From positions 2,728,001-2,792,000 of the forward strand of contig NZ_CP151634.1 of assembly GCF_038397725.1 (NCBI RefSeq): a stretch of DNA of 64,000 nucleotides. Reading direction: 5' to 3'. Source of the stretch: Microbacterium sp. LWO13-1.2. GTDB lineage: Bacteria > Actinomycetota > Actinomycetes > Actinomycetales > Microbacteriaceae. Of this stretch, positions 1-64,000 are shown piece after piece (position 1 is the stretch's first letter; each line of letters opens with the position of its first letter). A program made the position numbers and the translations under genes. A model generated the notes under the pieces. It was not told where the DNA came from and did not search any database. It saw only the letters and a list, made by a program, of their open reading frames with translations.

Positions 1-329
1 TTGTCGGTGAAGAACGACGCAGGATCGGCGACGGCGACCGTCTGCGCTCCGGATCCCGCCCCGAAGGCGATACCTCCGGCGGCCGGGCGGATGATGCTCT
101 GCACGATGTCGTTCACGGAGTCGAGCGCCGGGATCTTGTCGGCGACGATCTCCAGCAGCAGGAGGGCTCCGAGGATCCAGAGGGCGACGTCGCTGGACAG
201 CCACGACCAGCCGGCAGGCAACGCCATCGCCGGCAGCAGGCGGTCGGCAAGGCCGAGCAGGAACAGGGGCATCCACGCGTTGAGACCAGCGGATGCGGCC
301 AGGCTGGAGCCGATGATGAACTCGATCAC
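1..329 (-). CDS. DUF4126 family membrane protein (3' end cut off by window)
   Basis: Read on the minus strand from GTG at 329, the first 109 codons run off the window edge without a stop. The translation begins VIEFIIGSSLAASAGLNAWM and continues with hydrophobic stretches, the segment ALLLLEIVADKIP and then DSVNDIVQSIIRP, the pattern I know from DUF4126 proteins. Several membrane segments are visible. The family has no established biochemical role. The gene diverges from uvrB, and a TAGAGT element ends six bases before the GTG, so the transcript is probably leaderless. The plus-strand reading frame over the same bases is a shadow. The family call is fairly safe; the function is unknown. Confidence 0.75.
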   Translation of the reverse strand, partial: MIEFIIGSSLAASAGLNAWMPLFLLGLADRLLPAMALPAGWSWLSSDVALWILGALLLLEIVADKIPALDSVNDIVQSIIRPAAGGIAFGAGSGAQTVAVADPASFFTD

Positions 330-335
330 GCCACC

Positions 336-341
336 ACTCTA
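336..341 (-). promoter_or_regulatory. -10 element of the DUF4126 gene, leaderless geometry
   Basis: TAGAGT on the minus strand is followed by six bases and then the GTG start at 329, which places transcription start at or next to the start codon. No clear -35 box was identified. Confidence 0.45.
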
Positions 342-383
342 AGCGGGTCGTCAATCTCAGAGCCCAGTGTCGGAGCCCACTCG

Positions 384-389
384 TAAGCT
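384..389 (+). promoter_or_regulatory. -10 element of uvrB, leaderless geometry
   Basis: TAAGCT is followed by GGGATC and then ATG at 396. There is no ribosome-binding purine tract, so uvrB is probably translated from a leaderless mRNA. I found no convincing LexA (SOS) box in the 66-bp gap to the divergent gene. Confidence 0.5.
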
Positions 390-395
390 GGGATC

Positions 396-2468
<2,073 letters not shown>

Positions 2469-2486
2469 TCGCGAGCGGAGACCCAC

Positions 2487-2819
2487 ATGGATGACGCGGG
2501 GAACGAGCTCGCCGATCGCATCCGCGCTCTGCTGAGCGCCGACGTCGCGCTGGAGGAGCGCCGCATGTTCGGCAGCCGCGCCTTCCTGGTCGAGGGGCGG
2601 ATCCTCGTCGGGGCACGCAAGGGCGGTGTCCTACTCGTTCGTGTCACCACCGAGCACGGCGCAGCATTGCTGACTCAGCCCGGTGCCACCCCGGCGGTCA
2701 TGGGGGCGCGAACCATGAGCCCGAACTGGCTGGATGTCGCGCCGAGCGCGATCGAAGACGACGATGCGCTGATGTCCTGGCTCGACGCGGCGCGGGAGGA
2801 CAGCGCGACGCTGAGCTGA
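2487..2819 (+). CDS. TfoX N-terminal domain protein
   Basis: The product is a 110-residue cytoplasmic protein. The segment RRMFGSRAFLVEGRILVGAR followed by a beta-rich stretch matches the TfoX/Sxy N-terminal domain, which occurs alone in many actinobacteria. Sxy is a competence regulator in proteobacteria, but the stand-alone actinobacterial form has no proven role and competence should not be inferred. The gene starts 18 bases after the uvrB stop in the same direction and is probably cotranscribed with it. No catalytic residues are apparent. Confidence 0.7.
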   Translation: MDDAGNELADRIRALLSADVALEERRMFGSRAFLVEGRILVGARKGGVLLVRVTTEHGAALLTQPGATPAVMGARTMSPNWLDVAPSAIEDDDALMSWLDAAREDSATLS

Positions 2820-2822
2820 TCC

Positions 2823-3065
2823 CTACGGGCAGTGCATCAGTGGTTTCGGTCCGGAACGGTCGATCTCGTGCTCCGTCATCGGGGCGCCGCAGAGGGGACA
2901 CGCCCTTTCTGCGCGCTCAGCTGCGGTCGGCGGCGGTGTCTTCTCGTAGGGGCCGACGGACGCAGGCCCGGCCAGGCGCACCAGATTCGAATTGAACCAT
3001 GCGTAGAACCCACCGGCCTCGCGGATGCGCGTGCGGAGAGGTTCGCGGTCGGAGTCCTTGGTCAT
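2823..3065 (-). CDS. Small CxxC hypothetical protein
   Basis: This is an 80-residue protein with a single CPLCGAPM knuckle and a C-terminal histidine and cysteine (MHCP), which could make a one-site zinc ribbon. The N-terminal half contains GGFYAWFNSNLVRLAGP and is not recognised. I chose ATG 3065 because TACACT on the minus strand lies seven bases upstream; ATG at 3071 is an in-frame alternative that adds two residues, and a 119-residue extension would run into the MarR promoter. The gene diverges from a MarR regulator across 46 bp and its promoter is overlapped by a palindrome, suggesting it is controlled by that regulator. It converges with the TfoX-like gene, with only three bases between the stops. 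Confidence 0.6.
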   Translation of the reverse strand: MTKDSDREPLRTRIREAGGFYAWFNSNLVRLAGPASVGPYEKTPPPTAAERAERACPLCGAPMTEHEIDRSGPKPLMHCP

Positions 3066-3070
3066 GTTCA

Positions 3071-3082
3071 TTAGTGTACTAA
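3071..3082. promoter_or_regulatory. Candidate MarR operator palindrome
   Basis: TTAGT-GT-ACTAA is a 5+2+5 palindrome in the 46-bp divergent gap. It overlaps the presumed -10 element (TACACT, 3078-3073 minus) of the small CxxC gene. The MarR gene has its own -10-like TAAGAT at 3098-3103, eight bases before its GTG. One bound dimer could control both genes. Confidence 0.45.
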
Positions 3083-3111
3083 CTATTAGGGCGGATGTAA
3101 GATCATCTCTC

Positions 3112-3552
3112 GTGACGGCCTCTGACGATCTGCTCCGGCTGGAGAACCAGCTCTGCTTCGCGCTTGTGACGGCGGCGCGCAACGTCGTCGCGATCTATCG
3201 GCCGATCCTCGAGCCCCTCGGTCTCACGCATCCGCAATATCTCGTGATGCTGGCGCTGTGGGAACGCTCTCCTCGCGCGTTGAACGATCTCGCAGCCGAC
3301 CTCGCGCTGGAGCCCGCCACCGCATCGCCGCTCGTGAAACGACTCGAGAAGGAAGGACTCGTCACCCGGCAGCGCAGCGCCGGCGACGAACGCCGTCTCG
3401 ACATCACGCTCACCGATTCCGGGCGGGCACTGCGGGAGCGTGCCCTCGATGTGCCGCAGCAGGTGATGTCGGCGGTGGGGATGGATGTCGATGAAGTCGC
3501 GACGTTGCGTGACGGCGTCGCACGGTTCGCGGGGCGCACCGAAGGAGTGTGA
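3112..3552 (+). CDS. MarR-family transcriptional regulator
   Basis: The protein has 146 residues and the MarR winged-helix layout: an N-terminal dimerisation helix, then [12 protein letters not shown], the recognition region [20 protein letters not shown] and the wing [19 protein letters not shown] 3112 is chosen because upstream in-frame codons would overlap the divergent gene's promoter and because the product then begins [18 protein letters not shown], the normal MarR N-terminus. One cysteine sits near the N-terminus (NQLCFAL), a position used for peroxide sensing in OhrR-type members, but no ohr gene is adjacent. The ligand is unknown. The divergent CxxC gene is the obvious target. Confidence 0.85.
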
Positions 3553-3611
3553 TCGCGATGCGCTGGTCGCGAACTCGATTGTCCGCCGGAGCCAATGTCG
3601 GTGGCCCCTCG

Positions 3612-3617
3612 TAGACT
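3612..3617 (+). promoter_or_regulatory. -10 element of uvrA, leaderless geometry
   Basis: TAGACT, six bases, then GTG at 3624. This is the same spacing as at uvrB, and no Shine-Dalgarno sequence is visible. Confidence 0.5.
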
Positions 3618-3623
3618 TGATCG

Positions 3624-6512
3624 GTGCCTATTGTCCCCGTTGTCACCCCAGGAAAACTCAGTGTTCGCGGTGCCCGCGTCCACAACCTCAAGAACGTCGA
3701 CATCGACATCCCTCGCGACTCGCTGGTCGTGTTCACCGGGCTGTCCGGCTCCGGCAAGTCCAGCCTCGCATTCGACACGATCTTCGCCGAAGGGCAGCGC
3801 CGGTACGTCGAATCGCTGAGCGCGTATGCGCGCCAGTTCCTCGGCCAGGTCGATCGGCCAGACGTCGATTTCATCGAGGGCCTGAGCCCCGCCGTGTCGA
3901 TCGACCAGAAATCCACCAACCGCAACCCGCGCTCGACGGTCGGCACGATCACCGAGATCTATGACTACATGCGACTGCTCTGGGCGCGTATCGGCATTCC
4001 GCACTGCCCGGAGTGCGGTGAGAAGATCCAGCGTCAGACCGTGCAGCAGATCGCGGATCAGCTCATGGAACTTCCCGAGCGCACCCGGTACCAGATCGTC
4101 GCCCCGGTCGTCTCGCAGAAGAAGGGCGAGTTCGTTGACCTGTTCCGCGAGCTCGGCGCGAAGGGCTACTCGCGTGCGATCGTCGACGGCGAACTCATCC
4201 AGCTCGCCGAACCGCCGACACTGAAGAAGAGCTACAAGCACGACATCGCCGTGGTCGTCGACCGGCTCGTGGCATCCGATGACATCCTCGGCCGCGTCAC
4301 CGACTCGGTCGAGACCGCACTCGGACTCGCCGGTGGCGTCGTGCAGGTCAACTTCGTCGATGGCGAGGGGGACGACGCCTGGCAGACTTTCTCCGAGAAG
4401 CTGGCGTGCCCCAACGGTCACGCGCTCACCCTCACCGAGATCGAGCCCCGCACCTTCTCATTCAACGCGCCGTTCGGTGCGTGCCCGTCCTGCTCCGGTC
4501 TCGGCACCCGGATGTCGGTCGACGTCGACCTCATGCTCGGCGACGAGGACCTCTCCATCCGCGAAGGCGTCATCATTCCCTGGACGACCCAGGGCAAGGG
4601 CCTCTTCCAGTACTACGAGCGGCTGCTCGAGGGTCTCTCCCGTGACCTCGATTTTTCGTTGGACACCCCCTGGCGCAAGCTGCACTCCGACGTGCAAGAC
4701 GCGATCCTGCGCGGCGAGAACTACAAGGTCACCGTCAAGTGGAAGAACCGCTACGGGCGGGAGATGCGCTACGCATCGGGCTTCGAGGGCGTCGTCCCCT
4801 ATATCGAACGACAGTACCTGCAGGCGGAATCCGACAACCAGCGCAACCGCTGGGGGGAGTACCTCCGAGAGGTGCCCTGCCCGGTCTGTCAGGGCAACCG
4901 CCTCAAGCCCGAGGTGCTCGCCGTCCAGGTGCACGGACACTCCATCGCCGAGGTCTCGCACCTGAGCCTCGCAGACGCGCGCGGCTTCATGGAGAAGCTC
5001 GTGCTCACCGACCGCGAGGCGAAGATCGCGGCCCAGGTGCTTCGCGAGATCCGGCTGCGGCTCGACTTCCTGCTGCAGGTCGGACTGTCATACCTCAACC
5101 TCAGTCGCTCCGCCGGCTCGCTCTCCGGCGGTGAGGCGCAGCGCATCCGCCTGGCGACGCAGATCGGCTCCGGCCTCACGGGCGTGCTCTACGTCCTCGA
5201 CGAACCCTCGATCGGCCTGCACCAGCGCGACAACCGCCGCCTCATCGACACGCTGATCAAGCTCCGCGATCTCGGCAACACTCTCATCGTCGTCGAGCAT
5301 GACGAAGAGACCATCGAGGCGGCCGACTGGGTCGTCGACATCGGTCCAGGAGCCGGTGTCAACGGCGGTGAAGTGGTCCATTCCGGTCCTTACTCGGCGC
5401 TGCTGAGCGACAAGAACTCGATGACGGGGGACTACCTCTCCGGTCGCCGTGAGATCCCGATGCCGAAGAAGCGGCGCAAGATCGACAAGAAGCGGCTGCT
5501 GAGCGTCGTCGGTGCCAAGGCGAACAACCTGAAGAACGTCACGGCGGACTTCCCGCTCGGCGTGCTCACCGCTGTCACCGGCGTGAGTGGTTCCGGCAAG
5601 TCTTCGCTCGTGAACGACATCCTGTACCAGGTGCTCGCGTCGCGCCTGAACGGAGCGCGCACGGTGCCGGGCAAGCACACGAGGGTGACCGGGCTCGACA
5701 ACCTCGACAAGGTCGTTCACGTCGACCAGGCACCGATCGGACGCACCCCCCGATCGAATCCGGCGACCTATACGGGTGTGTTCGATCGCATCCGCACCCT
5801 CTTCAGCGAGACCCCCGAAGCCAAGGTCCGCGGCTACCAGCCGGGGCGCTTCAGCTTCAACGTCAAGGGCGGACGCTGCGAGGCGTGCTCCGGCGACGGC
5901 ACGATCAAGATCGAGATGAACTTCCTGCCTGACGTCTATGTCGACTGCGAGGTCTGCCACGGCAAGCGCTACAACCGCGACACCCTCGCCGTGCACTACA
6001 AGGGCAAGAACATCGCCGAGGTTCTCGAGATGCCGATCGAAGAGGCAGCGGACTTCTTCGAGCCGATCCAGGCGATCCACCGGTACATGAAGACGCTCGT
6101 CGACGTCGGACTCGGTTACGTGCGCCTCGGTCAGTCGGCGACGACCCTCTCCGGCGGCGAGGCTCAGCGCGTGAAGCTGGCGACCGAGCTCCAGCGCCGC
6201 AGCAACGGCCGCAGCATCTACGTGCTCGATGAGCCGACGACCGGTCTGCACTTCGAAGACGTCCGCAAACTCCTCGAGGTGCTCAACGGCCTGGTGGACA
6301 AGGGCAACACGGTCATCGTCATCGAACACAACCTCGACGTGATCAAGTCCGCGGATTGGGTGATCGATCTCGGGCCTGAGGGCGGCTCTGGTGGTGGCGA
6401 GATCATCGCGACCGGCACTCCGGAACAGATCGCTCGCGCCGAGCAGAGCCACACCGGGCAGTTCCTCGCGGAAATCCTCGGGGAAGGGCGCTCGGCGCGG
6501 AAGGCCAGCTGA
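3624..6512 (+). CDS. uvrA: Excinuclease ABC subunit A (UvrA)
   Basis: This is the dimeric ATPase that finds DNA damage and loads UvrB. The 962-residue protein carries two ABC modules. The first Walker [10 protein letters not shown] is at residues 39-47 and the second, [11 protein letters not shown], is near residue 655; each module has LSGGEAQR. Cysteine pairs of the inserted zinc modules are visible as CPECG, CPSCSG, CPVCQG, CEACSG and CEVCHG. The start is GTG placed directly after a TAGACT element. The stop overlaps the uvrC start by one base (TGATG), so the two are translationally coupled. A 71-bp gap separates it from the MarR gene. Confidence 0.98.
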
Positions 6513-8407
6513 TGGCCGATGTCCTGCCCTACAAGCCGCGGGCGGGGGAGATTCCCACCGACCCCGGCGTGTATCGCTTCCGCGACGCCGAGGGCCGAGT
6601 TCTCTACGTCGGCAAGGCGAAGAACCTCCGCCAGCGGTTGTCGAACTACTTCGCTCCGCTGCGCACGCTGCACGAACGCACCCGCCGGATGGTCACGACG
6701 GCAGCATCCGTCGAATGGACGGTGGTGCCCACCGACGTCGACTCGCTGCAGCTGGAGTACATGTGGATCAAGGAGTTCGATCCGCCGTTCAACGTGCGCT
6801 ACAAGGACGACAAGTCCTATCCGTTCATGGCGGTGACGCTCGGCGACGAGGCGCCCCGGGTGATCGTGACCCGCAACCATCGCATTCCTGGGGCGAAGTA
6901 CTTCGGGCCCTACCCGAAGGTGTGGGCGGTGCACGACACCATCGACCTGATGGTCAAGGCCTTCCCGATCCGCACCTGCAGCGACGCCAGCTACAAGCGC
7001 GCCATGCAGACCGGACGGCCCTGCTTTCCCGGCCAGATCGGCAAATGCGGCGGCCCCTGCTCGATGACGGTGACGGTCGAAGAGCACCGTGCGATGGTCG
7101 ACGATTTCGTCGCCTTCATGGCCGGTGGCGATGAGCGCTTCACCAAGGAGCTCACGAAGCGGATGCTGGCGGCATCCGCGGCGATGGATTACGAAGCGGC
7201 CGCGAAGTTCCGAGACAAGCTCTCGGCGATCGAGGCGGTGCTCGGCAAGAGTGCACTGGTGCTCGCCGCCGACGAAGACGCGGATCTCTTCGGCATCGCC
7301 GAGGACGAGTTGGCCGCGGCGGTGCAGCAGTTCGTGATCCGCGGCGGGCGCGTGCGCGGCGTGCGGGCGATGACGATCGAGAAGGAGATCGACATCACCA
7401 CCGGTGAGCTCGTCGATCAGGTGCTGCAACGCGCCTACGGCGAAGCCGAGGACGTGCCGCGCCGCATCCTCGTGCCGACACTTCCCGACGACGTGGTCGA
7501 ACTGGAGTTGTGGCTGCGCGAACGACGAGGAAAGAAGATCGAGATCACCGTCGCCCAGCGGGGGCAGCGGGCAGACCTGATGCGCAACGCGACGCTGAAC
7601 GCGCAGCAGGCCCTGATCAGGCACAAGACGCGCCGCACCAGCGACTACGTCGCCCGCACTCAGGCGCTCACCGATCTGCAGGAGGCGCTGGAACTCGAAG
7701 AGGCACCGCTGCGGATCGAGTGCTTCGACATCTCCCATCTCGGCGGCACCAACGTCGTCGCCTCGATGGTCGTATTCGAAGACGGGCTTCCACGAAAAGA
7801 CCAGTACCGCTCGTTCAACATCCCTGAGACGACCGACGACACCGACTCGATGTACCAGGTCCTCCGCCGCCGTCTCGCGTATCTCGACCGGCCGGACCTG
7901 CAGGCCGATTCAGAAGCCGTCCTCGACGAGGAGACAGACGCAGGAACACAGGCGAAGCGGAAGCCGCGCTTCGCGTACCCGCCTCAGTTGCTGCTCGTCG
8001 ACGGCGGGAAGCCGCAGGTCGAGGCGGCCGCACGAGCCCTTCGTGACGCCGGTCATACCGAGATCGCGGTGTGCGGCATCGCCAAGCGACTCGAGGAGAT
8101 CTGGCTGCCGGGGGAGGATTTCCCGGTGATCCTGCCGCGCACCAGCGAGTCGCTGTACCTGCTGCAGCGACTGCGCGATGAGGCGCACCGCTTCGCGATC
8201 GTCCACCAGCGCAAGAAGCGCAAGCGCGACATCTCGACGGTGCTCACCGAGGTCCCCGGTCTCGGTGCGTCGCGGATCAAGACCCTGCTCAAGCACTTCG
8301 GTTCGGTCACGGCGCTCCGCGCCGCGCAGCCGGGGGAGATCGAAGAAGTGCCGGGTATCGGCCCCGTGCTCGCCCAGAACATCCATACGCATCTCTCCAC
8401 TCGCTAG
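6512..8407 (+). CDS. uvrC: Excinuclease ABC subunit C (UvrC)
   Basis: This nuclease makes the two incisions around a lesion. In the 631-residue protein the N-terminal GIY-YIG domain (GVYRF...[14 protein letters not shown], roughly residues 15-45) is followed by a UVR motif ([15 protein letters not shown], near 230), the RNase-H-like endonuclease domain ([20 protein letters not shown]) and C-terminal helix-hairpin-helix motifs ([18 protein letters not shown]). A linker rich in acidic and basic residues ([16 protein letters not shown]) interrupts the endonuclease domain near residue 480, as in other actinobacteria. The start overlaps the uvrA stop. Confidence 0.97.
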
Positions 8408-8435
8408 GCTTGAGAGGACGGGGAGAAGGAGCAAC

Positions 8436-9308
8436 ATGACAGACGAGGACAAGGGCGAGTTCCTCATCGTCACAGGTATGTCGGGCGCAGGCCGGACGAC
8501 GGTCGCCAACGCGCTGGAGGACCTGGGCTGGTACGTCGTCGACAACCTCCCGCCGCAGATCCTCCGTCCGCTGCTCGACCTCACTGACATGGGTGGCGGC
8601 GCGCTCCCGAAGGTCGCGGCCGTCGTCGATGTGCGCGGTCGCAACCTGTTCGACGATTTCCCTGGCGTGGCGAGGGCGCTTCGTGCCCGAGGCAGCGTGA
8701 GGGTGCTGTTCCTCGACGCTTCTGACGACGTCCTGGTCCGGAGATTCGAGTCGGTCCGGCGGCCGCAACCGCTGCAGGGCGACGGCACGCTCCTCGACGG
8801 CATCCGGATCGAGCGGTCCAAGCTCGCCCCCATCCGCGAGGCCGCCGATCTGATCATCGACACCTCGAATCTGAACATCCATCAGCTGGCCACGCAGGTT
8901 TCTCAGATGTTCTCCGAGGAGGGCGCGGCGAGGCATCGCGTCACCCTGCTCAGCTTCGGGTTCAAGTACGGGCTCCCGACCGATGTCGACCTCGTCGCCG
9001 ACATGCGTTTCCTGCCGAATCCGTTCTGGAACGAAGAGCTTCGCGGACTCACGGGCCAGGACGAACAGGTGAAGGAGTACGTCCTCTCGCGGCAGGGAGC
9101 CGAGGAATTCCTCGATGCCTACGCGGCCGCGCTCGCGCCGGTTCTCGAGGGGTACCAGCGCGAGAACAAGAGCCATTCGACGATCGCGATCGGCTGCACA
9201 GGCGGCAAACACCGCTCCGTGGCGATGTCTGAAGAGCTGGCGCGCCGGCTCAAAGCGATCCCGGGAGTGGCGGTCAACGTCCGTCATCGGGATCTCGGAC
9301 GCGAGTAG
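8436..9308 (+). CDS. rapZ: RapZ-family nucleotide-binding protein
   Basis: This 290-residue protein belongs to the RapZ/YvcJ family, which in E. coli is an RNA adaptor that delivers the sRNA GlmZ to RNase E and in other bacteria is a nucleotide-binding protein of unclear role. The N-terminal P-loop reads GMSGAGRTT (residues 14-22): the usual Walker lysine is arginine, which I recall as common in actinobacterial members. The C-terminal domain contains SFGFKYGLP, DMRFLPNPFW and GCTGGKHRS. ATG 8436 is preceded by GGAGAAGGAG. The gene follows uvrC by 28 bp and precedes whiA by 68 bp; the yvcK gene normally between rapZ and whiA in actinobacteria is missing. Confidence 0.93.
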   Translation: MTDEDKGEFLIVTGMSGAGRTTVANALEDLGWYVVDNLPPQILRPLLDLTDMGGGALPKVAAVVDVRGRNLFDDFPGVARALRARGSVRVLFLDASDDVLVRRFESVRRPQPLQGDGTLLDGIRIERSKLAPIREAADLIIDTSNLNIHQLATQVSQMFSEEGAARHRVTLLSFGFKYGLPTDVDLVADMRFLPNPFWNEELRGLTGQDEQVKEYVLSRQGAEEFLDAYAAALAPVLEGYQRENKSHSTIAIGCTGGKHRSVAMSEELARRLKAIPGVAVNVRHRDLGRE

Positions 9309-9325
9309 CAGAGCGTTCGGCCGAG

Positions 9326-9331
9326 TAGGCT
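9326..9331 (+). promoter_or_regulatory. Possible whiA -10 element
   Basis: TAGGCT lies 45 bases before the GTG start of whiA and would give a leader of about 40 bases carrying the GAGGAG ribosome-binding site. No obvious -35 was found. Confidence 0.35.
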
Positions 9332-9376
9332 AGTCGTTTGCGTCGCGATCCGGCGCGTGAGCGTATGAGGAGTCTC

Positions 9377-10354
9377 GTGGCACTAACCACCGACGTCAAG
9401 GCTGAGCTGGTCAGCATCCGTAATGCACCCCCCACGGTGCGTGTCGCGGAGGTTACCGCCATTCTCCGGTTCGCCGGTGGGCTGCATTCGATCGCGGGTC
9501 GTGTCGCGGTCGAGGCGGAGGTGGATGCCGAGACTCTCGCGCGCCGCGTCGCCCGGGATCTCGCCGAGATCTACGGCGTGCGTCCGGAGATCGCACAGGT
9601 GCAGTCGAGCACCGCCAACGAGGGCGCACGCTGGGCCGTCCGCGTCATCGCCGCAGGCGAGACCCTCGCCAGGCAGACCGGCCTCCTCGACCAGCGCCGA
9701 CGCCCCGTGCGCGGCCTGCCGAACCGCCTCACCACCGGTTCTCGCGAAGAGGTCGCCGGCCTCTGGCGCGGCGCGTTCCTCGCCGCGGGAACCCTCAGCG
9801 AGCCCGGGCGTTCCGCCATGCTCGAGGTGGCCTGCCCGTCGTCGGAGGCCGCCATGGCACTCGTCGGCGCCGCCCACCGGCTCGGTGTCGCCGCCAAGGC
9901 GCGTGAGGTCCGCGGGATGCCGCGCGTCGTCGTCCGCGAGGGCGAGGCCATCCGCACCATCCTCAACGAGATGGGCGCCCAGCGGACGGCCGTCGCATGG
10001 GAGGAGCTCCGTCAGCGCCGTGAGGTGCGTGCCGGGGTGAACCGCCTGGTGAACTTCGACGATGCGAACCTCCGCCGTTCGGCGCAGGCCGCTGTCGCCG
10101 CCTGCGCACGCGTGGAGCGCGCACTGGAGATCCTCGGCGACGACGTGCCCGATCATCTGCGTCTCGCCGGCGCGCTTCGTCTCGCGCACCGCGACGCGAG
10201 CCTCGACGAACTCGGCCACCACGCGGATCCGCCGTTGACGAAGGACGCCGTCGCCGGCCGCATCCGTCGTCTGCTCGCGACCGCAGACAAGCGTGCGCAG
10301 CAGGAGGGCATCCCCGGCACCGAGGCCGCAGTGCCCGCCGGTCTCGACGTCTGA
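9377..10354 (+). CDS. whiA: DNA-binding protein WhiA
   Basis: WhiA is a LAGLIDADG-homing-endonuclease-derived regulator with a C-terminal helix-turn-helix; in Streptomyces it acts with WhiB to trigger sporulation division genes, and in non-sporulating actinobacteria it probably controls division. The 325-residue protein begins [14 protein letters not shown], the standard family start, so GTG 9377 with GAGGAG eight bases upstream is preferred over the longer reading frame. The HTH region ([20 protein letters not shown]) lies near the C-terminus. It follows rapZ as in most actinobacteria. The next gene, sodA, has its own promoter. Confidence 0.95.
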
Positions 10355-10401
10355 GCCCGTCATAGCCGGAAGGATCCGGTCCGCCCCGACGTTCTCGTCA
10401 C

Positions 10402-10407
10402 TAGGAT
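10402..10407 (+). promoter_or_regulatory. Possible sodA -10 element
   Basis: TAGGAT in the 137-bp gap between whiA and sodA would give a leader of about 75-80 bases. The ribosome-binding site before ATG 10492 is poor (GAAAG). Confidence 0.35.
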
Positions 10408-10491
10408 GAATAACGTCTGCTCCACGCCGCACTTCGGTGGCGCGGAGGATCGGCAAGCGCCGCGGCGCGGCGCGGATTGGATGAAAGCGAT

Positions 10492-12232
<1,741 letters not shown>

Positions 12233-12239
12233 GCTCGAC

Positions 12240-13454
12240 ATGACTCTGCGCACCCTGGACTCTCTGGGTTCGCTCGAAGGCAAGCGCGTCATCGTCCGTT
12301 GTGACCTCAATGTCCCCTTGCGGGACGGGGTCATCACGGACGATGGTCGTGTGCGCGCTTCGCTGCCGACCTTGAACGCCCTCATCAACGCCGGAGCACG
12401 CGTCATCGTGTGCTCCCACCTCGGACGCCCTGACGGGGCGCCCGACCCGCAGTACAGCCTCGAACCGGTCGCTCAGCGTCTCTCCGAGCTGCTCGGCAAG
12501 CCGGTGGCGTTCGCGCGCGACACGGTGGGGGAGTCGGCACACGATGCCGTCGCGTCTCTCGAGGACGGTGGCGTCGTCGTCATCGAGAACCTGCGCTTCA
12601 ACGCGGGCGAGACGGCGAAGGACGACGCGACGCGTCAGGCCTTCGCCGCGCAGCTCGCAGAACTCGCTGACGTGCTGGTCTCCGACGGTTTCGGCGTCGT
12701 GCATCGCAAGCAGGCGAGCGTCTACGACCTCGCGGAACTGCTGCCATCGGCGGCGGGACTCCTGATCGCAGCCGAACTCGACGTCCTGGACCGTCTCACC
12801 GAGAAGCCGGAGCGACCGTACGCGGTCGTGCTGGGCGGCTCGAAGGTCAGCGACAAGCTCGGCGTGATCTCGCATCTACTTCCGCGCGTCGACCGGATCC
12901 TCGTCGGCGGCGGAATGCTGTTCACGTTCCTCAAGGCGCAGGGACACGCCGTCGCATCCAGTCTCCTCGAAGAGGACCAGCTCGACACCGTCCGCGGCTA
13001 CCTCGCCGAGGCGGAGAAGCGCGGCGTCGAGATCGTGCTCCCGACCGATGTGGTCGTCGCGGCGTCATTCTCGGCGGATGCCGCGCATGAGATCGCAGCG
13101 GCGGACGCGATCGAGGAGACCGCGTTCGGTGCTTCCGGGATCGGGCTCGACATCGGCCCCGAGACCGCTGCGCGCTTCGCCGAGGTCATCCGCACCTCGA
13201 AGACGGTGTTCTGGAACGGGCCGATGGGCGTGTTCGAGTTCCCGGCCTTCGCCGCGGGGACCAAGACCGTCGCACAGGCGCTCACCGAGGTCGACGGACT
13301 CAGCGTCGTCGGCGGCGGAGACTCGGCCGCCGCCGTGCGGCAGCTCGGCTTCTCTGATGACCAGTTCGGTCACATCTCGACGGGTGGAGGCGCCAGCCTC
13401 GAATTCCTCGAGGGCAAGAAACTACCCGGCCTGGAGGTGCTCGGATGGGCATAA
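12240..13454 (+). CDS. pgk: Phosphoglycerate kinase
   Basis: This glycolytic kinase transfers the phosphate of 1,3-bisphosphoglycerate to ADP. The 404-residue protein has the signature VIVRCDLNVPLRDG near residue 20, SHLGRPDG, the hinge VLGGSKVSDKLGVI and the C-terminal glycine-rich VVGGGDSAAAVRQLG and HISTGGGASLEFLEGKKLPG. Its 3' end overlaps the tpiA start by ten bases, so translation of the two is probably coupled. Confidence 0.98.
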   Translation: MTLRTLDSLGSLEGKRVIVRCDLNVPLRDGVITDDGRVRASLPTLNALINAGARVIVCSHLGRPDGAPDPQYSLEPVAQRLSELLGKPVAFARDTVGESAHDAVASLEDGGVVVIENLRFNAGETAKDDATRQAFAAQLAELADVLVSDGFGVVHRKQASVYDLAELLPSAAGLLIAAELDVLDRLTEKPERPYAVVLGGSKVSDKLGVISHLLPRVDRILVGGGMLFTFLKAQGHAVASSLLEEDQLDTVRGYLAEAEKRGVEIVLPTDVVVAASFSADAAHEIAAADAIEETAFGASGIGLDIGPETAARFAEVIRTSKTVFWNGPMGVFEFPAFAAGTKTVAQALTEVDGLSVVGGGDSAAAVRQLGFSDDQFGHISTGGGASLEFLEGKKLPGLEVLGWA

Positions 13455-14236
13455 GCGCTCGTACCCCGCTGATCGCGGGAAACTGGAAGATGAACCTCGA
13501 TCACCTGCAGGCGGTGGCGTTCGTGCAGAAGCTGCACTGGACGCTGAAGGATGCCAAGCACGAGGACGGTTCGGTCGAAGTCGCGGTCTTCCCACCCTTC
13601 ACGGACATCCGCAGCGTGCAGACGCTCATCGATGCGGACAAGATCCCGTTCGCGCTCGGCGCCCAGGATCTGTCGGCACATGACTCCGGTGCGTACACCG
13701 GTGAGGTGTCCGGTGCGTTCCTGGCCAAGCTCGACGCGAAGTACGTCATCATCGGTCACTCCGAGCGTCGTGAGTACCACGCCGAGTCGGACGAGGTCGT
13801 CGCATCCAAGGTGCAGGCCGCGCTGAAGCACGCGCTCGTGCCGGTGATCTGCGTCGGCGAGACCGCGGAGGACCTGGAGAAGTTCGGTGCCAGCGCCGTT
13901 CCGGTCGGTCAGCTCGAGGTCGCGCTCCAGGGCGTGTCGAAGGACGCTGACATCGTTGTGGCGTACGAGCCGGTCTGGGCCATCGGCTCGGGTCAGGCGG
14001 CGACGCCGCAGCAGGCGCAGGACGTCTGCGCGACACTGCGCGGCGTGATCGCGAAGGTTCTGGGGGAGGATGCGGCTGCTCGCACCCGCGTCCTCTACGG
14101 CGGCTCGGTGAAGTCCGCCAACATCGCCAGCTTCATGCGTGAGCCTGATGTGGACGGTGCCCTTGTCGGCGGCGCGAGCCTCGTCGTCGATGAGTTCGCA
14201 GCGATCATCCGTTTCCAGAAGCACGTCGGCGTGTGA
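13445..14236 (+). CDS. tpiA: Triosephosphate isomerase
   Basis: This enzyme interconverts dihydroxyacetone phosphate and glyceraldehyde-3-phosphate. The 263-residue TIM barrel shows GNWKMN at residues 13-18, the catalytic histidine in IIGHSERREYH, the catalytic glutamate in VAYEPVWAIGSG and the phosphate-binding VLYGGSVKSAN. ATG 13445 lies inside the end of pgk. It is followed almost at once by a perfect hairpin and a new promoter, so it ends the glycolytic operon. Confidence 0.98.
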   Translation: MGISARTPLIAGNWKMNLDHLQAVAFVQKLHWTLKDAKHEDGSVEVAVFPPFTDIRSVQTLIDADKIPFALGAQDLSAHDSGAYTGEVSGAFLAKLDAKYVIIGHSERREYHAESDEVVASKVQAALKHALVPVICVGETAEDLEKFGASAVPVGQLEVALQGVSKDADIVVAYEPVWAIGSGQAATPQQAQDVCATLRGVIAKVLGEDAAARTRVLYGGSVKSANIASFMREPDVDGALVGGASLVVDEFAAIIRFQKHVGV

Positions 14237-14238
14237 GT

Positions 14239-14262
14239 GTGACGGGGCTGCGGCCCCGTCAC
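14239..14262 (+). terminator. Hairpin after tpiA
   Basis: GTGACGGGGC / GCCCCGTCAC is a perfect 10-bp stem with a TGCG loop starting three bases after the tpiA stop. There is no T tract. The secG -10 element follows directly. Confidence 0.65.
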
Positions 14263-14266
14263 ACCG

Positions 14267-14272
14267 TATACT
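14267..14272 (+). promoter_or_regulatory. -10 element for secG-rbpA
   Basis: TATACT lies immediately downstream of the tpiA hairpin and would start a leader of about 39 bases. The leader contains a small hairpin (AGGGCAAATCTGCCCT, 14284-14299) just before the GAAAGG ribosome-binding site. Confidence 0.5.
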
Positions 14273-14317
14273 TGACCGTTACGAGGGCAAATCTGCCCTG
14301 GCGAAAGGCTCTTCTTC

Positions 14318-14566
14318 GTGGCAATTCTCGAGTTCGTCCTGCAGGTCGTGCTGGGTATCACCAGCGTCCTGCTGACCCTCCTCATCCTCCTCCACAAGGG
14401 CCGCGGTGGCGGCCTGTCCGACATGTTCGGTGGGGGAATGTCGTCGGCGGTCGGCTCGTCCGGTCTCGCGGAGCGGAACCTCAATCGCTTCACTGTGGTC
14501 TTGGCGCTGGTGTGGTTCGTCGCCATCGTCGCGCTGGGGCTCATCACGAAGTTCGAGGTGATCTGA
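14318..14566 (+). CDS. secG: Preprotein translocase subunit SecG
   Basis: SecG is a small accessory subunit of the SecYEG protein-export channel. The 82-residue protein has two membrane helices (FVLQVVLGITSVLLTLLIL and VVLALVWFVAIVALGLI) joined by the glycine-rich family loop LLHKGRGGGLSDMFGGG. GTG 14318 is preceded by GAAAGG. Location after tpiA is the standard actinobacterial arrangement. The stop overlaps the rbpA start (TGATG). Confidence 0.95.
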   Translation: MAILEFVLQVVLGITSVLLTLLILLHKGRGGGLSDMFGGGMSSAVGSSGLAERNLNRFTVVLALVWFVAIVALGLITKFEVI

Positions 14567-14919
14567 TGGCTACCGGTGGTAACGCCATTCGCGGCACGCG
14601 TGTCGGTTCTGGCCCGATGGGCGAGCAGGACCACGGCTATCATGCCGACCGCATTGCAGTGTCGTATTGGGACGGTCTCGGTAACGAGACGGTCCGCTAC
14701 TTCGCCGCCGGTCTCCCGGACGAGGAGATCCCCGAGACCATCGACCACCCGCAGTCGGGCCTCCCGGCTGGCCGGGACAAGGAGAACCCGCCGGCTCTCG
14801 CCAAGCCGGAGCCGTACAAGACGCACCTCGCTTATGTGAAGGAACGTCGCACCGATGAGGAAGCCGTCCAGCTCCTGGAAGACGCCCTCACTCAGCTGCG
14901 CGAGCGTCGGGGTCAGTGA
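14566..14919 (+). CDS. rbpA: RNA polymerase-binding protein RbpA
   Basis: RbpA is an actinobacterial protein that binds the principal sigma factor and RNA polymerase and stabilises the open complex. The 117-residue protein begins MATGGNAIRGTRVGSGPMGE, the typical N-terminal tail, with the core region (VSYWDGLGNETVRYFAAGLP) and the C-terminal sigma-interaction helix (THLAYVKERRTDEEAVQLLE). It has no cysteine at all, so it belongs to the zinc-free branch, unlike the Streptomyces protein. ATG 14566 overlaps the secG stop. A strong terminator follows. Confidence 0.95.
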   Translation: MATGGNAIRGTRVGSGPMGEQDHGYHADRIAVSYWDGLGNETVRYFAAGLPDEEIPETIDHPQSGLPAGRDKENPPALAKPEPYKTHLAYVKERRTDEEAVQLLEDALTQLRERRGQ

Positions 14920-14934
14920 CCACCACGCTCTGAT

Positions 14935-14971
14935 GAAGAAACCGCCACGACTGAGTCGTGGCGGTTTCTTC
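14935..14971. terminator. Bidirectional terminator between rbpA and the zincin gene
   Basis: A perfect 17-bp stem, GAAGAAACCGCCACGAC with GTCGTGGCGGTTTCTTC, and a three-base loop. The A-rich left and T-rich right flanks let it work for rbpA on plus and for the convergent gene ending at 14980 on minus. Confidence 0.85.
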
Positions 14972-14979
14972 GTCTGCGG

Positions 14980-16173
14980 TCAGCGGCAGCCCGCGGCAGC
15001 GTCGATGTACGACTGCGGGGGATAGCCGTACGCCCACACTCCGTTCGCATCATCGGTGAAGCCCATGCTGATCGCCCAGCCGGTCGCCCACTTCTCGATG
15101 CTGTCCTGAGTGGAGTCGTCGTACATGTCTGCGCACTTCACGCTGATGGCGTGGCCGACCTCGTGCGCGACGAGTGCCTGACTCATCGCGGACGGCCACT
15201 GCTCGGCCACGGAGTCGGACAGCTCGATCGTCGCGTAGCCGGGGTCGTCGTACCACCAGGTCGTGTATCCGCCCATGCCGCCGTCGAGTCCGAAGCCGTT
15301 GACGAGTTGAGCCCAGTCGAACTCGAGCAGCACACCGGGAGCCAGGCTTCGCGCGAAGGCCTCCACTTCGAGACGCGTGCCCTGCAGCGGACCGGCCTTT
15401 TCTGCGATCTCCGCCTGCTCTGAGGTGACGATCTGCGTGGCGGCCGACTCCAGGGCGATGAACGCGTCAGCGGCGCCCTGGTCGATCGTGGTCGTGTAGG
15501 AGACCTCCTCGGCGGCGTCGCGCAGAGCGATCACGTCAAGGTTCCGGGCGGAGATGTGCGCCGCTTCGAGCGCAGAGGCGCTGTCTGCCGCCGAGACCAG
15601 GGCGGCGACGCCGGATTCGGTCACGGTCGTCGCGGTGGCAACGGCGTCATCGCTTTGATCCTGGAGATCTTCGGCATGCGCGTCTGCACGCGCGCGATCT
15701 TCATTGAGCTTCTGCGTCTCGGAGAACAGCTCCCAGAACCAGAAGGGCTTGTCGTCCGTCTGCGGCAGGGTGACTGCGAGAGCGTCGTCTGCTGCGGATG
15801 CTTTCGTCTGGCCTTCCGACACGGCGACGCCGAGTGCGTCTGTTGAGCTCGCATCGAGCAGGGTGCCGCTGTTGTTCTCGAGAATGAGCGCCGCTGCATC
15901 CGTCGTCGTCCGCAGAGCGCCGACCTCGGCCCTGAGCTGTTCCGCGGTGGTTGCGGCGGCGGAAACGGAATCCTGGTACGCCGCTTCGGCACCGTCGTAT
16001 CCGGCGTGGGACGAGAGCTGCACCGCGGCGATGGTGGCGACGGCCGCCACGGCGCCGAGAGAGCCGAGGATCGCGCCAGTGCGCCTCTTGCGCGGTACAA
16101 CCGGCGGCGGCGTGATCGGACCGGTCATCTGTGCCGGGAGCGCGTGTCCGCCGGCCGGATAGGGGTGACTCAC
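14980..16173 (-). CDS. Membrane-anchored zincin-like protein of unknown function
   Basis: I do not recognise this 397-residue protein as a named family. It has a short proline-rich cytoplasmic start (GPITPPPVVPRKRR), one membrane helix (GAILGSLGAVAAVATIAAV, about residues 32-50), a long alanine/serine-rich helical stretch likely to form coiled coil, and a C-terminal domain with HEVGH at residues 337-341, the zinc-binding motif of metallopeptidases. Cysteines in SVKCADMY and at the C-terminus (AAAGCR) may form a disulphide outside the cell. GTG 16173 is chosen for its AGGAGA site nine bases upstream; ATG at MTGPITPPP is an alternative. The type II anchor suggests an extracellular enzyme. It is monocistronic, with a shared terminator. 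Confidence 0.7.
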   Translation of the reverse strand: MSHPYPAGGHALPAQMTGPITPPPVVPRKRRTGAILGSLGAVAAVATIAAVQLSSHAGYDGAEAAYQDSVSAAATTAEQLRAEVGALRTTTDAAALILENNSGTLLDASSTDALGVAVSEGQTKASAADDALAVTLPQTDDKPFWFWELFSETQKLNEDRARADAHAEDLQDQSDDAVATATTVTESGVAALVSAADSASALEAAHISARNLDVIALRDAAEEVSYTTTIDQGAADAFIALESAATQIVTSEQAEIAEKAGPLQGTRLEVEAFARSLAPGVLLEFDWAQLVNGFGLDGGMGGYTTWWYDDPGYATIELSDSVAEQWPSAMSQALVAHEVGHAISVKCADMYDDSTQDSIEKWATGWAISMGFTDDANGVWAYGYPPQSYIDAAAGCR

Positions 16174-16240
16174 GATGTTTCGTCTCCTGCCTCCGCACCG
16201 CCGTGCGATCGTCGACATGAGTCTAATCAGGCGCGAATGC

Positions 16241-16269
16241 AGAAGGCCCCGCCACTGGCGGGGCCTTCT
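16241..16269 (-). terminator. Terminator of tRNA-Gly
   Basis: AGAAGGCCCCGCC (16241-16253) pairs perfectly with 16257-16269 around a three-base loop, directly downstream of the tRNA on the minus strand. Confidence 0.7.
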
Positions 16270-16276
16270 GAGAACG

Positions 16277-16347
16277 AGGGGCTGACGAGAATCGAACTCG
16301 CATCATCTGTTTGGAAGACAGAGGCTTTACCACTAAGCTACAGCCCC
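16277..16347 (-). tRNA. tRNA-Gly (anticodon UCC)
   Basis: On the minus strand the acceptor arm GGGGCTG pairs with CAGCCCC, the D arm is GCTT...AGC, and the anticodon stem TCTGT/ACAGA holds the loop CTTCCAA with anticodon TCC. The T arm is GCGAG-TTCGATT-CTCGT. The gene is 71 bases and CCA is not encoded. It diverges from a tRNA-Pro gene. Confidence 0.93.
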
Positions 16348-16384
16348 GAATCAGATCCTTCACGGACACTGACCGGACTCATCG

Positions 16385-16390
16385 ATCATA
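16385..16390 (-). promoter_or_regulatory. -10 element of tRNA-Gly
   Basis: TATGAT on the minus strand lies 37 bases before the tRNA 5' end. It is close to the TATAAT consensus. No good -35 was found at 17 bp. Confidence 0.45.
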
Positions 16391-16418
16391 GCGGACTGTC
16401 GCGGGTGCTCTCGTCCGT

Positions 16419-16424
16419 TAGACT
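16419..16424 (+). promoter_or_regulatory. -10 element of tRNA-Pro
   Basis: TAGACT lies 30 bases before the tRNA-Pro 5' end. A weak -35 match (CTGTCG, 16396-16401) sits 17 bp upstream. Confidence 0.45.
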
Positions 16425-16454
16425 TCATGGGGCTGAATCCGCGTGCGGATTCCC

Positions 16455-16528
16455 CGGGGCGTAGCTCAGCTTGGTAGAGCGCCCGCTTTGGGAGCGGGAG
16501 GTCGCAGGTTCAACTCCTGTCGCCCCGA
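16455..16528 (+). tRNA. tRNA-Pro (anticodon UGG)
   Basis: The acceptor arm CGGGGCG pairs with CGCCCCG, the D arm is GCTC...GAGC, and the anticodon stem CCCGC/GCGGG holds the loop TTTGGGA with anticodon TGG. The T arm is GCAGG-TTCAACT-CCTGT. It is 74 bases with discriminator A and no encoded CCA. The tig gene follows 63 bases downstream in the same direction and may share the transcript. Confidence 0.95.
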
Positions 16529-16591
16529 CACGACTTCCACAGGCATCACAGCCGCGATTCAGCGCGGAAATGACAAGGAGAACGAACCAGC

Positions 16592-18067
16592 ATGGCGAAC
16601 AGCACCGTCGAGAAGCTGACCCCGACCCGGGTCAAGCTCAGCATCACGGTCACCCCGGACGACCTCAAGCCGAGCATCGCTCACGCGTACGAGCACATCG
16701 CTCAGGATGTCCAGATCCCCGGCTTCCGCAAGGGCAAGGTCCCGGCTCCGATCATCGACCAGCGCATCGGTCGCGGCGCGGTCATCGAGCACGCCGTCAA
16801 CGAGGGCCTCGACCAGTTCTTCCGTGCCGCCACCGCCGAGCACAAGCTCCGCGTGGTCGGCCGCCCGGCCGCCGAGATCATCGAGTGGCCGAACGAGAAG
16901 GACTTCTCCGGAGACCTGCTCGTCGACATCGAGGTGGACGTCCGCCCCGACATCGAGCTGCCCTCCTACGACGGCATCACGGTGACCGTCGACGCCGTCG
17001 AGACCGACGAGGCGGCCCTCGACGAGGAGCTCGACCGTCTGCGCGCCCGCTTCGGCACGCTCATCCCGGTCGACCGTCCCGCTGCCAAGGGCGACTTCGT
17101 CGAGCTCGACCTCGTCGCCGCGATCGACGGCGCTGAGATCGACCGCGCCGAGGGAGTCTCGTACGAGGTCGGCTCGGGCGAGCTCCTCGAGGGCATCGAC
17201 GACGCGATCGAGTCGCTCACCGCTGGTGAGGACACCACCTTCCGCTCCGCTCTCGTCGGTGGTGACCACGCCGGTGCAGAGGCCGAGGTCTCCGTCACCG
17301 TCAAGGCCGTCAAGGAGCGCGAGCTTCCTGAGGCTGACGACGACTTCGCGCAGATCGCCAGCGAGTTCGACACCATCGCCGAGCTCCGCGCGAGCCTCGC
17401 CGAGCGCGTTGCCGAGCAGGGCGTGTTCGCCCAGGGTTCCGCGGCGCGCGACAAGCTCGTCGAGACGCTGCTCGAGCAGATCGACATCCCGGTTCCGCCG
17501 AAGCTCATCGAGGATGAGGTGCACAGCCACCTCGAGGGTGAAGGCCGCCTCGAGGACGACGAGCACCGCGCCGAGGTGACGGAGGCCAGCGAGAAGCAGT
17601 TCCGCACGCAGGTGCTCCTCGACACGATCGCCGAGCAGGCCGACGTGCAGGTCTCGCAGGACGAGCTCAGCCAGTACCTGATCCAGTCCGCTGCGCAGTA
17701 CGGCATGGCGCCCCAGGAGTTCGTCGAGGCGCTGCAGTCCTCGAACCAGCTCCCGGCACTCGTCGGCGAGGTCGCGCGCAACAAGGCTCTCGCTGTCGCG
17801 CTCGGCAAGGTGACGGTCGTCGACACCAACGGCAAGCCTGTCGACCTCACCGGCTTCATCGGTGGCGACGACGAGCAGGATGCTGCTGAGGTCGAGGAGA
17901 AGCCGGCCAAGAAGGCTCCGGCCAAGAAGCCCGCTGCGAAGAAGGCCCCCGCGAAGAAGGCGGCCGATGACGCAGACGCTGCCGAAGCCGCTGCGGACAA
18001 GCCCGCTGCGAAGAAGCCCGCCGCCAAGAAGGCTCCGGCCAAGAAGGCGGCCGACAAGGCCGAGTGA
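16592..18067 (+). CDS. tig: Trigger factor with Lys/Ala/Pro-rich C-terminal tail
   Basis: This ribosome-associated chaperone and peptidyl-prolyl isomerase binds nascent chains. The 491-residue protein has the N-terminal ribosome-binding domain with the signature GFRKGKVP (residues 44-51), a central FKBP-type domain ([20 protein letters not shown]...[13 protein letters not shown]) and the helical C-terminal arm domain. After about residue 435 an extra tail of some 55 residues repeats [13 protein letters not shown] units separated by an acidic/alanine stretch, resembling histone H1 or HU tails. AAGGAG lies upstream of ATG 16592. A T-tract terminator follows. The gene sits near clpP1-clpP2, as in many bacteria. 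Confidence 0.96.
17897..18064 (+). repeat. Low-complexity Lys/Ala/Pro repeat in the tig 3' end
   Basis: Repeated codons for [13 protein letters not shown] units fill the last part of tig. They are in frame and near-identical at DNA level, so length variation between strains is likely. Confidence 0.7.
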
Positions 18068-18086
18068 TCGCCACGCGATCGTGACG

Positions 18087-18120
18087 AAAGGGGCGGGTGC
18101 TGCGGCATCCGCCCCTTTTT
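18087..18120 (+). terminator. Terminator after tig
   Basis: AAAGGGGCGG pairs with CCGCCCCTTT and is followed by a run of T, a classic intrinsic terminator. Confidence 0.85.
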
Positions 18121-18137
18121 CATTCGAGGGGGAGTGC

Positions 18138-18620
18138 ATGACGAACTGGGAAGAACAGATCGATGCCGTCTGGAGCGACCGGACGCTCTCGGACGCACAA
18201 CGTATCGAGCGGATCGACGCGCTTGCCGAGCAGCGACCGGACCATGACGCCCGCGCTCTCTTCGAACGCGCCGGTGCCCGTGACTCCGCGGGGCTCGAGG
18301 CGGCGGCGGAGGGTCTGTATCGGCAAGCCCTCGACGCGGGGCTCGACGATGAGCACCGAGCTCAGGCCGCCATCCAGCTTGCCAGCACGCTGCGCAATCT
18401 CGGGCGGATCGAAGAGGCGCTGGAGATGCTTCGTGCGGAACGCGAGCGAGGAGGCCCGCTGGCCGATGCGGCTGCCGCGTTCTACGCGTTGACGCTGGCA
18501 TCGAAAGGCGATCCGTATACCGCTGCGGCCGTTGCCCTCGAAACTCTCGCTCCGCACCTCCCGCTGTACACGCGTTCCGTCGCGGCGTATGCCAAGGAAC
18601 TCGCTGCCCCGCCACGCTGA
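18138..18620 (+). CDS. Tetratricopeptide-repeat protein
   Basis: This is a 160-residue, all-helical soluble protein. The central part shows TPR-like helix pairs: AAEGLYRQALDAGLDDEHRA, AIQLASTLRNLGRIEEALEM and AAFYALTLASKGDPYTAAAV. Similar short TPR proteins are common in Microbacteriaceae and related actinobacteria, with no known partner. ATG 18138 has a strong GAGGGGGAG site. It lies between the tig terminator and the clpP1 promoter; the candidate ClgR site begins at its stop codon. Confidence 0.75.
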   Translation: MTNWEEQIDAVWSDRTLSDAQRIERIDALAEQRPDHDARALFERAGARDSAGLEAAAEGLYRQALDAGLDDEHRAQAAIQLASTLRNLGRIEEALEMLRAERERGGPLADAAAAFYALTLASKGDPYTAAAVALETLAPHLPLYTRSVAAYAKELAAPPR

Positions 18621-18636
18621 TATGCCGACGGCGAAC
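18619..18636 (+). promoter_or_regulatory. Candidate ClgR activator site for clpP1-clpP2
   Basis: The segment containing TGCCGACGGCGAAC resembles the actinobacterial ClgR box (CGCY-NAN-RGCG core as I remember it), with mismatches at one core base and one flanking base. It is centred about 48 bp upstream of the likely transcription start, a usual position for an activator. Confidence 0.35.
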
Positions 18637-18663
18637 ACGGCCGGAGCGCTGCGTTGTCGCCGG

Positions 18664-18669
18664 TAGATT
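18664..18669 (+). promoter_or_regulatory. -10 element of clpP1-clpP2
   Basis: TAGATT, giving a leader of roughly 26 bases that includes the CAGGAG site before ATG 18702. Confidence 0.4.
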
Positions 18670-18701
18670 CGAATCACCGAAACACGGAAACAGGAGCTGA
18701 C

Positions 18702-19298
18702 ATGGCTGCAGAACCCCTCGTCGCGACGAGTGTCTTCGACAGGCTGCTGAAGGACCGCATCATCTGGCTGGGTTCAGAGGTGCGCGACTCGAACGCCAAT
18801 GAGATCTGCGCGAAGATCCTTCTTCTCGCCGCAGAAGACTCAGAGAAGGACATCTACCTCTACATCAACTCGCCCGGTGGCTCGATCACCGCTGGCATGG
18901 CGATCTACGACACGATGCAGTTCGTGCCGAACGACATCGTCACCGTCGGAATCGGCATGGCGGCCTCCATGGGTCAGCTGCTGCTCACCAGCGGCACCAA
19001 GGGCAAGCGCTACATCACGCCGAACGCGCGCGTGCTGCTGCACCAGCCGCACGGTGGCTTCGGCGGTACGTCCAGCGACATCCAGACCCAGGCGCAGCTC
19101 ATCCTCTCGATGAAGAAGCGTCTCGCGGAGATCACGGCATCGCAGACCGGCAAGTCGGTCGATCAGATCAACGCCGACGGCGACCGCGACCGCTGGTTCA
19201 CCGCGGACGAGGCCCTCGAGTACGGCTTCGTCGACCACATCCGCGAGCACGCGAGCGATGTGACCGGCGGCGGCGGCACTGCGGACGCCGCAGAATAA
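18702..19298 (+). CDS. clpP1: ATP-dependent Clp protease proteolytic subunit ClpP1
   Basis: This serine peptidase forms the Clp degradation chamber together with ClpP2 and works with ClpX or ClpC. The 198-residue protein has the catalytic Ser89 in GMAASMG and His114 in LLHQPHGG; the aspartate lies in the region around residue 165. [14 protein letters not shown] is present. A glycine/aspartate-rich tail ([12 protein letters not shown]) ends the protein. ATG 18702 follows CAGGAG; upstream in-frame codons lack support. clpP2 begins 19 bases later. Confidence 0.96.
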
Positions 19299-19317
19299 CG
19301 GATTCGAGAGGACTCAC

Positions 19318-19959
19318 ATGTACACCCCGACCTTCCAATCCGCAGGCAACCTGCCCTCCAGCCGCTACGTTCTCCCGCAGTTCGAAGAGCGCACGGCCTA
19401 CGGCTTCAAGCGCCAGGACCCGTACAACAAGCTCTTCGAAGATCGCGTGATCTTCCTGGGCGTGCAGGTCGACGACGCATCCGCCGACGACGTGATGGCA
19501 CAGCTCCTTGTCCTGGAGAGCCAGGACGCCGAGCGAGACATCACGATGTACATCAACTCGCCCGGTGGCTCCTTCACCGCGATGACCGCGATCTACGACA
19601 CGATGCAGTACGTCGCGCCGCAGATCCAGACGGTCGTGCTCGGCCAGGCGGCGTCGGCTGCGGCTGTGCTGCTCGCGGCCGGTGCTCCCGGCAAGCGTCT
19701 CGCGCTGCCGAACGCCCGCGTGCTGATCCACCAGCCCGCGATGGGCGAGGCAGGTCAGGGCCAGGCGTCCGACATCGAGATCCAGGCCGCGGAGATTCTC
19801 CGCATGCGCACGTGGCTCGAGGAGACGATGGCCTCGCACACGGGTAAGCCCGTCGAGCAGGTCAACCGCGACATCGACCGCGACAACATCCTCTCGGCCG
19901 CTCAGGCGCTCGAGTACGGAATCGTCGACCAGGTGCTCACCACGCGCAAGCGCGCGTAG
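19318..19959 (+). CDS. clpP2: ATP-dependent Clp protease proteolytic subunit ClpP2
   Basis: This is the second ClpP of the actinobacterial mixed ClpP1P2 tetradecamer. The 213-residue protein has catalytic Ser113 in GQAASAAAVLL and His138 in LIHQPAMG. The first 30 residues (MYTPTFQSAGNLPSSRYVLP) form the propeptide-like extension seen in actinobacterial ClpP2. ATG 19318 follows GAGAGGA. A strong terminator lies 15 bases downstream. clpX is about 6 kb away, separated by the deoxyribose operon and the sigma factor pair. Confidence 0.96.
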   Translation: MYTPTFQSAGNLPSSRYVLPQFEERTAYGFKRQDPYNKLFEDRVIFLGVQVDDASADDVMAQLLVLESQDAERDITMYINSPGGSFTAMTAIYDTMQYVAPQIQTVVLGQAASAAAVLLAAGAPGKRLALPNARVLIHQPAMGEAGQGQASDIEIQAAEILRMRTWLEETMASHTGKPVEQVNRDIDRDNILSAAQALEYGIVDQVLTTRKRA

Positions 19960-19974
19960 CATCTCGGCAAGAGA

Positions 19975-20004
19975 GGGCGGTCCGGGTTTCCGGACCGCCC
20001 TTTT
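19975..20004 (+). terminator. Terminator after clpP2
   Basis: GGGCGGTCCGG / CCGGACCGCCC is a perfect 11-bp stem with a GTTT loop and a TTTT tail. Confidence 0.88.
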
Positions 20005-20077
20005 GCGCACCCCCGAGGAACCGGTACTGCGCCGGGGTTTCGGAGGAGCGCGAATGCGCGTCGGTCGTGAACCGCCT

Positions 20078-20089
20078 GCTCATCTGAGC
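20078..20089. promoter_or_regulatory. Possible operator upstream of the deoC operon
   Basis: GCTCA-TC-TGAGC, a 5+2+5 palindrome about 55 bp before the regulator gene. A -10-like TACGCT follows at 20119-20124. It may be the autoregulatory site of the SorC-type protein. Confidence 0.3.
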
Positions 20090-20143
20090 ACCGGAGTGCG
20101 CGGATGGGGTTGACGGCTTACGCTGGAGACGAAGGAGGATGCC

Positions 20144-21079
20144 GTGGACGACGAATTGCTCATGGTCAGGGTCGCTGAACTCTCGTACGACGAGGACAAG
20201 ACTCAGGACGAGATCGGCGCCCTGCTCAAGATCTCCCGGTGGAAGGTCGGCCGGCTGCTCACGCAAGCGCGCGAACGCGGCATCGTCCGCATCGAGATCG
20301 TGCATCCTCGGGCTCGTCGGCTCGGACTCGAGCGCGCGCTGGTCGAGCGATTCGGCCTCGCCGAAGCGGTCGTCGTGCCGTCGCCCTCCGGCGAGGAGAG
20401 CACTCTCGACCGGGTCGCCCAGGCGGCAGCCGACTTCCTGACGACCCTTCGCCCGGTGCCGCGGACCCTCGGCGTGAGCTGGGGACGCACGCTCCGCGCG
20501 GTCGCCGAGGCGCTCACCGACGGCTGGGCGCACGGCGTGACCGTGGTCCAGCTCAACGGCGGAGTCAGCCTGAACCGCCGCTCCGGCGGAGCTGCCGGCC
20601 TCGCCGGGATGATCGCACAGCGTGCATCCGGACACGTCTCCCTGCTGCCGAGCCCCGCCATTCTGGAGCGGGTGGAGACGAAGCTGGCGATCGAGGCCGA
20701 TCGCACCGTCGCGGCTGTTCTCGAAGAGGCCACCCAGGCGCAGGCATTCCTGTTCACCGCCGGTCCCTGCGACGCCAGCTCCGCCCACGTCGAGAACGGC
20801 TACCTCAGCGTTCAGGACGTCGAGGAGCTCGCCAGGCGCGGTGCCGTCGGTGACGTCCTCGGGCGCTACGTCGATGCCGACGGCAACATCGTGGACCCGC
20901 AGCTGGATGCCCGCACCGTCGGTGTCGGGCTCGCTCGCCTGCGAACGGCGAAGACGGCGATCTTCGTCACCGCAGGCCCCGCAAAACATGACATCGCGCG
21001 TACAGTCGTCAGCAGCGGCCTATGCAGCGTTCTGGTGACCGATGAGACCACAGCCCGAGCATTGTTGGAGGAACAGTGA
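20144..21079 (+). CDS. SorC/DeoR-type sugar-binding transcriptional regulator
   Basis: This 311-residue repressor has an N-terminal helix-turn-helix (TQDEIGALLKISRWKVGRLLTQARERGIVRI, residues about 20-49) and a large C-terminal sugar-phosphate-binding domain of the SorC family (LGVSWGRTL, NGGVSLNRRSGG, FLFTAGPCDASS). Bacillus DeoR, which responds to deoxyribose-5-phosphate, has this architecture, and the gene overlaps deoC by four bases (GTGA), so the same ligand is likely here. GTG 20144 is preceded by GAAGGAGG. Confidence 0.88.
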   Translation: MDDELLMVRVAELSYDEDKTQDEIGALLKISRWKVGRLLTQARERGIVRIEIVHPRARRLGLERALVERFGLAEAVVVPSPSGEESTLDRVAQAAADFLTTLRPVPRTLGVSWGRTLRAVAEALTDGWAHGVTVVQLNGGVSLNRRSGGAAGLAGMIAQRASGHVSLLPSPAILERVETKLAIEADRTVAAVLEEATQAQAFLFTAGPCDASSAHVENGYLSVQDVEELARRGAVGDVLGRYVDADGNIVDPQLDARTVGVGLARLRTAKTAIFVTAGPAKHDIARTVVSSGLCSVLVTDETTARALLEEQ

Positions 21080-22077
21080 CGACCAAGGAATTGAGCCGCA
21101 GAACAGCGGTGGACGTGCTGGGCGGTGAGCCCGATGATGCGACGCTGCGGCGGTTCCTGCACGGGCTCCCCGGAGTGGATGCGGTAGGTCTCGAGCAGCG
21201 AGCTGCTGGACTCGGCACCCGTTCGATCAAGACGACTTCGAAGGCATGGGCGCTGGACACGATCATCAAACTGATCGACCTGACCACGCTGGAGGGATCG
21301 GACACGCCTGGCAAGGTGCGCTCGCTCGTCGCCAAGGCGAAGAACCCGGATGCCGCCGATCCGTCGTGCCCGAAGGTCGCGGCCGTCTGCGTATACGGCG
21401 ACATGGTCGGCGACGCGGTCGCCGCCCTCGGCGGCATGCACGGCGACCCGGACGACGGACTGATCTCGGTCGCCGCGGTCGCCACCGCGTTCCCGAGCGG
21501 ACGCTCCTCCCTCGAGATCAAACTCGCGGACACGGCGGATGCAGTCGCCGCGGGTGCCGACGAGATCGACATGGTGATCGATCGCGGTGCGTTCCTCTCC
21601 GGGCGGTACGGCCTCGTGTTCGACCAGATCGCCCGGGTGAAGGAAGCCTGCCGTCGCGAGGACGGCAGCTACGCCTCGCTGAAGGTCATCCTGGAAACGG
21701 GTGAGCTCAACACCTACGACAACATCAAGCGGGCCTCGTGGCTCGGCATCCTGGCCGGGGGCGACTTCATCAAGACGTCGACGGGCAAGGTGCAGCCTGC
21801 CGCGACCCTGCCGACCACTCTGCTCATCCTGGAGACCGTCCGCGACTGGCACCAGGCGACCGGCGAGAAGATCGGGGTGAAGCCCGCTGGCGGCATCCGG
21901 TCGTCGAAGGATGCGATCAAGTACCTCGTCACCGTCGCAGAGACCGTTGGCGAGGAATGGTTGCAGCCGCACCTGTTCCGTTTCGGGGCCTCCAGCCTGC
22001 TGAACGACGTTCTCCTGCAGCGCCAGAAGCTCACCACCGGCCACTACTCGGGCCCCGACTACGTCACGATCGACTAG
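21076..22077 (+). CDS. deoC: Deoxyribose-phosphate aldolase
   Basis: This enzyme cleaves 2-deoxyribose-5-phosphate to acetaldehyde and glyceraldehyde-3-phosphate. At 333 residues it is longer than the 220-260 of well-known DeoC proteins; the extra 60-70 residues are mostly N-terminal. The Schiff-base lysine is Lys233 in DFIKTSTGK, and Lys269 (GVKPAGGI) is the second active-site lysine; LKVILETGEL and EIDMVIDRG are also present. GTG 21076 overlaps the regulator stop. It is followed by two aldehyde dehydrogenase genes that could deal with the acetaldehyde. Confidence 0.95.
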   Translation: MTTKELSRRTAVDVLGGEPDDATLRRFLHGLPGVDAVGLEQRAAGLGTRSIKTTSKAWALDTIIKLIDLTTLEGSDTPGKVRSLVAKAKNPDAADPSCPKVAAVCVYGDMVGDAVAALGGMHGDPDDGLISVAAVATAFPSGRSSLEIKLADTADAVAAGADEIDMVIDRGAFLSGRYGLVFDQIARVKEACRREDGSYASLKVILETGELNTYDNIKRASWLGILAGGDFIKTSTGKVQPAATLPTTLLILETVRDWHQATGEKIGVKPAGGIRSSKDAIKYLVTVAETVGEEWLQPHLFRFGASSLLNDVLLQRQKLTTGHYSGPDYVTID

Positions 22078-22087
22078 GACAACGCAT

Positions 22088-23530
22088 ATGTCATTCCTGG
22101 AATACGCTCCCGCGCCGGAATCGAAGGCGCTCCTGAACCTCAAGGACAGCTACGGTCTGTTCATCGACGGCGAGTTCGTCGACGGATCGGGCGCCAGCTT
22201 CTCCACCATCTCGCCGGCCGATGAGTCGCGCATCGCCGAGATCGCATCGGCGAGCGATGACGACGTCGACCGTGCCGTCGCCGCAGCGCGACGCGCCTAC
22301 GAGAAGACCTGGTCGAAGATGAGTGGTCGCGATCGGGGCAAGTACCTGTTCCGCATCGCCCGTCTCGTGCAGGAGCGCGCGCGTGAACTCGCCGTCGCGG
22401 AAAGCCTCGACAACGGCAAGCCGATCAAGGAGAGTCGCGACGTCGACGTGCCGCTCGTCGCCGCCTGGTTCTTCTACTACGCGGGCTGGGCCGACAAGCT
22501 CGATCACGCCGGCCTCGGCGCGAATCCGCGCTCGCTGGGCGTAGCCGGCCAGATCATCCCGTGGAACTTCCCGCTGCTGATGCTCGCGTGGAAGCTAGCT
22601 CCGGCCCTCGCTGCCGGCAACACCGTGGTGCTGAAGCCGGCGGAGACCACGCCGCTGACCGCACTCATCTTCGCCGAGATCCTGCAGCAGGCCGACCTCC
22701 CGGCCGGTGTGGTGAACATCATCACCGGTGCCGGCTCGACCGGAGCATCCCTCGTCCGGCATCCAGATGTCGACAAGGTGGCCTTCACCGGCTCCACCGG
22801 CGTCGGCCGTGACATCGCTCGCGCCGTCGCCGGTACGATGAAGAAGGTCACCCTGGAACTCGGCGGCAAGGCTGCGAACATCGTCTTCGACGACGCCCCC
22901 ATCGACCAGGCCGTCGAGGGCATCGTCAACGGCATCTTCTTCAATCAGGGACACGTCTGCTGCGCCGGCAGCCGCCTGCTCGTGCAGGAGTCGATCCACG
23001 ACGAGGTCATCGACCGGCTGAAGAACCGGCTTTCCACTCTGCGTCTCGGCGACCCCCTGGACAAGAACACCGACATCGGTGCGATCAACTCGGCCGCCCA
23101 GCTCGCCCGCATCCGCGAACTCAGCGACATCGGCGAGGCCGAAGGCGCCGAGCGGTGGACCGCCGACTGCGTCATTCCAGAGAAGGGGTTCTGGTTCGCG
23201 CCGACGATCTTCACCGGAGTCGAGGCCTCGCACCGCATCGCACGCGACGAGGTGTTCGGGCCGGTGCTGTCGGTGCTCACCTTCCGCACGCCGGCCGAGG
23301 CCATCGCGAAGGCGAACAACACGCCGTACGGCCTCTCCGCCGGGATCTGGTCCGACAAGGGCTCCCGTATCCTTGCCGTCGCCGACCGGCTGCGCGCTGG
23401 TGTCATCTGGGCGAACACGTTCAACCGTTTCGATCCGTCGAGCCCGTTCGGCGGCTACAAGGAGTCCGGTTACGGCCGCGAAGGCGGACGTCAGGGACTC
23501 ACCGCCTACCTGAAGGGGGCTGCAGCATGA
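22088..23530 (+). CDS. Aldehyde dehydrogenase, full catalytic subunit
   Basis: This NAD(P)-dependent enzyme oxidises an aldehyde to a carboxylate. The 480-residue protein has the general-base Glu257 in TLELGGK and catalytic Cys291 in NQGHVCCAGSR, plus the cofactor loop FTGSTGVGRDI and PWNFPLLMLAWKLAPALAAGN. Its position after deoC suggests acetaldehyde as substrate. The next gene encodes a truncated ALDH-like domain overlapping by four bases. The pair together resembles ALDH16, in which a catalytic ALDH domain is fused to a vestigial second one. Confidence 0.93.
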   Translation: MSFLEYAPAPESKALLNLKDSYGLFIDGEFVDGSGASFSTISPADESRIAEIASASDDDVDRAVAAARRAYEKTWSKMSGRDRGKYLFRIARLVQERARELAVAESLDNGKPIKESRDVDVPLVAAWFFYYAGWADKLDHAGLGANPRSLGVAGQIIPWNFPLLMLAWKLAPALAAGNTVVLKPAETTPLTALIFAEILQQADLPAGVVNIITGAGSTGASLVRHPDVDKVAFTGSTGVGRDIARAVAGTMKKVTLELGGKAANIVFDDAPIDQAVEGIVNGIFFNQGHVCCAGSRLLVQESIHDEVIDRLKNRLSTLRLGDPLDKNTDIGAINSAAQLARIRELSDIGEAEGAERWTADCVIPEKGFWFAPTIFTGVEASHRIARDEVFGPVLSVLTFRTPAEAIAKANNTPYGLSAGIWSDKGSRILAVADRLRAGVIWANTFNRFDPSSPFGGYKESGYGREGGRQGLTAYLKGAAA

Positions 23531-24378
23531 GCAAGCGACTGACCGTGCCGAAGACGTACAAGCTCGCCATCGGCGGCGCTTTCCCTCGAAGCGAATCGGG
23601 ACGCACCTACGAGGTGCTCTCGGCGAAGGGCGCGTTCCTCGCGAATGCCGCGCAGGGTTCGCGCAAGGATGCTCGGGATGCCGTCGTCGCCGCCCGCGCC
23701 GCCGTGAAGGGGTGGTCCGGGGCGACCGCGTACAACCGTGGGCAGGTGCTGTACCGCGTCGCCGAAGTGCTCGAGGGGCGTCGTGCGCAGTTCGTCGACG
23801 AGATCGTGGCGCAGGAGGGCATCTCTGCGGCTGCCGCCGGAGCGCAGGTCGACGAAGCGATCGACCTCTGGGTCTGGTACGCCGGCTGGTGCGACAAGTA
23901 CGCCCAGATCGCAGGCAACGCCAACCCGGTCGCCGGTCCGTACTTCAACATCTCGGTGCCGGAGCCGACCGGTGTGGTCGCGATCGTCGCACCGCAGGAT
24001 TCCGCCCTGCTCGGTTTCGTCTCGGTCGTCGCCCCGGCGCTGGTCGCAGGCAACTCCATCGTCGTGATCGCGAGCGAACGGTTCCCGCTGTCGGCGATCA
24101 GCCTCGCGGAGGTGCTGGCGACGAGTGACGTCCCAGGGGGAGTGGTCAACGTCCTCACCGGGTCGCCCGCGGAGATGGCCCCGTGGCTGGCCTCGCATCA
24201 GGACGTCAACGCCCTCGACCTCGCCGGAGCGGGGGACCTCGAGTGGGTCGACCTGCAGATCGCCGCGGCCGACACGCTGAAGCGCGTGATCGCGCCGGGC
24301 GAGGTCATCGCCTCACCGGAGCGGATCTCGGCTTTCACTGAGATCAAGACGGTGTGGCACACGAAGTCGATGGTGTGA
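23527..24378 (+). CDS. Catalytically truncated aldehyde dehydrogenase-like protein
   Basis: The 283-residue protein covers the N-terminal NAD-domain part of an ALDH: the family start YKLAIGGAFPRSESGRTYEV, the segment VPEPTGVVAIVAPQDSALLG and LVAGNSIVVIASERFPLSAI. It then ends without the LELGG glutamate or any catalytic cysteine. There is no frameshift or nearby remnant, and the frame is intact with normal codon use, so it is not a recent pseudogene. ATG 23527 overlaps the stop of the active enzyme (ATGA). It is probably a structural partner of the preceding enzyme, comparable to the vestigial half of ALDH16. A terminator follows. Confidence 0.8.
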   Translation: MSKRLTVPKTYKLAIGGAFPRSESGRTYEVLSAKGAFLANAAQGSRKDARDAVVAARAAVKGWSGATAYNRGQVLYRVAEVLEGRRAQFVDEIVAQEGISAAAAGAQVDEAIDLWVWYAGWCDKYAQIAGNANPVAGPYFNISVPEPTGVVAIVAPQDSALLGFVSVVAPALVAGNSIVVIASERFPLSAISLAEVLATSDVPGGVVNVLTGSPAEMAPWLASHQDVNALDLAGAGDLEWVDLQIAAADTLKRVIAPGEVIASPERISAFTEIKTVWHTKSMV

Positions 24379-24384
24379 TCGGCG

Positions 24385-24419
24385 TGAGCCCGGGATTCGG
24401 CGGATCGAACCCGGGCTCA
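24385..24419. terminator. Terminator between the deoC operon and the sigma factor gene
   Basis: TGAGCCCGGG / CCCGGGCTCA is a perfect 10-bp stem in the 72-bp convergent gap. It lacks a T tract, so strength is uncertain. Confidence 0.6.
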
Positions 24420-24450
24420 GGTGTCGCTCAAGAAATGTGTAGGCACTACT

Positions 24451-25044
24451 TCATCGCGCGCCGGTGGCTGGACTCGGTTGCGAACGGGCCCCAGCGGCTT
24501 CATCGTGGAGCGGATGCTCGCTCAGGTCCCGTTTGAGTCGCTGAAGAGCGCGTGCGTATCTTGTGCGTGCAGTCGAATCATTGATCGAAAGGAGCCGTGC
24601 TGCCTCGGCGATGCTGAATCCATCCCAGTGGATCAGCATCACGAGTTCCCGTGATCGCTTGTTGAGCGCCTTGATTGCGTTTCTGGCTGTCTCCGCGCGC
24701 ATGTTCGCCTCAACGACCGAATCTGCCGCGTTGTCGTGCAGTGGAGAGACGCGGAGGTGATCTCGTAGCTCGTCGGCGAGGGCGAGGCGTTTGGCAGCAC
24801 TCCTATAGTGTTCGCGGAGAACGTTGCGCGCAATCCCGAAGCACCACATCCGTGCGTCCGTGTCGCTCGATGGGACCTTCGTGCCGCTCTCCCAGAGCGC
24901 CAGCAGGACCAGTCCGAGAAGGTCTGCGGCATCTTCGGGTAAGTTGACCCGTCGTCTGAAGTAGCGGAGAAGGCCGTCAGCGTTCTCATCCACGACGATC
25001 GCGATCCAGTCGTGAAGTTCCTGGGGAACGGGAGCACGGACCAT
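24451..25044 (-). CDS. ECF-type RNA polymerase sigma factor
   Basis: This 197-residue protein looks like a group 4 sigma factor. Region 2 is RYFRRRVNLPEDAADLLGLVL and CFGIARNVLREHY; region 4 is LNKRSRELVMLIHWDGFSIAEAARLLSINDSTARTRYARALQRL with a clear helix-turn-helix. The basic C-terminal tail (AAGARSQPSPATGAR) is unusual. It is cotranscribed with, and starts one base inside, the membrane protein gene upstream (TGATG). Codon choice seems less strictly G/C-ended than in neighbouring genes, which hints at acquisition. Regulon and signal are unknown. Confidence 0.85.
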   Translation of the reverse strand: MVRAPVPQELHDWIAIVVDENADGLLRYFRRRVNLPEDAADLLGLVLLALWESGTKVPSSDTDARMWCFGIARNVLREHYRSAAKRLALADELRDHLRVSPLHDNAADSVVEANMRAETARNAIKALNKRSRELVMLIHWDGFSIAEAARLLSINDSTARTRYARALQRLKRDLSEHPLHDEAAGARSQPSPATGAR

Positions 25045-25655
25045 CAGCGCAGCTGTCCCGTGCAGTCCATGGTTCCGCCCACTTGTTGACCTTCTGCCCG
25101 CAGCTCAGCGGGAATCTCTCCATAGAGGACACCCCCTATTGCGAGGTTGAAGGAGTGCCTGTCGCGGAGTTCCTGCGTGTCGGTCTCCCAGACGTCGTTG
25201 GGGCCGGGGGCGAACGGGTTCGCGATCGCTTCCTCGTACACACGCTGACCGATTCCGGTCCAGTCGTGGTTCTGGGCGAACTCCGCGAGCCGCTCGTCGG
25301 CGGCGCTTCGAGTGGCCGGGTCACCGAAGTAGATGCCGTAACGGCAGCTCACGTCGACGCCGGTGTCCGTCGTGTAGAGGATCGGGATCTCCACATCCAT
25401 CTCGACCGGCGTACCGTTCACCGCGATGCCGAGTGGAATCATCACCGCGGCTCCGGTCAGAGCTATGGCTCCGGCGATGCCGAGGGGAATCATCGTGCGG
25501 CGGCGCTTCCACCAGGGCGCGCGGGTTAGGGTTCCCGCGATTGATGCTTCCCGAGTGTCGACGGTCATTCGACGCACGAGATCGTGGAGTCTCGCGTCCT
25601 CGCCCGCAGCGACGGGGTCGGCGGATGCGAGATCCGACCGCAGCAGTTCGTTCAT
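25044..25655 (-). CDS. Single-pass membrane protein paired with the sigma factor (possible anti-sigma or sensor)
   Basis: The 203-residue protein has about 65 cytoplasmic residues (NELLRSDLASADPVAAGEDA...), the basic stretch APWWKRRRTM, one membrane helix (IPLGIAGAIALTGAAVMIPL, about residues 72-91) and an outside domain with two cysteines (VSCRYG and MDCTGQ) that could pair. It has no HxxxCxxC zinc anti-sigma motif. ATG 25655 is favoured over 25658 because AAGGAG is five bases upstream. Unusually, it precedes the sigma gene in the operon. A role in holding or sensing for that sigma factor is inferred from position only. Confidence 0.65.
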   Translation of the reverse strand: MNELLRSDLASADPVAAGEDARLHDLVRRMTVDTREASIAGTLTRAPWWKRRRTMIPLGIAGAIALTGAAVMIPLGIAVNGTPVEMDVEIPILYTTDTGVDVSCRYGIYFGDPATRSAADERLAEFAQNHDWTGIGQRVYEEAIANPFAPGPNDVWETDTQELRDRHSFNLAIGGVLYGEIPAELRAEGQQVGGTMDCTGQLR

Positions 25656-25856
25656 CATGGCTCCTTCGTCATCATCCCTCAGACAGGACATGACAGAAGC
25701 GAGCCAAACCGTCTCAATCCGCGATCCAACTAAATGATCGGGTGTGAAGTTCGATCTCACGAGGAGCAAGGTGTGATCAGAGCCTGACCCGGCGTGGGTC
25801 GTTCGCCATCGGCGAGCGGCCCCGCGCCAATGCGGCCCAGTGTCCCTTGCAGCGGT

Positions 25857-25862
25857 TAGGCT
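25857..25862 (+). promoter_or_regulatory. Possible clpX -10 element
   Basis: TAGGCT in the 245-bp divergent gap gives a leader of about 32 bases with the site CTAGGAGG before ATG 25901. I recognised nothing else in the gap, including no clear sigma-factor-specific promoter for the divergent operon. Confidence 0.4.
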
Positions 25863-25900
25863 CAGATGACGATCTCTGGATCCCCCCTAGGAGGACGCGC

Positions 25901-27169
25901 ATGGCCCGTATCGGTGAAAGCGCTGACCTGTTCAAGTGCTCGTTCTGCGGAAAGAGCCAGAAGCAGGTGCAGCAGCTCATCGCTGGCCCCGGTGTGTACA
26001 TCTGCGACGAGTGCGTCGAGCTGTGCAACGAGATCATCGAGGAGCGGATGGCGGAATCCTCCGCCGAGGGCACAGCCGAGTTCGATCTGCCCAAGCCGCG
26101 TGAGATCTTCGCGTTCCTCGAGGAATATGTCGTCGGCCAGGAGCCGGCGAAGCGCGCACTCGCGGTAGCGGTCTACAACCACTACAAGCGCGTCCGCGCG
26201 CACGGCACTCTGCAGACGGCCGAGCAGAAGGCCGAAGAGGTCGAGATCGCGAAGAGCAACATCCTGCTGATCGGACCGACGGGCTGTGGCAAGACGTACC
26301 TCGCGCAGACACTCGCGAAGCGGCTGAACGTGCCGTTCGCCGTCGCCGACGCCACCGCCCTCACCGAAGCGGGATACGTCGGCGAAGACGTCGAGAACAT
26401 CCTGCTCAAGCTGATCCAGGCCGCCGACTACGACGTCAAGCGCGCTGAGCAGGGCATCATCTACATCGACGAGGTCGACAAGATCGCCCGTAAAGCGGAG
26501 AACCCGTCGATCACGCGTGACGTGTCCGGCGAGGGTGTGCAGCAGGCGCTGCTGAAGATCATCGAGGGCACGGTCGCCTCGGTTCCGCCGCAGGGCGGAC
26601 GCAAGCACCCGCACCAGGAGTTCCTGCAGATCGACACGACCAACGTGCTGTTCATCGTCGCCGGCGCCTTCGCCGGGCTCGAGGACATCGTGTCGGCTCG
26701 CGTCGGCAAGCACGGCATCGGCTTCGGTGCCCCGCTGCACGACAAGACCAAGGATCTCGACCTCTTCAGTGAGGTGCTGCCGGAGGATCTGCACAAGTTC
26801 GGGCTCATCCCCGAGTTCATCGGCCGCCTGCCCGTCGTCACGAACGTGTCGCCGCTGGATCAGGACGCGCTGATGGAGATCCTCACCGGTCCGCGGAACG
26901 CCCTGGTGAAGCAGTATCAGCGCATGTTCGAGTTGGACGGCGTGCAGCTCGAGTTCGATGAGGAGGCGCTGCGCTCGATCGCCGATCTCGCCGTCGATCG
27001 CAAGACCGGTGCCCGCGGTCTCCGCGCGATCCTCGAAGACGTCCTCGGACCGATCATGTTCGAGATCCCGTCGGCTGATGACGTCGCCAAGGTGATCGTC
27101 ACGAAGGCCGCCGTCGACGAGGGCGCACCGCCGACGATCATCATGGAGCGTAAGCGCAAGAGCGCGTGA
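25901..27169 (+). CDS. clpX: ATP-dependent Clp protease ATP-binding subunit ClpX
   Basis: This AAA+ unfoldase feeds substrates to ClpP. The 422-residue protein has an N-terminal zinc-binding domain with Cys13, Cys16, Cys35 and Cys38 (CSFC...CDEC), Walker A GPTGCGKT at 125-132, Walker [10 protein letters not shown], and the ClpP-docking IGF-type loop region (HGIGFG). ATG 25901 has AGGAGG at good distance; the longer frame upstream runs through the promoter. The stop overlaps the peptidase E-like gene (GTGA). Confidence 0.97.
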
Positions 27170-27879
27170 ACGGAACCGTCGTCGCCCTCGGAGGCGGCGG
27201 GTTCTCGATGTCAGACGACGGCACATCGCTGATCGACGACTATCTTCTGGAGCTGACCGGCGCGGCGAAACCCCGTGTCTGCTTCGTGCCGACGGCCAGC
27301 GGAGACTCCGACTCGTACAGTAGGCGTTTCGAGGCCGCTTTCGCGGGACGCGCCGAGACATCCGTGCTTTCGTTGTTCTGCCAGGATCCATGGGGTTACA
27401 CCGATCCCCGGATGCTGCTCGACCAGGATCTGGTCTACGTCGGCGGCGGTTCGACAGCGAACCTCCTCGCGCTGTGGCGCCTGCACGGGCTGACGGAGAT
27501 CCTGCGTGAGGCGGCGAGCAACGGCACGGTGCTCGCGGGAATCAGCGCAGGAATGAACTGCTGGTTCGAGGCGTCGTCGACGGACTCATTCGGTCCGCTC
27601 GCCCCGCTGGCGGACGGTCTCGGATTCGTGAAGGGCAGCGCCTGCCCGCATTACCTCGGCGAGCCCGATCGGCGGGAGAAGTATCTGAGCTGGGTCGCGA
27701 CGGGCGCGCTGCCCGACGGCTACGCGGTCGACGACTATGCCGCGATCGTCATGCGCGACGGGTCGCTGCACGAGGCGATCGCGGAGCGTCCCGGCCAGCC
27801 GGTGTTCCGTGTCGAACGTGCCGGTGACGAGGCGATCGAGCACGCCATTCCAGTGCGGGTGCTCCAGAACCCTTCCTGA
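27166..27879 (+). CDS. Peptidase E-like protein (family S51)
   Basis: This 237-residue protein has the alpha/beta fold of peptidase E (aspartyl dipeptidase) and cyanophycinase. The nucleophile is Ser127 in [12 protein letters not shown], with [12 protein letters not shown] upstream and [14 protein letters not shown] downstream supplying the likely histidine. S51 enzymes cut dipeptides with N-terminal aspartate; the exact substrate here is not proven. GTG 27166 overlaps the clpX stop by four bases, so it is translated with clpX. Confidence 0.88.
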
Positions 27880-27905
27880 CCCGCCCATTCTGATTCCGGG
27901 CTCGA

Positions 27906-28517
27906 TTATCTGTCCACGCGCAACTCGGCGATGAGGATGGCCGTGTCTGCTTCTCGCCATTCCGAGTGCCGGATGACCGCGAAACCTTGTGACGCGAACG
28001 TCGCGCGCAGTGTCTCAACCGAGTCGAACGAATCGTGGTCCACGGGAACCGACCGGTACTTCACAGGACCCGGTTGACGGCCATCGCGCAGAAACGTCGC
28101 CGTCACGACCCGGCCACCTGGCCGCAGCATCCGCCGCCACTCCGCCACGGCACGAACAGAATCGGGGATGAGGTGCAAGGCCGTCACGCAGGTGATCAGG
28201 TCGACGGAGGAGTCGGGGAGTGGGACAACCGCAGCATCCGCCTCAATCCACGTGGCACGTGGCAGCGCATCGCGGGCGACAGTCAGCATCCCCGGAGAGA
28301 TGTCCGTGCCGACCATTTCGAGTCCGGCCGCTCTGTCGTGGAGTGCGCGGAGGACGAGACCGGTGCCGGTCGCGACGTCGAGGACATCATGAACGCGACC
28401 CAGCTCCACGAAGTCCGCGACCGCGTTCGCCAGCTCGCGATGCATCACGCTTTCGTCGTATACGGGTGCACGTCCGTCGAACACGTCGCGGATCGCTGCG
28501 AGCGCGTCGTCGGTCAC
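27906..28517 (-). CDS. Class I SAM-dependent methyltransferase
   Basis: A 203-residue protein of the UbiE/Methyltransf_11 type. Motif I is VLDVATGTGLVL (about residues 45-56), followed by GTDISPGMLTVAR, the acidic strand WIEADAAVVPLPDSSVDLITC and LRPGGRVVTATF. Substrate is unknown. GTG 28517 overlaps the stop of the M3 peptidase gene by four bases (GTGA), so it is the second gene of that operon. It converges with the peptidase E gene across 26 bp with no evident hairpin. Confidence 0.88.
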   Translation of the reverse strand: MTDDALAAIRDVFDGRAPVYDESVMHRELANAVADFVELGRVHDVLDVATGTGLVLRALHDRAAGLEMVGTDISPGMLTVARDALPRATWIEADAAVVPLPDSSVDLITCVTALHLIPDSVRAVAEWRRMLRPGGRVVTATFLRDGRQPGPVKYRSVPVDHDSFDSVETLRATFASQGFAVIRHSEWREADTAILIAELRVDR

Positions 28518-30565
28518 GCGTCCAGGCCGCGCCGCTTCAGCAGCGGAGCGATCTCGGCATCGCGGCCACGGAAGTCACGGTAGGCCGCAAGCGGATCCAT
28601 CGAGCCGCCGACGCCGAGCAGGCGCTGACGGAACCGGTCGCCGTTCTCCCGAGTCAGGCCCCCGTTCGAGCGGAACCATTCCACAGTGTCGGCGTCGAGC
28701 ACCTCGCTCCAGATGTAGGAGTAATAGCCCGCGCTGTAGCCGCCGGAGAAGACGTGCGCGAAGTACGTCGACGAATAGCGCGTGGGGACGACGGGGTTGT
28801 CCAACCCGATGTCCGCGAGCGCGGTGGCCTCGAATGACGCGACATCGACGGCTCCGTCCGATGGCCCGACCCGGTGCCAGGCCTGATCGAGCCACGCTGC
28901 CGCGAGGTATTCGCTTGTTGCATGCCCCTGGTTGAACGTCTCGGTCGCACGCAGGCGGTCCACGATGGCAGGATCGAGCGGCTCGCCGGTCTCGTAATGC
29001 TTCGCATAGTTGTCGAGCACCTCCGGCCAGAGGATCCACATCTCGTTGACCTGGCTGGGGAACTCGACGAAGTCCCGGAAGACGTTCGTTCCGGCGAAGT
29101 GCGGGTACGTCACGGTCGCGAACAGGCCGTGCAGCGCGTGCCCGAACTCGTGGAAGAGCGTCGTCACCTCGTCGAGCGTGAGCAGCGTCGGCTCGCCGTC
29201 ACCGGGGAGCGGCACATTGAGATTGTTGACCACAACCGCGGCGGTCCCTCTTAGACGGGACTGGCTCACGATCGGGTTCATCCACGCGCCGCCGCGCTTG
29301 GAATCCCGGGTGTAGAGGTCGAGGACGTACAGGCCCAGGGGGCTGTCGTCTTCGTTGTGCACCTCGAAGACGCGCGCGCCGGGGTGGTAGGCGGCGAGGT
29401 CACCGCGCTCGGTGAACCGCACGCCGTACAACTGGGTAGCGGCGTAGAAGACGCCCTCCTGCAGCACCCGCTCCGCCTCGAACCACGGTCGGAGCGCGCC
29501 GGTGTCGATGTCGAATCGAGCGGTCCGGACACGCTCGGTGAAGTACGCCCAATCGTGGGCTGCGACCGTGAACGGCTCCGCTTCGGTCTCATCGACGATG
29601 GACTGCAGCGCGGCTTGTTCAGCCCGGGCATTCCGGGCCGCAGGTGCGGCGAGTTCGCGCAGCATCTGCTCGACAGCCAGCGGATCGCCTGCGGTCTCGT
29701 CGGCCGTGACATACGCCGCATGCGAGTCGTAGCCGAGCAGGGCCGCGCGCTCGGCGCGCAGACCTACGATCTCGCTGAGCACCGGGCGGTTGTCGTGCTC
29801 GTTGTCTCGCGCGCCGCGCGCCTGTGACGCCTCGAGGATGCGCTGACGGGAGCTCCGGTCCCGGAGCTGTGCGAGGTACGGATGCCCCGTGAACAGCGGC
29901 AGCGACACCAGGAAGCGACCGGGAAGCCCGCGTTCCTCGGCGGCGCGGGCAGCCGAGGAAAGCTCGCCGACCGTCAGCCCGTCGAGCTCCGCGGCGGAGT
30001 CGAACACGACCGCGAGATCGTTGGTGTCGGCGAGGAGATTCCGTTCGAAGACGTTGCTGAGCGTCGACAGCTGCTGATTGAGACCGGTCAGACGTGCCTT
30101 CGCGGCATCGTCGAGCGCGGCGCCGGCATGCGTCATCTCGCGGTGGTGACGCTCGACGAGGTAACGCTGTTCGGCGTCGAGTTCCCGCGCGTCCAGCTGC
30201 GCATGCACCTGCTGCACCCGCCAGTACAACTGACTGTTCAGGATGATCGCATCCTGGTGGGCGGCCATCAGCGGTGCGAGCTCCGCATCGATCTCCTGGA
30301 TCTCCTCCGTCGCGTCGGCTGAGCTGACCGTGTAGAAGACGTGCGCCACGCGGTCGAGCAGTTCACCGGCGCGCTCCAGCGCTTCGATCGTGTTCTCGAA
30401 GGTGGGCATGGAACGCACCATCGTGATCCGGTCGATCTCTCGGAGGTGTTCCTCGAACGCGGCGCGGAAGGCAGGAAGGTAGTGCTCGGGCCGGATCGCA
30501 CTGTAGTCAGGGAGACCGTAGGGGAGTACGGATGGCTGCAGCAACGGGTTCGTGGCATCGGTCAT
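28514..30565 (-). CDS. M3 family oligopeptidase (Dcp/PrlC type)
   Basis: This is a cytosolic zinc metallopeptidase that trims short peptides. The 683-residue protein has HEFGH at 472-476 and the downstream zinc glutamate region FVEFPSQVNEMW. The N-terminal sequence NPLLQPSVLPYGLPDYSAIR and the C-terminal SGGYSAGYYSYIWSEVLD fit the Dcp/oligopeptidase A subfamily. No signal peptide is present. A TAGGCT element six bases before ATG points to a leaderless transcript. A methyltransferase gene is coupled downstream. Confidence 0.94.
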   Translation of the reverse strand: MTDATNPLLQPSVLPYGLPDYSAIRPEHYLPAFRAAFEEHLREIDRITMVRSMPTFENTIEALERAGELLDRVAHVFYTVSSADATEEIQEIDAELAPLMAAHQDAIILNSQLYWRVQQVHAQLDARELDAEQRYLVERHHREMTHAGAALDDAAKARLTGLNQQLSTLSNVFERNLLADTNDLAVVFDSAAELDGLTVGELSSAARAAEERGLPGRFLVSLPLFTGHPYLAQLRDRSSRQRILEASQARGARDNEHDNRPVLSEIVGLRAERAALLGYDSHAAYVTADETAGDPLAVEQMLRELAAPAARNARAEQAALQSIVDETEAEPFTVAAHDWAYFTERVRTARFDIDTGALRPWFEAERVLQEGVFYAATQLYGVRFTERGDLAAYHPGARVFEVHNEDDSPLGLYVLDLYTRDSKRGGAWMNPIVSQSRLRGTAAVVVNNLNVPLPGDGEPTLLTLDEVTTLFHEFGHALHGLFATVTYPHFAGTNVFRDFVEFPSQVNEMWILWPEVLDNYAKHYETGEPLDPAIVDRLRATETFNQGHATSEYLAAAWLDQAWHRVGPSDGAVDVASFEATALADIGLDNPVVPTRYSSTYFAHVFSGGYSAGYYSYIWSEVLDADTVEWFRSNGGLTRENGDRFRQRLLGVGGSMDPLAAYRDFRGRDAEIAPLLKRRGLDA

Positions 30566-30571
30566 CCTTCG

Positions 30572-30577
30572 AGCCTA
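30572..30577 (-). promoter_or_regulatory. -10 element of the M3 peptidase gene, leaderless geometry
   Basis: TAGGCT, then CGAAGG, then ATG at 30565 on the minus strand; the six-base spacing matches uvrA and uvrB. Confidence 0.5.
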
Positions 30578-30599
30578 GGGCGCATCGGCATCCAGCGGC

Positions 30600-31508
30600 T
30601 CACTCGCTCAGCCGTGTCATCACCCGCTGCAGAGCCTCGACGACGACCCGCACCGAACGCCGGCGAAGGTTCTCCGGCCGCGCCAGCAGGTCGATCATCC
30701 GGTGCGTGCTCACCCCCTGCAGGGGCAGCCGGACGATATCGCGGTCATCGGCGCTCCTGGACGTGTAGCGGGGCAGCATGCCGATCGCGTCGCCAGCGGC
30801 GACCACCGCGGACACCGCGCCGTAGTCGTTGATCCGGTGCTGCACGTGGATCGTGCGGTTCGTGACCGCGGCGACGGCACGGAGGACATCGTCGGGGGAG
30901 TACCCGATTCGACTCGTCACCCAGAGTTCCCCGGCGACGTCGGCTGGTGTGAGGGTCTTGCGAGAGGCGAGCACATGAGTCTTCGCGACGGCGATGTCCA
31001 GCGGCTCGCGAACCAGCGTGAGGCTCCGGATGCCCTCGGCCGGCCACGGAGCGGTGTGCTCCATCCGGTGAGCCAGCACGAGGTCGTATCGGGCGGTGAG
31101 GGCCGGAAAGTCGCTCTGCGCGACGTCTTCATCGGTCAGTTGCACCGTGGGTGATGACGTCGATGTCGACAGTTCGCGGACGAGCGAGCCGAAGAGTGCC
31201 TGACCGACGCTGTGGAACCCGCTCAGCGTGACGATTCCGGTGGTGTCGGTTTCGAAGTCGTCCAGTGCGTTGCGTGCAGCCGCCATCGCGTCGATCGCCT
31301 CGGCGCCCGCCGCGGCGAGCACCTCGCCGGCTGCGGTGAGCATCAGGGTTCGGCCTTCTTTGCGTGTCAGCGGAGTTCGGAAGCCGCGTTGCAGGGCGGA
31401 GAGTTGCTGGGACACGGCGGAGGGAGTCACTCGCAACTGTGCAGCGACGGCGGTGACGCTTCCGAGTGCGCCGAGCTCGCGGAGGATCTGCAGCTGATGG
31501 AGTTCCAT
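30600..31508 (-). CDS. LysR-family transcriptional regulator
   Basis: The 302-residue protein has an N-terminal winged helix (HQLQILRELGALGSVTAVAAQL, then VTPSAVSQQLSALQR) and a LysR-type effector-binding domain. It diverges from tdh-kbl across 89 bp containing a perfect palindrome, so it probably controls threonine catabolism and itself. A TAGACT element lies six bases before its ATG. The effector is not known; threonine or a product is the natural guess. It is separated from the M3 peptidase gene by 34 bp. Confidence 0.88.
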   Translation of the reverse strand: MELHQLQILRELGALGSVTAVAAQLRVTPSAVSQQLSALQRGFRTPLTRKEGRTLMLTAAGEVLAAAGAEAIDAMAAARNALDDFETDTTGIVTLSGFHSVGQALFGSLVRELSTSTSSPTVQLTDEDVAQSDFPALTARYDLVLAHRMEHTAPWPAEGIRSLTLVREPLDIAVAKTHVLASRKTLTPADVAGELWVTSRIGYSPDDVLRAVAAVTNRTIHVQHRINDYGAVSAVVAAGDAIGMLPRYTSRSADDRDIVRLPLQGVSTHRMIDLLARPENLRRRSVRVVVEALQRVMTRLSE

Positions 31509-31514
31509 TCCGAA

Positions 31515-31520
31515 AGTCTA
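31515..31520 (-). promoter_or_regulatory. -10 element of the LysR gene, leaderless geometry
   Basis: TAGACT, then TTCGGA, then ATG at 31508 on the minus strand. The palindrome 31523-31540 sits just upstream and covers the spacer and part of the -35 region. Confidence 0.5.
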
Positions 31521-31522
31521 GA

Positions 31523-31540
31523 GTTAAGAGCTGGCTTAAC
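31523..31540. promoter_or_regulatory. Candidate LysR operator
   Basis: GTTAAG-N6-CTTAAC is a perfect inverted repeat with 6-bp arms in the divergent LysR/tdh gap. It contains the T-N11-A geometry typical of LysR-type sites. Binding here could repress the regulator gene and act on tdh, which starts 58 bp away. Confidence 0.5.
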
Positions 31541-31597
31541 GAATAGTGCAGTAATCAGCGATTGCTCTACATGGTGCAAGTGCGGTGTGATCGAGTC

Positions 31598-32640
31598 ATG
31601 AAAGCACTGTTCAAAGCCGAACGCGCAGCCGGGCTCGAGCTCGTCGAGCGCCCCGACCCCGTGGCCGGCGCCGACGAAGTGATCATCCGGGTGCTGCGCA
31701 CCGGCATCTGCGGCACCGACCTGCACATCCAGCGCTGGGACGACTGGGCGGCATCCGCCGTCGTCGCCCCGCTGATTCCGGGTCACGAGTTCTACGGTGA
31801 GGTCGTCGAGGTCGGTCCGCTCGTGCACGACATCGCCGTGGGCGACCGCGTGTCCGGCGAAGGACACATCGTGTGCGGCACATGTCGCAACTGCCGTGCC
31901 GGCCGTCGCCAGATGTGCATCCGCACGATCGGGCTGGGCTTGCAGCGCGACGGCGCGTTCGCCGAATACCTCTCGCTTCCGGCGGCCAACGTCTGGGTGC
32001 ACCACGCCGAGGTCAGCCCAGAGCTGGGTGCGATCTTCGACCCGCTCGGCAACGCGGTGCACACCGCCCTCACGTTCCCGCTGATCGGCGAGGATGTCCT
32101 GGTCACCGGCTGCGGCCCGATCGGACTGATGGCGATCGCCGTCGCACGGCATGCCGGTGCGCGCTTCATCGTCGCCACCGACGTCAGTGCTCCGCGATTG
32201 GAGATGGCACGGCAGATGGGCGCGAACGAGGTCGTGGACGTCTCGGTGCGCGACATCCGCGAGGCGCAGGTGGCCCTCGGCATGCGCGAAGGCTTCGACA
32301 TCGGTTTCGAGATGAGCGGGGCGCCCTCGGCGCTTCCCGGCATGATCGACAACATGAACCACGGCGGCCGCATCGCGATGCTGGGCCTGCCGAGCAGCGA
32401 GTTCGGGGTCGACTGGGGAAAGCTCGTCACGCACATGCTGACCATCAAGGGCATCTACGGTCGTGAGATGTTCGAGACCTGGAACGCGATGGGCGCGATG
32501 CTGCAGACCAGCGCGACGTTGCGCGCATCGATCGGGCAGGTCATCGCCGAGGTGATTCCGGCGCGTGACTGGGAGCGCGGATTCGCGGCCTCTGAGTCAG
32601 CAGGAACGGGCAAGATCATCCTCGATTGGACGGAGTTGTG

Positions 32641-32641
<1 letters not shown>
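31598..32641 (+). CDS. tdh: L-threonine 3-dehydrogenase
   Basis: This zinc-dependent medium-chain dehydrogenase oxidises L-threonine to 2-amino-3-ketobutyrate with NAD. The 347-residue protein starts [19 protein letters not shown]. Cys38 (GICGTD) and PGHEFYGEV supply catalytic zinc ligands, the structural-zinc cysteines are in [15 protein letters not shown], and [15 protein letters not shown] binds NAD. ATG 31598 gives the family N-terminus; TTG 31562 and ATG 31571 would add residues not found in relatives. The stop overlaps the kbl start by one base. Confidence 0.95.
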
Positions 32642-33819
<1,178 letters not shown>

Positions 33820-33826
33820 TCCTCAA

Positions 33827-33879
33827 CACTTGCAAAGAAACACTTGCAAAGAAGTCTTTGCAAAGGTATCTTTGCATGC
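33827..33879 (+). repeat. Four operator-like boxes at exact 14-bp spacing before the ArsR gene
   Basis: TTGCAAAG occurs at 33830, 33844 and 33858, and a variant TTGCATGC at 33872. All four starts are exactly 14 bp apart. The first two boxes share the longer unit CACTTGCAAAGAA. The array fills the whole gap between the kbl stop and the ArsR start codon. Confidence 0.8.
33844..33872 (+). promoter_or_regulatory. Promoter of the ArsR gene embedded in the box array
   Basis: -35 TTGCAA (33844-33849), a 17-bp spacer and -10 TATCTT (33867-33872), followed by seven bases and ATG 33880. The -35 is itself box 2, box 3 lies in the spacer and box 4 overlaps the start region, so a bound repressor would block polymerase directly. 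Confidence 0.6.
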
Positions 33880-34485
33880 ATGACGGATGACACGCAGGTT
33901 CGAAGGCTTGATTCGGGGGCGCTGAAGGCGCTGGCGCATCCGTTGCGCGTGCAGATCTTCGATCTCCTTGCTGCACAGGGACCGCAGACCGCGAGTTCCC
34001 TCGCCGGCCTCGTCGGAGAGACCTCGGGGTCGATGAGCTATCACCTGCGGGCCCTTGCCGCGCACGGACTGATCCAGGAAGTCGAGGGGCGCGGCACGGC
34101 GCGCGAGCGCTGGTGGGAGCGCCCGAAGGGGCGCATCGAGGTACCGGGACCCGACGAGTCCACATCGCCCGCGAGTCGCGCGGCAGCCCAGATCGTCACT
34201 GCGGAGTTCTTCCGCCTGCGTCACGAGACGCTCATGGCGTATCTCAACCGGCCGCAGTCAGAGGTGCCGGAGGAATGGCGCGACGTCGGTCTCACGATGA
34301 CGACCCACCTCGATATGACGCCGCCCCAGGTGTTCGCGCTGCGCGAGGAGATGGAGGCGCTCGTCGAGAGCGCGATCCAGCGCTTCCGCGGTCAGACCGG
34401 CCCTGATGTTCGTCGCGTCTCTCTCCGCGCCGAGATCTTCGACCTTCCGACGGCGAACAGCCGCCAGACCAGCCCTGAGGAGTGA
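33880..34485 (+). CDS. ArsR-family (HTH_20-type) transcriptional regulator
   Basis: This is a 201-residue winged-helix regulator. Its N-terminus (LDSGALKALAHPLRVQIFDL) and recognition region (QTASSLAGLVGETSGSMSYHLRALAAHGLIQEV) are ArsR-like, with the wing GRGTARERWWE. No cysteine metal-binding motif is present, so it is not a metal sensor of the classical kind. The C-terminal half is helical and may dimerise or bind a ligand. ATG 33880 lies at the edge of the operator array. A 72-residue gene follows three bases after its stop, and the pair forms an operon that is probably autoregulated. Confidence 0.85.
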   Translation: MTDDTQVRRLDSGALKALAHPLRVQIFDLLAAQGPQTASSLAGLVGETSGSMSYHLRALAAHGLIQEVEGRGTARERWWERPKGRIEVPGPDESTSPASRAAAQIVTAEFFRLRHETLMAYLNRPQSEVPEEWRDVGLTMTTHLDMTPPQVFALREEMEALVESAIQRFRGQTGPDVRRVSLRAEIFDLPTANSRQTSPEE

Positions 34486-34487
34486 TC

Positions 34488-34706
34488 ATGACCACTGCAA
34501 CGCTTCGACTCGCCGCACCGACACGCTTCGAACGACTTCTCCAGCAGGTCGCGCTCGGACTGTCTCGCCACGTCGAACGCCGCATCGTCGCCCGCGCCGA
34601 GCGTCGCGAGATCGCCCTCGACATGCTGCGCGAGCAGCAGGCGCGCCGACACGACCCGCGGGCCGTGGATCACGCCCTCGCGCAGCTCGGCCTGCCGAGG
34701 CGCTGA
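34488..34706 (+). CDS. Small basic hypothetical protein
   Basis: This is an arginine-rich, probably all-helical 72-residue protein (FERLLQQVALGLSRHVERRI, then VARAERREIALDMLREQQAR). It contains no recognised domain and no cysteine. ATG 34488 is three bases after the ArsR stop, with GAGGAG upstream, so it is cotranscribed and is presumably the main target of that regulator. Short companions of this kind are common beside ArsR genes in Microbacteriaceae as far as I recall, but no function is known. Confidence 0.65.
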   Translation: MTTATLRLAAPTRFERLLQQVALGLSRHVERRIVARAERREIALDMLREQQARRHDPRAVDHALAQLGLPRR

Positions 34707-34718
34707 GAATCCCGTCGG

Positions 34719-34801
34719 GCGTTTCGTCTCGTCGCTGCGGTCCTCGCTCAACGACCGGAGACGCTTCTTGGTCGTTGAGCGAGCGAAGCGAGACGAAACG
34801 C
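34719..34801. repeat. Large imperfect inverted repeat (REP-like element or bidirectional terminator)
   Basis: GCGTTTCGTCTCG (34719-34731) pairs with 34789-34801 and CGCTCAACGACC (34745-34756) pairs with 34770-34781, separated by an asymmetric internal loop and a 13-base terminal loop. It fills the gap between two convergent genes. I remember very similar GTCGTTGAGCGAGCGNAGCG-type sequences scattered between genes in Microbacterium genomes, so it is probably one copy of a dispersed palindromic repeat. Confidence 0.7.
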
Positions 34802-34806
34802 GGCGC

Positions 34807-35022
34807 TCAGTCCTCGAACGGCCGGGCGATCACGTCGCCTGAGGCGGTCTGCAAGACCTCCCAGCCGGAGTCGAGTTCCGCGGTCGCGCGGCCCTCGAGC
34901 CAGGTGAGCGTCCAGTGGCCGCGCAGGCCGCGGGACTCGACCTCGGCGATCGCGGGGCGGAGCGCCGCTGGTACCGAAGCAGGTGGCTCCGAACCGGTGG
35001 CCCAACGAGTGCCCAACTGCAT
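34807..35022 (-). CDS. Small hypothetical protein coupled to valS
   Basis: A 71-residue protein beginning MQLGTRWATGSEPPASVPAA with a C-terminal region (GHWTLTWLEGRATAELDSGW) that looks like a small beta-sheet domain. No named family is recognised. Its ATG overlaps the valS stop by one base (TGATG), strong evidence that it is a real, coupled gene. A role in ValRS function is suggested only by position. Confidence 0.65.
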   Translation of the reverse strand: MQLGTRWATGSEPPASVPAALRPAIAEVESRGLRGHWTLTWLEGRATAELDSGWEVLQTASGDVIARPFED

Positions 35023-37646
35023 CAGACGCCCTCGCCCACTGCAGGCTCGACGGGGGCGAGCTCGATCGCGATGACCGCGAACGCCTCGGCCTCGCTGAAC
35101 TCGAGCTCGGCGATTCGGCCGACGGCGCGCAGGTCATCGGCGGCGGCGCGGAGGGCGACGAGCTTCGCGGCGGGAGCGGCGATTGCTGCACGAGCGACCG
35201 GCGTCTTCTGCGAGGCCTTCGCCTCTGTCTTCGCACGACGGATGCCGATCAGCGCCTCACTGGCGGCAGACAGCACCGCAGGATCGCCGGCGATGCCGAG
35301 CGGCTCCGGCCAACTCGCGGTGTGCACCGAACCCTCCTCGAACCACGACCACACTTCCTCGGTGGCGAACGACAGCACCGGAGCGAGCAGACGAAGCACC
35401 GCAGAGAGGGTCAGGCGCAGGGCGAGTGCCGCCGATGCCTGCCCGACGTCGTTCTGGTTGTACGCGCGCTCCTTGACGAGTTCGAGGTAGTCGTCGCAGA
35501 ACGTCCAGAAGAAGGCCTCGGTGACTTCCAGGGCCTTCGCCTGGTCATAGTTCTCGTATGCCTTCGTGGCATCGCGGATCACTCCGTCAAGCGCGGCGAG
35601 CATCGAAGCATCCAGCGCGTGCGTGACCTGTGCATCCTCGGGAACCGGGAACGACAGCACGAACTTCGCCGCGTTCAGCACCTTGATCGCCAGACGGCGA
35701 CCGATCTTCACCTGCGTCGGATTCTGCGGGTCGAACGCCGCATCCATTCCCAGTCGGCTGGAGGCCGACCAGTAGCGAACGGCATCCGAACCGTGCGATT
35801 CGAGGATGTCCGCCGGCGTGACGACGTTGCCCTTCGATTTCGACATCTTCTTGCGATCGGGGTCGACGATGAAGCCGCTGATCGCCGCGTTGCGCCACGG
35901 TGCCCGGCCGTCCTCGAGAGTCGAGCGCAGCATCGTGGAGAACAGCCAGGTGCGAATGATGTCCTGGCCCTGCGGACGCAGGTCGAACGGCGCAGTGAGG
36001 TTCCACAGCTCCTCATCGCGCTGCCAGCCGCCGGCCAGCTGCGGGGTGAGCGACGACGTCGCCCAGGTGTCGAGGATGTCGGCCTCGGCGTCGAATCCAC
36101 CGGCCACGCCGCGCTGGTCCTCGGTGTATCCCGCCGGCACGTCGCTCGTCGGATCGATCGGCAGCGAGGCGGCATCCGGGGTCAGCACACGGTCGTAGTC
36201 ACGCTCGCCGTTCTCGTCGAGCGCGTACCAGAGCGGGATCGGCACGCCGAAGAAGCGCTGGCGCGAAACCAGCCAGTCGCCGGTGAGGCCGCCCACCCAG
36301 TTCTCGTAGCGCACCCGCATGAAGTCCGGGTGCCAGGCGAGCTCGGCACCGTGCGCGATGAGCTCGTCGCGCAGCTTCGCGTCTCTCGCGCCGTTGCGGA
36401 TGTACCACTGGCGGGTCGAAACGATCTCGAGCGGGCGGTCGCCCTTCTCGAAGAACTTCACCGCGTGGTTGAACGGCTTGCCGACCGACGTCATGTCGCC
36501 GGTCTCCTGCAGCTTCTCGACGAGCGCCTTGCGGGCGCTGAAGACCGTCTTGCCGCCCATGTTCTCGGCGTACCAGTCTCGAGCGCCTGCATCCGACACC
36601 AGAGAAGGCGCTTTGGGAAGGAATCGGCCATCCAGGCCGATCGTGGTCATGTTGGGCAGTGACTCGTTCGTCGTCGTGCGCAGCTCGCGCCACCAGATGA
36701 TGTCGGTCACGTCGCCGAAGGTGCAGACCATCGCGGCGCCGGTGCCCTTGTCGGGCTGAGCGAGGTGGTGTCCGTGGATCTCGATCTCGGAGCCGAAGAA
36801 CGGGGTGCGCACCTTCGTGCCGATGAGGTGCTTGTGCGGGCCCTCCGGGTGCGTCACGAGCGCGATGCACGCCGGGAGCAGCTCCGGGCGGGTCGTGTCG
36901 ATGGCGATCGAGCCGGTGCCATCGGCGAAGGGGAACTCGATCGTGTGGAACGCCGCCTGCTGGTCGCGGTCCTCCAGCTCGGCCTGCGCGATCGCGGAGC
37001 GGAAGTCGACGTCCCACAGGGTGGGCGCAAGCGCCTGGTAGGCCTCGCCGCGCTCGATGTTGCGAAGGAACGCGAGCTGGCTCTGCCGGATCGTGTCGTC
37101 GGAGATCGTGCGGTAGGTCTGGGTCCAGTCCACGCTGAGACCGAGCTGGCGGAAGAGGCTCTCGAACTGCTTCTCGTCTTCGACGGTCAGCCGCTCGCAC
37201 AGCTCGATGAAGTTGCGGCGGCTGATCGGCAACTGGTCGGCTGCGCGGCTGGACTTGTTGTCACCGCCCTCGAACGGGGGAGTGAAGTTGGCATCGTACG
37301 GAAGAGTGGGGTCGCAACGGACACCGTAGTAGTTCTGCACGCGGCGCTCGGTCGGGAGGCCGTTGTCGTCCCAGCCCATCGGGTAGAACACGGTCTTGCC
37401 ACGCATGCGCTCGAACCGCGCCTTGATGTCGGTGTGCGTGTACGAGAACACGTGCCCGATGTGGAGGGATCCGGATGCCGTCGGCGGTGGTGTGTCGATC
37501 GAATAGACGCCATCGCGGCCGGCGGCAGCGGCGCGGATGCGGTCGAACAGGTACGTCCCCTGATCGCGCCATGCGGCGTCCCACTTCGCTTCGAGACCTT
37601 CGAGTGCGGGCTTGTCGGGAATCTGGTTCTGAACGGACACGGCCAT
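35022..37646 (-). CDS. valS: Valine--tRNA ligase
   Basis: This enzyme charges tRNA-Val. In the 874-residue protein HIGH is at residues 62-65 (GSLHIGHVFSYTH) and KMSKSK at 600-605 (RKKMSKSKGNVV). The editing domain lies between them, and the C-terminal coiled-coil arm is present but short. ATG 37646, giving MAVSVQNQIPDKPALEGLEA, is chosen for its GGAGACC site; the longer frame would extend through the divergent promoter region. Transcription probably starts from TAGACT at 37716-37711. A 71-residue gene is coupled to its stop. There is no T-box, in contrast to ileS. Confidence 0.96.
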   Translation of the reverse strand: MAVSVQNQIPDKPALEGLEAKWDAAWRDQGTYLFDRIRAAAAGRDGVYSIDTPPPTASGSLHIGHVFSYTHTDIKARFERMRGKTVFYPMGWDDNGLPTERRVQNYYGVRCDPTLPYDANFTPPFEGGDNKSSRAADQLPISRRNFIELCERLTVEDEKQFESLFRQLGLSVDWTQTYRTISDDTIRQSQLAFLRNIERGEAYQALAPTLWDVDFRSAIAQAELEDRDQQAAFHTIEFPFADGTGSIAIDTTRPELLPACIALVTHPEGPHKHLIGTKVRTPFFGSEIEIHGHHLAQPDKGTGAAMVCTFGDVTDIIWWRELRTTTNESLPNMTTIGLDGRFLPKAPSLVSDAGARDWYAENMGGKTVFSARKALVEKLQETGDMTSVGKPFNHAVKFFEKGDRPLEIVSTRQWYIRNGARDAKLRDELIAHGAELAWHPDFMRVRYENWVGGLTGDWLVSRQRFFGVPIPLWYALDENGERDYDRVLTPDAASLPIDPTSDVPAGYTEDQRGVAGGFDAEADILDTWATSSLTPQLAGGWQRDEELWNLTAPFDLRPQGQDIIRTWLFSTMLRSTLEDGRAPWRNAAISGFIVDPDRKKMSKSKGNVVTPADILESHGSDAVRYWSASSRLGMDAAFDPQNPTQVKIGRRLAIKVLNAAKFVLSFPVPEDAQVTHALDASMLAALDGVIRDATKAYENYDQAKALEVTEAFFWTFCDDYLELVKERAYNQNDVGQASAALALRLTLSAVLRLLAPVLSFATEEVWSWFEEGSVHTASWPEPLGIAGDPAVLSAASEALIGIRRAKTEAKASQKTPVARAAIAAPAAKLVALRAAADDLRAVGRIAELEFSEAEAFAVIAIELAPVEPAVGEGV

Positions 37647-37710
37647 GGAGGTCTCCTCGAGCGATGTATGCGGCACTGTGTGAGCGTGCCTGAGTGTGGG
37701 TTGTGCCCTC

Positions 37711-37716
37711 AGTCTA
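37711..37716 (-). promoter_or_regulatory. Possible valS -10 element
   Basis: TAGACT on the minus strand, about 58 bases from the likely start site to ATG 37646. The sequence TAGACTGAG occurs again in the opposite direction at 37774 for the divergent ABC operon. Confidence 0.4.
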
Positions 37717-37773
37717 ATGGAGAGCCGATGACGAAGGATGAGGTGTAAATCGACCCGGTCCAAGAAGGGGTCG

Positions 37774-37779
37774 TAGACT
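37774..37779 (+). promoter_or_regulatory. -10 element of the ABC importer operon
   Basis: TAGACT gives a leader of about 30 bases with the GAGGAC site before ATG 37816. Confidence 0.45.
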
Positions 37780-37815
37780 GAGATGTCACCCCATCGCTCT
37801 TCTCGAGGACCTTTC

Positions 37816-39429
37816 ATGCGCATTTCGCTCCGGCGTCGCCTCCTGCCCTTCGTCGCGGTCTCCGCCGCTGCCGCCCTCGCGCTGAGCGCCTGCGCGGCTC
37901 CTGGGGCTACCGAGGAAGGCGGCGGAGAAGTCGTCTGGGGTGTCGACGGCAGTCTGCTCGCGTCCGGCCACATGGACCCTCAGACGAGCCAGTTGGACAT
38001 CTCCGCCGCTGTCCAGCGGTCCGTCCTCGACTCGCTGGTCTTCCAGAAGCCCGACGGCTCGTTCGGCCCGTGGCTCGCGACCGAGTGGACGGTGTCCGAT
38101 GACAGCACCGAGTACACGTTCACGCTCCGCGACGATGTGACGTTCCACGACGGGGAGCCGTTCGATGCGGCGGCGGTGAAAGCGAACTTCGACCGGATCA
38201 TCGACCCCGAGACGGAATCGGCTCAGGCCGCGAGCATGCTCGGCGGAGAGTTCTACGCCGGTACCGACGTCGTCGACGAGCACACCGTCACGGTGCGCTT
38301 CTCCCAGCCTTACGCGCCTTTCCTGCAGGCAGCGAGCACGGCGCAGCTCGGCTTCTACTCGCCGAAGGTGCTGGCCGAGTCCGCTGACGAGTTGAAGGTC
38401 GGCGGCCCCGGCATCACGGTCGGCACCGGCCCGTTCGAGCTCACCGAGTACACGCCGGAGCAGGAGATCGTGTACACGGCCAACGCCGACTACGCGTGGG
38501 CGCCGGAAGGCACGGAGAAGCCCGGATTCGAGACGCTGCGCGTGGAGATCCTCCCCGAGCCATCGGTGCGCGCGGGCGTCGTCAGCTCCGGAGAGGCCGA
38601 CCTCGTCGGCCAGATCCCGCCGAACGTCGCCGCCACGCTCGGCGACGGGGTGACCGTTGAGGCCGTCGAAGAGCCGGGTCTTCCCTACTCGCTGTACCTC
38701 AACGAGAAGCACGGCGTCTTCGCCGACCAGAAGGTGCGCGAGGCGTTCTCCCGTGCGATCGACATCGATGCGTCCGTCGAAGAGATCTTCTTCGGCGAAT
38801 ACCCGCGCGCGTGGAGCATCCTCGGACCGACGACCCCGGGCTACGACGCATCACTCGAGGGATCGTGGCCGATGGACCGCGACCTCGCGAACTCCCTGCT
38901 CGATGAGGCCGGGTGGACCCAGCGCGGCGACGACGGCATCCGCACCAAAGACGGCCAGCGGCTGTCCGCGCGCTGGATCGCCTGGACCCCGGTGCCCGAC
39001 GATCGTGCCGCGCTGGCGAACGCCATCCAGTCCGACCTCAAGGAGGTGGGCTTCGAGGTCCTCCTCGAGAAGCTCGAGCCGGGTGCCTACAACGAGCAGT
39101 ACGGGCCGAAGACGTTCGATCTCACCGACTGGAGCTTCTCCGGCGTCGACGCCGACCTGCTGCGCAACCATCTGCACAGCGAGGGTTTCCAGAACGCCTC
39201 GCAGGTCACCGACCCGACCATCGACGAATTGCTCGAGAAGGGTGTCGCGACGACGGATGCCGACGCTCGTGCCGATGTCTACGGCGAACTGCAGCAGTGG
39301 AACGCCGAGCACGTCGCGATCGTGCCGCTGTACGTGCCGTCCGCCATCACCGCGGTCGGGGAGCGCATCTCCGGTCTGCAGTTCGACCTCTACGGACGTC
39401 CGCTGTTCTTCGGTGTGACGGTCGAGTGA
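37816..39429 (+). CDS. ABC importer substrate-binding lipoprotein (peptide/nickel type)
   Basis: This is the 537-residue SBP_bac_5 (family 5) solute-binding protein. A basic start, a hydrophobic helix and the lipobox LSAC give a lipoprotein signal with lipidated Cys26. Family 5 features include DDVTFHDGEPFDAAAVKANF and GTGPFELTEYTPEQEI. Such proteins bind oligopeptides, nickel chelates, sugars or other solutes, and the ligand cannot be told from sequence. ATG 37816 gives a proper signal peptide. The two permeases and a fused ATPase follow, completing an importer. Confidence 0.92.
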   Translation: MRISLRRRLLPFVAVSAAAALALSACAAPGATEEGGGEVVWGVDGSLLASGHMDPQTSQLDISAAVQRSVLDSLVFQKPDGSFGPWLATEWTVSDDSTEYTFTLRDDVTFHDGEPFDAAAVKANFDRIIDPETESAQAASMLGGEFYAGTDVVDEHTVTVRFSQPYAPFLQAASTAQLGFYSPKVLAESADELKVGGPGITVGTGPFELTEYTPEQEIVYTANADYAWAPEGTEKPGFETLRVEILPEPSVRAGVVSSGEADLVGQIPPNVAATLGDGVTVEAVEEPGLPYSLYLNEKHGVFADQKVREAFSRAIDIDASVEEIFFGEYPRAWSILGPTTPGYDASLEGSWPMDRDLANSLLDEAGWTQRGDDGIRTKDGQRLSARWIAWTPVPDDRAALANAIQSDLKEVGFEVLLEKLEPGAYNEQYGPKTFDLTDWSFSGVDADLLRNHLHSEGFQNASQVTDPTIDELLEKGVATTDADARADVYGELQQWNAEHVAIVPLYVPSAITAVGERISGLQFDLYGRPLFFGVTVE

Positions 39430-39472
39430 CCCGGCACGGCATCGGCGATACGATGCCGTAGTCAGGAGCGCA

Positions 39473-40420
39473 ATGATCAGAAGGATCGTCGGGCACGCGG
39501 CATCCCTCGTCGTGGTGCTGTGGGGAGCGGCGACGCTCGCCTTCCTGGCTTTCCGGGTGATCCCCGGCGACCCGGTCGACGTCATGCTCGGACCGCAAGC
39601 TCAGGTGAGCGATGCCGTCAAGGACGGCATCCGGGCGGAACTGGGGCTGGATCGGCCGCCGCTCGAGCAGTACGTCTCGTACCTGAGCCAGCTGCTGCGG
39701 GGCGATCTGGGCGAGTCGTACCAACTGCGGATGCCGGTGGCCGAGGTGATCGGGCGGCAGCTCGGGGCGACCCTGCAGCTGACCGCATCCGCGCTGCTCA
39801 TCGCCGTGGTGCTCGCTCTTGCCGCCGCGCTCCTCGCGCGGCGCTCGGTGTCCCGGGGAATCGTCGCGGCTGTCGAACTCGTCCTGCTCTCCTCGCCGGT
39901 GTTCTGGATCGGACTCGTGCTGCTGAGTGTCTTCGCCTTCGGTCTCGGCTGGTTCCCGGTCTCCGGCACTCGAAATCCGGCGACGATGGTGCTCCCTGCC
40001 GTCACGCTCGCCCTGCCGGTGGCTGCGCTTCTGGGACAGGTGCTGCGCGACGGCATCGAGACGGCGGAACGCCAGCCGTTCGCGACGACCGTTCGCGCGC
40101 GGGGAGCGGGTCACGTGCGCCTCACCCTGCATCACACGCTGCGGCACGGGGCGGCCGGCGCCCTCACCCTGACCGCCTACCTCGTCGGCTCGCTGCTCGG
40201 CGGGGCGGTGCTGGTGGAGACCGTCTTCGCCCGGCCTGGCCTCGGAAGGGTGACGCTCTCGGCGATCACCGACCGCGATTTGCCGGTGCTCAGTGGCATC
40301 ATCCTGCTCAGCGCGTTCACGTTCGTCGTCGTGAATCTCGTCGTCGAGCTCGTGCACCCGCTGCTCGATCCGCGCGTGCGGACAGTGGCCGACACCCCGG
40401 ACAGGACGCCGCGCGCATGA
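39473..40420 (+). CDS. ABC importer permease 1 (DppB-like)
   Basis: A 315-residue inner-membrane permease. It has the DppB/OppB N-terminal layout: first helix (HAASLVVVLWGAATLAFLAF), then RVIPGDPVDVMLGP, a periplasmic region, and about five more helices. The ATPase-coupling EAA-like loop TTVRARGAGHVRLTLHHTLR and the family ending FVVVNLVVELVHPLLDPRVR are present. ATG 39473 lies 43 bases after the substrate-binding protein gene. The stop overlaps the next gene (ATGA). Confidence 0.92.
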   Translation: MIRRIVGHAASLVVVLWGAATLAFLAFRVIPGDPVDVMLGPQAQVSDAVKDGIRAELGLDRPPLEQYVSYLSQLLRGDLGESYQLRMPVAEVIGRQLGATLQLTASALLIAVVLALAAALLARRSVSRGIVAAVELVLLSSPVFWIGLVLLSVFAFGLGWFPVSGTRNPATMVLPAVTLALPVAALLGQVLRDGIETAERQPFATTVRARGAGHVRLTLHHTLRHGAAGALTLTAYLVGSLLGGAVLVETVFARPGLGRVTLSAITDRDLPVLSGIILLSAFTFVVVNLVVELVHPLLDPRVRTVADTPDRTPRA

Positions 40421-41229
40421 GCGTCGGACGTCGCATTCTCCTCGGCGCAGCCGTGTTGATCCTCGCGCTGATCGCCGTGGCGGCGCTCGTGCCCGACCTG
40501 ATCGCCTCCCAGGATCCCCTGCAGACCGATGTGCGCAGCGCCCTGCAGGCGCCGAGCGCCGCGCATCTGTTCGGCACGGACCAGAGTGGCCGCGACGTCT
40601 TCTCGCGCGTTGTGCACGGGACAGGCAGATCGGTCGGCATCGGACTGCTCGCGACCGCCCTCGCCCTCGTCGTCGGTCTGCTGTTCGGCGCACTGGCGGG
40701 GGTCGCGCCCCGCGCCGTCGATATTGCCGCGATGCGCGTCACGGATGTGCTCCTCGCCTTCCCCGAGTTCCTCGTCGCTCTGATCGTCGTCGCGGTGCTC
40801 GGGCCCGGTCCCGTGAACGTCGCGATCGCGGTCACGCTCGCCGCGGTGCCGGTGTACGTGCGCATGGGGCGCGTGCAGACGAGGACGCTCGCCGTCGCCG
40901 AACACGTCGAGGCGGCTCGCATCCTCGGGGTGCCGCCCGTGCTCGCGTTCGTGAGGCATGTGGTGCCCAGCGTCTTCGGGTCGCTCAGTGTGCTCGCCAC
41001 CATCGGGATCGGATCGAGCATCCTTGCCGCAGCCGGGCTCAGCTTCCTCGGCCTCGGCCCCGCGGAACCGGCACCGGAATGGGGCCTCATGCTGGCCGGC
41101 GGGCGCAACGTCCTCGGCCAGGCCTGGTGGATCTCGGTCTTTCCCGGAGCGGCGATCACGCTCACGGTCGTCGCAGCGACGATCGTCGGACGTCAACTGA
41201 GGGCCCGCGCCGAGGGGAGGACATCATGA
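40417..41229 (+). CDS. ABC importer permease 2 (DppC-like)
   Basis: A 270-residue permease with the DppC features HLFGTDQSGRDVFSRVVHGT and the coupling loop EHVEAARILGVPPVLAFVRH. About six membrane helices are visible, the first at ILLGAAVLILALIAVAALVP. ATG 40417 overlaps the stop of permease 1, and its own stop overlaps the ATPase start (ATGA), so the three are tightly coupled. Confidence 0.92.
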   Translation: MSVGRRILLGAAVLILALIAVAALVPDLIASQDPLQTDVRSALQAPSAAHLFGTDQSGRDVFSRVVHGTGRSVGIGLLATALALVVGLLFGALAGVAPRAVDIAAMRVTDVLLAFPEFLVALIVVAVLGPGPVNVAIAVTLAAVPVYVRMGRVQTRTLAVAEHVEAARILGVPPVLAFVRHVVPSVFGSLSVLATIGIGSSILAAAGLSFLGLGPAEPAPEWGLMLAGGRNVLGQAWWISVFPGAAITLTVVAATIVGRQLRARAEGRTS

Positions 41230-42722
41230 GTGCGCTCGAGGTGCGGGATCTCTCCGTCAGAATCGGCGGTGCCAGGCCGGTGGAATCCGTCTCCTTCACC
41301 GTGGAACCGGGGGAGTGCGTCGCGATCGTCGGGGAGTCGGGGGCCGGCAAGTCGCTGACGGCCGCGGCCCTGCTGGGACTGACTCCGCACGTCGCCCGGG
41401 TATCTGCCACCCGTCTCGTCGTCGACGGCGTCGATGCGCGGTTGTTCGGCGAACATGAGTGGCGCCGGCTCCGCGGCGAACGGATCGCGCTCGTGTCGCA
41501 GGATGCTCTGGTGTCCCTCGACCCGCTGCGCACCATCGGGGCGGAGATCGCCGAACCGTTGGCCATCCATCGGCAGCTCGCGGGGACGCAGCGCCGCACA
41601 CGAGTGCTCGAACTTCTCGACGCGGTGGCGATGCCGGAGCCGGCACGTCGGATCAGACAGTACTCGCACGAGCTGTCCGGAGGGCTCCGGCAACGCGCGC
41701 TCATCGCCTCGGCCCTTGCCGGCGACCCGGCGGTGCTCATCGCCGACGAGCCGACCACGGCCCTGGACGCGACGGTGCAGGCGCGGATCCTCGATCTGCT
41801 GCGAGGGATCGCGGATGCCGGCACCGCCGTCGTCTTCATCAGCCACGACTTCGAGGCCGTGCGGCGGGTCGCCGATCGGGTCCTGGTGATGCGGGACGGC
41901 CGGGTGGTCGAATCCGGTGCGGTCGCGGACGTGCTCGAGGCTCCGCAGCACGAATACACGCGCCGACTGATCGCAGCGACGATGCACGAGCCGCGTCCCG
42001 CCGTCGATGCGGGCGGCGAGCTGGTGTTCTCGTCCGTGGCGGCGTCGAAGGCGTTCGGCGCCATGCCCGCCGTCGTCGGTGCGACTTTCTCGGTGCATCG
42101 TGGTCGGACGCTCGGCATCGTCGGGGAGTCCGGCTCCGGCAAGACGACACTGGCCAGGATGATCGTCGGGGTGGAGCATCCGGACGCCGGCGAACTGCGC
42201 CGGAACGGAGCGCAGCGCGTGCAGCTTGTGCACCAGAACCCGCTCGGCGCATTCGATCCGCGATGGACGATCGGACGATCGCTGCGCGAGGCGCTTGCTG
42301 CCGGCCGGGTCCCGCGCTCGCAGCGTTCATCGCGCGTTGCCGGACTGCTCGTCGAGGTCGGCCTGGATCCCGCACTCGCGGGGCGCCGGCCATCAGCCCT
42401 CTCCGGCGGTCAGCGACAGCGCGCGGCCATCGCCCGGACCCTCGCCGCCGATCCGGATGTTCTGGTGCTCGACGAGCCGGTGTCGGCACTCGATCCCTCG
42501 GTGCGGGAGCGGATCCTGCACCTGCTCCGGCGACTGCAGCGAGAACGCGGGCTGACGATAATCTTCGTCTCGCACGATCTCGACGTGATCGCGGCGATCG
42601 CGGATGACGTGCTCGTGATGCAGGACGGGCGGATCGTCGAGCAGGGCGCCACCGGTGCCGTCTTCGCGGCTCCTCAGCATCCGTTCACTCGAGAGCTACT
42701 CGCGGCCAGCGCCGTGTCCTGA
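41226..42722 (+). CDS. ABC importer tandem ATPase (DppD-DppF fusion)
   Basis: The 498-residue protein joins two ABC ATPase domains. Domain 1 has GESGAGKS, LSGGLRQR and VLIADEPTTALD; domain 2 has GESGSGKT, LSGGQRQR and VLVLDEPVSALDPS. The oligopeptide-type C-terminal extension APQHEYTRRLIAAT after domain 1, and its counterpart APQHPFTRELLAAS after domain 2, confirm the family. The fusion replaces two separate ATPase genes, so this operon is a complete four-gene importer. Its stop lies two bases from that of the convergent pentapeptide-like gene, with no terminator between them. Confidence 0.93.
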   Translation: MSALEVRDLSVRIGGARPVESVSFTVEPGECVAIVGESGAGKSLTAAALLGLTPHVARVSATRLVVDGVDARLFGEHEWRRLRGERIALVSQDALVSLDPLRTIGAEIAEPLAIHRQLAGTQRRTRVLELLDAVAMPEPARRIRQYSHELSGGLRQRALIASALAGDPAVLIADEPTTALDATVQARILDLLRGIADAGTAVVFISHDFEAVRRVADRVLVMRDGRVVESGAVADVLEAPQHEYTRRLIAATMHEPRPAVDAGGELVFSSVAASKAFGAMPAVVGATFSVHRGRTLGIVGESGSGKTTLARMIVGVEHPDAGELRRNGAQRVQLVHQNPLGAFDPRWTIGRSLREALAAGRVPRSQRSSRVAGLLVEVGLDPALAGRRPSALSGGQRQRAAIARTLAADPDVLVLDEPVSALDPSVRERILHLLRRLQRERGLTIIFVSHDLDVIAAIADDVLVMQDGRIVEQGATGAVFAAPQHPFTRELLAASAVS

Positions 42723-42724
42723 GC

Positions 42725-43375
42725 TCAGCCCTTGATCTGGATGCCGAGTCCGGCCGCAATGGTCGGGGCGAGCTGCTGCACCTGGAACTCGGTCAGTGTG
42801 GTTCCGCGCAGGCTGTTCGCGTCGAGGTAGGCGAGGGCATCCAATCCGCGCAGATCGACGTGCGTGGCACGCATGCCGCGCGGATCGACCTCGTCGCTGC
42901 GAGTGCTCGTGAAGCGAACCCGGGTGAGTTCGGCCTGCGGCATGTCGATGGCGCGGATGCTGCAGCCGGTGACCTCGATATCTTCGGCGCGCGCTGTCCC
43001 GAGGTTCAGGTAATCGATGCGCACGTCGCGGAGTTCGAGCTCGGCGATGCGGGCGCCGCTGAGATCGAGCGTCCCGATCCGTCCGCCGGTGATGCGAAGG
43101 CGACGGATTCCGGAATTGCGGAGTTTGAGGGAGGCCACCCTCATGTCGGTCATCGCGACGTCGAGGATCGTGGCACCGGTGAGGTCGACCGTGTCGGCAT
43201 CCGCCGTGACCACGCACTGCTCCAAGGAGGCGTACGCGAGATCCGCTGAGCCCGCGATCTCGAGGCGTGCGGCCAACAGGTCGGCTCGACGGGCAGGAGT
43301 GGCGGGTGCGAGGTCCTCCGGGAGGTCGGGTGCGGTGACGCGAGGCGCGACGGGGGAGTCGGAGGAGCGGGCCAT
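42725..43375 (-). CDS. Pentapeptide-repeat-like beta-helix protein
   Basis: The 216-residue protein has, from about residue 45, many short repeats in which Leu, Ile, Val or Met recur every five residues with polar residues between (LTGATILDVAMTD, LRNSGIRRLRITGG, LDLSGARIAELELRD). This suggests a right-handed quadrilateral beta-helix. Some pentapeptide proteins mimic DNA and protect gyrase, but nothing specific points to that here. A TACGCT element six bases before ATG 43375 fits a leaderless mRNA. The gene is convergent with the ABC importer and lies beside the repeat-flanked nuclease-like gene. Confidence 0.7.
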   Translation of the reverse strand: MARSSDSPVAPRVTAPDLPEDLAPATPARRADLLAARLEIAGSADLAYASLEQCVVTADADTVDLTGATILDVAMTDMRVASLKLRNSGIRRLRITGGRIGTLDLSGARIAELELRDVRIDYLNLGTARAEDIEVTGCSIRAIDMPQAELTRVRFTSTRSDEVDPRGMRATHVDLRGLDALAYLDANSLRGTTLTEFQVQQLAPTIAAGLGIQIKG

Positions 43376-43381
43376 CCCTCG

Positions 43382-43387
43382 AGCGTA
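43382..43387 (-). promoter_or_regulatory. -10 element of the pentapeptide-like gene, leaderless geometry
   Basis: TACGCT, then CGAGGG, then ATG at 43375 on the minus strand. Confidence 0.45.
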
Positions 43388-43452
43388 TGCGGTGGCACGG
43401 ACAGGGGTGGGTGAGCAGCGCGCCTCGGCTTGCTGCAACCCCGGAAGCGCAA

Positions 43453-43524
43453 CTTCGCAGACCTTCCCGAACTTCGCAGGAATTTCAGGAGAGTCTGCGA
43501 AGACGCTGCAATTCTGCGACGAAC
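43453..43524 (+). repeat. Left 72-bp repeat flanking the nuclease-like gene
   Basis: Built of CTTCGCAG boxes and their complements. It matches the right copy (44479-44550) at 62 of 72 positions without gaps, in the same orientation. Inner arms CTTCGCAGG and TCTGCGAAG pair with one wobble; the outer arms are slightly degraded compared with the right copy. Confidence 0.85.
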
Positions 43525-43618
43525 GAGTTGTCCTACACAGGGGGTGGATGCTGGAGCCCGTCCACAGTTCCGGGATGCGCAGGGAATGAGCGGCGGTGGG
43601 ATGCGGCATGCTGCCGGA

Positions 43619-44467
43619 ATGAGCCAGGACAACCTCATCGAGGCCGTCACCAATGGCGGTGGTGTCATGCGCGTGGAGCGGCTCCGCGAACTCGGTTTTC
43701 GGCGCACACTTCTCGAGTCCGTACTCGCCGCAGGCCGACTTCAGCGCGTGCGCCGCGGATGGGTGGCGTTGCCGAACGTGGATCCGCTTCTCGCATCGGC
43801 GGCGCGGCGCGGCGTCGTGCTCACATGCATCACCCAGGCGCGCCGACTCGGCTTGTGGGTGCACGAGACGCCGGCAGCTGCGCACGTCGGAGCGACGCCA
43901 GGCAGCGCGGGTGGAAAGCCGGACACGATCCGCGTGCACTGGGCGCGGCCGTTGCTGCCACGTCACCCGGACTCGCTCGTGGATCCGATCGAGAATGTGC
44001 TCGCGATAGTCGCCGAGTGCGAGCCCCATGAGCAGGCGCTCGCGACCTGGGACTCCGCGCTCAACAAGGGACTGGTCACGTTGGAAGGACTCGCCGGGTA
44101 CGACTGGCGCCCGGCGGCGCGGCGTCTGCTCGGAGAAGCGACGCCGTTCTCGGACGCCGGGCTGGAGACCTACCTTCGCCCTCGACTGCGCTGGCTGCGG
44201 CATCCGATCCGGATCCAGACGTGGATTGCGGGCCACAGGGTCGACGCGCTCATCGGCGAGCGTCTCGTGCTGCAGATCGACGGAGCACATCACGTCGGCC
44301 AGCAGCGCAGCGAGGACATCAGACACGATGCCGAGCTGAGGCTCATGGGATACCACGTGGTTCGCATCAGCTACCACCAGATGATGCACGAATGGGCATT
44401 AGTGCAGGACCTGATCATGCGAGCCGTCGCTCAGGGGCTACATCTCGCGTCGCGTCGCCGGGCCTGA
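43619..44467 (+). CDS. AbiEi-like N-terminal domain plus DUF559/Vsr-like nuclease domain protein
   Basis: The 282-residue protein starts with a winged-helix segment like the AbiEi antitoxin domain (IEAVTNGGGVMRVERLRELG, then LAAGRLQRVRRGWVALP). The C-terminal part (HRVDALIGERLVLQIDGAHH, then DAELRLMGYHVVRISY) matches the DUF559/Vsr-like restriction endonuclease fold, with candidate metal-binding aspartates in VDALIG and QIDGAHH. No AbiEii toxin gene is adjacent. ATG 43619 is used; ATG 43586 and 43601 are in frame and possible. The gene sits inside two direct 72-bp repeats, 94 bp after the left and 11 bp before the right copy. Confidence 0.75.
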   Translation: MSQDNLIEAVTNGGGVMRVERLRELGFRRTLLESVLAAGRLQRVRRGWVALPNVDPLLASAARRGVVLTCITQARRLGLWVHETPAAAHVGATPGSAGGKPDTIRVHWARPLLPRHPDSLVDPIENVLAIVAECEPHEQALATWDSALNKGLVTLEGLAGYDWRPAARRLLGEATPFSDAGLETYLRPRLRWLRHPIRIQTWIAGHRVDALIGERLVLQIDGAHHVGQQRSEDIRHDAELRLMGYHVVRISYHQMMHEWALVQDLIMRAVAQGLHLASRRRA

Positions 44468-44478
44468 TGGGGGCGCTT

Positions 44479-44550
44479 CTTCGCAGAACTGCCCCAACTT
44501 CGCAGGAATTCCTGGAGAGCCTGCGAAGAAGCTGCGGTTCTGCGAAGAAC
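44479..44550 (+). repeat. Right 72-bp repeat flanking the nuclease-like gene
   Basis: The less degraded copy. Outer arms CTTCGCAGAA (44479-44488) and TTCTGCGAAG (44538-44547) are perfectly complementary, and inner arms CTTCGCAGG (44498-44506) and CCTGCGAAG (44520-44528) also are, so it can form two nested stems. It lies just upstream of the ileS T-box. Confidence 0.85.
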
Positions 44551-44611
44551 CGCTGGCGCACGGCTCGGCCCCGCAAGGCGCCCGGATGCCGCACTCACGA
44601 CCTGCGCGTAG

Positions 44612-44827
44612 AATGAGAGCACAAGCACTGATCCGGCCATCACCGGGGAGCTCTCGGAAGAACGCAGGAGACTGCAAGTAGAACCGAGCGGGGCAGGCCC
44701 GTCATCGCCGCAGTGAGAGTGGTCGCGTCGTGAGACGCAGCACGTGAGGTGGTACCGCGGTCTCGCAGGAGATCGTCCTCGCAGCAGCATCCGCCCGTGC
44801 CACCAGCTCAGATCACTGCGAGACGAC
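44612..44827 (+). promoter_or_regulatory. T-box riboswitch controlling ileS translation
   Basis: The leader has the conserved T-box TGGTACCGCGG (44750-44760), whose TGGT core pairs with the ACCA end of uncharged tRNA, and an upstream stem with an ATC isoleucine specifier (GGCCATCACCGGGGAG). GTCTCGCAG (44760-44768) is perfectly complementary to CTGCGAGAC (44816-44824) directly before the start codon, a likely sequestering helix. This is the short translational type known for actinobacterial ileS. There is no terminator-like T run. Uncharged tRNA-Ile should open the start region. Confidence 0.88.
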
Positions 44828-47800
44828 ATGACCTACCCGCGTTCATCCTTCGGACCCGCCGCCGATGCCTCCGTCGTGCCCAGCCCGCGCTTCCCCGAGA
44901 TCGAGACCGAAGTTCTCGAGTTCTGGAAGTCGGATGACACTTTCCGTGCATCGATCGAGCAGCGCGACGGTGCACCCGAGTGGGTGTTCTACGACGGTCC
45001 TCCGTTCGCCAACGGACTGCCGCACTACGGTCACCTGCTGACCGGCTATGCGAAGGACGTGTTCCCGCGCTTCCAGACGATGATCGGCCACAAGGTCGAT
45101 CGCGTATTCGGCTGGGACACCCACGGCCTGCCGGCCGAGCTCGAGGCGATGAAGCAGCTCGGCATCACCGAGAAGAGCCAGATCGAGGCCATGGGGATCG
45201 ACGTCTTCAACGCGAAGGCGAAGGATTCCGTGTTGACCTACACCCGCGAGTGGGAGGACTACGTCACCCGCCAAGCCCGCTGGGTCGACTTCGAGCGCGG
45301 CTACAAGACGCTCGATCTCGGATACATGGAGAGTGTGCTCTGGGCCTTCAAGACCCTCTACGACAAGGGCCTCGCCTACGAGGGCTACCGCGTGCTGCCG
45401 TACTGCTGGCGCGACGAGACGCCGCTGTCGGCGCACGAGCTGCGCATGGATGACGACGTCTACCAGATGCGTCAGGACCCGTCCGTGACGGTCTCGTTCC
45501 CGCTCGCGGGTGCGGATGCCGCCGCCAAGGGGCTCGAAGGCGTGCGGGTGCTCGCCTGGACCACGACGCCGTGGACGCTGCCGACCAACCTCGCGCTCGC
45601 CGTGGGGCCTTCGATCGAGTACGTCGTGGTGCCTGCAGGGCCGAACGGCGTCGCAGAAGGAGCAGCAGGCGGTCGCTACCTGCTGGCGCGGGACCTGCTC
45701 AGCGGCTATGCGAAAGACCTCGGCTACGAGGACGGAGACGCCGTGGTGGCGGCCATCGAGCGCACCATCACCGGCGCTGACCTCGGCGGCCTCCGCTACG
45801 AGCCGCTTTTCGACTACTACGCCGACGTCGAGACCTACGGCACCGAGAACGCGTGGCAGATCCTCGTCGACGACTACGTCACCACCACCGACGGCACCGG
45901 CGTGGTGCATCAGGCTCCCGCGTACGGTGAGGACGACCAGCGGGTCGCCGAAGCCGCCGGCATCCCGACGATCCTCTCCCTTGACGATGGCGGACGCTTT
46001 CTGCCGAACGTGACCGATGTCGCGGGCGAGCTGTGGATGGACGCGAACACGCCGCTGGTGCGGCTTCTCCGCGCGGACGGCCGACTCATCCGCCTGCAGA
46101 GCTACGAGCACTCGTACCCGCACTGCTGGCGCTGCCGGAACCCCCTGATCTACAAGGCCGTGTCCAGCTGGTTCATCCGGGTCACCGACATCAAGGACGA
46201 CCTGCTGGCGAACAACGAGCAGATCACCTGGGTGCCCGAGAACGTCAAGCACGGTCAGTTCGGCAAGTGGCTCGAGGGCGCGCGCGACTGGTCCATCAGC
46301 CGCAACCGCTACTGGGGATCGCCGATCCCGATCTGGAAGAGCGATGACCCGGAGTACCCGCGCGTCGACGCTTACGGCTCCCTCGAGGACATGGAGCGCG
46401 ACTTCGGCACGCTGCCGCGCAACCCGGAGGGTGAGATCGACCTGCACCGTCCGTACATCGATGATCTGACCCGGCCGAACCCCGACGACCCCACCGGCAA
46501 GAGCACGATGCGCCGCATCGAGGACGTCTTCGACGTGTGGTTCGACTCCGGCTCGATGCCGTACGCGCAGGTGCACTACCCGTTCGAGAACCAGGAATGG
46601 TTCGACTCGCACTCGCCGGCCGACTTCATCGTGGAGTACATCGGACAGACGCGTGGCTGGTTCTACGTGATGCACGTGCTGTCCACGGCGCTGTTCGACC
46701 GCCCGGCGTTCACGGGTGTCAGCTGCCACGGCATCGTGCTGGGCTCCGACGGCTACAAGATGTCGAAGTCGCTGCGCAACTACCCGGACGTCTCCGAGGT
46801 GCTCGATCGCGACGGCTCCGACGCGATGCGCTGGTTCCTGATGTCGAGTTCGGTGCTGCGCGGCGGCAACCTCGCTGTCACCGAAGAGGGCATCCGCGCG
46901 GGCGTCCGCGAGTTCCTGCTGCCCCTGTGGAACTCGTGGTACTTCTTCGCGACCTACGCGAACGCATCCGACGGCTACGAGGCGACCTGGCGTACCGACT
47001 CCACGGACGTCCTCGACCGGTACATCCTCGCCCGTCTCGGCGACCTCGTCCGCGAGGTGCGCGCCGATCTGCAGGGCCTGGACTCGACCACGGCCGCCGG
47101 ACGACTGCGCGAATTCGGCGAGACCCTGACGAACTGGTACATCCGTCGTTCCCGCGACCGCTTCTGGGTCGGTGTGACCGATGACCCGAAGAGCCGCGAG
47201 GCGTTCGACACCCTGTACACGGTGCTCGAGACGCTCTGCCGGGTCGCCGCCCCGCTGGTTCCCCTCGTCAGCGAGCGGGTCTGGCAGGGTCTCACCGGCG
47301 ATCGCAGCGTCCACCTCACGGACTGGCCGGATGACACCGCGTTCCCCGCCGCAGACGAGATCCGGGATGCGATGGATGCCGTACGCGAACTGTCGAGCGT
47401 CGGCAACGCGCTGCGCAAGAAGGAGAAGCTGCGGGTGCGCCTGCCGCTGGCCCGTCTCACGATCGTGTCGCCGCTGGCCGCATCGCTGGGTCAGTTCGAG
47501 GACATCCTGCGTGAAGAGCTCAACGTGAAGCGCGTCGAACTGGTCGAACTCGGGGAGAACGCGGCAGCAGAGTACGGCGTCAGCCACAGGCTCAGCGTGA
47601 ATGCCCGCGCGGCCGGTCCGCGCCTCGGCAAAGAGGTGCAGAAGGTCATCCAGGCGGCGCGCGGCGGCTTCTGGACCGAGGAGAACGGCGTGGTGGCGGC
47701 CGACGGCATCGCACTGGAGCCCGGCGAGTACGAGCTCGTGCTGGAGACCACGGGTCGCCCCGAGGGCGAGGCTCTGGCCATCGTCCCCAGCGGCGGCTTC

Positions 47801-48190
47801 GTGCTGCTCGACACTGCTCTCACACCGGAACTGAAGGCCGAAGGCCTCGCGCGGGACGTGATCCGCGCTGTGCAGGACACCCGCAAGTCCGCGGACTTCG
47901 ACGTCAGCGACCGCATCCGTCTGGAGCTGTGGTTCACGCACCTCGACGATCTGTTCGCCGTCAAGAGCGCGTTCGCGGTCGCGGGCGTCGCCGAGGAGAC
48001 TCTCGCAGTGTCCTACTCCCTCGGCGCGAAGGACGAGGTCGTGCTGGAGCATGGCGGCGGCAATTGGGGACGGCAGGAAGGCGGCTTCGAGTACGAGGCC
48101 GTGGTCGAAGCGGGCACCTACGCCAACGTCGGCAGCATCCGAGTGAGCATCGCCCGAGAGGGTTACCAGGAGAACGGGACAACCGCATGA
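44828..48190 (+). CDS. ileS: Isoleucine--tRNA ligase, eukaryote-like type 2
   Basis: This enzyme charges tRNA-Ile. In the 1120-residue protein the class I motifs are HYGH at 66-69 ([11 protein letters not shown]) and KMSKS at 644-648 followed by LRNYPD. The long form and the [11 protein letters not shown] context are those of type 2 IleRS, the group associated with natural mupirocin resistance. The editing domain ([18 protein letters not shown]) is present. ATG 44828 is the start controlled by the T-box; a longer reading frame would pass through the riboswitch. The stop overlaps folC (ATGA). Confidence 0.97.
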
Positions 48191-49539
48191 GCGACCGCGA
48201 GCGCGCAGACGCCGTCTATGAGACCCTCCTTGCCCGGGCGGGCGAGCGCTGGGTTCAGCCGCGGAAGGAGCGCACGGCGCGGATCCTGGCGTTCCTCGAC
48301 GACCCGCAGCGCACCTACCGGGTGGTGCACATCACCGGAACCAACGGCAAGACGTCGACGGCACGGATGATCGAGAGCCTGCTGCGCGCGCACGACCTGC
48401 GCACCGGCTTGTTCACCAGCCCGCACCTGGAGCGCTTCACCGAGCGGATCATGATCGATGGCGAGCCCATCGATGATGCCGCGATCGCGGACGCCTGGGA
48501 CGAGATCGAACCGTTCGTCGACATCGTCGACGCCGAGCTGGAGGCGGCAGACGACGCCCCGCTGACGTTCTTCGAGCTGCTCACGGTGCTCGCCTTCGTG
48601 GCGGCCGCCGATGCGCCGGTCGATGTGCTCGTGCTCGAAGTCGGGATGGGCGGTGAGTGGGATTCGACGAACACCGCCGATGGCGACGTCGCCGTGTTCA
48701 CGCCGATCGACATCGATCACGCGGACCGTCTGGGCGCGACCATCGCCGAGATCGCCCAGGTCAAGGCCGGGATCATCAAGGAGGGCGCCGCGGTCGTGTC
48801 CGCACAGCAGCCCGCCGAGGCCGTCGAGGTCCTGCGCAGGGTCGCGACCGCGAACGGCGCAACGATCGCATTCGAGGGCGAGGAGTTCGGCCTCGTCGAT
48901 CAGAAGCTCGCCGTCGGAGGACAGCTCCTCACCGTCCGCGGTCTCGCGGGGGAGTACGTCGAGGAGTACCTGCCTCTGTACGGCGCGCACCAGGGCCACA
49001 ACGCCGCGCTCGCGGTGGCGGCGGTCGAATCCCTCATCGGAGGCGGGTCGCAGCGCATCGCGGCCGACATCGTCGCCGAGGGCCTGCAGGGGGCGACCTC
49101 TCCTGGCCGTCTGCAGCTGCTCGGGATCGCTCCGACGGTGATCGTCGATGCCGCCCACAATCCTCATGGTGCCGCTGCCCTCGCGCTGGCGCTCGATGAC
49201 AGCTTCGACTTCGACGAGTGGGGGATCGTGCTCGGCATCCTCTCCGACAAGGACGCCGCCGGCATCGTCGCCCGTCTGGCTCCGGCGGCCGCGCATGTCT
49301 TCGCGACGGCGCCGGATTCGGAGCGGGCGAGCGACGCGGATGTCATCGCCGATCTCGTCGAGCAGACAGGGGGGCGGGTGACGGTGCATCCAACGCTCGC
49401 CGAAGCGGCCGACGCGGCGCGTGAGTGGGCATCCTCCTCCGACCGCCGCGCCGTCGCCATCGCCGGCTCCGTGGTGCTCGCCGGTGAGGCGATCGCGCTG
49501 GCCGAGACCGAGGACTGGAAGTCCGGGTGGCGAGCGTGA
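48187..49539 (+). CDS. folC: Bifunctional folylpolyglutamate/dihydrofolate synthase
   Basis: This ligase adds glutamate to folates and may also make dihydrofolate. The 450-residue Mur-ligase-type protein has the P-loop TGTNGKTS around residues 50-57, the [11 protein letters not shown] region, [12 protein letters not shown] and [14 protein letters not shown] 48187 overlaps the ileS stop by four bases, so folC is also under T-box influence through coupling. The next gene overlaps again (GTGA). Confidence 0.95.
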
Positions 49540-49952
49540 GTGCTCCGGCACGCCCGGGGCGCCCGCCGCGAACCCTCGTGCAGAAGCTCGCCCCGATCGT
49601 GCTGGGTTTCGAGGCGATCGTCGTGGTGCTGGTCGGTCTCACCCTCTTCGGTCTCAAGGCGTTGCCCGCCGGGATCGAGCAGTGGTGGGCGATCGTCGGC
49701 GCCGCCGTCGTAGCTCTGGCGTGCATCGTCACCGCCGGCATGATCACGAAGCCGTGGGCGATCGGCGTCGGCTGGGTGATTCAGGCGATCATCGCGCTCT
49801 CCGCGTTCTTCGAGCCGACGATCGTGATCGTCGTCCTGATTTTCGGCGGCATGTGGGGGTATGCGACGATCATGGGGGCCCGATTGGACGCACGACGCCC
49901 GACGGAGCCCACGACCGAGACTCAGACTCATACTCAGACAGAGAGTGAATGA
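49536..49952 (+). CDS. DUF4233 membrane protein
   Basis: A 138-residue protein with four predicted membrane helices (IVLGFEAIVVVLVGLTLFGL, WWAIVGAAVVALACIVTAGM, WVIQAIIALSAFF and TIVIVVLIFGGMWGYATIMG). DUF4233 proteins regularly follow folC in actinobacteria. Function is unknown. GTG 49536 overlaps the folC stop; GTG 49527 is possible but would overlap more. The C-terminal tail is threonine/glutamate-rich (TETQTHTQTESE). Confidence 0.85.
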   Translation: MSAPARPGRPPRTLVQKLAPIVLGFEAIVVVLVGLTLFGLKALPAGIEQWWAIVGAAVVALACIVTAGMITKPWAIGVGWVIQAIIALSAFFEPTIVIVVLIFGGMWGYATIMGARLDARRPTEPTTETQTHTQTESE

Positions 49953-49953
49953 C

Positions 49954-50370
49954 ATGGCCACCGAAGAAACCCTCGTCCTCGTCAAGCCCGACGGCGTCGC
50001 CCGCGGACTCACCGGTGCGATCCTCGCCCGGATCGAGGCGAAGGGCTACGCCCTCGTCGACATCCGCTTGGTCGATCCCGACCGCGATCTTCTCGCAGCG
50101 CACTACGCCGAGCACGAGGGAAAGCCGTTCTACGAGCCGCTGCTCGAGTTCATGCTCTCCGGCCCTTCCGTCGCCATTCGTCTCGCGGGCAACCGTGTGA
50201 TCGAGGGCTTCCGGTCGCTCGCGGGCACGACCGACCCGACCACGGCCGCTCCTGGCACGATCCGCGGCGACTTCGGCCGCGACTGGGGCCTGAAGGTGCA
50301 GCAGAACCTCGTGCACGGATCAGACAGCCCCGAGTCCGCGGCGCGCGAACTCGGCATCTGGTTCGACTGA
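49954..50370 (+). CDS. ndk: Nucleoside diphosphate kinase
   Basis: This enzyme equalises nucleoside triphosphate pools by a phospho-histidine mechanism. The 138-residue protein begins MATEETLVLVKPDGVARGLT; the active-site His121 is in NLVHGSDSPESA. ATG 49954 is one base after the DUF4233 stop, so it closes the ileS-folC-DUF4233-ndk operon. A hairpin follows. Confidence 0.97.
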   Translation: MATEETLVLVKPDGVARGLTGAILARIEAKGYALVDIRLVDPDRDLLAAHYAEHEGKPFYEPLLEFMLSGPSVAIRLAGNRVIEGFRSLAGTTDPTTAAPGTIRGDFGRDWGLKVQQNLVHGSDSPESAARELGIWFD

Positions 50371-50378
50371 CGATAAAC

Positions 50379-50419
50379 ACGAAGCCCGCCCCCACGATCG
50401 TCGTGCGGGTGGGCTTCGT
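50379..50419. terminator. Terminator between ndk and the VKOR gene
   Basis: Two 19-base arms (ACGAAGCCCGCCCCCACGA and its partner at 50401-50419) pair with two mismatches or wobbles around a three-base loop. It lies in the convergent gap and can serve both sides. Confidence 0.75.
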
Positions 50420-50433
50420 CGTTTGCGTCGAGG

Positions 50434-51051
50434 TCAGAGGATCATTCCGATGACCTCACCGAGAAGGTCGAGACCGCGCATCTGAACGAGCAGGATGATG
50501 ATCGCGTAGGCGAGGATCGTCGCGAGCGGTACCCACACCATCAGCTTGTTCGCGCGCTCCTGCACCGCTTCGTTGCGAGTGAACGTGCCGTTGCGCGTCA
50601 GATGCACCATCGTGGCGAAGAACGTCGGGATCGTGACGGCCCAGGTGAGCATGCACCATGGGCAGAGCACTCCGAGATTCGTGGCGTACAGGCTCTGGCC
50701 GATCAGCCAGCAGACGAACCCGAACGCGAAGGTGATTCCGGCGCCGAATGTCGCCCAGAACCAGCGCGGGAACGTGGCACCGGCGAGAATCGCGACTCCG
50801 ACGACGAAAGGTGCCATCCATCCGGTGAGGCCGATGATGGGGTTCGGGAATCCGAAGATCTCACCCTGCCAGGAATCGAGGTTCTTCCCGCATTGGATCA
50901 TGACGCTGACGTTGCAGCTGAGGTCGGCGCTCGGATTCTCGAGTTGGATGAACTTGTCGATGGTGAGTTGGAAGGCGGCGAACCAGCCCAGAACGCTGGC
51001 GATGATCAGCCAGACGGCGAAGACGACGGGGCGGGGACGTGGCTCGCTCAT
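50434..51051 (-). CDS. Vitamin K epoxide reductase (VKOR) family protein
   Basis: This membrane enzyme probably reoxidises a DsbA-like partner and passes electrons to quinone, supporting extracellular disulphide formation. The 205-residue protein has five likely helices, the quinone-site CPWC in GVLCPWCMLTW and the loop cysteines in LSCNVSVMIQCGKN. It is a stand-alone VKOR without a thioredoxin domain. A GATAAT element ends six bases before ATG 51051, suggesting a leaderless transcript. It converges with ndk and diverges from the RNase E/G gene. Confidence 0.92.
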   Translation of the reverse strand: MSEPRPRPVVFAVWLIIASVLGWFAAFQLTIDKFIQLENPSADLSCNVSVMIQCGKNLDSWQGEIFGFPNPIIGLTGWMAPFVVGVAILAGATFPRWFWATFGAGITFAFGFVCWLIGQSLYATNLGVLCPWCMLTWAVTIPTFFATMVHLTRNGTFTRNEAVQERANKLMVWVPLATILAYAIIILLVQMRGLDLLGEVIGMIL

Positions 51052-51057
51052 ATCTGG

Positions 51058-51063
51058 ATTATC
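51058..51063 (-). promoter_or_regulatory. -10 element of the VKOR gene, leaderless geometry
   Basis: GATAAT, then CCAGAT, then ATG at 51051 on the minus strand; the first base departs from the TAnnnT pattern. Confidence 0.4.
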
Positions 51064-51324
51064 TCAGCGTCGGCTATGCGCGGGACGTGAAGCGCGCGGC
51101 GCGCGCGAGGTCGGATGCCGCGAACGGGCGAACTTGGTGCGATAATGATCTGTGATGCACCGCACGGCCTTGCCGTGACACGCATCGACGCAGACTTCGG
51201 GGTCCTATGCCCCACGTGACCAGAGCCATGAGCCGGTCGCACACCGTGTGAGTTCGCGGCACCTGCGGGTGTCGCACGAGATTTCGCGGAGCACTCAGTG
51301 CCCCGCGCAGGGAGTAAGCCAGAG

Positions 51325-53874
51325 ATGGCCGATGACAACAATGACAACAACGCCTCCACCCTCGACTTCCCGGCTGACGCCGCGGATTCTCTGACGGAAC
51401 ACGCGGCGCCCCCCGAGGATGCCGCCGACGACGTGACCGCCGAGGACGCCACCGAGGCGATCGACGCGCCCGACGAGACGGCTCCAACTGTTGCCTCGAC
51501 ATCCGCTGAAGCGTCTGTCGAGGACGCGCCGGTTGAGGACGCGCCCGTCGAGGACGCGCCCGTCGACGAAGCGCCTGTTGATGAAGCGCCTGTTGATGAA
51601 GCGCCTATTGAGGAAGCGCCTGTTGAGGACGCGCCTGTTGAGGACGCGCCTGCAGAGGAAGCATCCGTAGAGGCTGCGCCTGCAGAGGCTGCGCCTGTCG
51701 AGGATGCTCCCGAAGAGGCTGCTCCCGTCGCCACGCCGGCCGCGCCGGAGCCGCTCACCGCGGTTTCTCTCGGGCTCCTCCCCGAGGTGTTCGTGTCGCA
51801 GGTCTCCACCCGCCTCTCCTTCTACGCTCCTGAGATCGTGCCGCTCCCGGCCCGTCAGGGGCGCGAGCGCAACTTCGATCGCAATGCGGACCGGAGCTTC
51901 GATCGTGAATTCGACCGCAACGTCGAGCGGGACCAGGACGAGCCGGCATCCGCTCGTCGCGGCCGTCGCCGTCGTGGCGGAGTCGAGGTCGACGAGCAGC
52001 AGCGCGAAGAGCCGCGTCAGCGCCAGCGCGTCGTCGAGTACATCACCGAGCCGAAGGCCATCAAGGGCTCGACCAGGCTCGAGGCGAAGAAGCAGCGCCG
52101 TCGCGACGGACGCGACGCCGGTCGCCGGCGTCCCGTGGTGACCGAGGCCGAGTTCCTCGCCCGCCGTGAGTCCGTCGACCGCAAGATGGTCGTCCGCTCC
52201 AAGAACGGCCGCACCCAGATCGGTGTCCTCGAGGACGGCGTTCTCGTCGAGCACTACGTGGCCCGCAACCAGGACGCATCCCTGATCGGCAACGTCTACC
52301 TCGGACGCGTGCAGAACGTGCTCCCGAGCATGGAGGCCGCGTTCGTCGACATCGGCCGCGGCCGCAACGCCGTGCTGTACTCCGGTGAGGTCGACTGGGA
52401 CGGCGTCGAGACGGGCAACCAGCCCCGCCGCATCGAATTGGCGCTCAAGCCCGGCGATCGCGTGCTCGTGCAGGTCACCAAGGACCCCATCGGCCACAAG
52501 GGCGCCCGACTGACCAGCCAGATCTCGCTCCCGGGCCGCTACCTCGTGTACGTGCCCGGCGGCTCGATGAACGGCATCAGCCGCAAGCTCCCCGACAACG
52601 AGCGTGCGCGCCTCAAGCGCATCCTCAAGGAGGTGCTCCCCGAGTCCAGCGGCGTGATCGTCCGCACCGCGGCCGAGGGCGCCACCGAGGACCAGCTGAC
52701 GCGCGACGTGCAGCGTCTCACCACGCAGTGGGAGCACATCCAGAAGCAGGTCGAGAATCAGCAGGCTCCAGCACTGCTGCACGCCGAGCCCGACCTGCTC
52801 GTGAAGATCGTCCGCGATGTCTTCAACGAGGACTTCACGAAGATGCTCATCCAGGGCGATGAGTCCCAGGGGACCATCCGCGCCTACCTCGAGAGTGTCG
52901 CCCCGGATCTTCTGGAGCGCGTCGAAGCCTACGAGGACGAGACCGATCCTTTCGATGCCTTCCGCATCACCGAGCAGATCGAGAAGGCCCTGGACCGCAA
53001 GGTCTGGCTGCCCTCCGGCGGTTCGCTCGTGATCGACCGCACCGAGGCGATGACCGTCGTCGACGTGAACACCGGCAAGTTCGTCGGCTCCGGCGGAAAC
53101 CTCGAGGAGACCGTCACCAAGAACAACCTCGAGGCCGCCGAGGAGATCGTCCGCCAGCTGCGGCTGCGCGACATCGGCGGAATCATCGTCGTCGACTTCA
53201 TCGACATGGTGCTCGAGTCCAATCGCGACCTCGTGCTGCGCCGCCTCATCGAGTGCCTCAGCCGCGACCGCACCAAGCACCAGGTCGCCGAGGTCACCTC
53301 GCTCGGCCTCGTGCAGATGACCCGCAAGAAGCTCGGTCTCGGGCTGCTCGAGACCTTCAGCGAGGCCTGCGAGGTCTGCGCCGGCCGAGGCGTCATCGTG
53401 CACCACGACCCGGTCGTCAAGCACCGTGCCAGCACGAACGGCAACGGCCAGAGCAGCAGCAACAATCGCCGTCAGCGCGGCGGCAACGGACAGAGCCAGA
53501 GCGCTCCGCCCGCGAGTACCGTCACGCACAGCATCCCCGAGGGCGCGAAGTCAGCGCTCGCGCAGATCGCCGCCTCCACCGTCGCGCCCCGCGTCGAGGA
53601 GACCCCGGATGCGGCTCTCGCCGTAGAGCCGGTGCAGGCTGCTCAGCCGGAGCGCGCGAAGAAGCCGCGCAAGAAGCGCAACTCGGAGCGCAACGCACCC
53701 AAGTCCCCGGCCGAGCAGCTGCTCGACTCGGTGCTCGATGCCCTTCCTGAGCCGAAGGCTCCGGGTCAGGGACGCGGGCGCCGTCGGGTGAGCACGGCCG
53801 CGCTCACCGGCACTCCGGTCTCGGTGAACGCCGAGGCCTCAGCGCCGGTCGCGAGCGGGAATCCGGAGTCCTGA
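51325..53874 (+). CDS. rne: Ribonuclease E/G with acidic N-terminal repeat region
   Basis: This is the main endoribonuclease for rRNA maturation and mRNA decay. In the 849-residue protein an acidic disordered N-terminus holds 14 five-residue units of the VEDAP type (residues 65-134), followed by an arginine-rich linker, the S1 domain (about 310-410), the catalytic aspartates Asp580 (DVNTGKF) and Asp624 (VVDFID), and the zinc-link cysteines Cys682 and Cys685 (CEVC). The C-terminus is basic and disordered. Actinobacterial enzymes have this central catalytic core with tails on both sides. ATG 51325 has GGGAG ten bases upstream; GTG 51298 is a possible longer start. Confidence 0.94.
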   Translation: MADDNNDNNASTLDFPADAADSLTEHAAPPEDAADDVTAEDATEAIDAPDETAPTVASTSAEASVEDAPVEDAPVEDAPVDEAPVDEAPVDEAPIEEAPVEDAPVEDAPAEEASVEAAPAEAAPVEDAPEEAAPVATPAAPEPLTAVSLGLLPEVFVSQVSTRLSFYAPEIVPLPARQGRERNFDRNADRSFDREFDRNVERDQDEPASARRGRRRRGGVEVDEQQREEPRQRQRVVEYITEPKAIKGSTRLEAKKQRRRDGRDAGRRRPVVTEAEFLARRESVDRKMVVRSKNGRTQIGVLEDGVLVEHYVARNQDASLIGNVYLGRVQNVLPSMEAAFVDIGRGRNAVLYSGEVDWDGVETGNQPRRIELALKPGDRVLVQVTKDPIGHKGARLTSQISLPGRYLVYVPGGSMNGISRKLPDNERARLKRILKEVLPESSGVIVRTAAEGATEDQLTRDVQRLTTQWEHIQKQVENQQAPALLHAEPDLLVKIVRDVFNEDFTKMLIQGDESQGTIRAYLESVAPDLLERVEAYEDETDPFDAFRITEQIEKALDRKVWLPSGGSLVIDRTEAMTVVDVNTGKFVGSGGNLEETVTKNNLEAAEEIVRQLRLRDIGGIIVVDFIDMVLESNRDLVLRRLIECLSRDRTKHQVAEVTSLGLVQMTRKKLGLGLLETFSEACEVCAGRGVIVHHDPVVKHRASTNGNGQSSSNNRRQRGGNGQSQSAPPASTVTHSIPEGAKSALAQIAASTVAPRVEETPDAALAVEPVQAAQPERAKKPRKKRNSERNAPKSPAEQLLDSVLDALPEPKAPGQGRGRRRVSTAALTGTPVSVNAEASAPVASGNPES
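51517..51726 (+). repeat. 15-bp tandem repeat in the RNase E/G gene (14 units)
   Basis: Fourteen consecutive 15-bp units encode VEDAP, VDEAP, IEEAP and related pentapeptides. The units are very similar at DNA level (GAGGACGCGCCTGTT type), so slippage or recombination could change copy number. Confidence 0.85.
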
Positions 53875-54105
53875 GGCGATCAGTCTCCGGACCAGTTCCT
53901 TGCCGCCCACCGGCTCGGCGCCTGCGGCGACGAGCCGGGGGATGAGCTCTGCGGGAACGTCGTAATGGTCGAGGTCGAAGGATCGCGCGGGAACGTCGTG
54001 GGCACGGGCGAAGTCATGCAGCTCCGCCAGGCTCGCGTCGCTGACGAGGTGCGCCCAGAGCCGGCCGTGCGCGGGCCACAGCGGGTCGTCGACGAGAACG
54101 GTCAC
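53839..54105 (-). CDS. DUF4031 domain protein
   Basis: An 88-residue protein with the family pattern [30 protein letters not shown] and [18 protein letters not shown]4031 is a small actinobacterial family of unknown function. GTG 54105 gives the usual start, with a TAGGCT element (54118-54113) seven bases upstream. The 3' end overlaps the end of the RNase E/G gene by 36 bp on the opposite strand. It diverges from the rplU promoter. Confidence 0.82.
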
Positions 54106-54112
54106 GTCGCCA

Positions 54113-54118
54113 AGCCTA
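54113..54118 (-). promoter_or_regulatory. -10 element of the DUF4031 gene
   Basis: TAGGCT, seven bases, then GTG at 54105 on the minus strand; probably leaderless. Confidence 0.4.
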
Positions 54119-54167
54119 TTCGCGTCCGGCAGGCGATCGGCCGACCAGACACACCGACCGGCTCGCT

Positions 54168-54196
54168 TTGCGACATGGTCCTGCATCCGGTAAAGT
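54168..54196 (+). promoter_or_regulatory. Promoter of rplU-rpmA(-obg)
   Basis: -35 TTGCGA (54168-54173), 17-bp spacer and -10 TAAAGT (54191-54196), the best sigma-70-type promoter in the window. Transcription should start near 54203, leaving a leader of about 140 bases. The leader has a hairpin GGAGC-CGCGA-GCTCC (54309-54323) shortly before the GTG of rplU, which has a weak ribosome-binding site, so translational feedback is conceivable. Confidence 0.6.
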
Positions 54197-54341
54197 AGTC
54201 CCTTGGTGCGTATGCCGTTCCGTCCTCGTCGGGCGGTGCGGAAAGTCTTGTGTTCGCACCCATCGCCCCGCGATGAATGCAAGCAACAGTCTTCCCGTGA
54301 GATTCTCGGAGCCGCGAGCTCCCCAACGAAACAGGTATGAA

Positions 54342-54650
54342 GTGGTTTACGCAGTAGTGCGCGCCGGTGGCCGGCAGGAGAAGGTGGAGGTCGGCACCAT
54401 CGTTCAGCTCGACCGTGTTCGGGCTGCCCAGGGCGAGAACATCGAGCTGCCCGCCGTGCTGCTCGTCGACGGCACCACGGTGACCACCGACGCTGACACG
54501 CTGGCGAAGGTCAAGGTCACTGCTGAGGTCATCGGCAACCTCCGCGGCCCGAAGATCATCATCCAGAAGTACAAGAACAAGACCGGCTACAAGAAGCGCC
54601 AGGGCCACCGTCAGGAGCTCACGCGCGTCAAGATCACCGGCATCAAGTAA
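54342..54650 (+). CDS. rplU: 50S ribosomal protein L21
   Basis: This is a 102-residue ribosomal protein starting [20 protein letters not shown], with the C-terminal signature [23 protein letters not shown] 54342 gives the normal length; longer in-frame starts would enter the leader. It heads the standard rplU-rpmA-obg run. Confidence 0.96.
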
Positions 54651-54669
54651 GCACGGAGGAGACTAAGAC

Positions 54670-57285
<2,616 letters not shown>

Positions 57286-57294
57286 ACTGGGCGG

Positions 57295-58548
57295 ATGACC
57301 GACCAGACCCCGCAGGTGCGCCTGGAGCGCGCCAAGGAGGCCTCACGTGCCACGGCCGCACTCACCAGCGACGACAAGGTGCGTGTGCTCGAGGCGATCG
57401 CGGTCGCGCTGGAGGCGGAAGCCCCGCGGATCATCGCGGCGAACGATCGAGACATCGCCCGTGGCCGCGAGGAGGGCATCGGCGAATCGCTGATCGACCG
57501 GCTCCGTCTGGACGAGAAGCGGGTGAGCGACCTGGCAGCCGCCGTGCGCCAGATCGCCGCTCTCCCTGATCCGGTCGGCCAGGTCGTCGGCGGGCATCGG
57601 ATGCCGAATGGTGTCGCCCTGCAGCAGATCCGAGTGCCTTTCGGGGTCGTGGGCGCCATCTACGAGGCCCGCCCGAACGTGACCGTCGACATCGCCGCTC
57701 TCGCGCTGCGCTCCGGCAATGCGGTCGTGCTGCGCGGCGGGAGTGCCGCTCGCGACTCGAATTCGGTGCTCGTGCAGGTGATGCGCGATGCCCTGGAGGG
57801 CGGCGGTGTCACCGCGGAGGCGATCCAGACCGTGGATGATTTCGGTCGGGATGGTGCGAAGGCGCTGATGCACGGTCGTGGATTCATCGACGTGCTCGTG
57901 CCTCGCGGCAGCGCGGGGCTGATCGAGACGGTGGTCACCGAATCGACGGTTCCAGTGATCGAGACCGGTGCCGGCAACGTCCACATCGTGCTCGACGAGA
58001 CCGCGCCGGCCGACTGGGCGCGCGACATCGTCGTCAACGCCAAGGTGCAGCGGCCGAGCGTGTGCAATGCCGTGGAGACCGTCCTCGTGCTGCGGCAGGC
58101 GGCTCCGAGCCTGATCCCGCTCGTCGCGAGCGCGCTGCAGAGCGAGGGCGTGGCGATCCACGGTGACGACATCGTGGCCGGACTCGTCACCGGTGTCATC
58201 CCCGCGACCGAGGAGGACTGGGCGACCGAGTATCTGAGCCTCGACATCGCCATGAAGGTCGTCGATTCCCTGGACGACGCGCTCGACCACATCCGCCGGT
58301 ACAGCACGGGGCACACCGAGTCGATCATCACGACAGACTCACGCAACGCCGAGCGTTTCCTCGCCGAGGTCGACTCCGCAGTGGTGATGGTGAACACCTC
58401 CACGCGGTTCACCGACGGCGGTGAATTCGGATTCGGCGCCGAGGTGGGCATCTCGACGCAGAAACTGCACGCGCGCGGCCCGATGGGGCTCAGCGAGCTG
58501 ACGAGCACGAAGTGGCTGGCGCGCGGATCGGGGCAGACCCGCGGCTGA
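57295..58548 (+). CDS. proA: Glutamate-5-semialdehyde dehydrogenase
   Basis: Second enzyme of proline synthesis: reduces glutamyl-5-phosphate with NADPH. The 417-residue protein has IRVPFGVVGAIYEARPNVTV, the catalytic-cysteine segment KVQRPSVCNAVETVLV and GEFGFGAEVGISTQKLHARG. It follows proB by nine bases. proC is not in the window. Confidence 0.97.
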   Translation: MTDQTPQVRLERAKEASRATAALTSDDKVRVLEAIAVALEAEAPRIIAANDRDIARGREEGIGESLIDRLRLDEKRVSDLAAAVRQIAALPDPVGQVVGGHRMPNGVALQQIRVPFGVVGAIYEARPNVTVDIAALALRSGNAVVLRGGSAARDSNSVLVQVMRDALEGGGVTAEAIQTVDDFGRDGAKALMHGRGFIDVLVPRGSAGLIETVVTESTVPVIETGAGNVHIVLDETAPADWARDIVVNAKVQRPSVCNAVETVLVLRQAAPSLIPLVASALQSEGVAIHGDDIVAGLVTGVIPATEEDWATEYLSLDIAMKVVDSLDDALDHIRRYSTGHTESIITTDSRNAERFLAEVDSAVVMVNTSTRFTDGGEFGFGAEVGISTQKLHARGPMGLSELTSTKWLARGSGQTRG

Positions 58549-58552
58549 GCGA

Positions 58553-58558
58553 TAGGAT
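58553..58558 (+). promoter_or_regulatory. Possible -10 element of the small membrane protein gene
   Basis: TAGGAT five bases after the proA stop; a leader of about 35 bases with GGAGTCAGG before ATG 58600. Confidence 0.4.
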
Positions 58559-58599
58559 GGACAGGCGTCTTCTCGCACCCGGTCACGAACGGAGTCAGG

Positions 58600-58824
58600 A
58601 TGAACCTCATCGCACAGATCGCGATGGCTGCAGCGGAAACCGAGCATCACGGAAACGTCGCGCTCGAAACCCTCATCTTCGGTGTCATCGCCGCGCTCGG
58701 ATTCGCCTTCCTCGGGTTCGTGACCCTCTCGTACCGCAACGTGGCCAACCGTCACTCGGCGAAGGCGGAGGCATGGGCGGCGAAGCACGGCAAGGACGGC
58801 CACGGGGCGGGGCACGGCCACTAG
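58600..58824 (+). CDS. Small membrane protein with His-rich tail
   Basis: A 74-residue protein with one strong membrane helix (ETLIFGVIAALGFAFLGFVT, about residues 23-42), a short N-terminal outside part and a basic, histidine/glycine-rich C-terminus (HGKDGHGAGHGH). Similar small proteins lie between proA and nadD in related actinobacteria as far as I recall. The histidine tail could bind metal but no function is known. It is followed six bases later by nadD. Confidence 0.75.
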   Translation: MNLIAQIAMAAAETEHHGNVALETLIFGVIAALGFAFLGFVTLSYRNVANRHSAKAEAWAAKHGKDGHGAGHGH

Positions 58825-58830
58825 GCCCCC

Positions 58831-59427
58831 ATGGAGACCTCGCGTGCTCCGCGCATCGGCGTGATGGGCGGTACCTTCGACCCGATCCATCACGGTCACC
58901 TGGTCGCAGCCAGCGAGGTCGCGCACTCTTTCGATCTCGACGAAGTGATCTTCGTCCCGACCGGACGACCGTGGCAGAAGGAAGAGGTCACGGCCAGCGA
59001 GCACCGCTATCTGATGACGGTGATCGCAACGGCCTCGAACCCTGATTTCACCACCAGCCGGGTCGATATCGACCGCGAGGGGCCGACGTACACCATCGAC
59101 ACGTTGCGCGATCTGAAGCGAGATCGACCCGACGCAGAGTTCTTCTTCATCACCGGTGCGGATGCCGTAGCGCAAATTCTCAGTTGGAGAGACCATGATG
59201 AGTTGTGGGACTTGGCGCATTTCGTCGCGGTCTCCCGTCCAGGGCACGTCCTGAGCACGGACGGACTCCCGGGAGATCACGTCAGTCAGTTGGAAGTGCC
59301 GGCACTGTCGATCTCGTCGACGAACTGCCGGCAGCGGGTCCGCGAAGATGAACCCGTCTGGTACCTCGTTCCCGACGGAGTCGTTCAATACATCGCAAAG
59401 CATCATCTGTATCGGAGCAAGGCATGA
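58831..59427 (+). CDS. nadD: Nicotinate-nucleotide adenylyltransferase
   Basis: This enzyme adenylates nicotinate mononucleotide in NAD synthesis. The 198-residue protein has the nucleotidyltransferase motif [11 protein letters not shown] at 13-23 and the [10 protein letters not shown] signature near the C-terminus. The stop overlaps the next gene (ATGA). Order nadD-unknown-rsfS matches other actinobacteria, where a cell-envelope or unknown gene often lies between them. Confidence 0.96.
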
Positions 59428-60557
59428 GTACATCGGATCAGCAAGGACACGGTCCGCTGACGCGCAAGCAGTTGCGCGAGATCCGGCTGACCGGTTCCAC
59501 GCCCGTCATCACGGCGGAGGAGGCAGCCGCTGCGGCGGCGCCGCCGGTGGTTCCGCCGGTCTCACAACCTGTCGCACCGGTCGAGCAGACCGCGTCCGTC
59601 GATGAATCCGACGAAGCGGCGGGGCGACTGACGCGCCGCCAGGTGCGCGAGCAGGAGCGGATCCGAACGGGTTCGGTCCCCATCGCAGATCCTGCGCCCG
59701 AGACTCCTGCCGAAGACCTCATCTCCATCGAAACGGCGGATGCCGAGGCGCCTGAAATCGTCGAGGCTGTCGAGCTCGCTGAGACCGTCGAGGCCGTGCC
59801 GCCCGCGGAGCCCGCCGAGGCCGTGCCGCCCGCGGAGCCCGCCGAGGCCGTCGAAGCCGAGATGGTCACCAGCGTTCCGCTTTTCAGCAGAATTGAAGAC
59901 TCCGCAACGCCCGGAGAAGAATCCGCCGCCGCGGACGCTCCTGCGGAAACCGACGGGGTCGGCACGCTCTTCGAAGACACTTCCCGGGAATCAACGGAAG
60001 ACGACGAAATCGCGCCGGCCGCGGTCGACGATACGAATGTCCGCGCCGAGGAACGACCCACGGTGAGCCCCGCCTTCGGGCGAGGACTGCTCGGTGATGA
60101 CGCCGACCACAAGCCGTTCGCCCCTTCCTTCGACGAGCTGCTCACGGTGAACGACTCGACCGGATCGCAGCACATCGCACCCAGCGCACTGATCTTCACG
60201 CAGTCCCCGGGAGAGGGGTCCCTCTCGGGTCCCGTCGCCTCCACCGGTGAAGTGCTCGTCACCGGCTCTTACGAGCTGCCCCAGGGGCTCGGGTCCCAGG
60301 GGCACGCACACGGGACCACCGACGGCAAGGACGTCGACGCGGTTCTCATCGACGGTGAACTGGCGCCGGCATCCTCGCCGACGCCGATCGCCGCGAGCGC
60401 CGCGATCAGCACGATGAAGTCCGCCGGTGAAGTCATCCGCCCCCCTGCCCCTGAGAAGGGCAACAAACTCATGCTGACTCTGGCGATCACCGCCGGTGGT
60501 CTGGCCCTCGCACTGGCGGTCGCTCTCATCGTCGCCTTCACCACGAATGTGTTCTGA
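59424..60557 (+). CDS. Single-pass membrane protein with long disordered N-terminus
   Basis: I do not recognise a named family. The 377-residue protein is mostly disordered, acidic and proline/alanine-rich, and ends with one membrane helix ([20 protein letters not shown], about residues 349-368) followed by a very short tail, so most of it lies on one side of the membrane. Near the N-terminus the motif [16 protein letters not shown] recurs as [18 protein letters not shown], about 60 residues apart. AVPPAEPAE is duplicated exactly. It is coupled to nadD upstream (ATGA) and rsfS downstream (TGATG). Confidence 0.7.
59790..59843 (+). repeat. Perfect 27-bp tandem duplication inside the disordered-protein gene
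   Basis: Two identical 27-bp units encoding EAVPPAEPA, followed by the first bases of a third. In frame, so copy number may vary without disrupting the protein. Confidence 0.85.
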
Positions 60558-60934
60558 TGCAATCACCTGAAACCGCCGAAGAGATGCTGCAGCTTGCAGC
60601 CAACGCCGCCGCCTCGAAGGGCGGAGAGGACCTCGTCGCGCTCAACGTCTCCGAGCCGCTTCCGCTCGTCGACATCTTCCTGCTCGTCACCGGAAACAGC
60701 GAGCGGAACGTCGCCGCGATCGCTGATGAGATCGAAGACACCCTCATCGAGGCCGGGCACAAGCGCGTGCGCCGCGAAGGCCGGTCGGAGGCCCGCTGGG
60801 TGCTCCTGGACTTCGGCGACCTCATCGTGCACGTCTTCCACCAGGAGGAGCGGGTCTACTACGGCCTGGAGCGCCTCTGGAAGGACTGCCCTGTCGTTCC
60901 GATCCAGCTCGCGGAAACGGTCACGGGGGAGTAG
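60557..60934 (+). CDS. rsfS: Ribosomal silencing factor RsfS
   Basis: RsfS binds L14 and prevents 30S-50S joining in starvation. The 125-residue protein has the family core LVDIFLLVTGNSERNVAAIA, ARWVLLDFGDLIVHVFHQEE and YYGLERLWKDCP. ATG 60557 overlaps the preceding stop by one base. It follows the nadD region as in many bacteria. Confidence 0.96.
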   Translation: MQSPETAEEMLQLAANAAASKGGEDLVALNVSEPLPLVDIFLLVTGNSERNVAAIADEIEDTLIEAGHKRVRREGRSEARWVLLDFGDLIVHVFHQEERVYYGLERLWKDCPVVPIQLAETVTGE

Positions 60935-60981
60935 CACTCCGCCTCGACCCCCGCGCAGACACGCTCGAGGAGTTGCCGCTC

Positions 60982-62277
60982 GTGGAAAATACGACCGGCC
61001 CGATTCACACGCCTGATTTCGCGCACACCGATGCCGAAGTCGTCTTCGGCGACCTCGGAGCGCTGCTGCTCGACGCCGGCATGTCGGTGACCGATGTTCG
61101 GGCGTCGCTCGAGCAGGTGCGCGATGCGACAGCGCCCGAAGAAGCGCTGGCGTTCGCCGTCCTGCCCCAGCACGTCCTCGTCAGTCGGCCGCGCACTGCG
61201 GGGGCGACAACGATCGGAGCCTCGACGGGCGCGGAACTCACCTTCCGCCAGTCCGCGCATGCCAGTCGCCTCGCCAGGCGACTCGAGGTCGGCAAGCTCA
61301 GCCTCGATCAGGTTCCGCCGCACGTCGAACGGATCCGCGGCCTGCCCCGCCGGCACCCGACACTGCAGTGGCTCGTGGGCGGCGGACTGCTGTCGATGGG
61401 CCTGGCCATGCTGTTCCGCTGCCCGTGGTGGGCGATCGTGCTGGCGTTGCTGGTCGGAGCCCTGGTCGGCTTGATCTCGACGCTCATGTCGAGGTTCCGC
61501 CCCGCGGCTGCGATCGTGCCGTTCGTGGCGAGTTTCGTCTCGACGGTGCTCGTCGGAGCCGCAGATGCCTGGCTCGATCTCGGGCCGGTGCCGCTGTTCG
61601 CGGTCTGCGCGCCGATCGCATTGCTCGTTCCTGGGGCGTTGATCACCAATGCGCTGCTCGAACTCACCGCTGCCGACATCGTGACGGGGGCGGCGCGTCT
61701 CACCTACGGGATCATCATGCTCGGCTTCATGAGCGCGGGGATCTTCGCCGGCGGAGCGATCACCGGCCTGCGCATCGATCCGGATTCGGCGGCGCTCGTC
61801 GGCCAGGCGGCCGGAGTCACCGCGGATCACGGCGGGTGGCAGGCGCTGCCGCCGCTGTGGCTCTCCTGGATCGGTGTGGTCTTCCTCGCGGTCGGCATCG
61901 GTCTCGCCTTCGGAGCCGGGTTCCGTCTGACGGTCGTGAGCGTTCTTGTCATGACCTGCACCTACGCGGCGCTGGTCGTGCTCACACCGTTCACGGGTAA
62001 CACCGTCGCGACCGGGATCGCGGCGGCACTGCTGTTCGTCGCGGCGCGCCTCCTGGAACGCGTGACGCTCGCCGTGCCGGCGACCGTGTCCTTCCAGCCC
62101 GCTTTCCTGCTTCTCGTGCCCGGCACCGTAGGACTCGTCGCCATGACATCGTTCGATGCCGAAGCGCTGGCGGCTGCACCGATGATCTTCGTGAGTCTCT
62201 GCATCGGCACGAAGGTGGGGGCATTGATCGCGGATGCGGCGCGCATCACGCACTCAGCCCCTGGCCCCGTGGCCTGA
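60982..62277 (+). CDS. Threonine/serine exporter family protein (ThrE-like)
   Basis: The 431-residue protein has a soluble N-terminal domain of about 125 residues (VFGDLGALLLDAGMSVTDVR, typical of ThrE) followed by about ten membrane helices. ThrE of Corynebacterium exports threonine and serine; the exact substrate here is inferred. GTG 60982 is preferred because GAGGAG lies nine bases upstream; TTG 60973 would leave no spacing. It starts 47 bases after rsfS. Confidence 0.85.
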   Translation: MENTTGPIHTPDFAHTDAEVVFGDLGALLLDAGMSVTDVRASLEQVRDATAPEEALAFAVLPQHVLVSRPRTAGATTIGASTGAELTFRQSAHASRLARRLEVGKLSLDQVPPHVERIRGLPRRHPTLQWLVGGGLLSMGLAMLFRCPWWAIVLALLVGALVGLISTLMSRFRPAAAIVPFVASFVSTVLVGAADAWLDLGPVPLFAVCAPIALLVPGALITNALLELTAADIVTGAARLTYGIIMLGFMSAGIFAGGAITGLRIDPDSAALVGQAAGVTADHGGWQALPPLWLSWIGVVFLAVGIGLAFGAGFRLTVVSVLVMTCTYAALVVLTPFTGNTVATGIAAALLFVAARLLERVTLAVPATVSFQPAFLLLVPGTVGLVAMTSFDAEALAAAPMIFVSLCIGTKVGALIADAARITHSAPGPVA

Positions 62278-62320
62278 GTTCCCCAAGCCACCGGCGCAGA
62301 GGGCGGCTTCCGAACTGCGA

Positions 62321-62326
62321 TACGGT
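62321..62326 (+). promoter_or_regulatory. -10 element of the DUF7882-type gene, leaderless geometry
   Basis: TACGGT, then TCACAG, then ATG at 62333. Confidence 0.45.
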
Positions 62327-62332
62327 TCACAG

Positions 62333-62638
62333 ATGGGTTCCCTTCTGTACGACGGCGAAGATCGCCCGATCCACATCGACGATCGTGCACTCGCGCACCT
62401 CAAGGTGGTCATCGCCACCAAGCTCCGTCGCCAGGAGAGCTTCACCCTGTCCTGGAAGCACTCGGACAGCGAGCCCGGCGGTCGGTCGACGATCTGGCTG
62501 CATCCTTCGATTCCTCTTCGGTTCGTCTTCGACGAGGAGGAGCCGCCCGAGTTGAACATGCAGTGGGTCGAAGATCTGATGCACTCAGCCAATTCGACGG
62601 GAGGCATCATGCTCGTCGATGAAGTGCTCGACGTCTGA
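62333..62638 (+). CDS. DUF7882-type small protein
   Basis: A 101-residue protein (GSLLYDGEDRPIHIDDRALA, HLKVVIATKLRRQESFTLSW, STIWLHPSIPLRFVFDE). This conserved Microbacteriaceae family is sometimes labelled 'ATP-dependent DNA ligase' in databases, which I consider a mis-annotation since no ligase motif (KxDG) is present. Its role is unknown. A leaderless -10 element precedes it. Confidence 0.75.
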   Translation: MGSLLYDGEDRPIHIDDRALAHLKVVIATKLRRQESFTLSWKHSDSEPGGRSTIWLHPSIPLRFVFDEEEPPELNMQWVEDLMHSANSTGGIMLVDEVLDV

Positions 62639-62663
62639 GAACATCTGACTGCTGTGGGCAAAA

Positions 62664-62692
62664 CTGTCAAGGGTCTTTTCTTGTCCTGACAG
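62664..62692 (+). terminator. Possible weak hairpin after the DUF7882-type gene
   Basis: CTGTCAAGG and CCTGACAG can pair with one bulge around a T-rich loop. It may end the upstream transcript; evidence is limited. Confidence 0.3.
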
Positions 62693-62736
62693 CGCTCGGA
62701 CAATCTCCCTGGGAGTAAACCTTGGAGGGATGTCAG

Positions 62737-63021
62737 ATGTCTGAAACGCCGGATCCGCGCTACTCATTGCGCAGAGTGACGTCGACGGAGTGGGTCATCA
62801 ATGACTTTCGCTATGAGGCGCATGATCCACGTCATGTGGTGGCCTGTGTGTACGAACTCGAGGAGACCGAGGTCGAGGTCGTGTGGTTGCGCGACTTGCC
62901 GCTCGCTTCCCGCTACTCCTCGCCGTTCGATGTGCTCGAGGAAGTGGAACGGGTGAACAGTGTGAGTCGAGCGACCCGACCCGTCGCCATCCCGCATCTG
63001 CCGCCGCTTCTGGCGACGTGA
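62737..63021 (+). CDS. Small hypothetical protein
   Basis: A 94-residue soluble protein (YSLRRVTSTEWVINDFRYEA, DPRHVVACVYELEETEVEVV, SPFDVLEEVERVNS). No known domain recognised; it appears to be an alpha/beta fold. ATG 62737 has GGAGGG seven bases upstream; TTG 62722 is in frame but less likely. The gene converges with corA, with nine bases between stops. Confidence 0.65.
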   Translation: MSETPDPRYSLRRVTSTEWVINDFRYEAHDPRHVVACVYELEETEVEVVWLRDLPLASRYSSPFDVLEEVERVNSVSRATRPVAIPHLPPLLAT

Positions 63022-63030
63022 GGGCACCGA

Positions 63031-63951
63031 TCATTCTTCTCCGCCGTTGTTCTCGGCCGCTCCGCCGAGCCAGCCGCGACGGCGGAAGACGATGTACGCC
63101 ACCACGTCGAGCACGATGATCGAGACGCCGACCGCCACCCAGCCGTACTCCCATCGCAGGAGCGGCAGGTTCTTGAAGTTCATGCCGTAGAGGCCGCCGA
63201 TCACGGTCGGGATCGCCAGCAGCGCGGCATACGCGGAGATCGTTCGCATGTCCTGGTTCTGGCGGGTGGCGACATTGCTCTCATGACTGGAAACCAGAGC
63301 GTCGAGAGAGGCGTGCTCGTTGGCGGAGAGTTCGGCAACGCCCGTCGCGTCGAGTTCGAGATGATGGAAGTAAGGGCGCAACTTAGGGCGATCCGCCGTT
63401 GCCGCTTCGAACTCCTGGCGAGCGGCCCTGAGCGCCTCGGACAGGCCGGTCGCGGCCCGATCGATGCGCCCGATCCGCCGACGCAGACGGTAGATGCGCT
63501 GATAGTCCTCATGGACGCGGTTGTCGAAGACGTCCGCCTCGAGTTCGTCGAGGTCGCCTTCGACTTGAGCGGCGAGCTCGACGAAGTCATGCACGATGGC
63601 GTCGAGAACTCGATACGCCGCGGTGATCGGCGAATCCACGAGTACCGGCCCGGGGCCTGCGAGCAACGCGTCAAGGTCGCGAATCTCATCGATGTCGCCG
63701 CGTTGGATCAGAAGCAGCACATCGCCGTTCCAGATGAGCGCCAGATCCACGTCGGTCGTCGCCGACTCGACTCCGCCTCGATCGACATCCCAGATCGACA
63801 GATACAGGTGGTCGCCGAAGGTCTCGAACTTCGGCTGCTGTCGATGCTCGCCCAGGTCGCCGAGTATGAGCGGGTGGAGTCCGAACTGAGCCTGCGCCAC
63901 TTCCAGTTCGGCGCGAGAGGGGTTCACCAGGCGGTGCCATGGTCTCGTCAT
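63031..63951 (-). CDS. corA: CorA-family magnesium/divalent cation transporter
   Basis: A 306-residue homopentameric channel subunit: a large cytoplasmic N-terminal domain with long helices (AAQVEGDLDELEADVFDN, IYRLRRRIGRIDRAATGL), then two C-terminal membrane helices with YGMNFKNLPLL, the GMN motif of the pore mouth, between them. The acidic C-terminus (AENNGGEE) is short. ATG 63951. It probably follows another gene whose last codons lie at the window edge. Confidence 0.93.
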   Translation of the reverse strand: MTRPWHRLVNPSRAELEVAQAQFGLHPLILGDLGEHRQQPKFETFGDHLYLSIWDVDRGGVESATTDVDLALIWNGDVLLLIQRGDIDEIRDLDALLAGPGPVLVDSPITAAYRVLDAIVHDFVELAAQVEGDLDELEADVFDNRVHEDYQRIYRLRRRIGRIDRAATGLSEALRAARQEFEAATADRPKLRPYFHHLELDATGVAELSANEHASLDALVSSHESNVATRQNQDMRTISAYAALLAIPTVIGGLYGMNFKNLPLLRWEYGWVAVGVSIIVLDVVAYIVFRRRGWLGGAAENNGGEE

Positions 63952-63964
63952 CGCGCGCCGCCGG

Positions 63965-64000
63965 TCAGAATGCGTCGCGCTCGTCGTCCTCTGAGCCGCC
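63965..64000 (-). CDS. 3' end of an unidentified gene
   Basis: On the minus strand the last 36 bases read GGSEDDERDAF and a TGA stop, 13 bases before the corA start. The acidic, hydrophilic ending is typical of a real C-terminus, but only 11 codons are visible and the family cannot be determined. Confidence 0.35.
   Translation of the reverse strand, partial: GGSEDDERDAF

Follow-up and report, generated by a model that had tools for sequence, protein, structure and literature searches.

An AbiEi-DUF559 nuclease gene of Microbacterium between two cognate four-box palindromes: a possible REPIN/RAYT-like two-part system

The described system closest to the locus considered here is REPIN/RAYT (REPtron), in which, according to parts of PMC8266576 and PMC3116915, a single resident gene is flanked by its own palindromes, copies of these are dispersed between genes, each gene has its cognate sequence and hairpin pairing is preserved by compensatory change. 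The present locus shares these features, whereas the enzyme of REPIN/RAYT is a HuH tyrosine transposase and the protein here has an AbiEi-EDxHD nuclease fold; moreover, no GTAG-type tag was seen here, four boxes follow each other at 18-19 nt, and approximately 1 to 7 copies per genome occur beyond the gene flanks, as against hundreds. The Vsr-like catalytic fold of our 282-residue protein is shared with the EDxHD homing endonucleases, and gene-free alleles exist here; unlike I-Bth0305I, however, the gene is associated with no intron, was not detected in viral contigs with the patterns applied, encodes an AbiEi-like DNA-binding part and has cognate palindromes on both sides. The AbiE type IV toxin-antitoxin systems share the AbiEi-type antitoxin fold, but here AbiEii is not adjacent, a nuclease domain is added, and the repeats are found also downstream of the gene and dispersed. 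From the Vsr mismatch endonuclease the protein differs by its sequence match, which is to DUF559, by its fused DNA-binding part and by having no methylase among the listed neighbours. Literature searches, whose scope excluded most subscription journals, returned no description of DUF559 with palindromes, flanking repeats, a transposon or AbiEi, of palindromic repeats in Microbacterium, or of Vsr with REP.

The locus belongs to the complete genome (4.0 Mb) of Microbacterium sp. LWO13-1.2, of which we analysed a stretch of 64 kb (2728001-2792000), called the window below, and it comprises the following features:

43447..43524, no strand: left palindromic element, with boxes at 43453-43460, 43472-43479, 43495-43502 and 43514-43521
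43619..44467, + strand: AbiEi-DUF559 gene, 282 aa, assigned by Pfam, PADLOC, fold matches and alignment
44473..44550, no strand: right palindromic element, with boxes at 44479-44486, 44498-44505, 44521-44528 and 44540-44547
43404..44604, no strand: segment missing in syntenic gene-free relatives, which have 21-104 bp without a palindrome instead

The left element lies ~95 bp upstream of the start codon and the right element begins ~6 bp past the stop codon. Local alignment of the two 450-nt flanks of the gene gave a score of 54, against 21 for the best of 1000 dinucleotide shuffles and 12-16, in either orientation, for five other genes of the window. An earlier note on this DNA had reported two 72-bp direct repeats; these are real and their coordinates hold (by alignment, 43447-43524 and 44473-44550 form an ungapped direct repeat of 78 nt with 85% identity), but they are not plain direct repeats, each being an imperfect four-box palindrome with CTTCGCAG at +0 and +19 and its reverse complement at +42 and +61. 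The boxes are the conserved part of the repeats. In folding, both elements beat every one of 200 shuffles (z -6.8 for the right, -4.7 for the left), and three of nine CTTCGCAG elements fold barely above shuffles (z about -1.7). Using a detector that scores the agreement of four 8-mers in palindromic arrangement and leaves the box sequence free, we recovered from the whole 64-kb window, at a score of at least 39, the two gene-flanking elements and no others. A known RNA family was rejected for the elements, as Rfam at E ≤ 1 yielded the ileS T-box and one match at chance level. This T-box leader (RF00230, window 44619-44783; 38 bits, E 3.5e-6, under the gathering score of 93) is located just downstream of the right element and just upstream of ileS, and a pentapeptide-repeat gene (42725-43375, minus strand; Pentapeptide_4 at E 9.3e-7, under cut-off) adjoins the left element.

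The closest folds of the protein are Vsr/EDxHD and the AbiEi antitoxin: residues 1-175 match an AbiEi-like two-domain fold and residues 178-279 a DUF559 / Vsr-EDxHD-like nuclease fold. DUF559 (PF04480) is matched with 29.8 bits, above its cut-off of 20.6, and AbiEi_3_N with 17.1 bits, under its cut-off of 26; the AbiEi models of PADLOC match inside residues 1-108 (best E 5.4e-6). The combination of an AbiEi-like part with a DUF559/Vsr-like nuclease, read earlier from the letters of the sequence, is upheld. DUF559 was detected in 31 of 32 relatives (E ≤ 0.01), and E183, D209, D221, D233, D237 and R249 are invariant across the 32 aligned proteins, two of the initial 34 having been excluded for stop or start problems. 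The signature of a HuH / Y1 transposase (TnpA_REP) is absent, the Pfam matches being DUF559, MTES_1575 and AbiEi only. The immediate neighbours are ABC transporter genes, the pentapeptide-repeat gene and ileS; neither an AbiEii nucleotidyltransferase toxin nor any other named toxin was found among those scanned, in agreement with the earlier statement that no toxin lies beside the gene.

The four-box design is not confined to this gene. The genome contains five family genes, four of which have related repeats on both sides, with four unrelated sequences, while family gene 963792 has neither flanking repeats nor an element. Across 34 Microbacterium loci, four-box palindromes with a score of at least 36 were found on both sides in 21, on one side in 8 and on neither in 5, and 10 of 136 distal control pieces passed. 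In a set of 80 loci, nearly all from Microbacterium with two from Agromyces, and not independent of the first set because the two overlap in genomes, a score of at least 38 was reached on both flanks in 29, on one in 23 and on none in 28, so that 81/160 flanks were positive against 11/616 distal control pieces of the same loci. When all spacings from 12 to 30 were scanned, only 18 and 19 stood out, with pass rates among 158 flanks of 29.7% and 20.3% respectively, and at most 1.3% for any other. The box sequence varies from gene to gene; the two flanks of the same gene nevertheless align with a median score of 34.5, compared with 14 for mismatched pairs, and 61 of 112 such pairs exceed 99% of the mismatched ones. 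Gene and repeats belong together, as had been supposed. Several tandem or clustered palindrome copies on one gene side, as in REPIN clusters, were observed at L048, L049, L052, L062 and the flanks of L053.

Boxes match in 8 of 9 pairs of proteins at a distance under 0.2 and in 5% of those beyond 0.4. After removal of near-identical sequences (63 of 71 intact proteins kept), box similarity gave a partial correlation of -0.17 with residues 61-165 (0 of 500 permutations as low) and of -0.04 with the winged helix (85 of 500 as low). The spacers between boxes are complementary within an element at 62.5% of positions versus 29.3% between loci, the maximum mean in 2000 permutations being 37.1%, and at loci with both flanks the values are 57.4% within an element versus 40.6% between flanks. 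As the spacers stay complementary within the element, and less so between loci or flanks, the pairing itself, beyond the boxes alone, appears from these alignments to be under selection.

Palindrome copies are also found away from the genes. Genome searches covered five palindrome families (the repeat-flanked paralogue 2419439 was left out) and revealed, in this genome, seven further copies of the CTTCGCAG family (E 1e-12 to 0.04 in the genome search, one of the seven coming from a fetched stretch alone), three additional copies of the GATCAGGA family, the palindrome of a paralogue, and one additional copy plus one partial of the GTCGGACG family; three of the five family genes of this genome have palindrome families of their own that include additional copies between genes. 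Elsewhere, the GATCGCAG palindrome has two more copies in G014, and TCGGGAGG has six copies in G048, two in G037 and six in G018. Matches to TCGGGAGG occur in 11 of 59 genomes, in five of which (G048, G037, G032, G004 and G006) one is located ~400 bp or less from a family gene, and the CTTCGCAG family is found at E ≤ 1e-5 in two of the 59, this genome being one. The six TCGGGAGG elements of G018 (contigs 3-6) adjoin no family gene, and the gene search found there one family gene, truncated (residues 93-277); these elements are possibly orphans remaining after gene decay. The earlier note had held that its proposal would be refuted by a repeat that is widespread and has no link to genes of this type. 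This proved half true: copies away from the gene do exist, but each family found belongs to such a gene. A lone 65-nt near-perfect hairpin akin to CTTCGCAG was noticed in G009 (L065 1500-1570), whose fetched gene has another box.

With genes called by a codon-usage script, 19 of 20 scattered copies checked are intergenic and one is inside a called gene; eight of the 19 lie between convergent genes, eight between tandem genes and three between divergent genes. The copy at 2805183, which scores 45 here, is missing from the corresponding intergenic site of G005, G040 and G022, where the best palindrome score is 27-29, and a fourth relative carries other DNA; at 2861120 the relatives differ in the gene on one side.

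These data bear on the possibility that the protein is an AbiEi-type repressor, with the flanking palindromes autoregulatory, the scattered copies distant targets of a regulon and the nuclease part in some other role. The N-terminal 175 residues do match AbiEi, the left element stands ahead of the start codon, and parts of PMC7319586 report that the Streptococcus agalactiae AbiEi binds a pair of 23-bp inverted repeats and Rv2827c a set of four in its own promoter. Operators alone, however, account poorly for a second copy immediately downstream of the gene, for intergenic copies that are convergent in 8/19 cases and divergent in only 3/19, for invariant nuclease residues and for entire palindromes that appear and disappear among relatives, and we consider this explanation unlikely.

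The earlier note had favoured a 1.1-kb mobile cassette, moving or lost through recombination between its repeats. The unit is indeed absent as a whole in relatives: the sequences of G023, G022, G002 and G040 align to the window as far as ~43403 and resume at ~44605, with 21-104 bp between, and G038 has the same gene-free arrangement at lower identity (synteny here rests on DNA alignment). Since these relatives have neither gene nor repeats, the gene and both repeats are gained or lost together, en bloc, as a cassette would be. Recombination between the repeats would leave one of them behind, and none is seen at the gene-free sites read, so this was rejected as the main route of movement. In addition, among 30 of 58 ileS places examined, the gene lies within 1.5 kb in seven, of which two are without an element at a score of at least 37; 2 of the 23 gene-free loci have a weak palindrome (scores 37 and 38), the one scoring 38 sitting beside a truncated gene. 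More widely, ileS is found in the fetched flank of 43 of 114 loci. Because this site is common to many species, the gene there behaves as a long-term resident and not as a hopping cassette, though its box differs between species. Carriage by viruses or plasmids was likewise discarded: a screen of viral contigs, restricted to stretches that matched two peptide patterns, gave no confirmed relative, and 2 of 72,556 plasmid records have a homologue, both from Tsukamurella (L321 and L322) and both without flanking repeats. Genes for pheA and antiporters are present on these two "plasmid" records, which may be pieces of chromosome. We regard a mobile cassette as improbable.

Homologues extend beyond the family. 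In an order-wide sample they were found at E ≤ 1e-20 in 91 of 198 genomes and 37 of 72 genera, and when the phylum was sampled more sparsely, with only 12 candidates scored per genome, they appeared at E ≤ 1e-15 in 4 of 198 genomes. For these homologues across the order, the 18/19-nt design is seldom seen, in 14 of 272 flank tests, but 22 of 66 loci have direct or inverted flanking repeats with a score above 30. No such score occurs among 66 distal pairs, and among 1000 mismatched pairs it occurs 12 times. When the threshold is raised to the 99% level, flanking repeats persist at 10 of the 66 loci. Several of these repeats are long near-perfect hairpins of unrelated sequences (L242, L260, L273).

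It might also be argued that the palindromes owe their spread to a different enzyme, that of a RAYT or an insertion sequence, or that they are plain terminators, the gene being incidental. RAYTs spread palindromic intergenic repeats in other bacteria, according to parts of PMC8266576, and the position of the right element directly after the stop codon would suit a terminator, which nonetheless has no need of four boxes at fixed spacing. Against both versions, the sequence on the two sides is particular to each family gene, the design is lacking in distal pieces of those loci (the 11/616 above), and four 100-kb stretches of relatives (400 kb) contain no element at a score of at least 42; we give this explanation little credence. 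Finally, a role in self-protection or defence, with palindromes as decoys that restrain the nuclease until infection releases it, agrees with the origin of AbiEi folds in abortive-infection systems and with the PADLOC call, but it is very improbable given the lack of an AbiEii-like partner among the immediate neighbours scanned, a site conserved beside housekeeping genes and a lineage-specific spread of copies that it leaves unexplained.

We therefore return to the reading of gene and palindromes as one two-part system, similar to REPIN/RAYT but with the HuH tyrosine transposase replaced by a metal-dependent nuclease, a reading which we hold to be evenly poised between true and false. In its favour are a chromosomal AbiEi-DUF559 gene between two cognate palindromes of ~70-80 nt, related genes with palindrome sequences of their own, extra intergenic copies in the same genome that are missing from relatives, and pairing kept despite sequence drift. 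Counted against it are the 28/80 and 5/34 loci without an element, family gene 963792 with none, the two gene-bearing ileS loci and two gene-free ones that depart from the pattern, the three weakly folding CTTCGCAG elements, the weak signal outside the family, a winged helix that does not track the boxes, and the gene-less TCGGGAGG copies of G018. In such a system the AbiEi-like part would bind the four boxes as an array, the EDxHD-type part would nick or cut the element, possibly while it is folded into a hairpin or cruciform during replication, and new intergenic sites would receive a copy of the palindrome through repair or strand transfer; the gene would be the resident helper and the palindromes its small mobile dependants. 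The targets of solved AbiEi proteins are arrays of inverted repeats (in parts of PMC7319586) and the dimer of an EDxHD homing endonuclease spans nearly 60 bp (in parts of PMC3943268), so that a four-box palindrome of ~70 bp is a plausible target. We infer that the protein mobilises the palindromes, and the upstream palindrome probably acts as an autoregulatory operator as well.

In the literature examined, HuH-type RAYTs are the sole enzyme family generally tied to dispersed bacterial palindromes. We give slightly less than an even chance to the view that the AbiEi-EDxHD nucleases are a REPIN-like system of a second kind that evolved independently, recognising and multiplying their own palindromes across numerous genera of a single actinobacterial order, and that the recognition sequences change fast while the gene stays put. 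If this is true, a nuclease of different chemistry with its own palindromes would mean that partnerships of this sort have more than one origin, and ideas on the spread of REP-like elements could be tested by comparison. The gene-palindrome pairs within one genome, four or more in number, would serve as built-in cross-controls for binding specificity. It would also offer a candidate role for part of DUF559, named as a domain of unknown function, and for AbiEi antitoxins annotated without a toxin.
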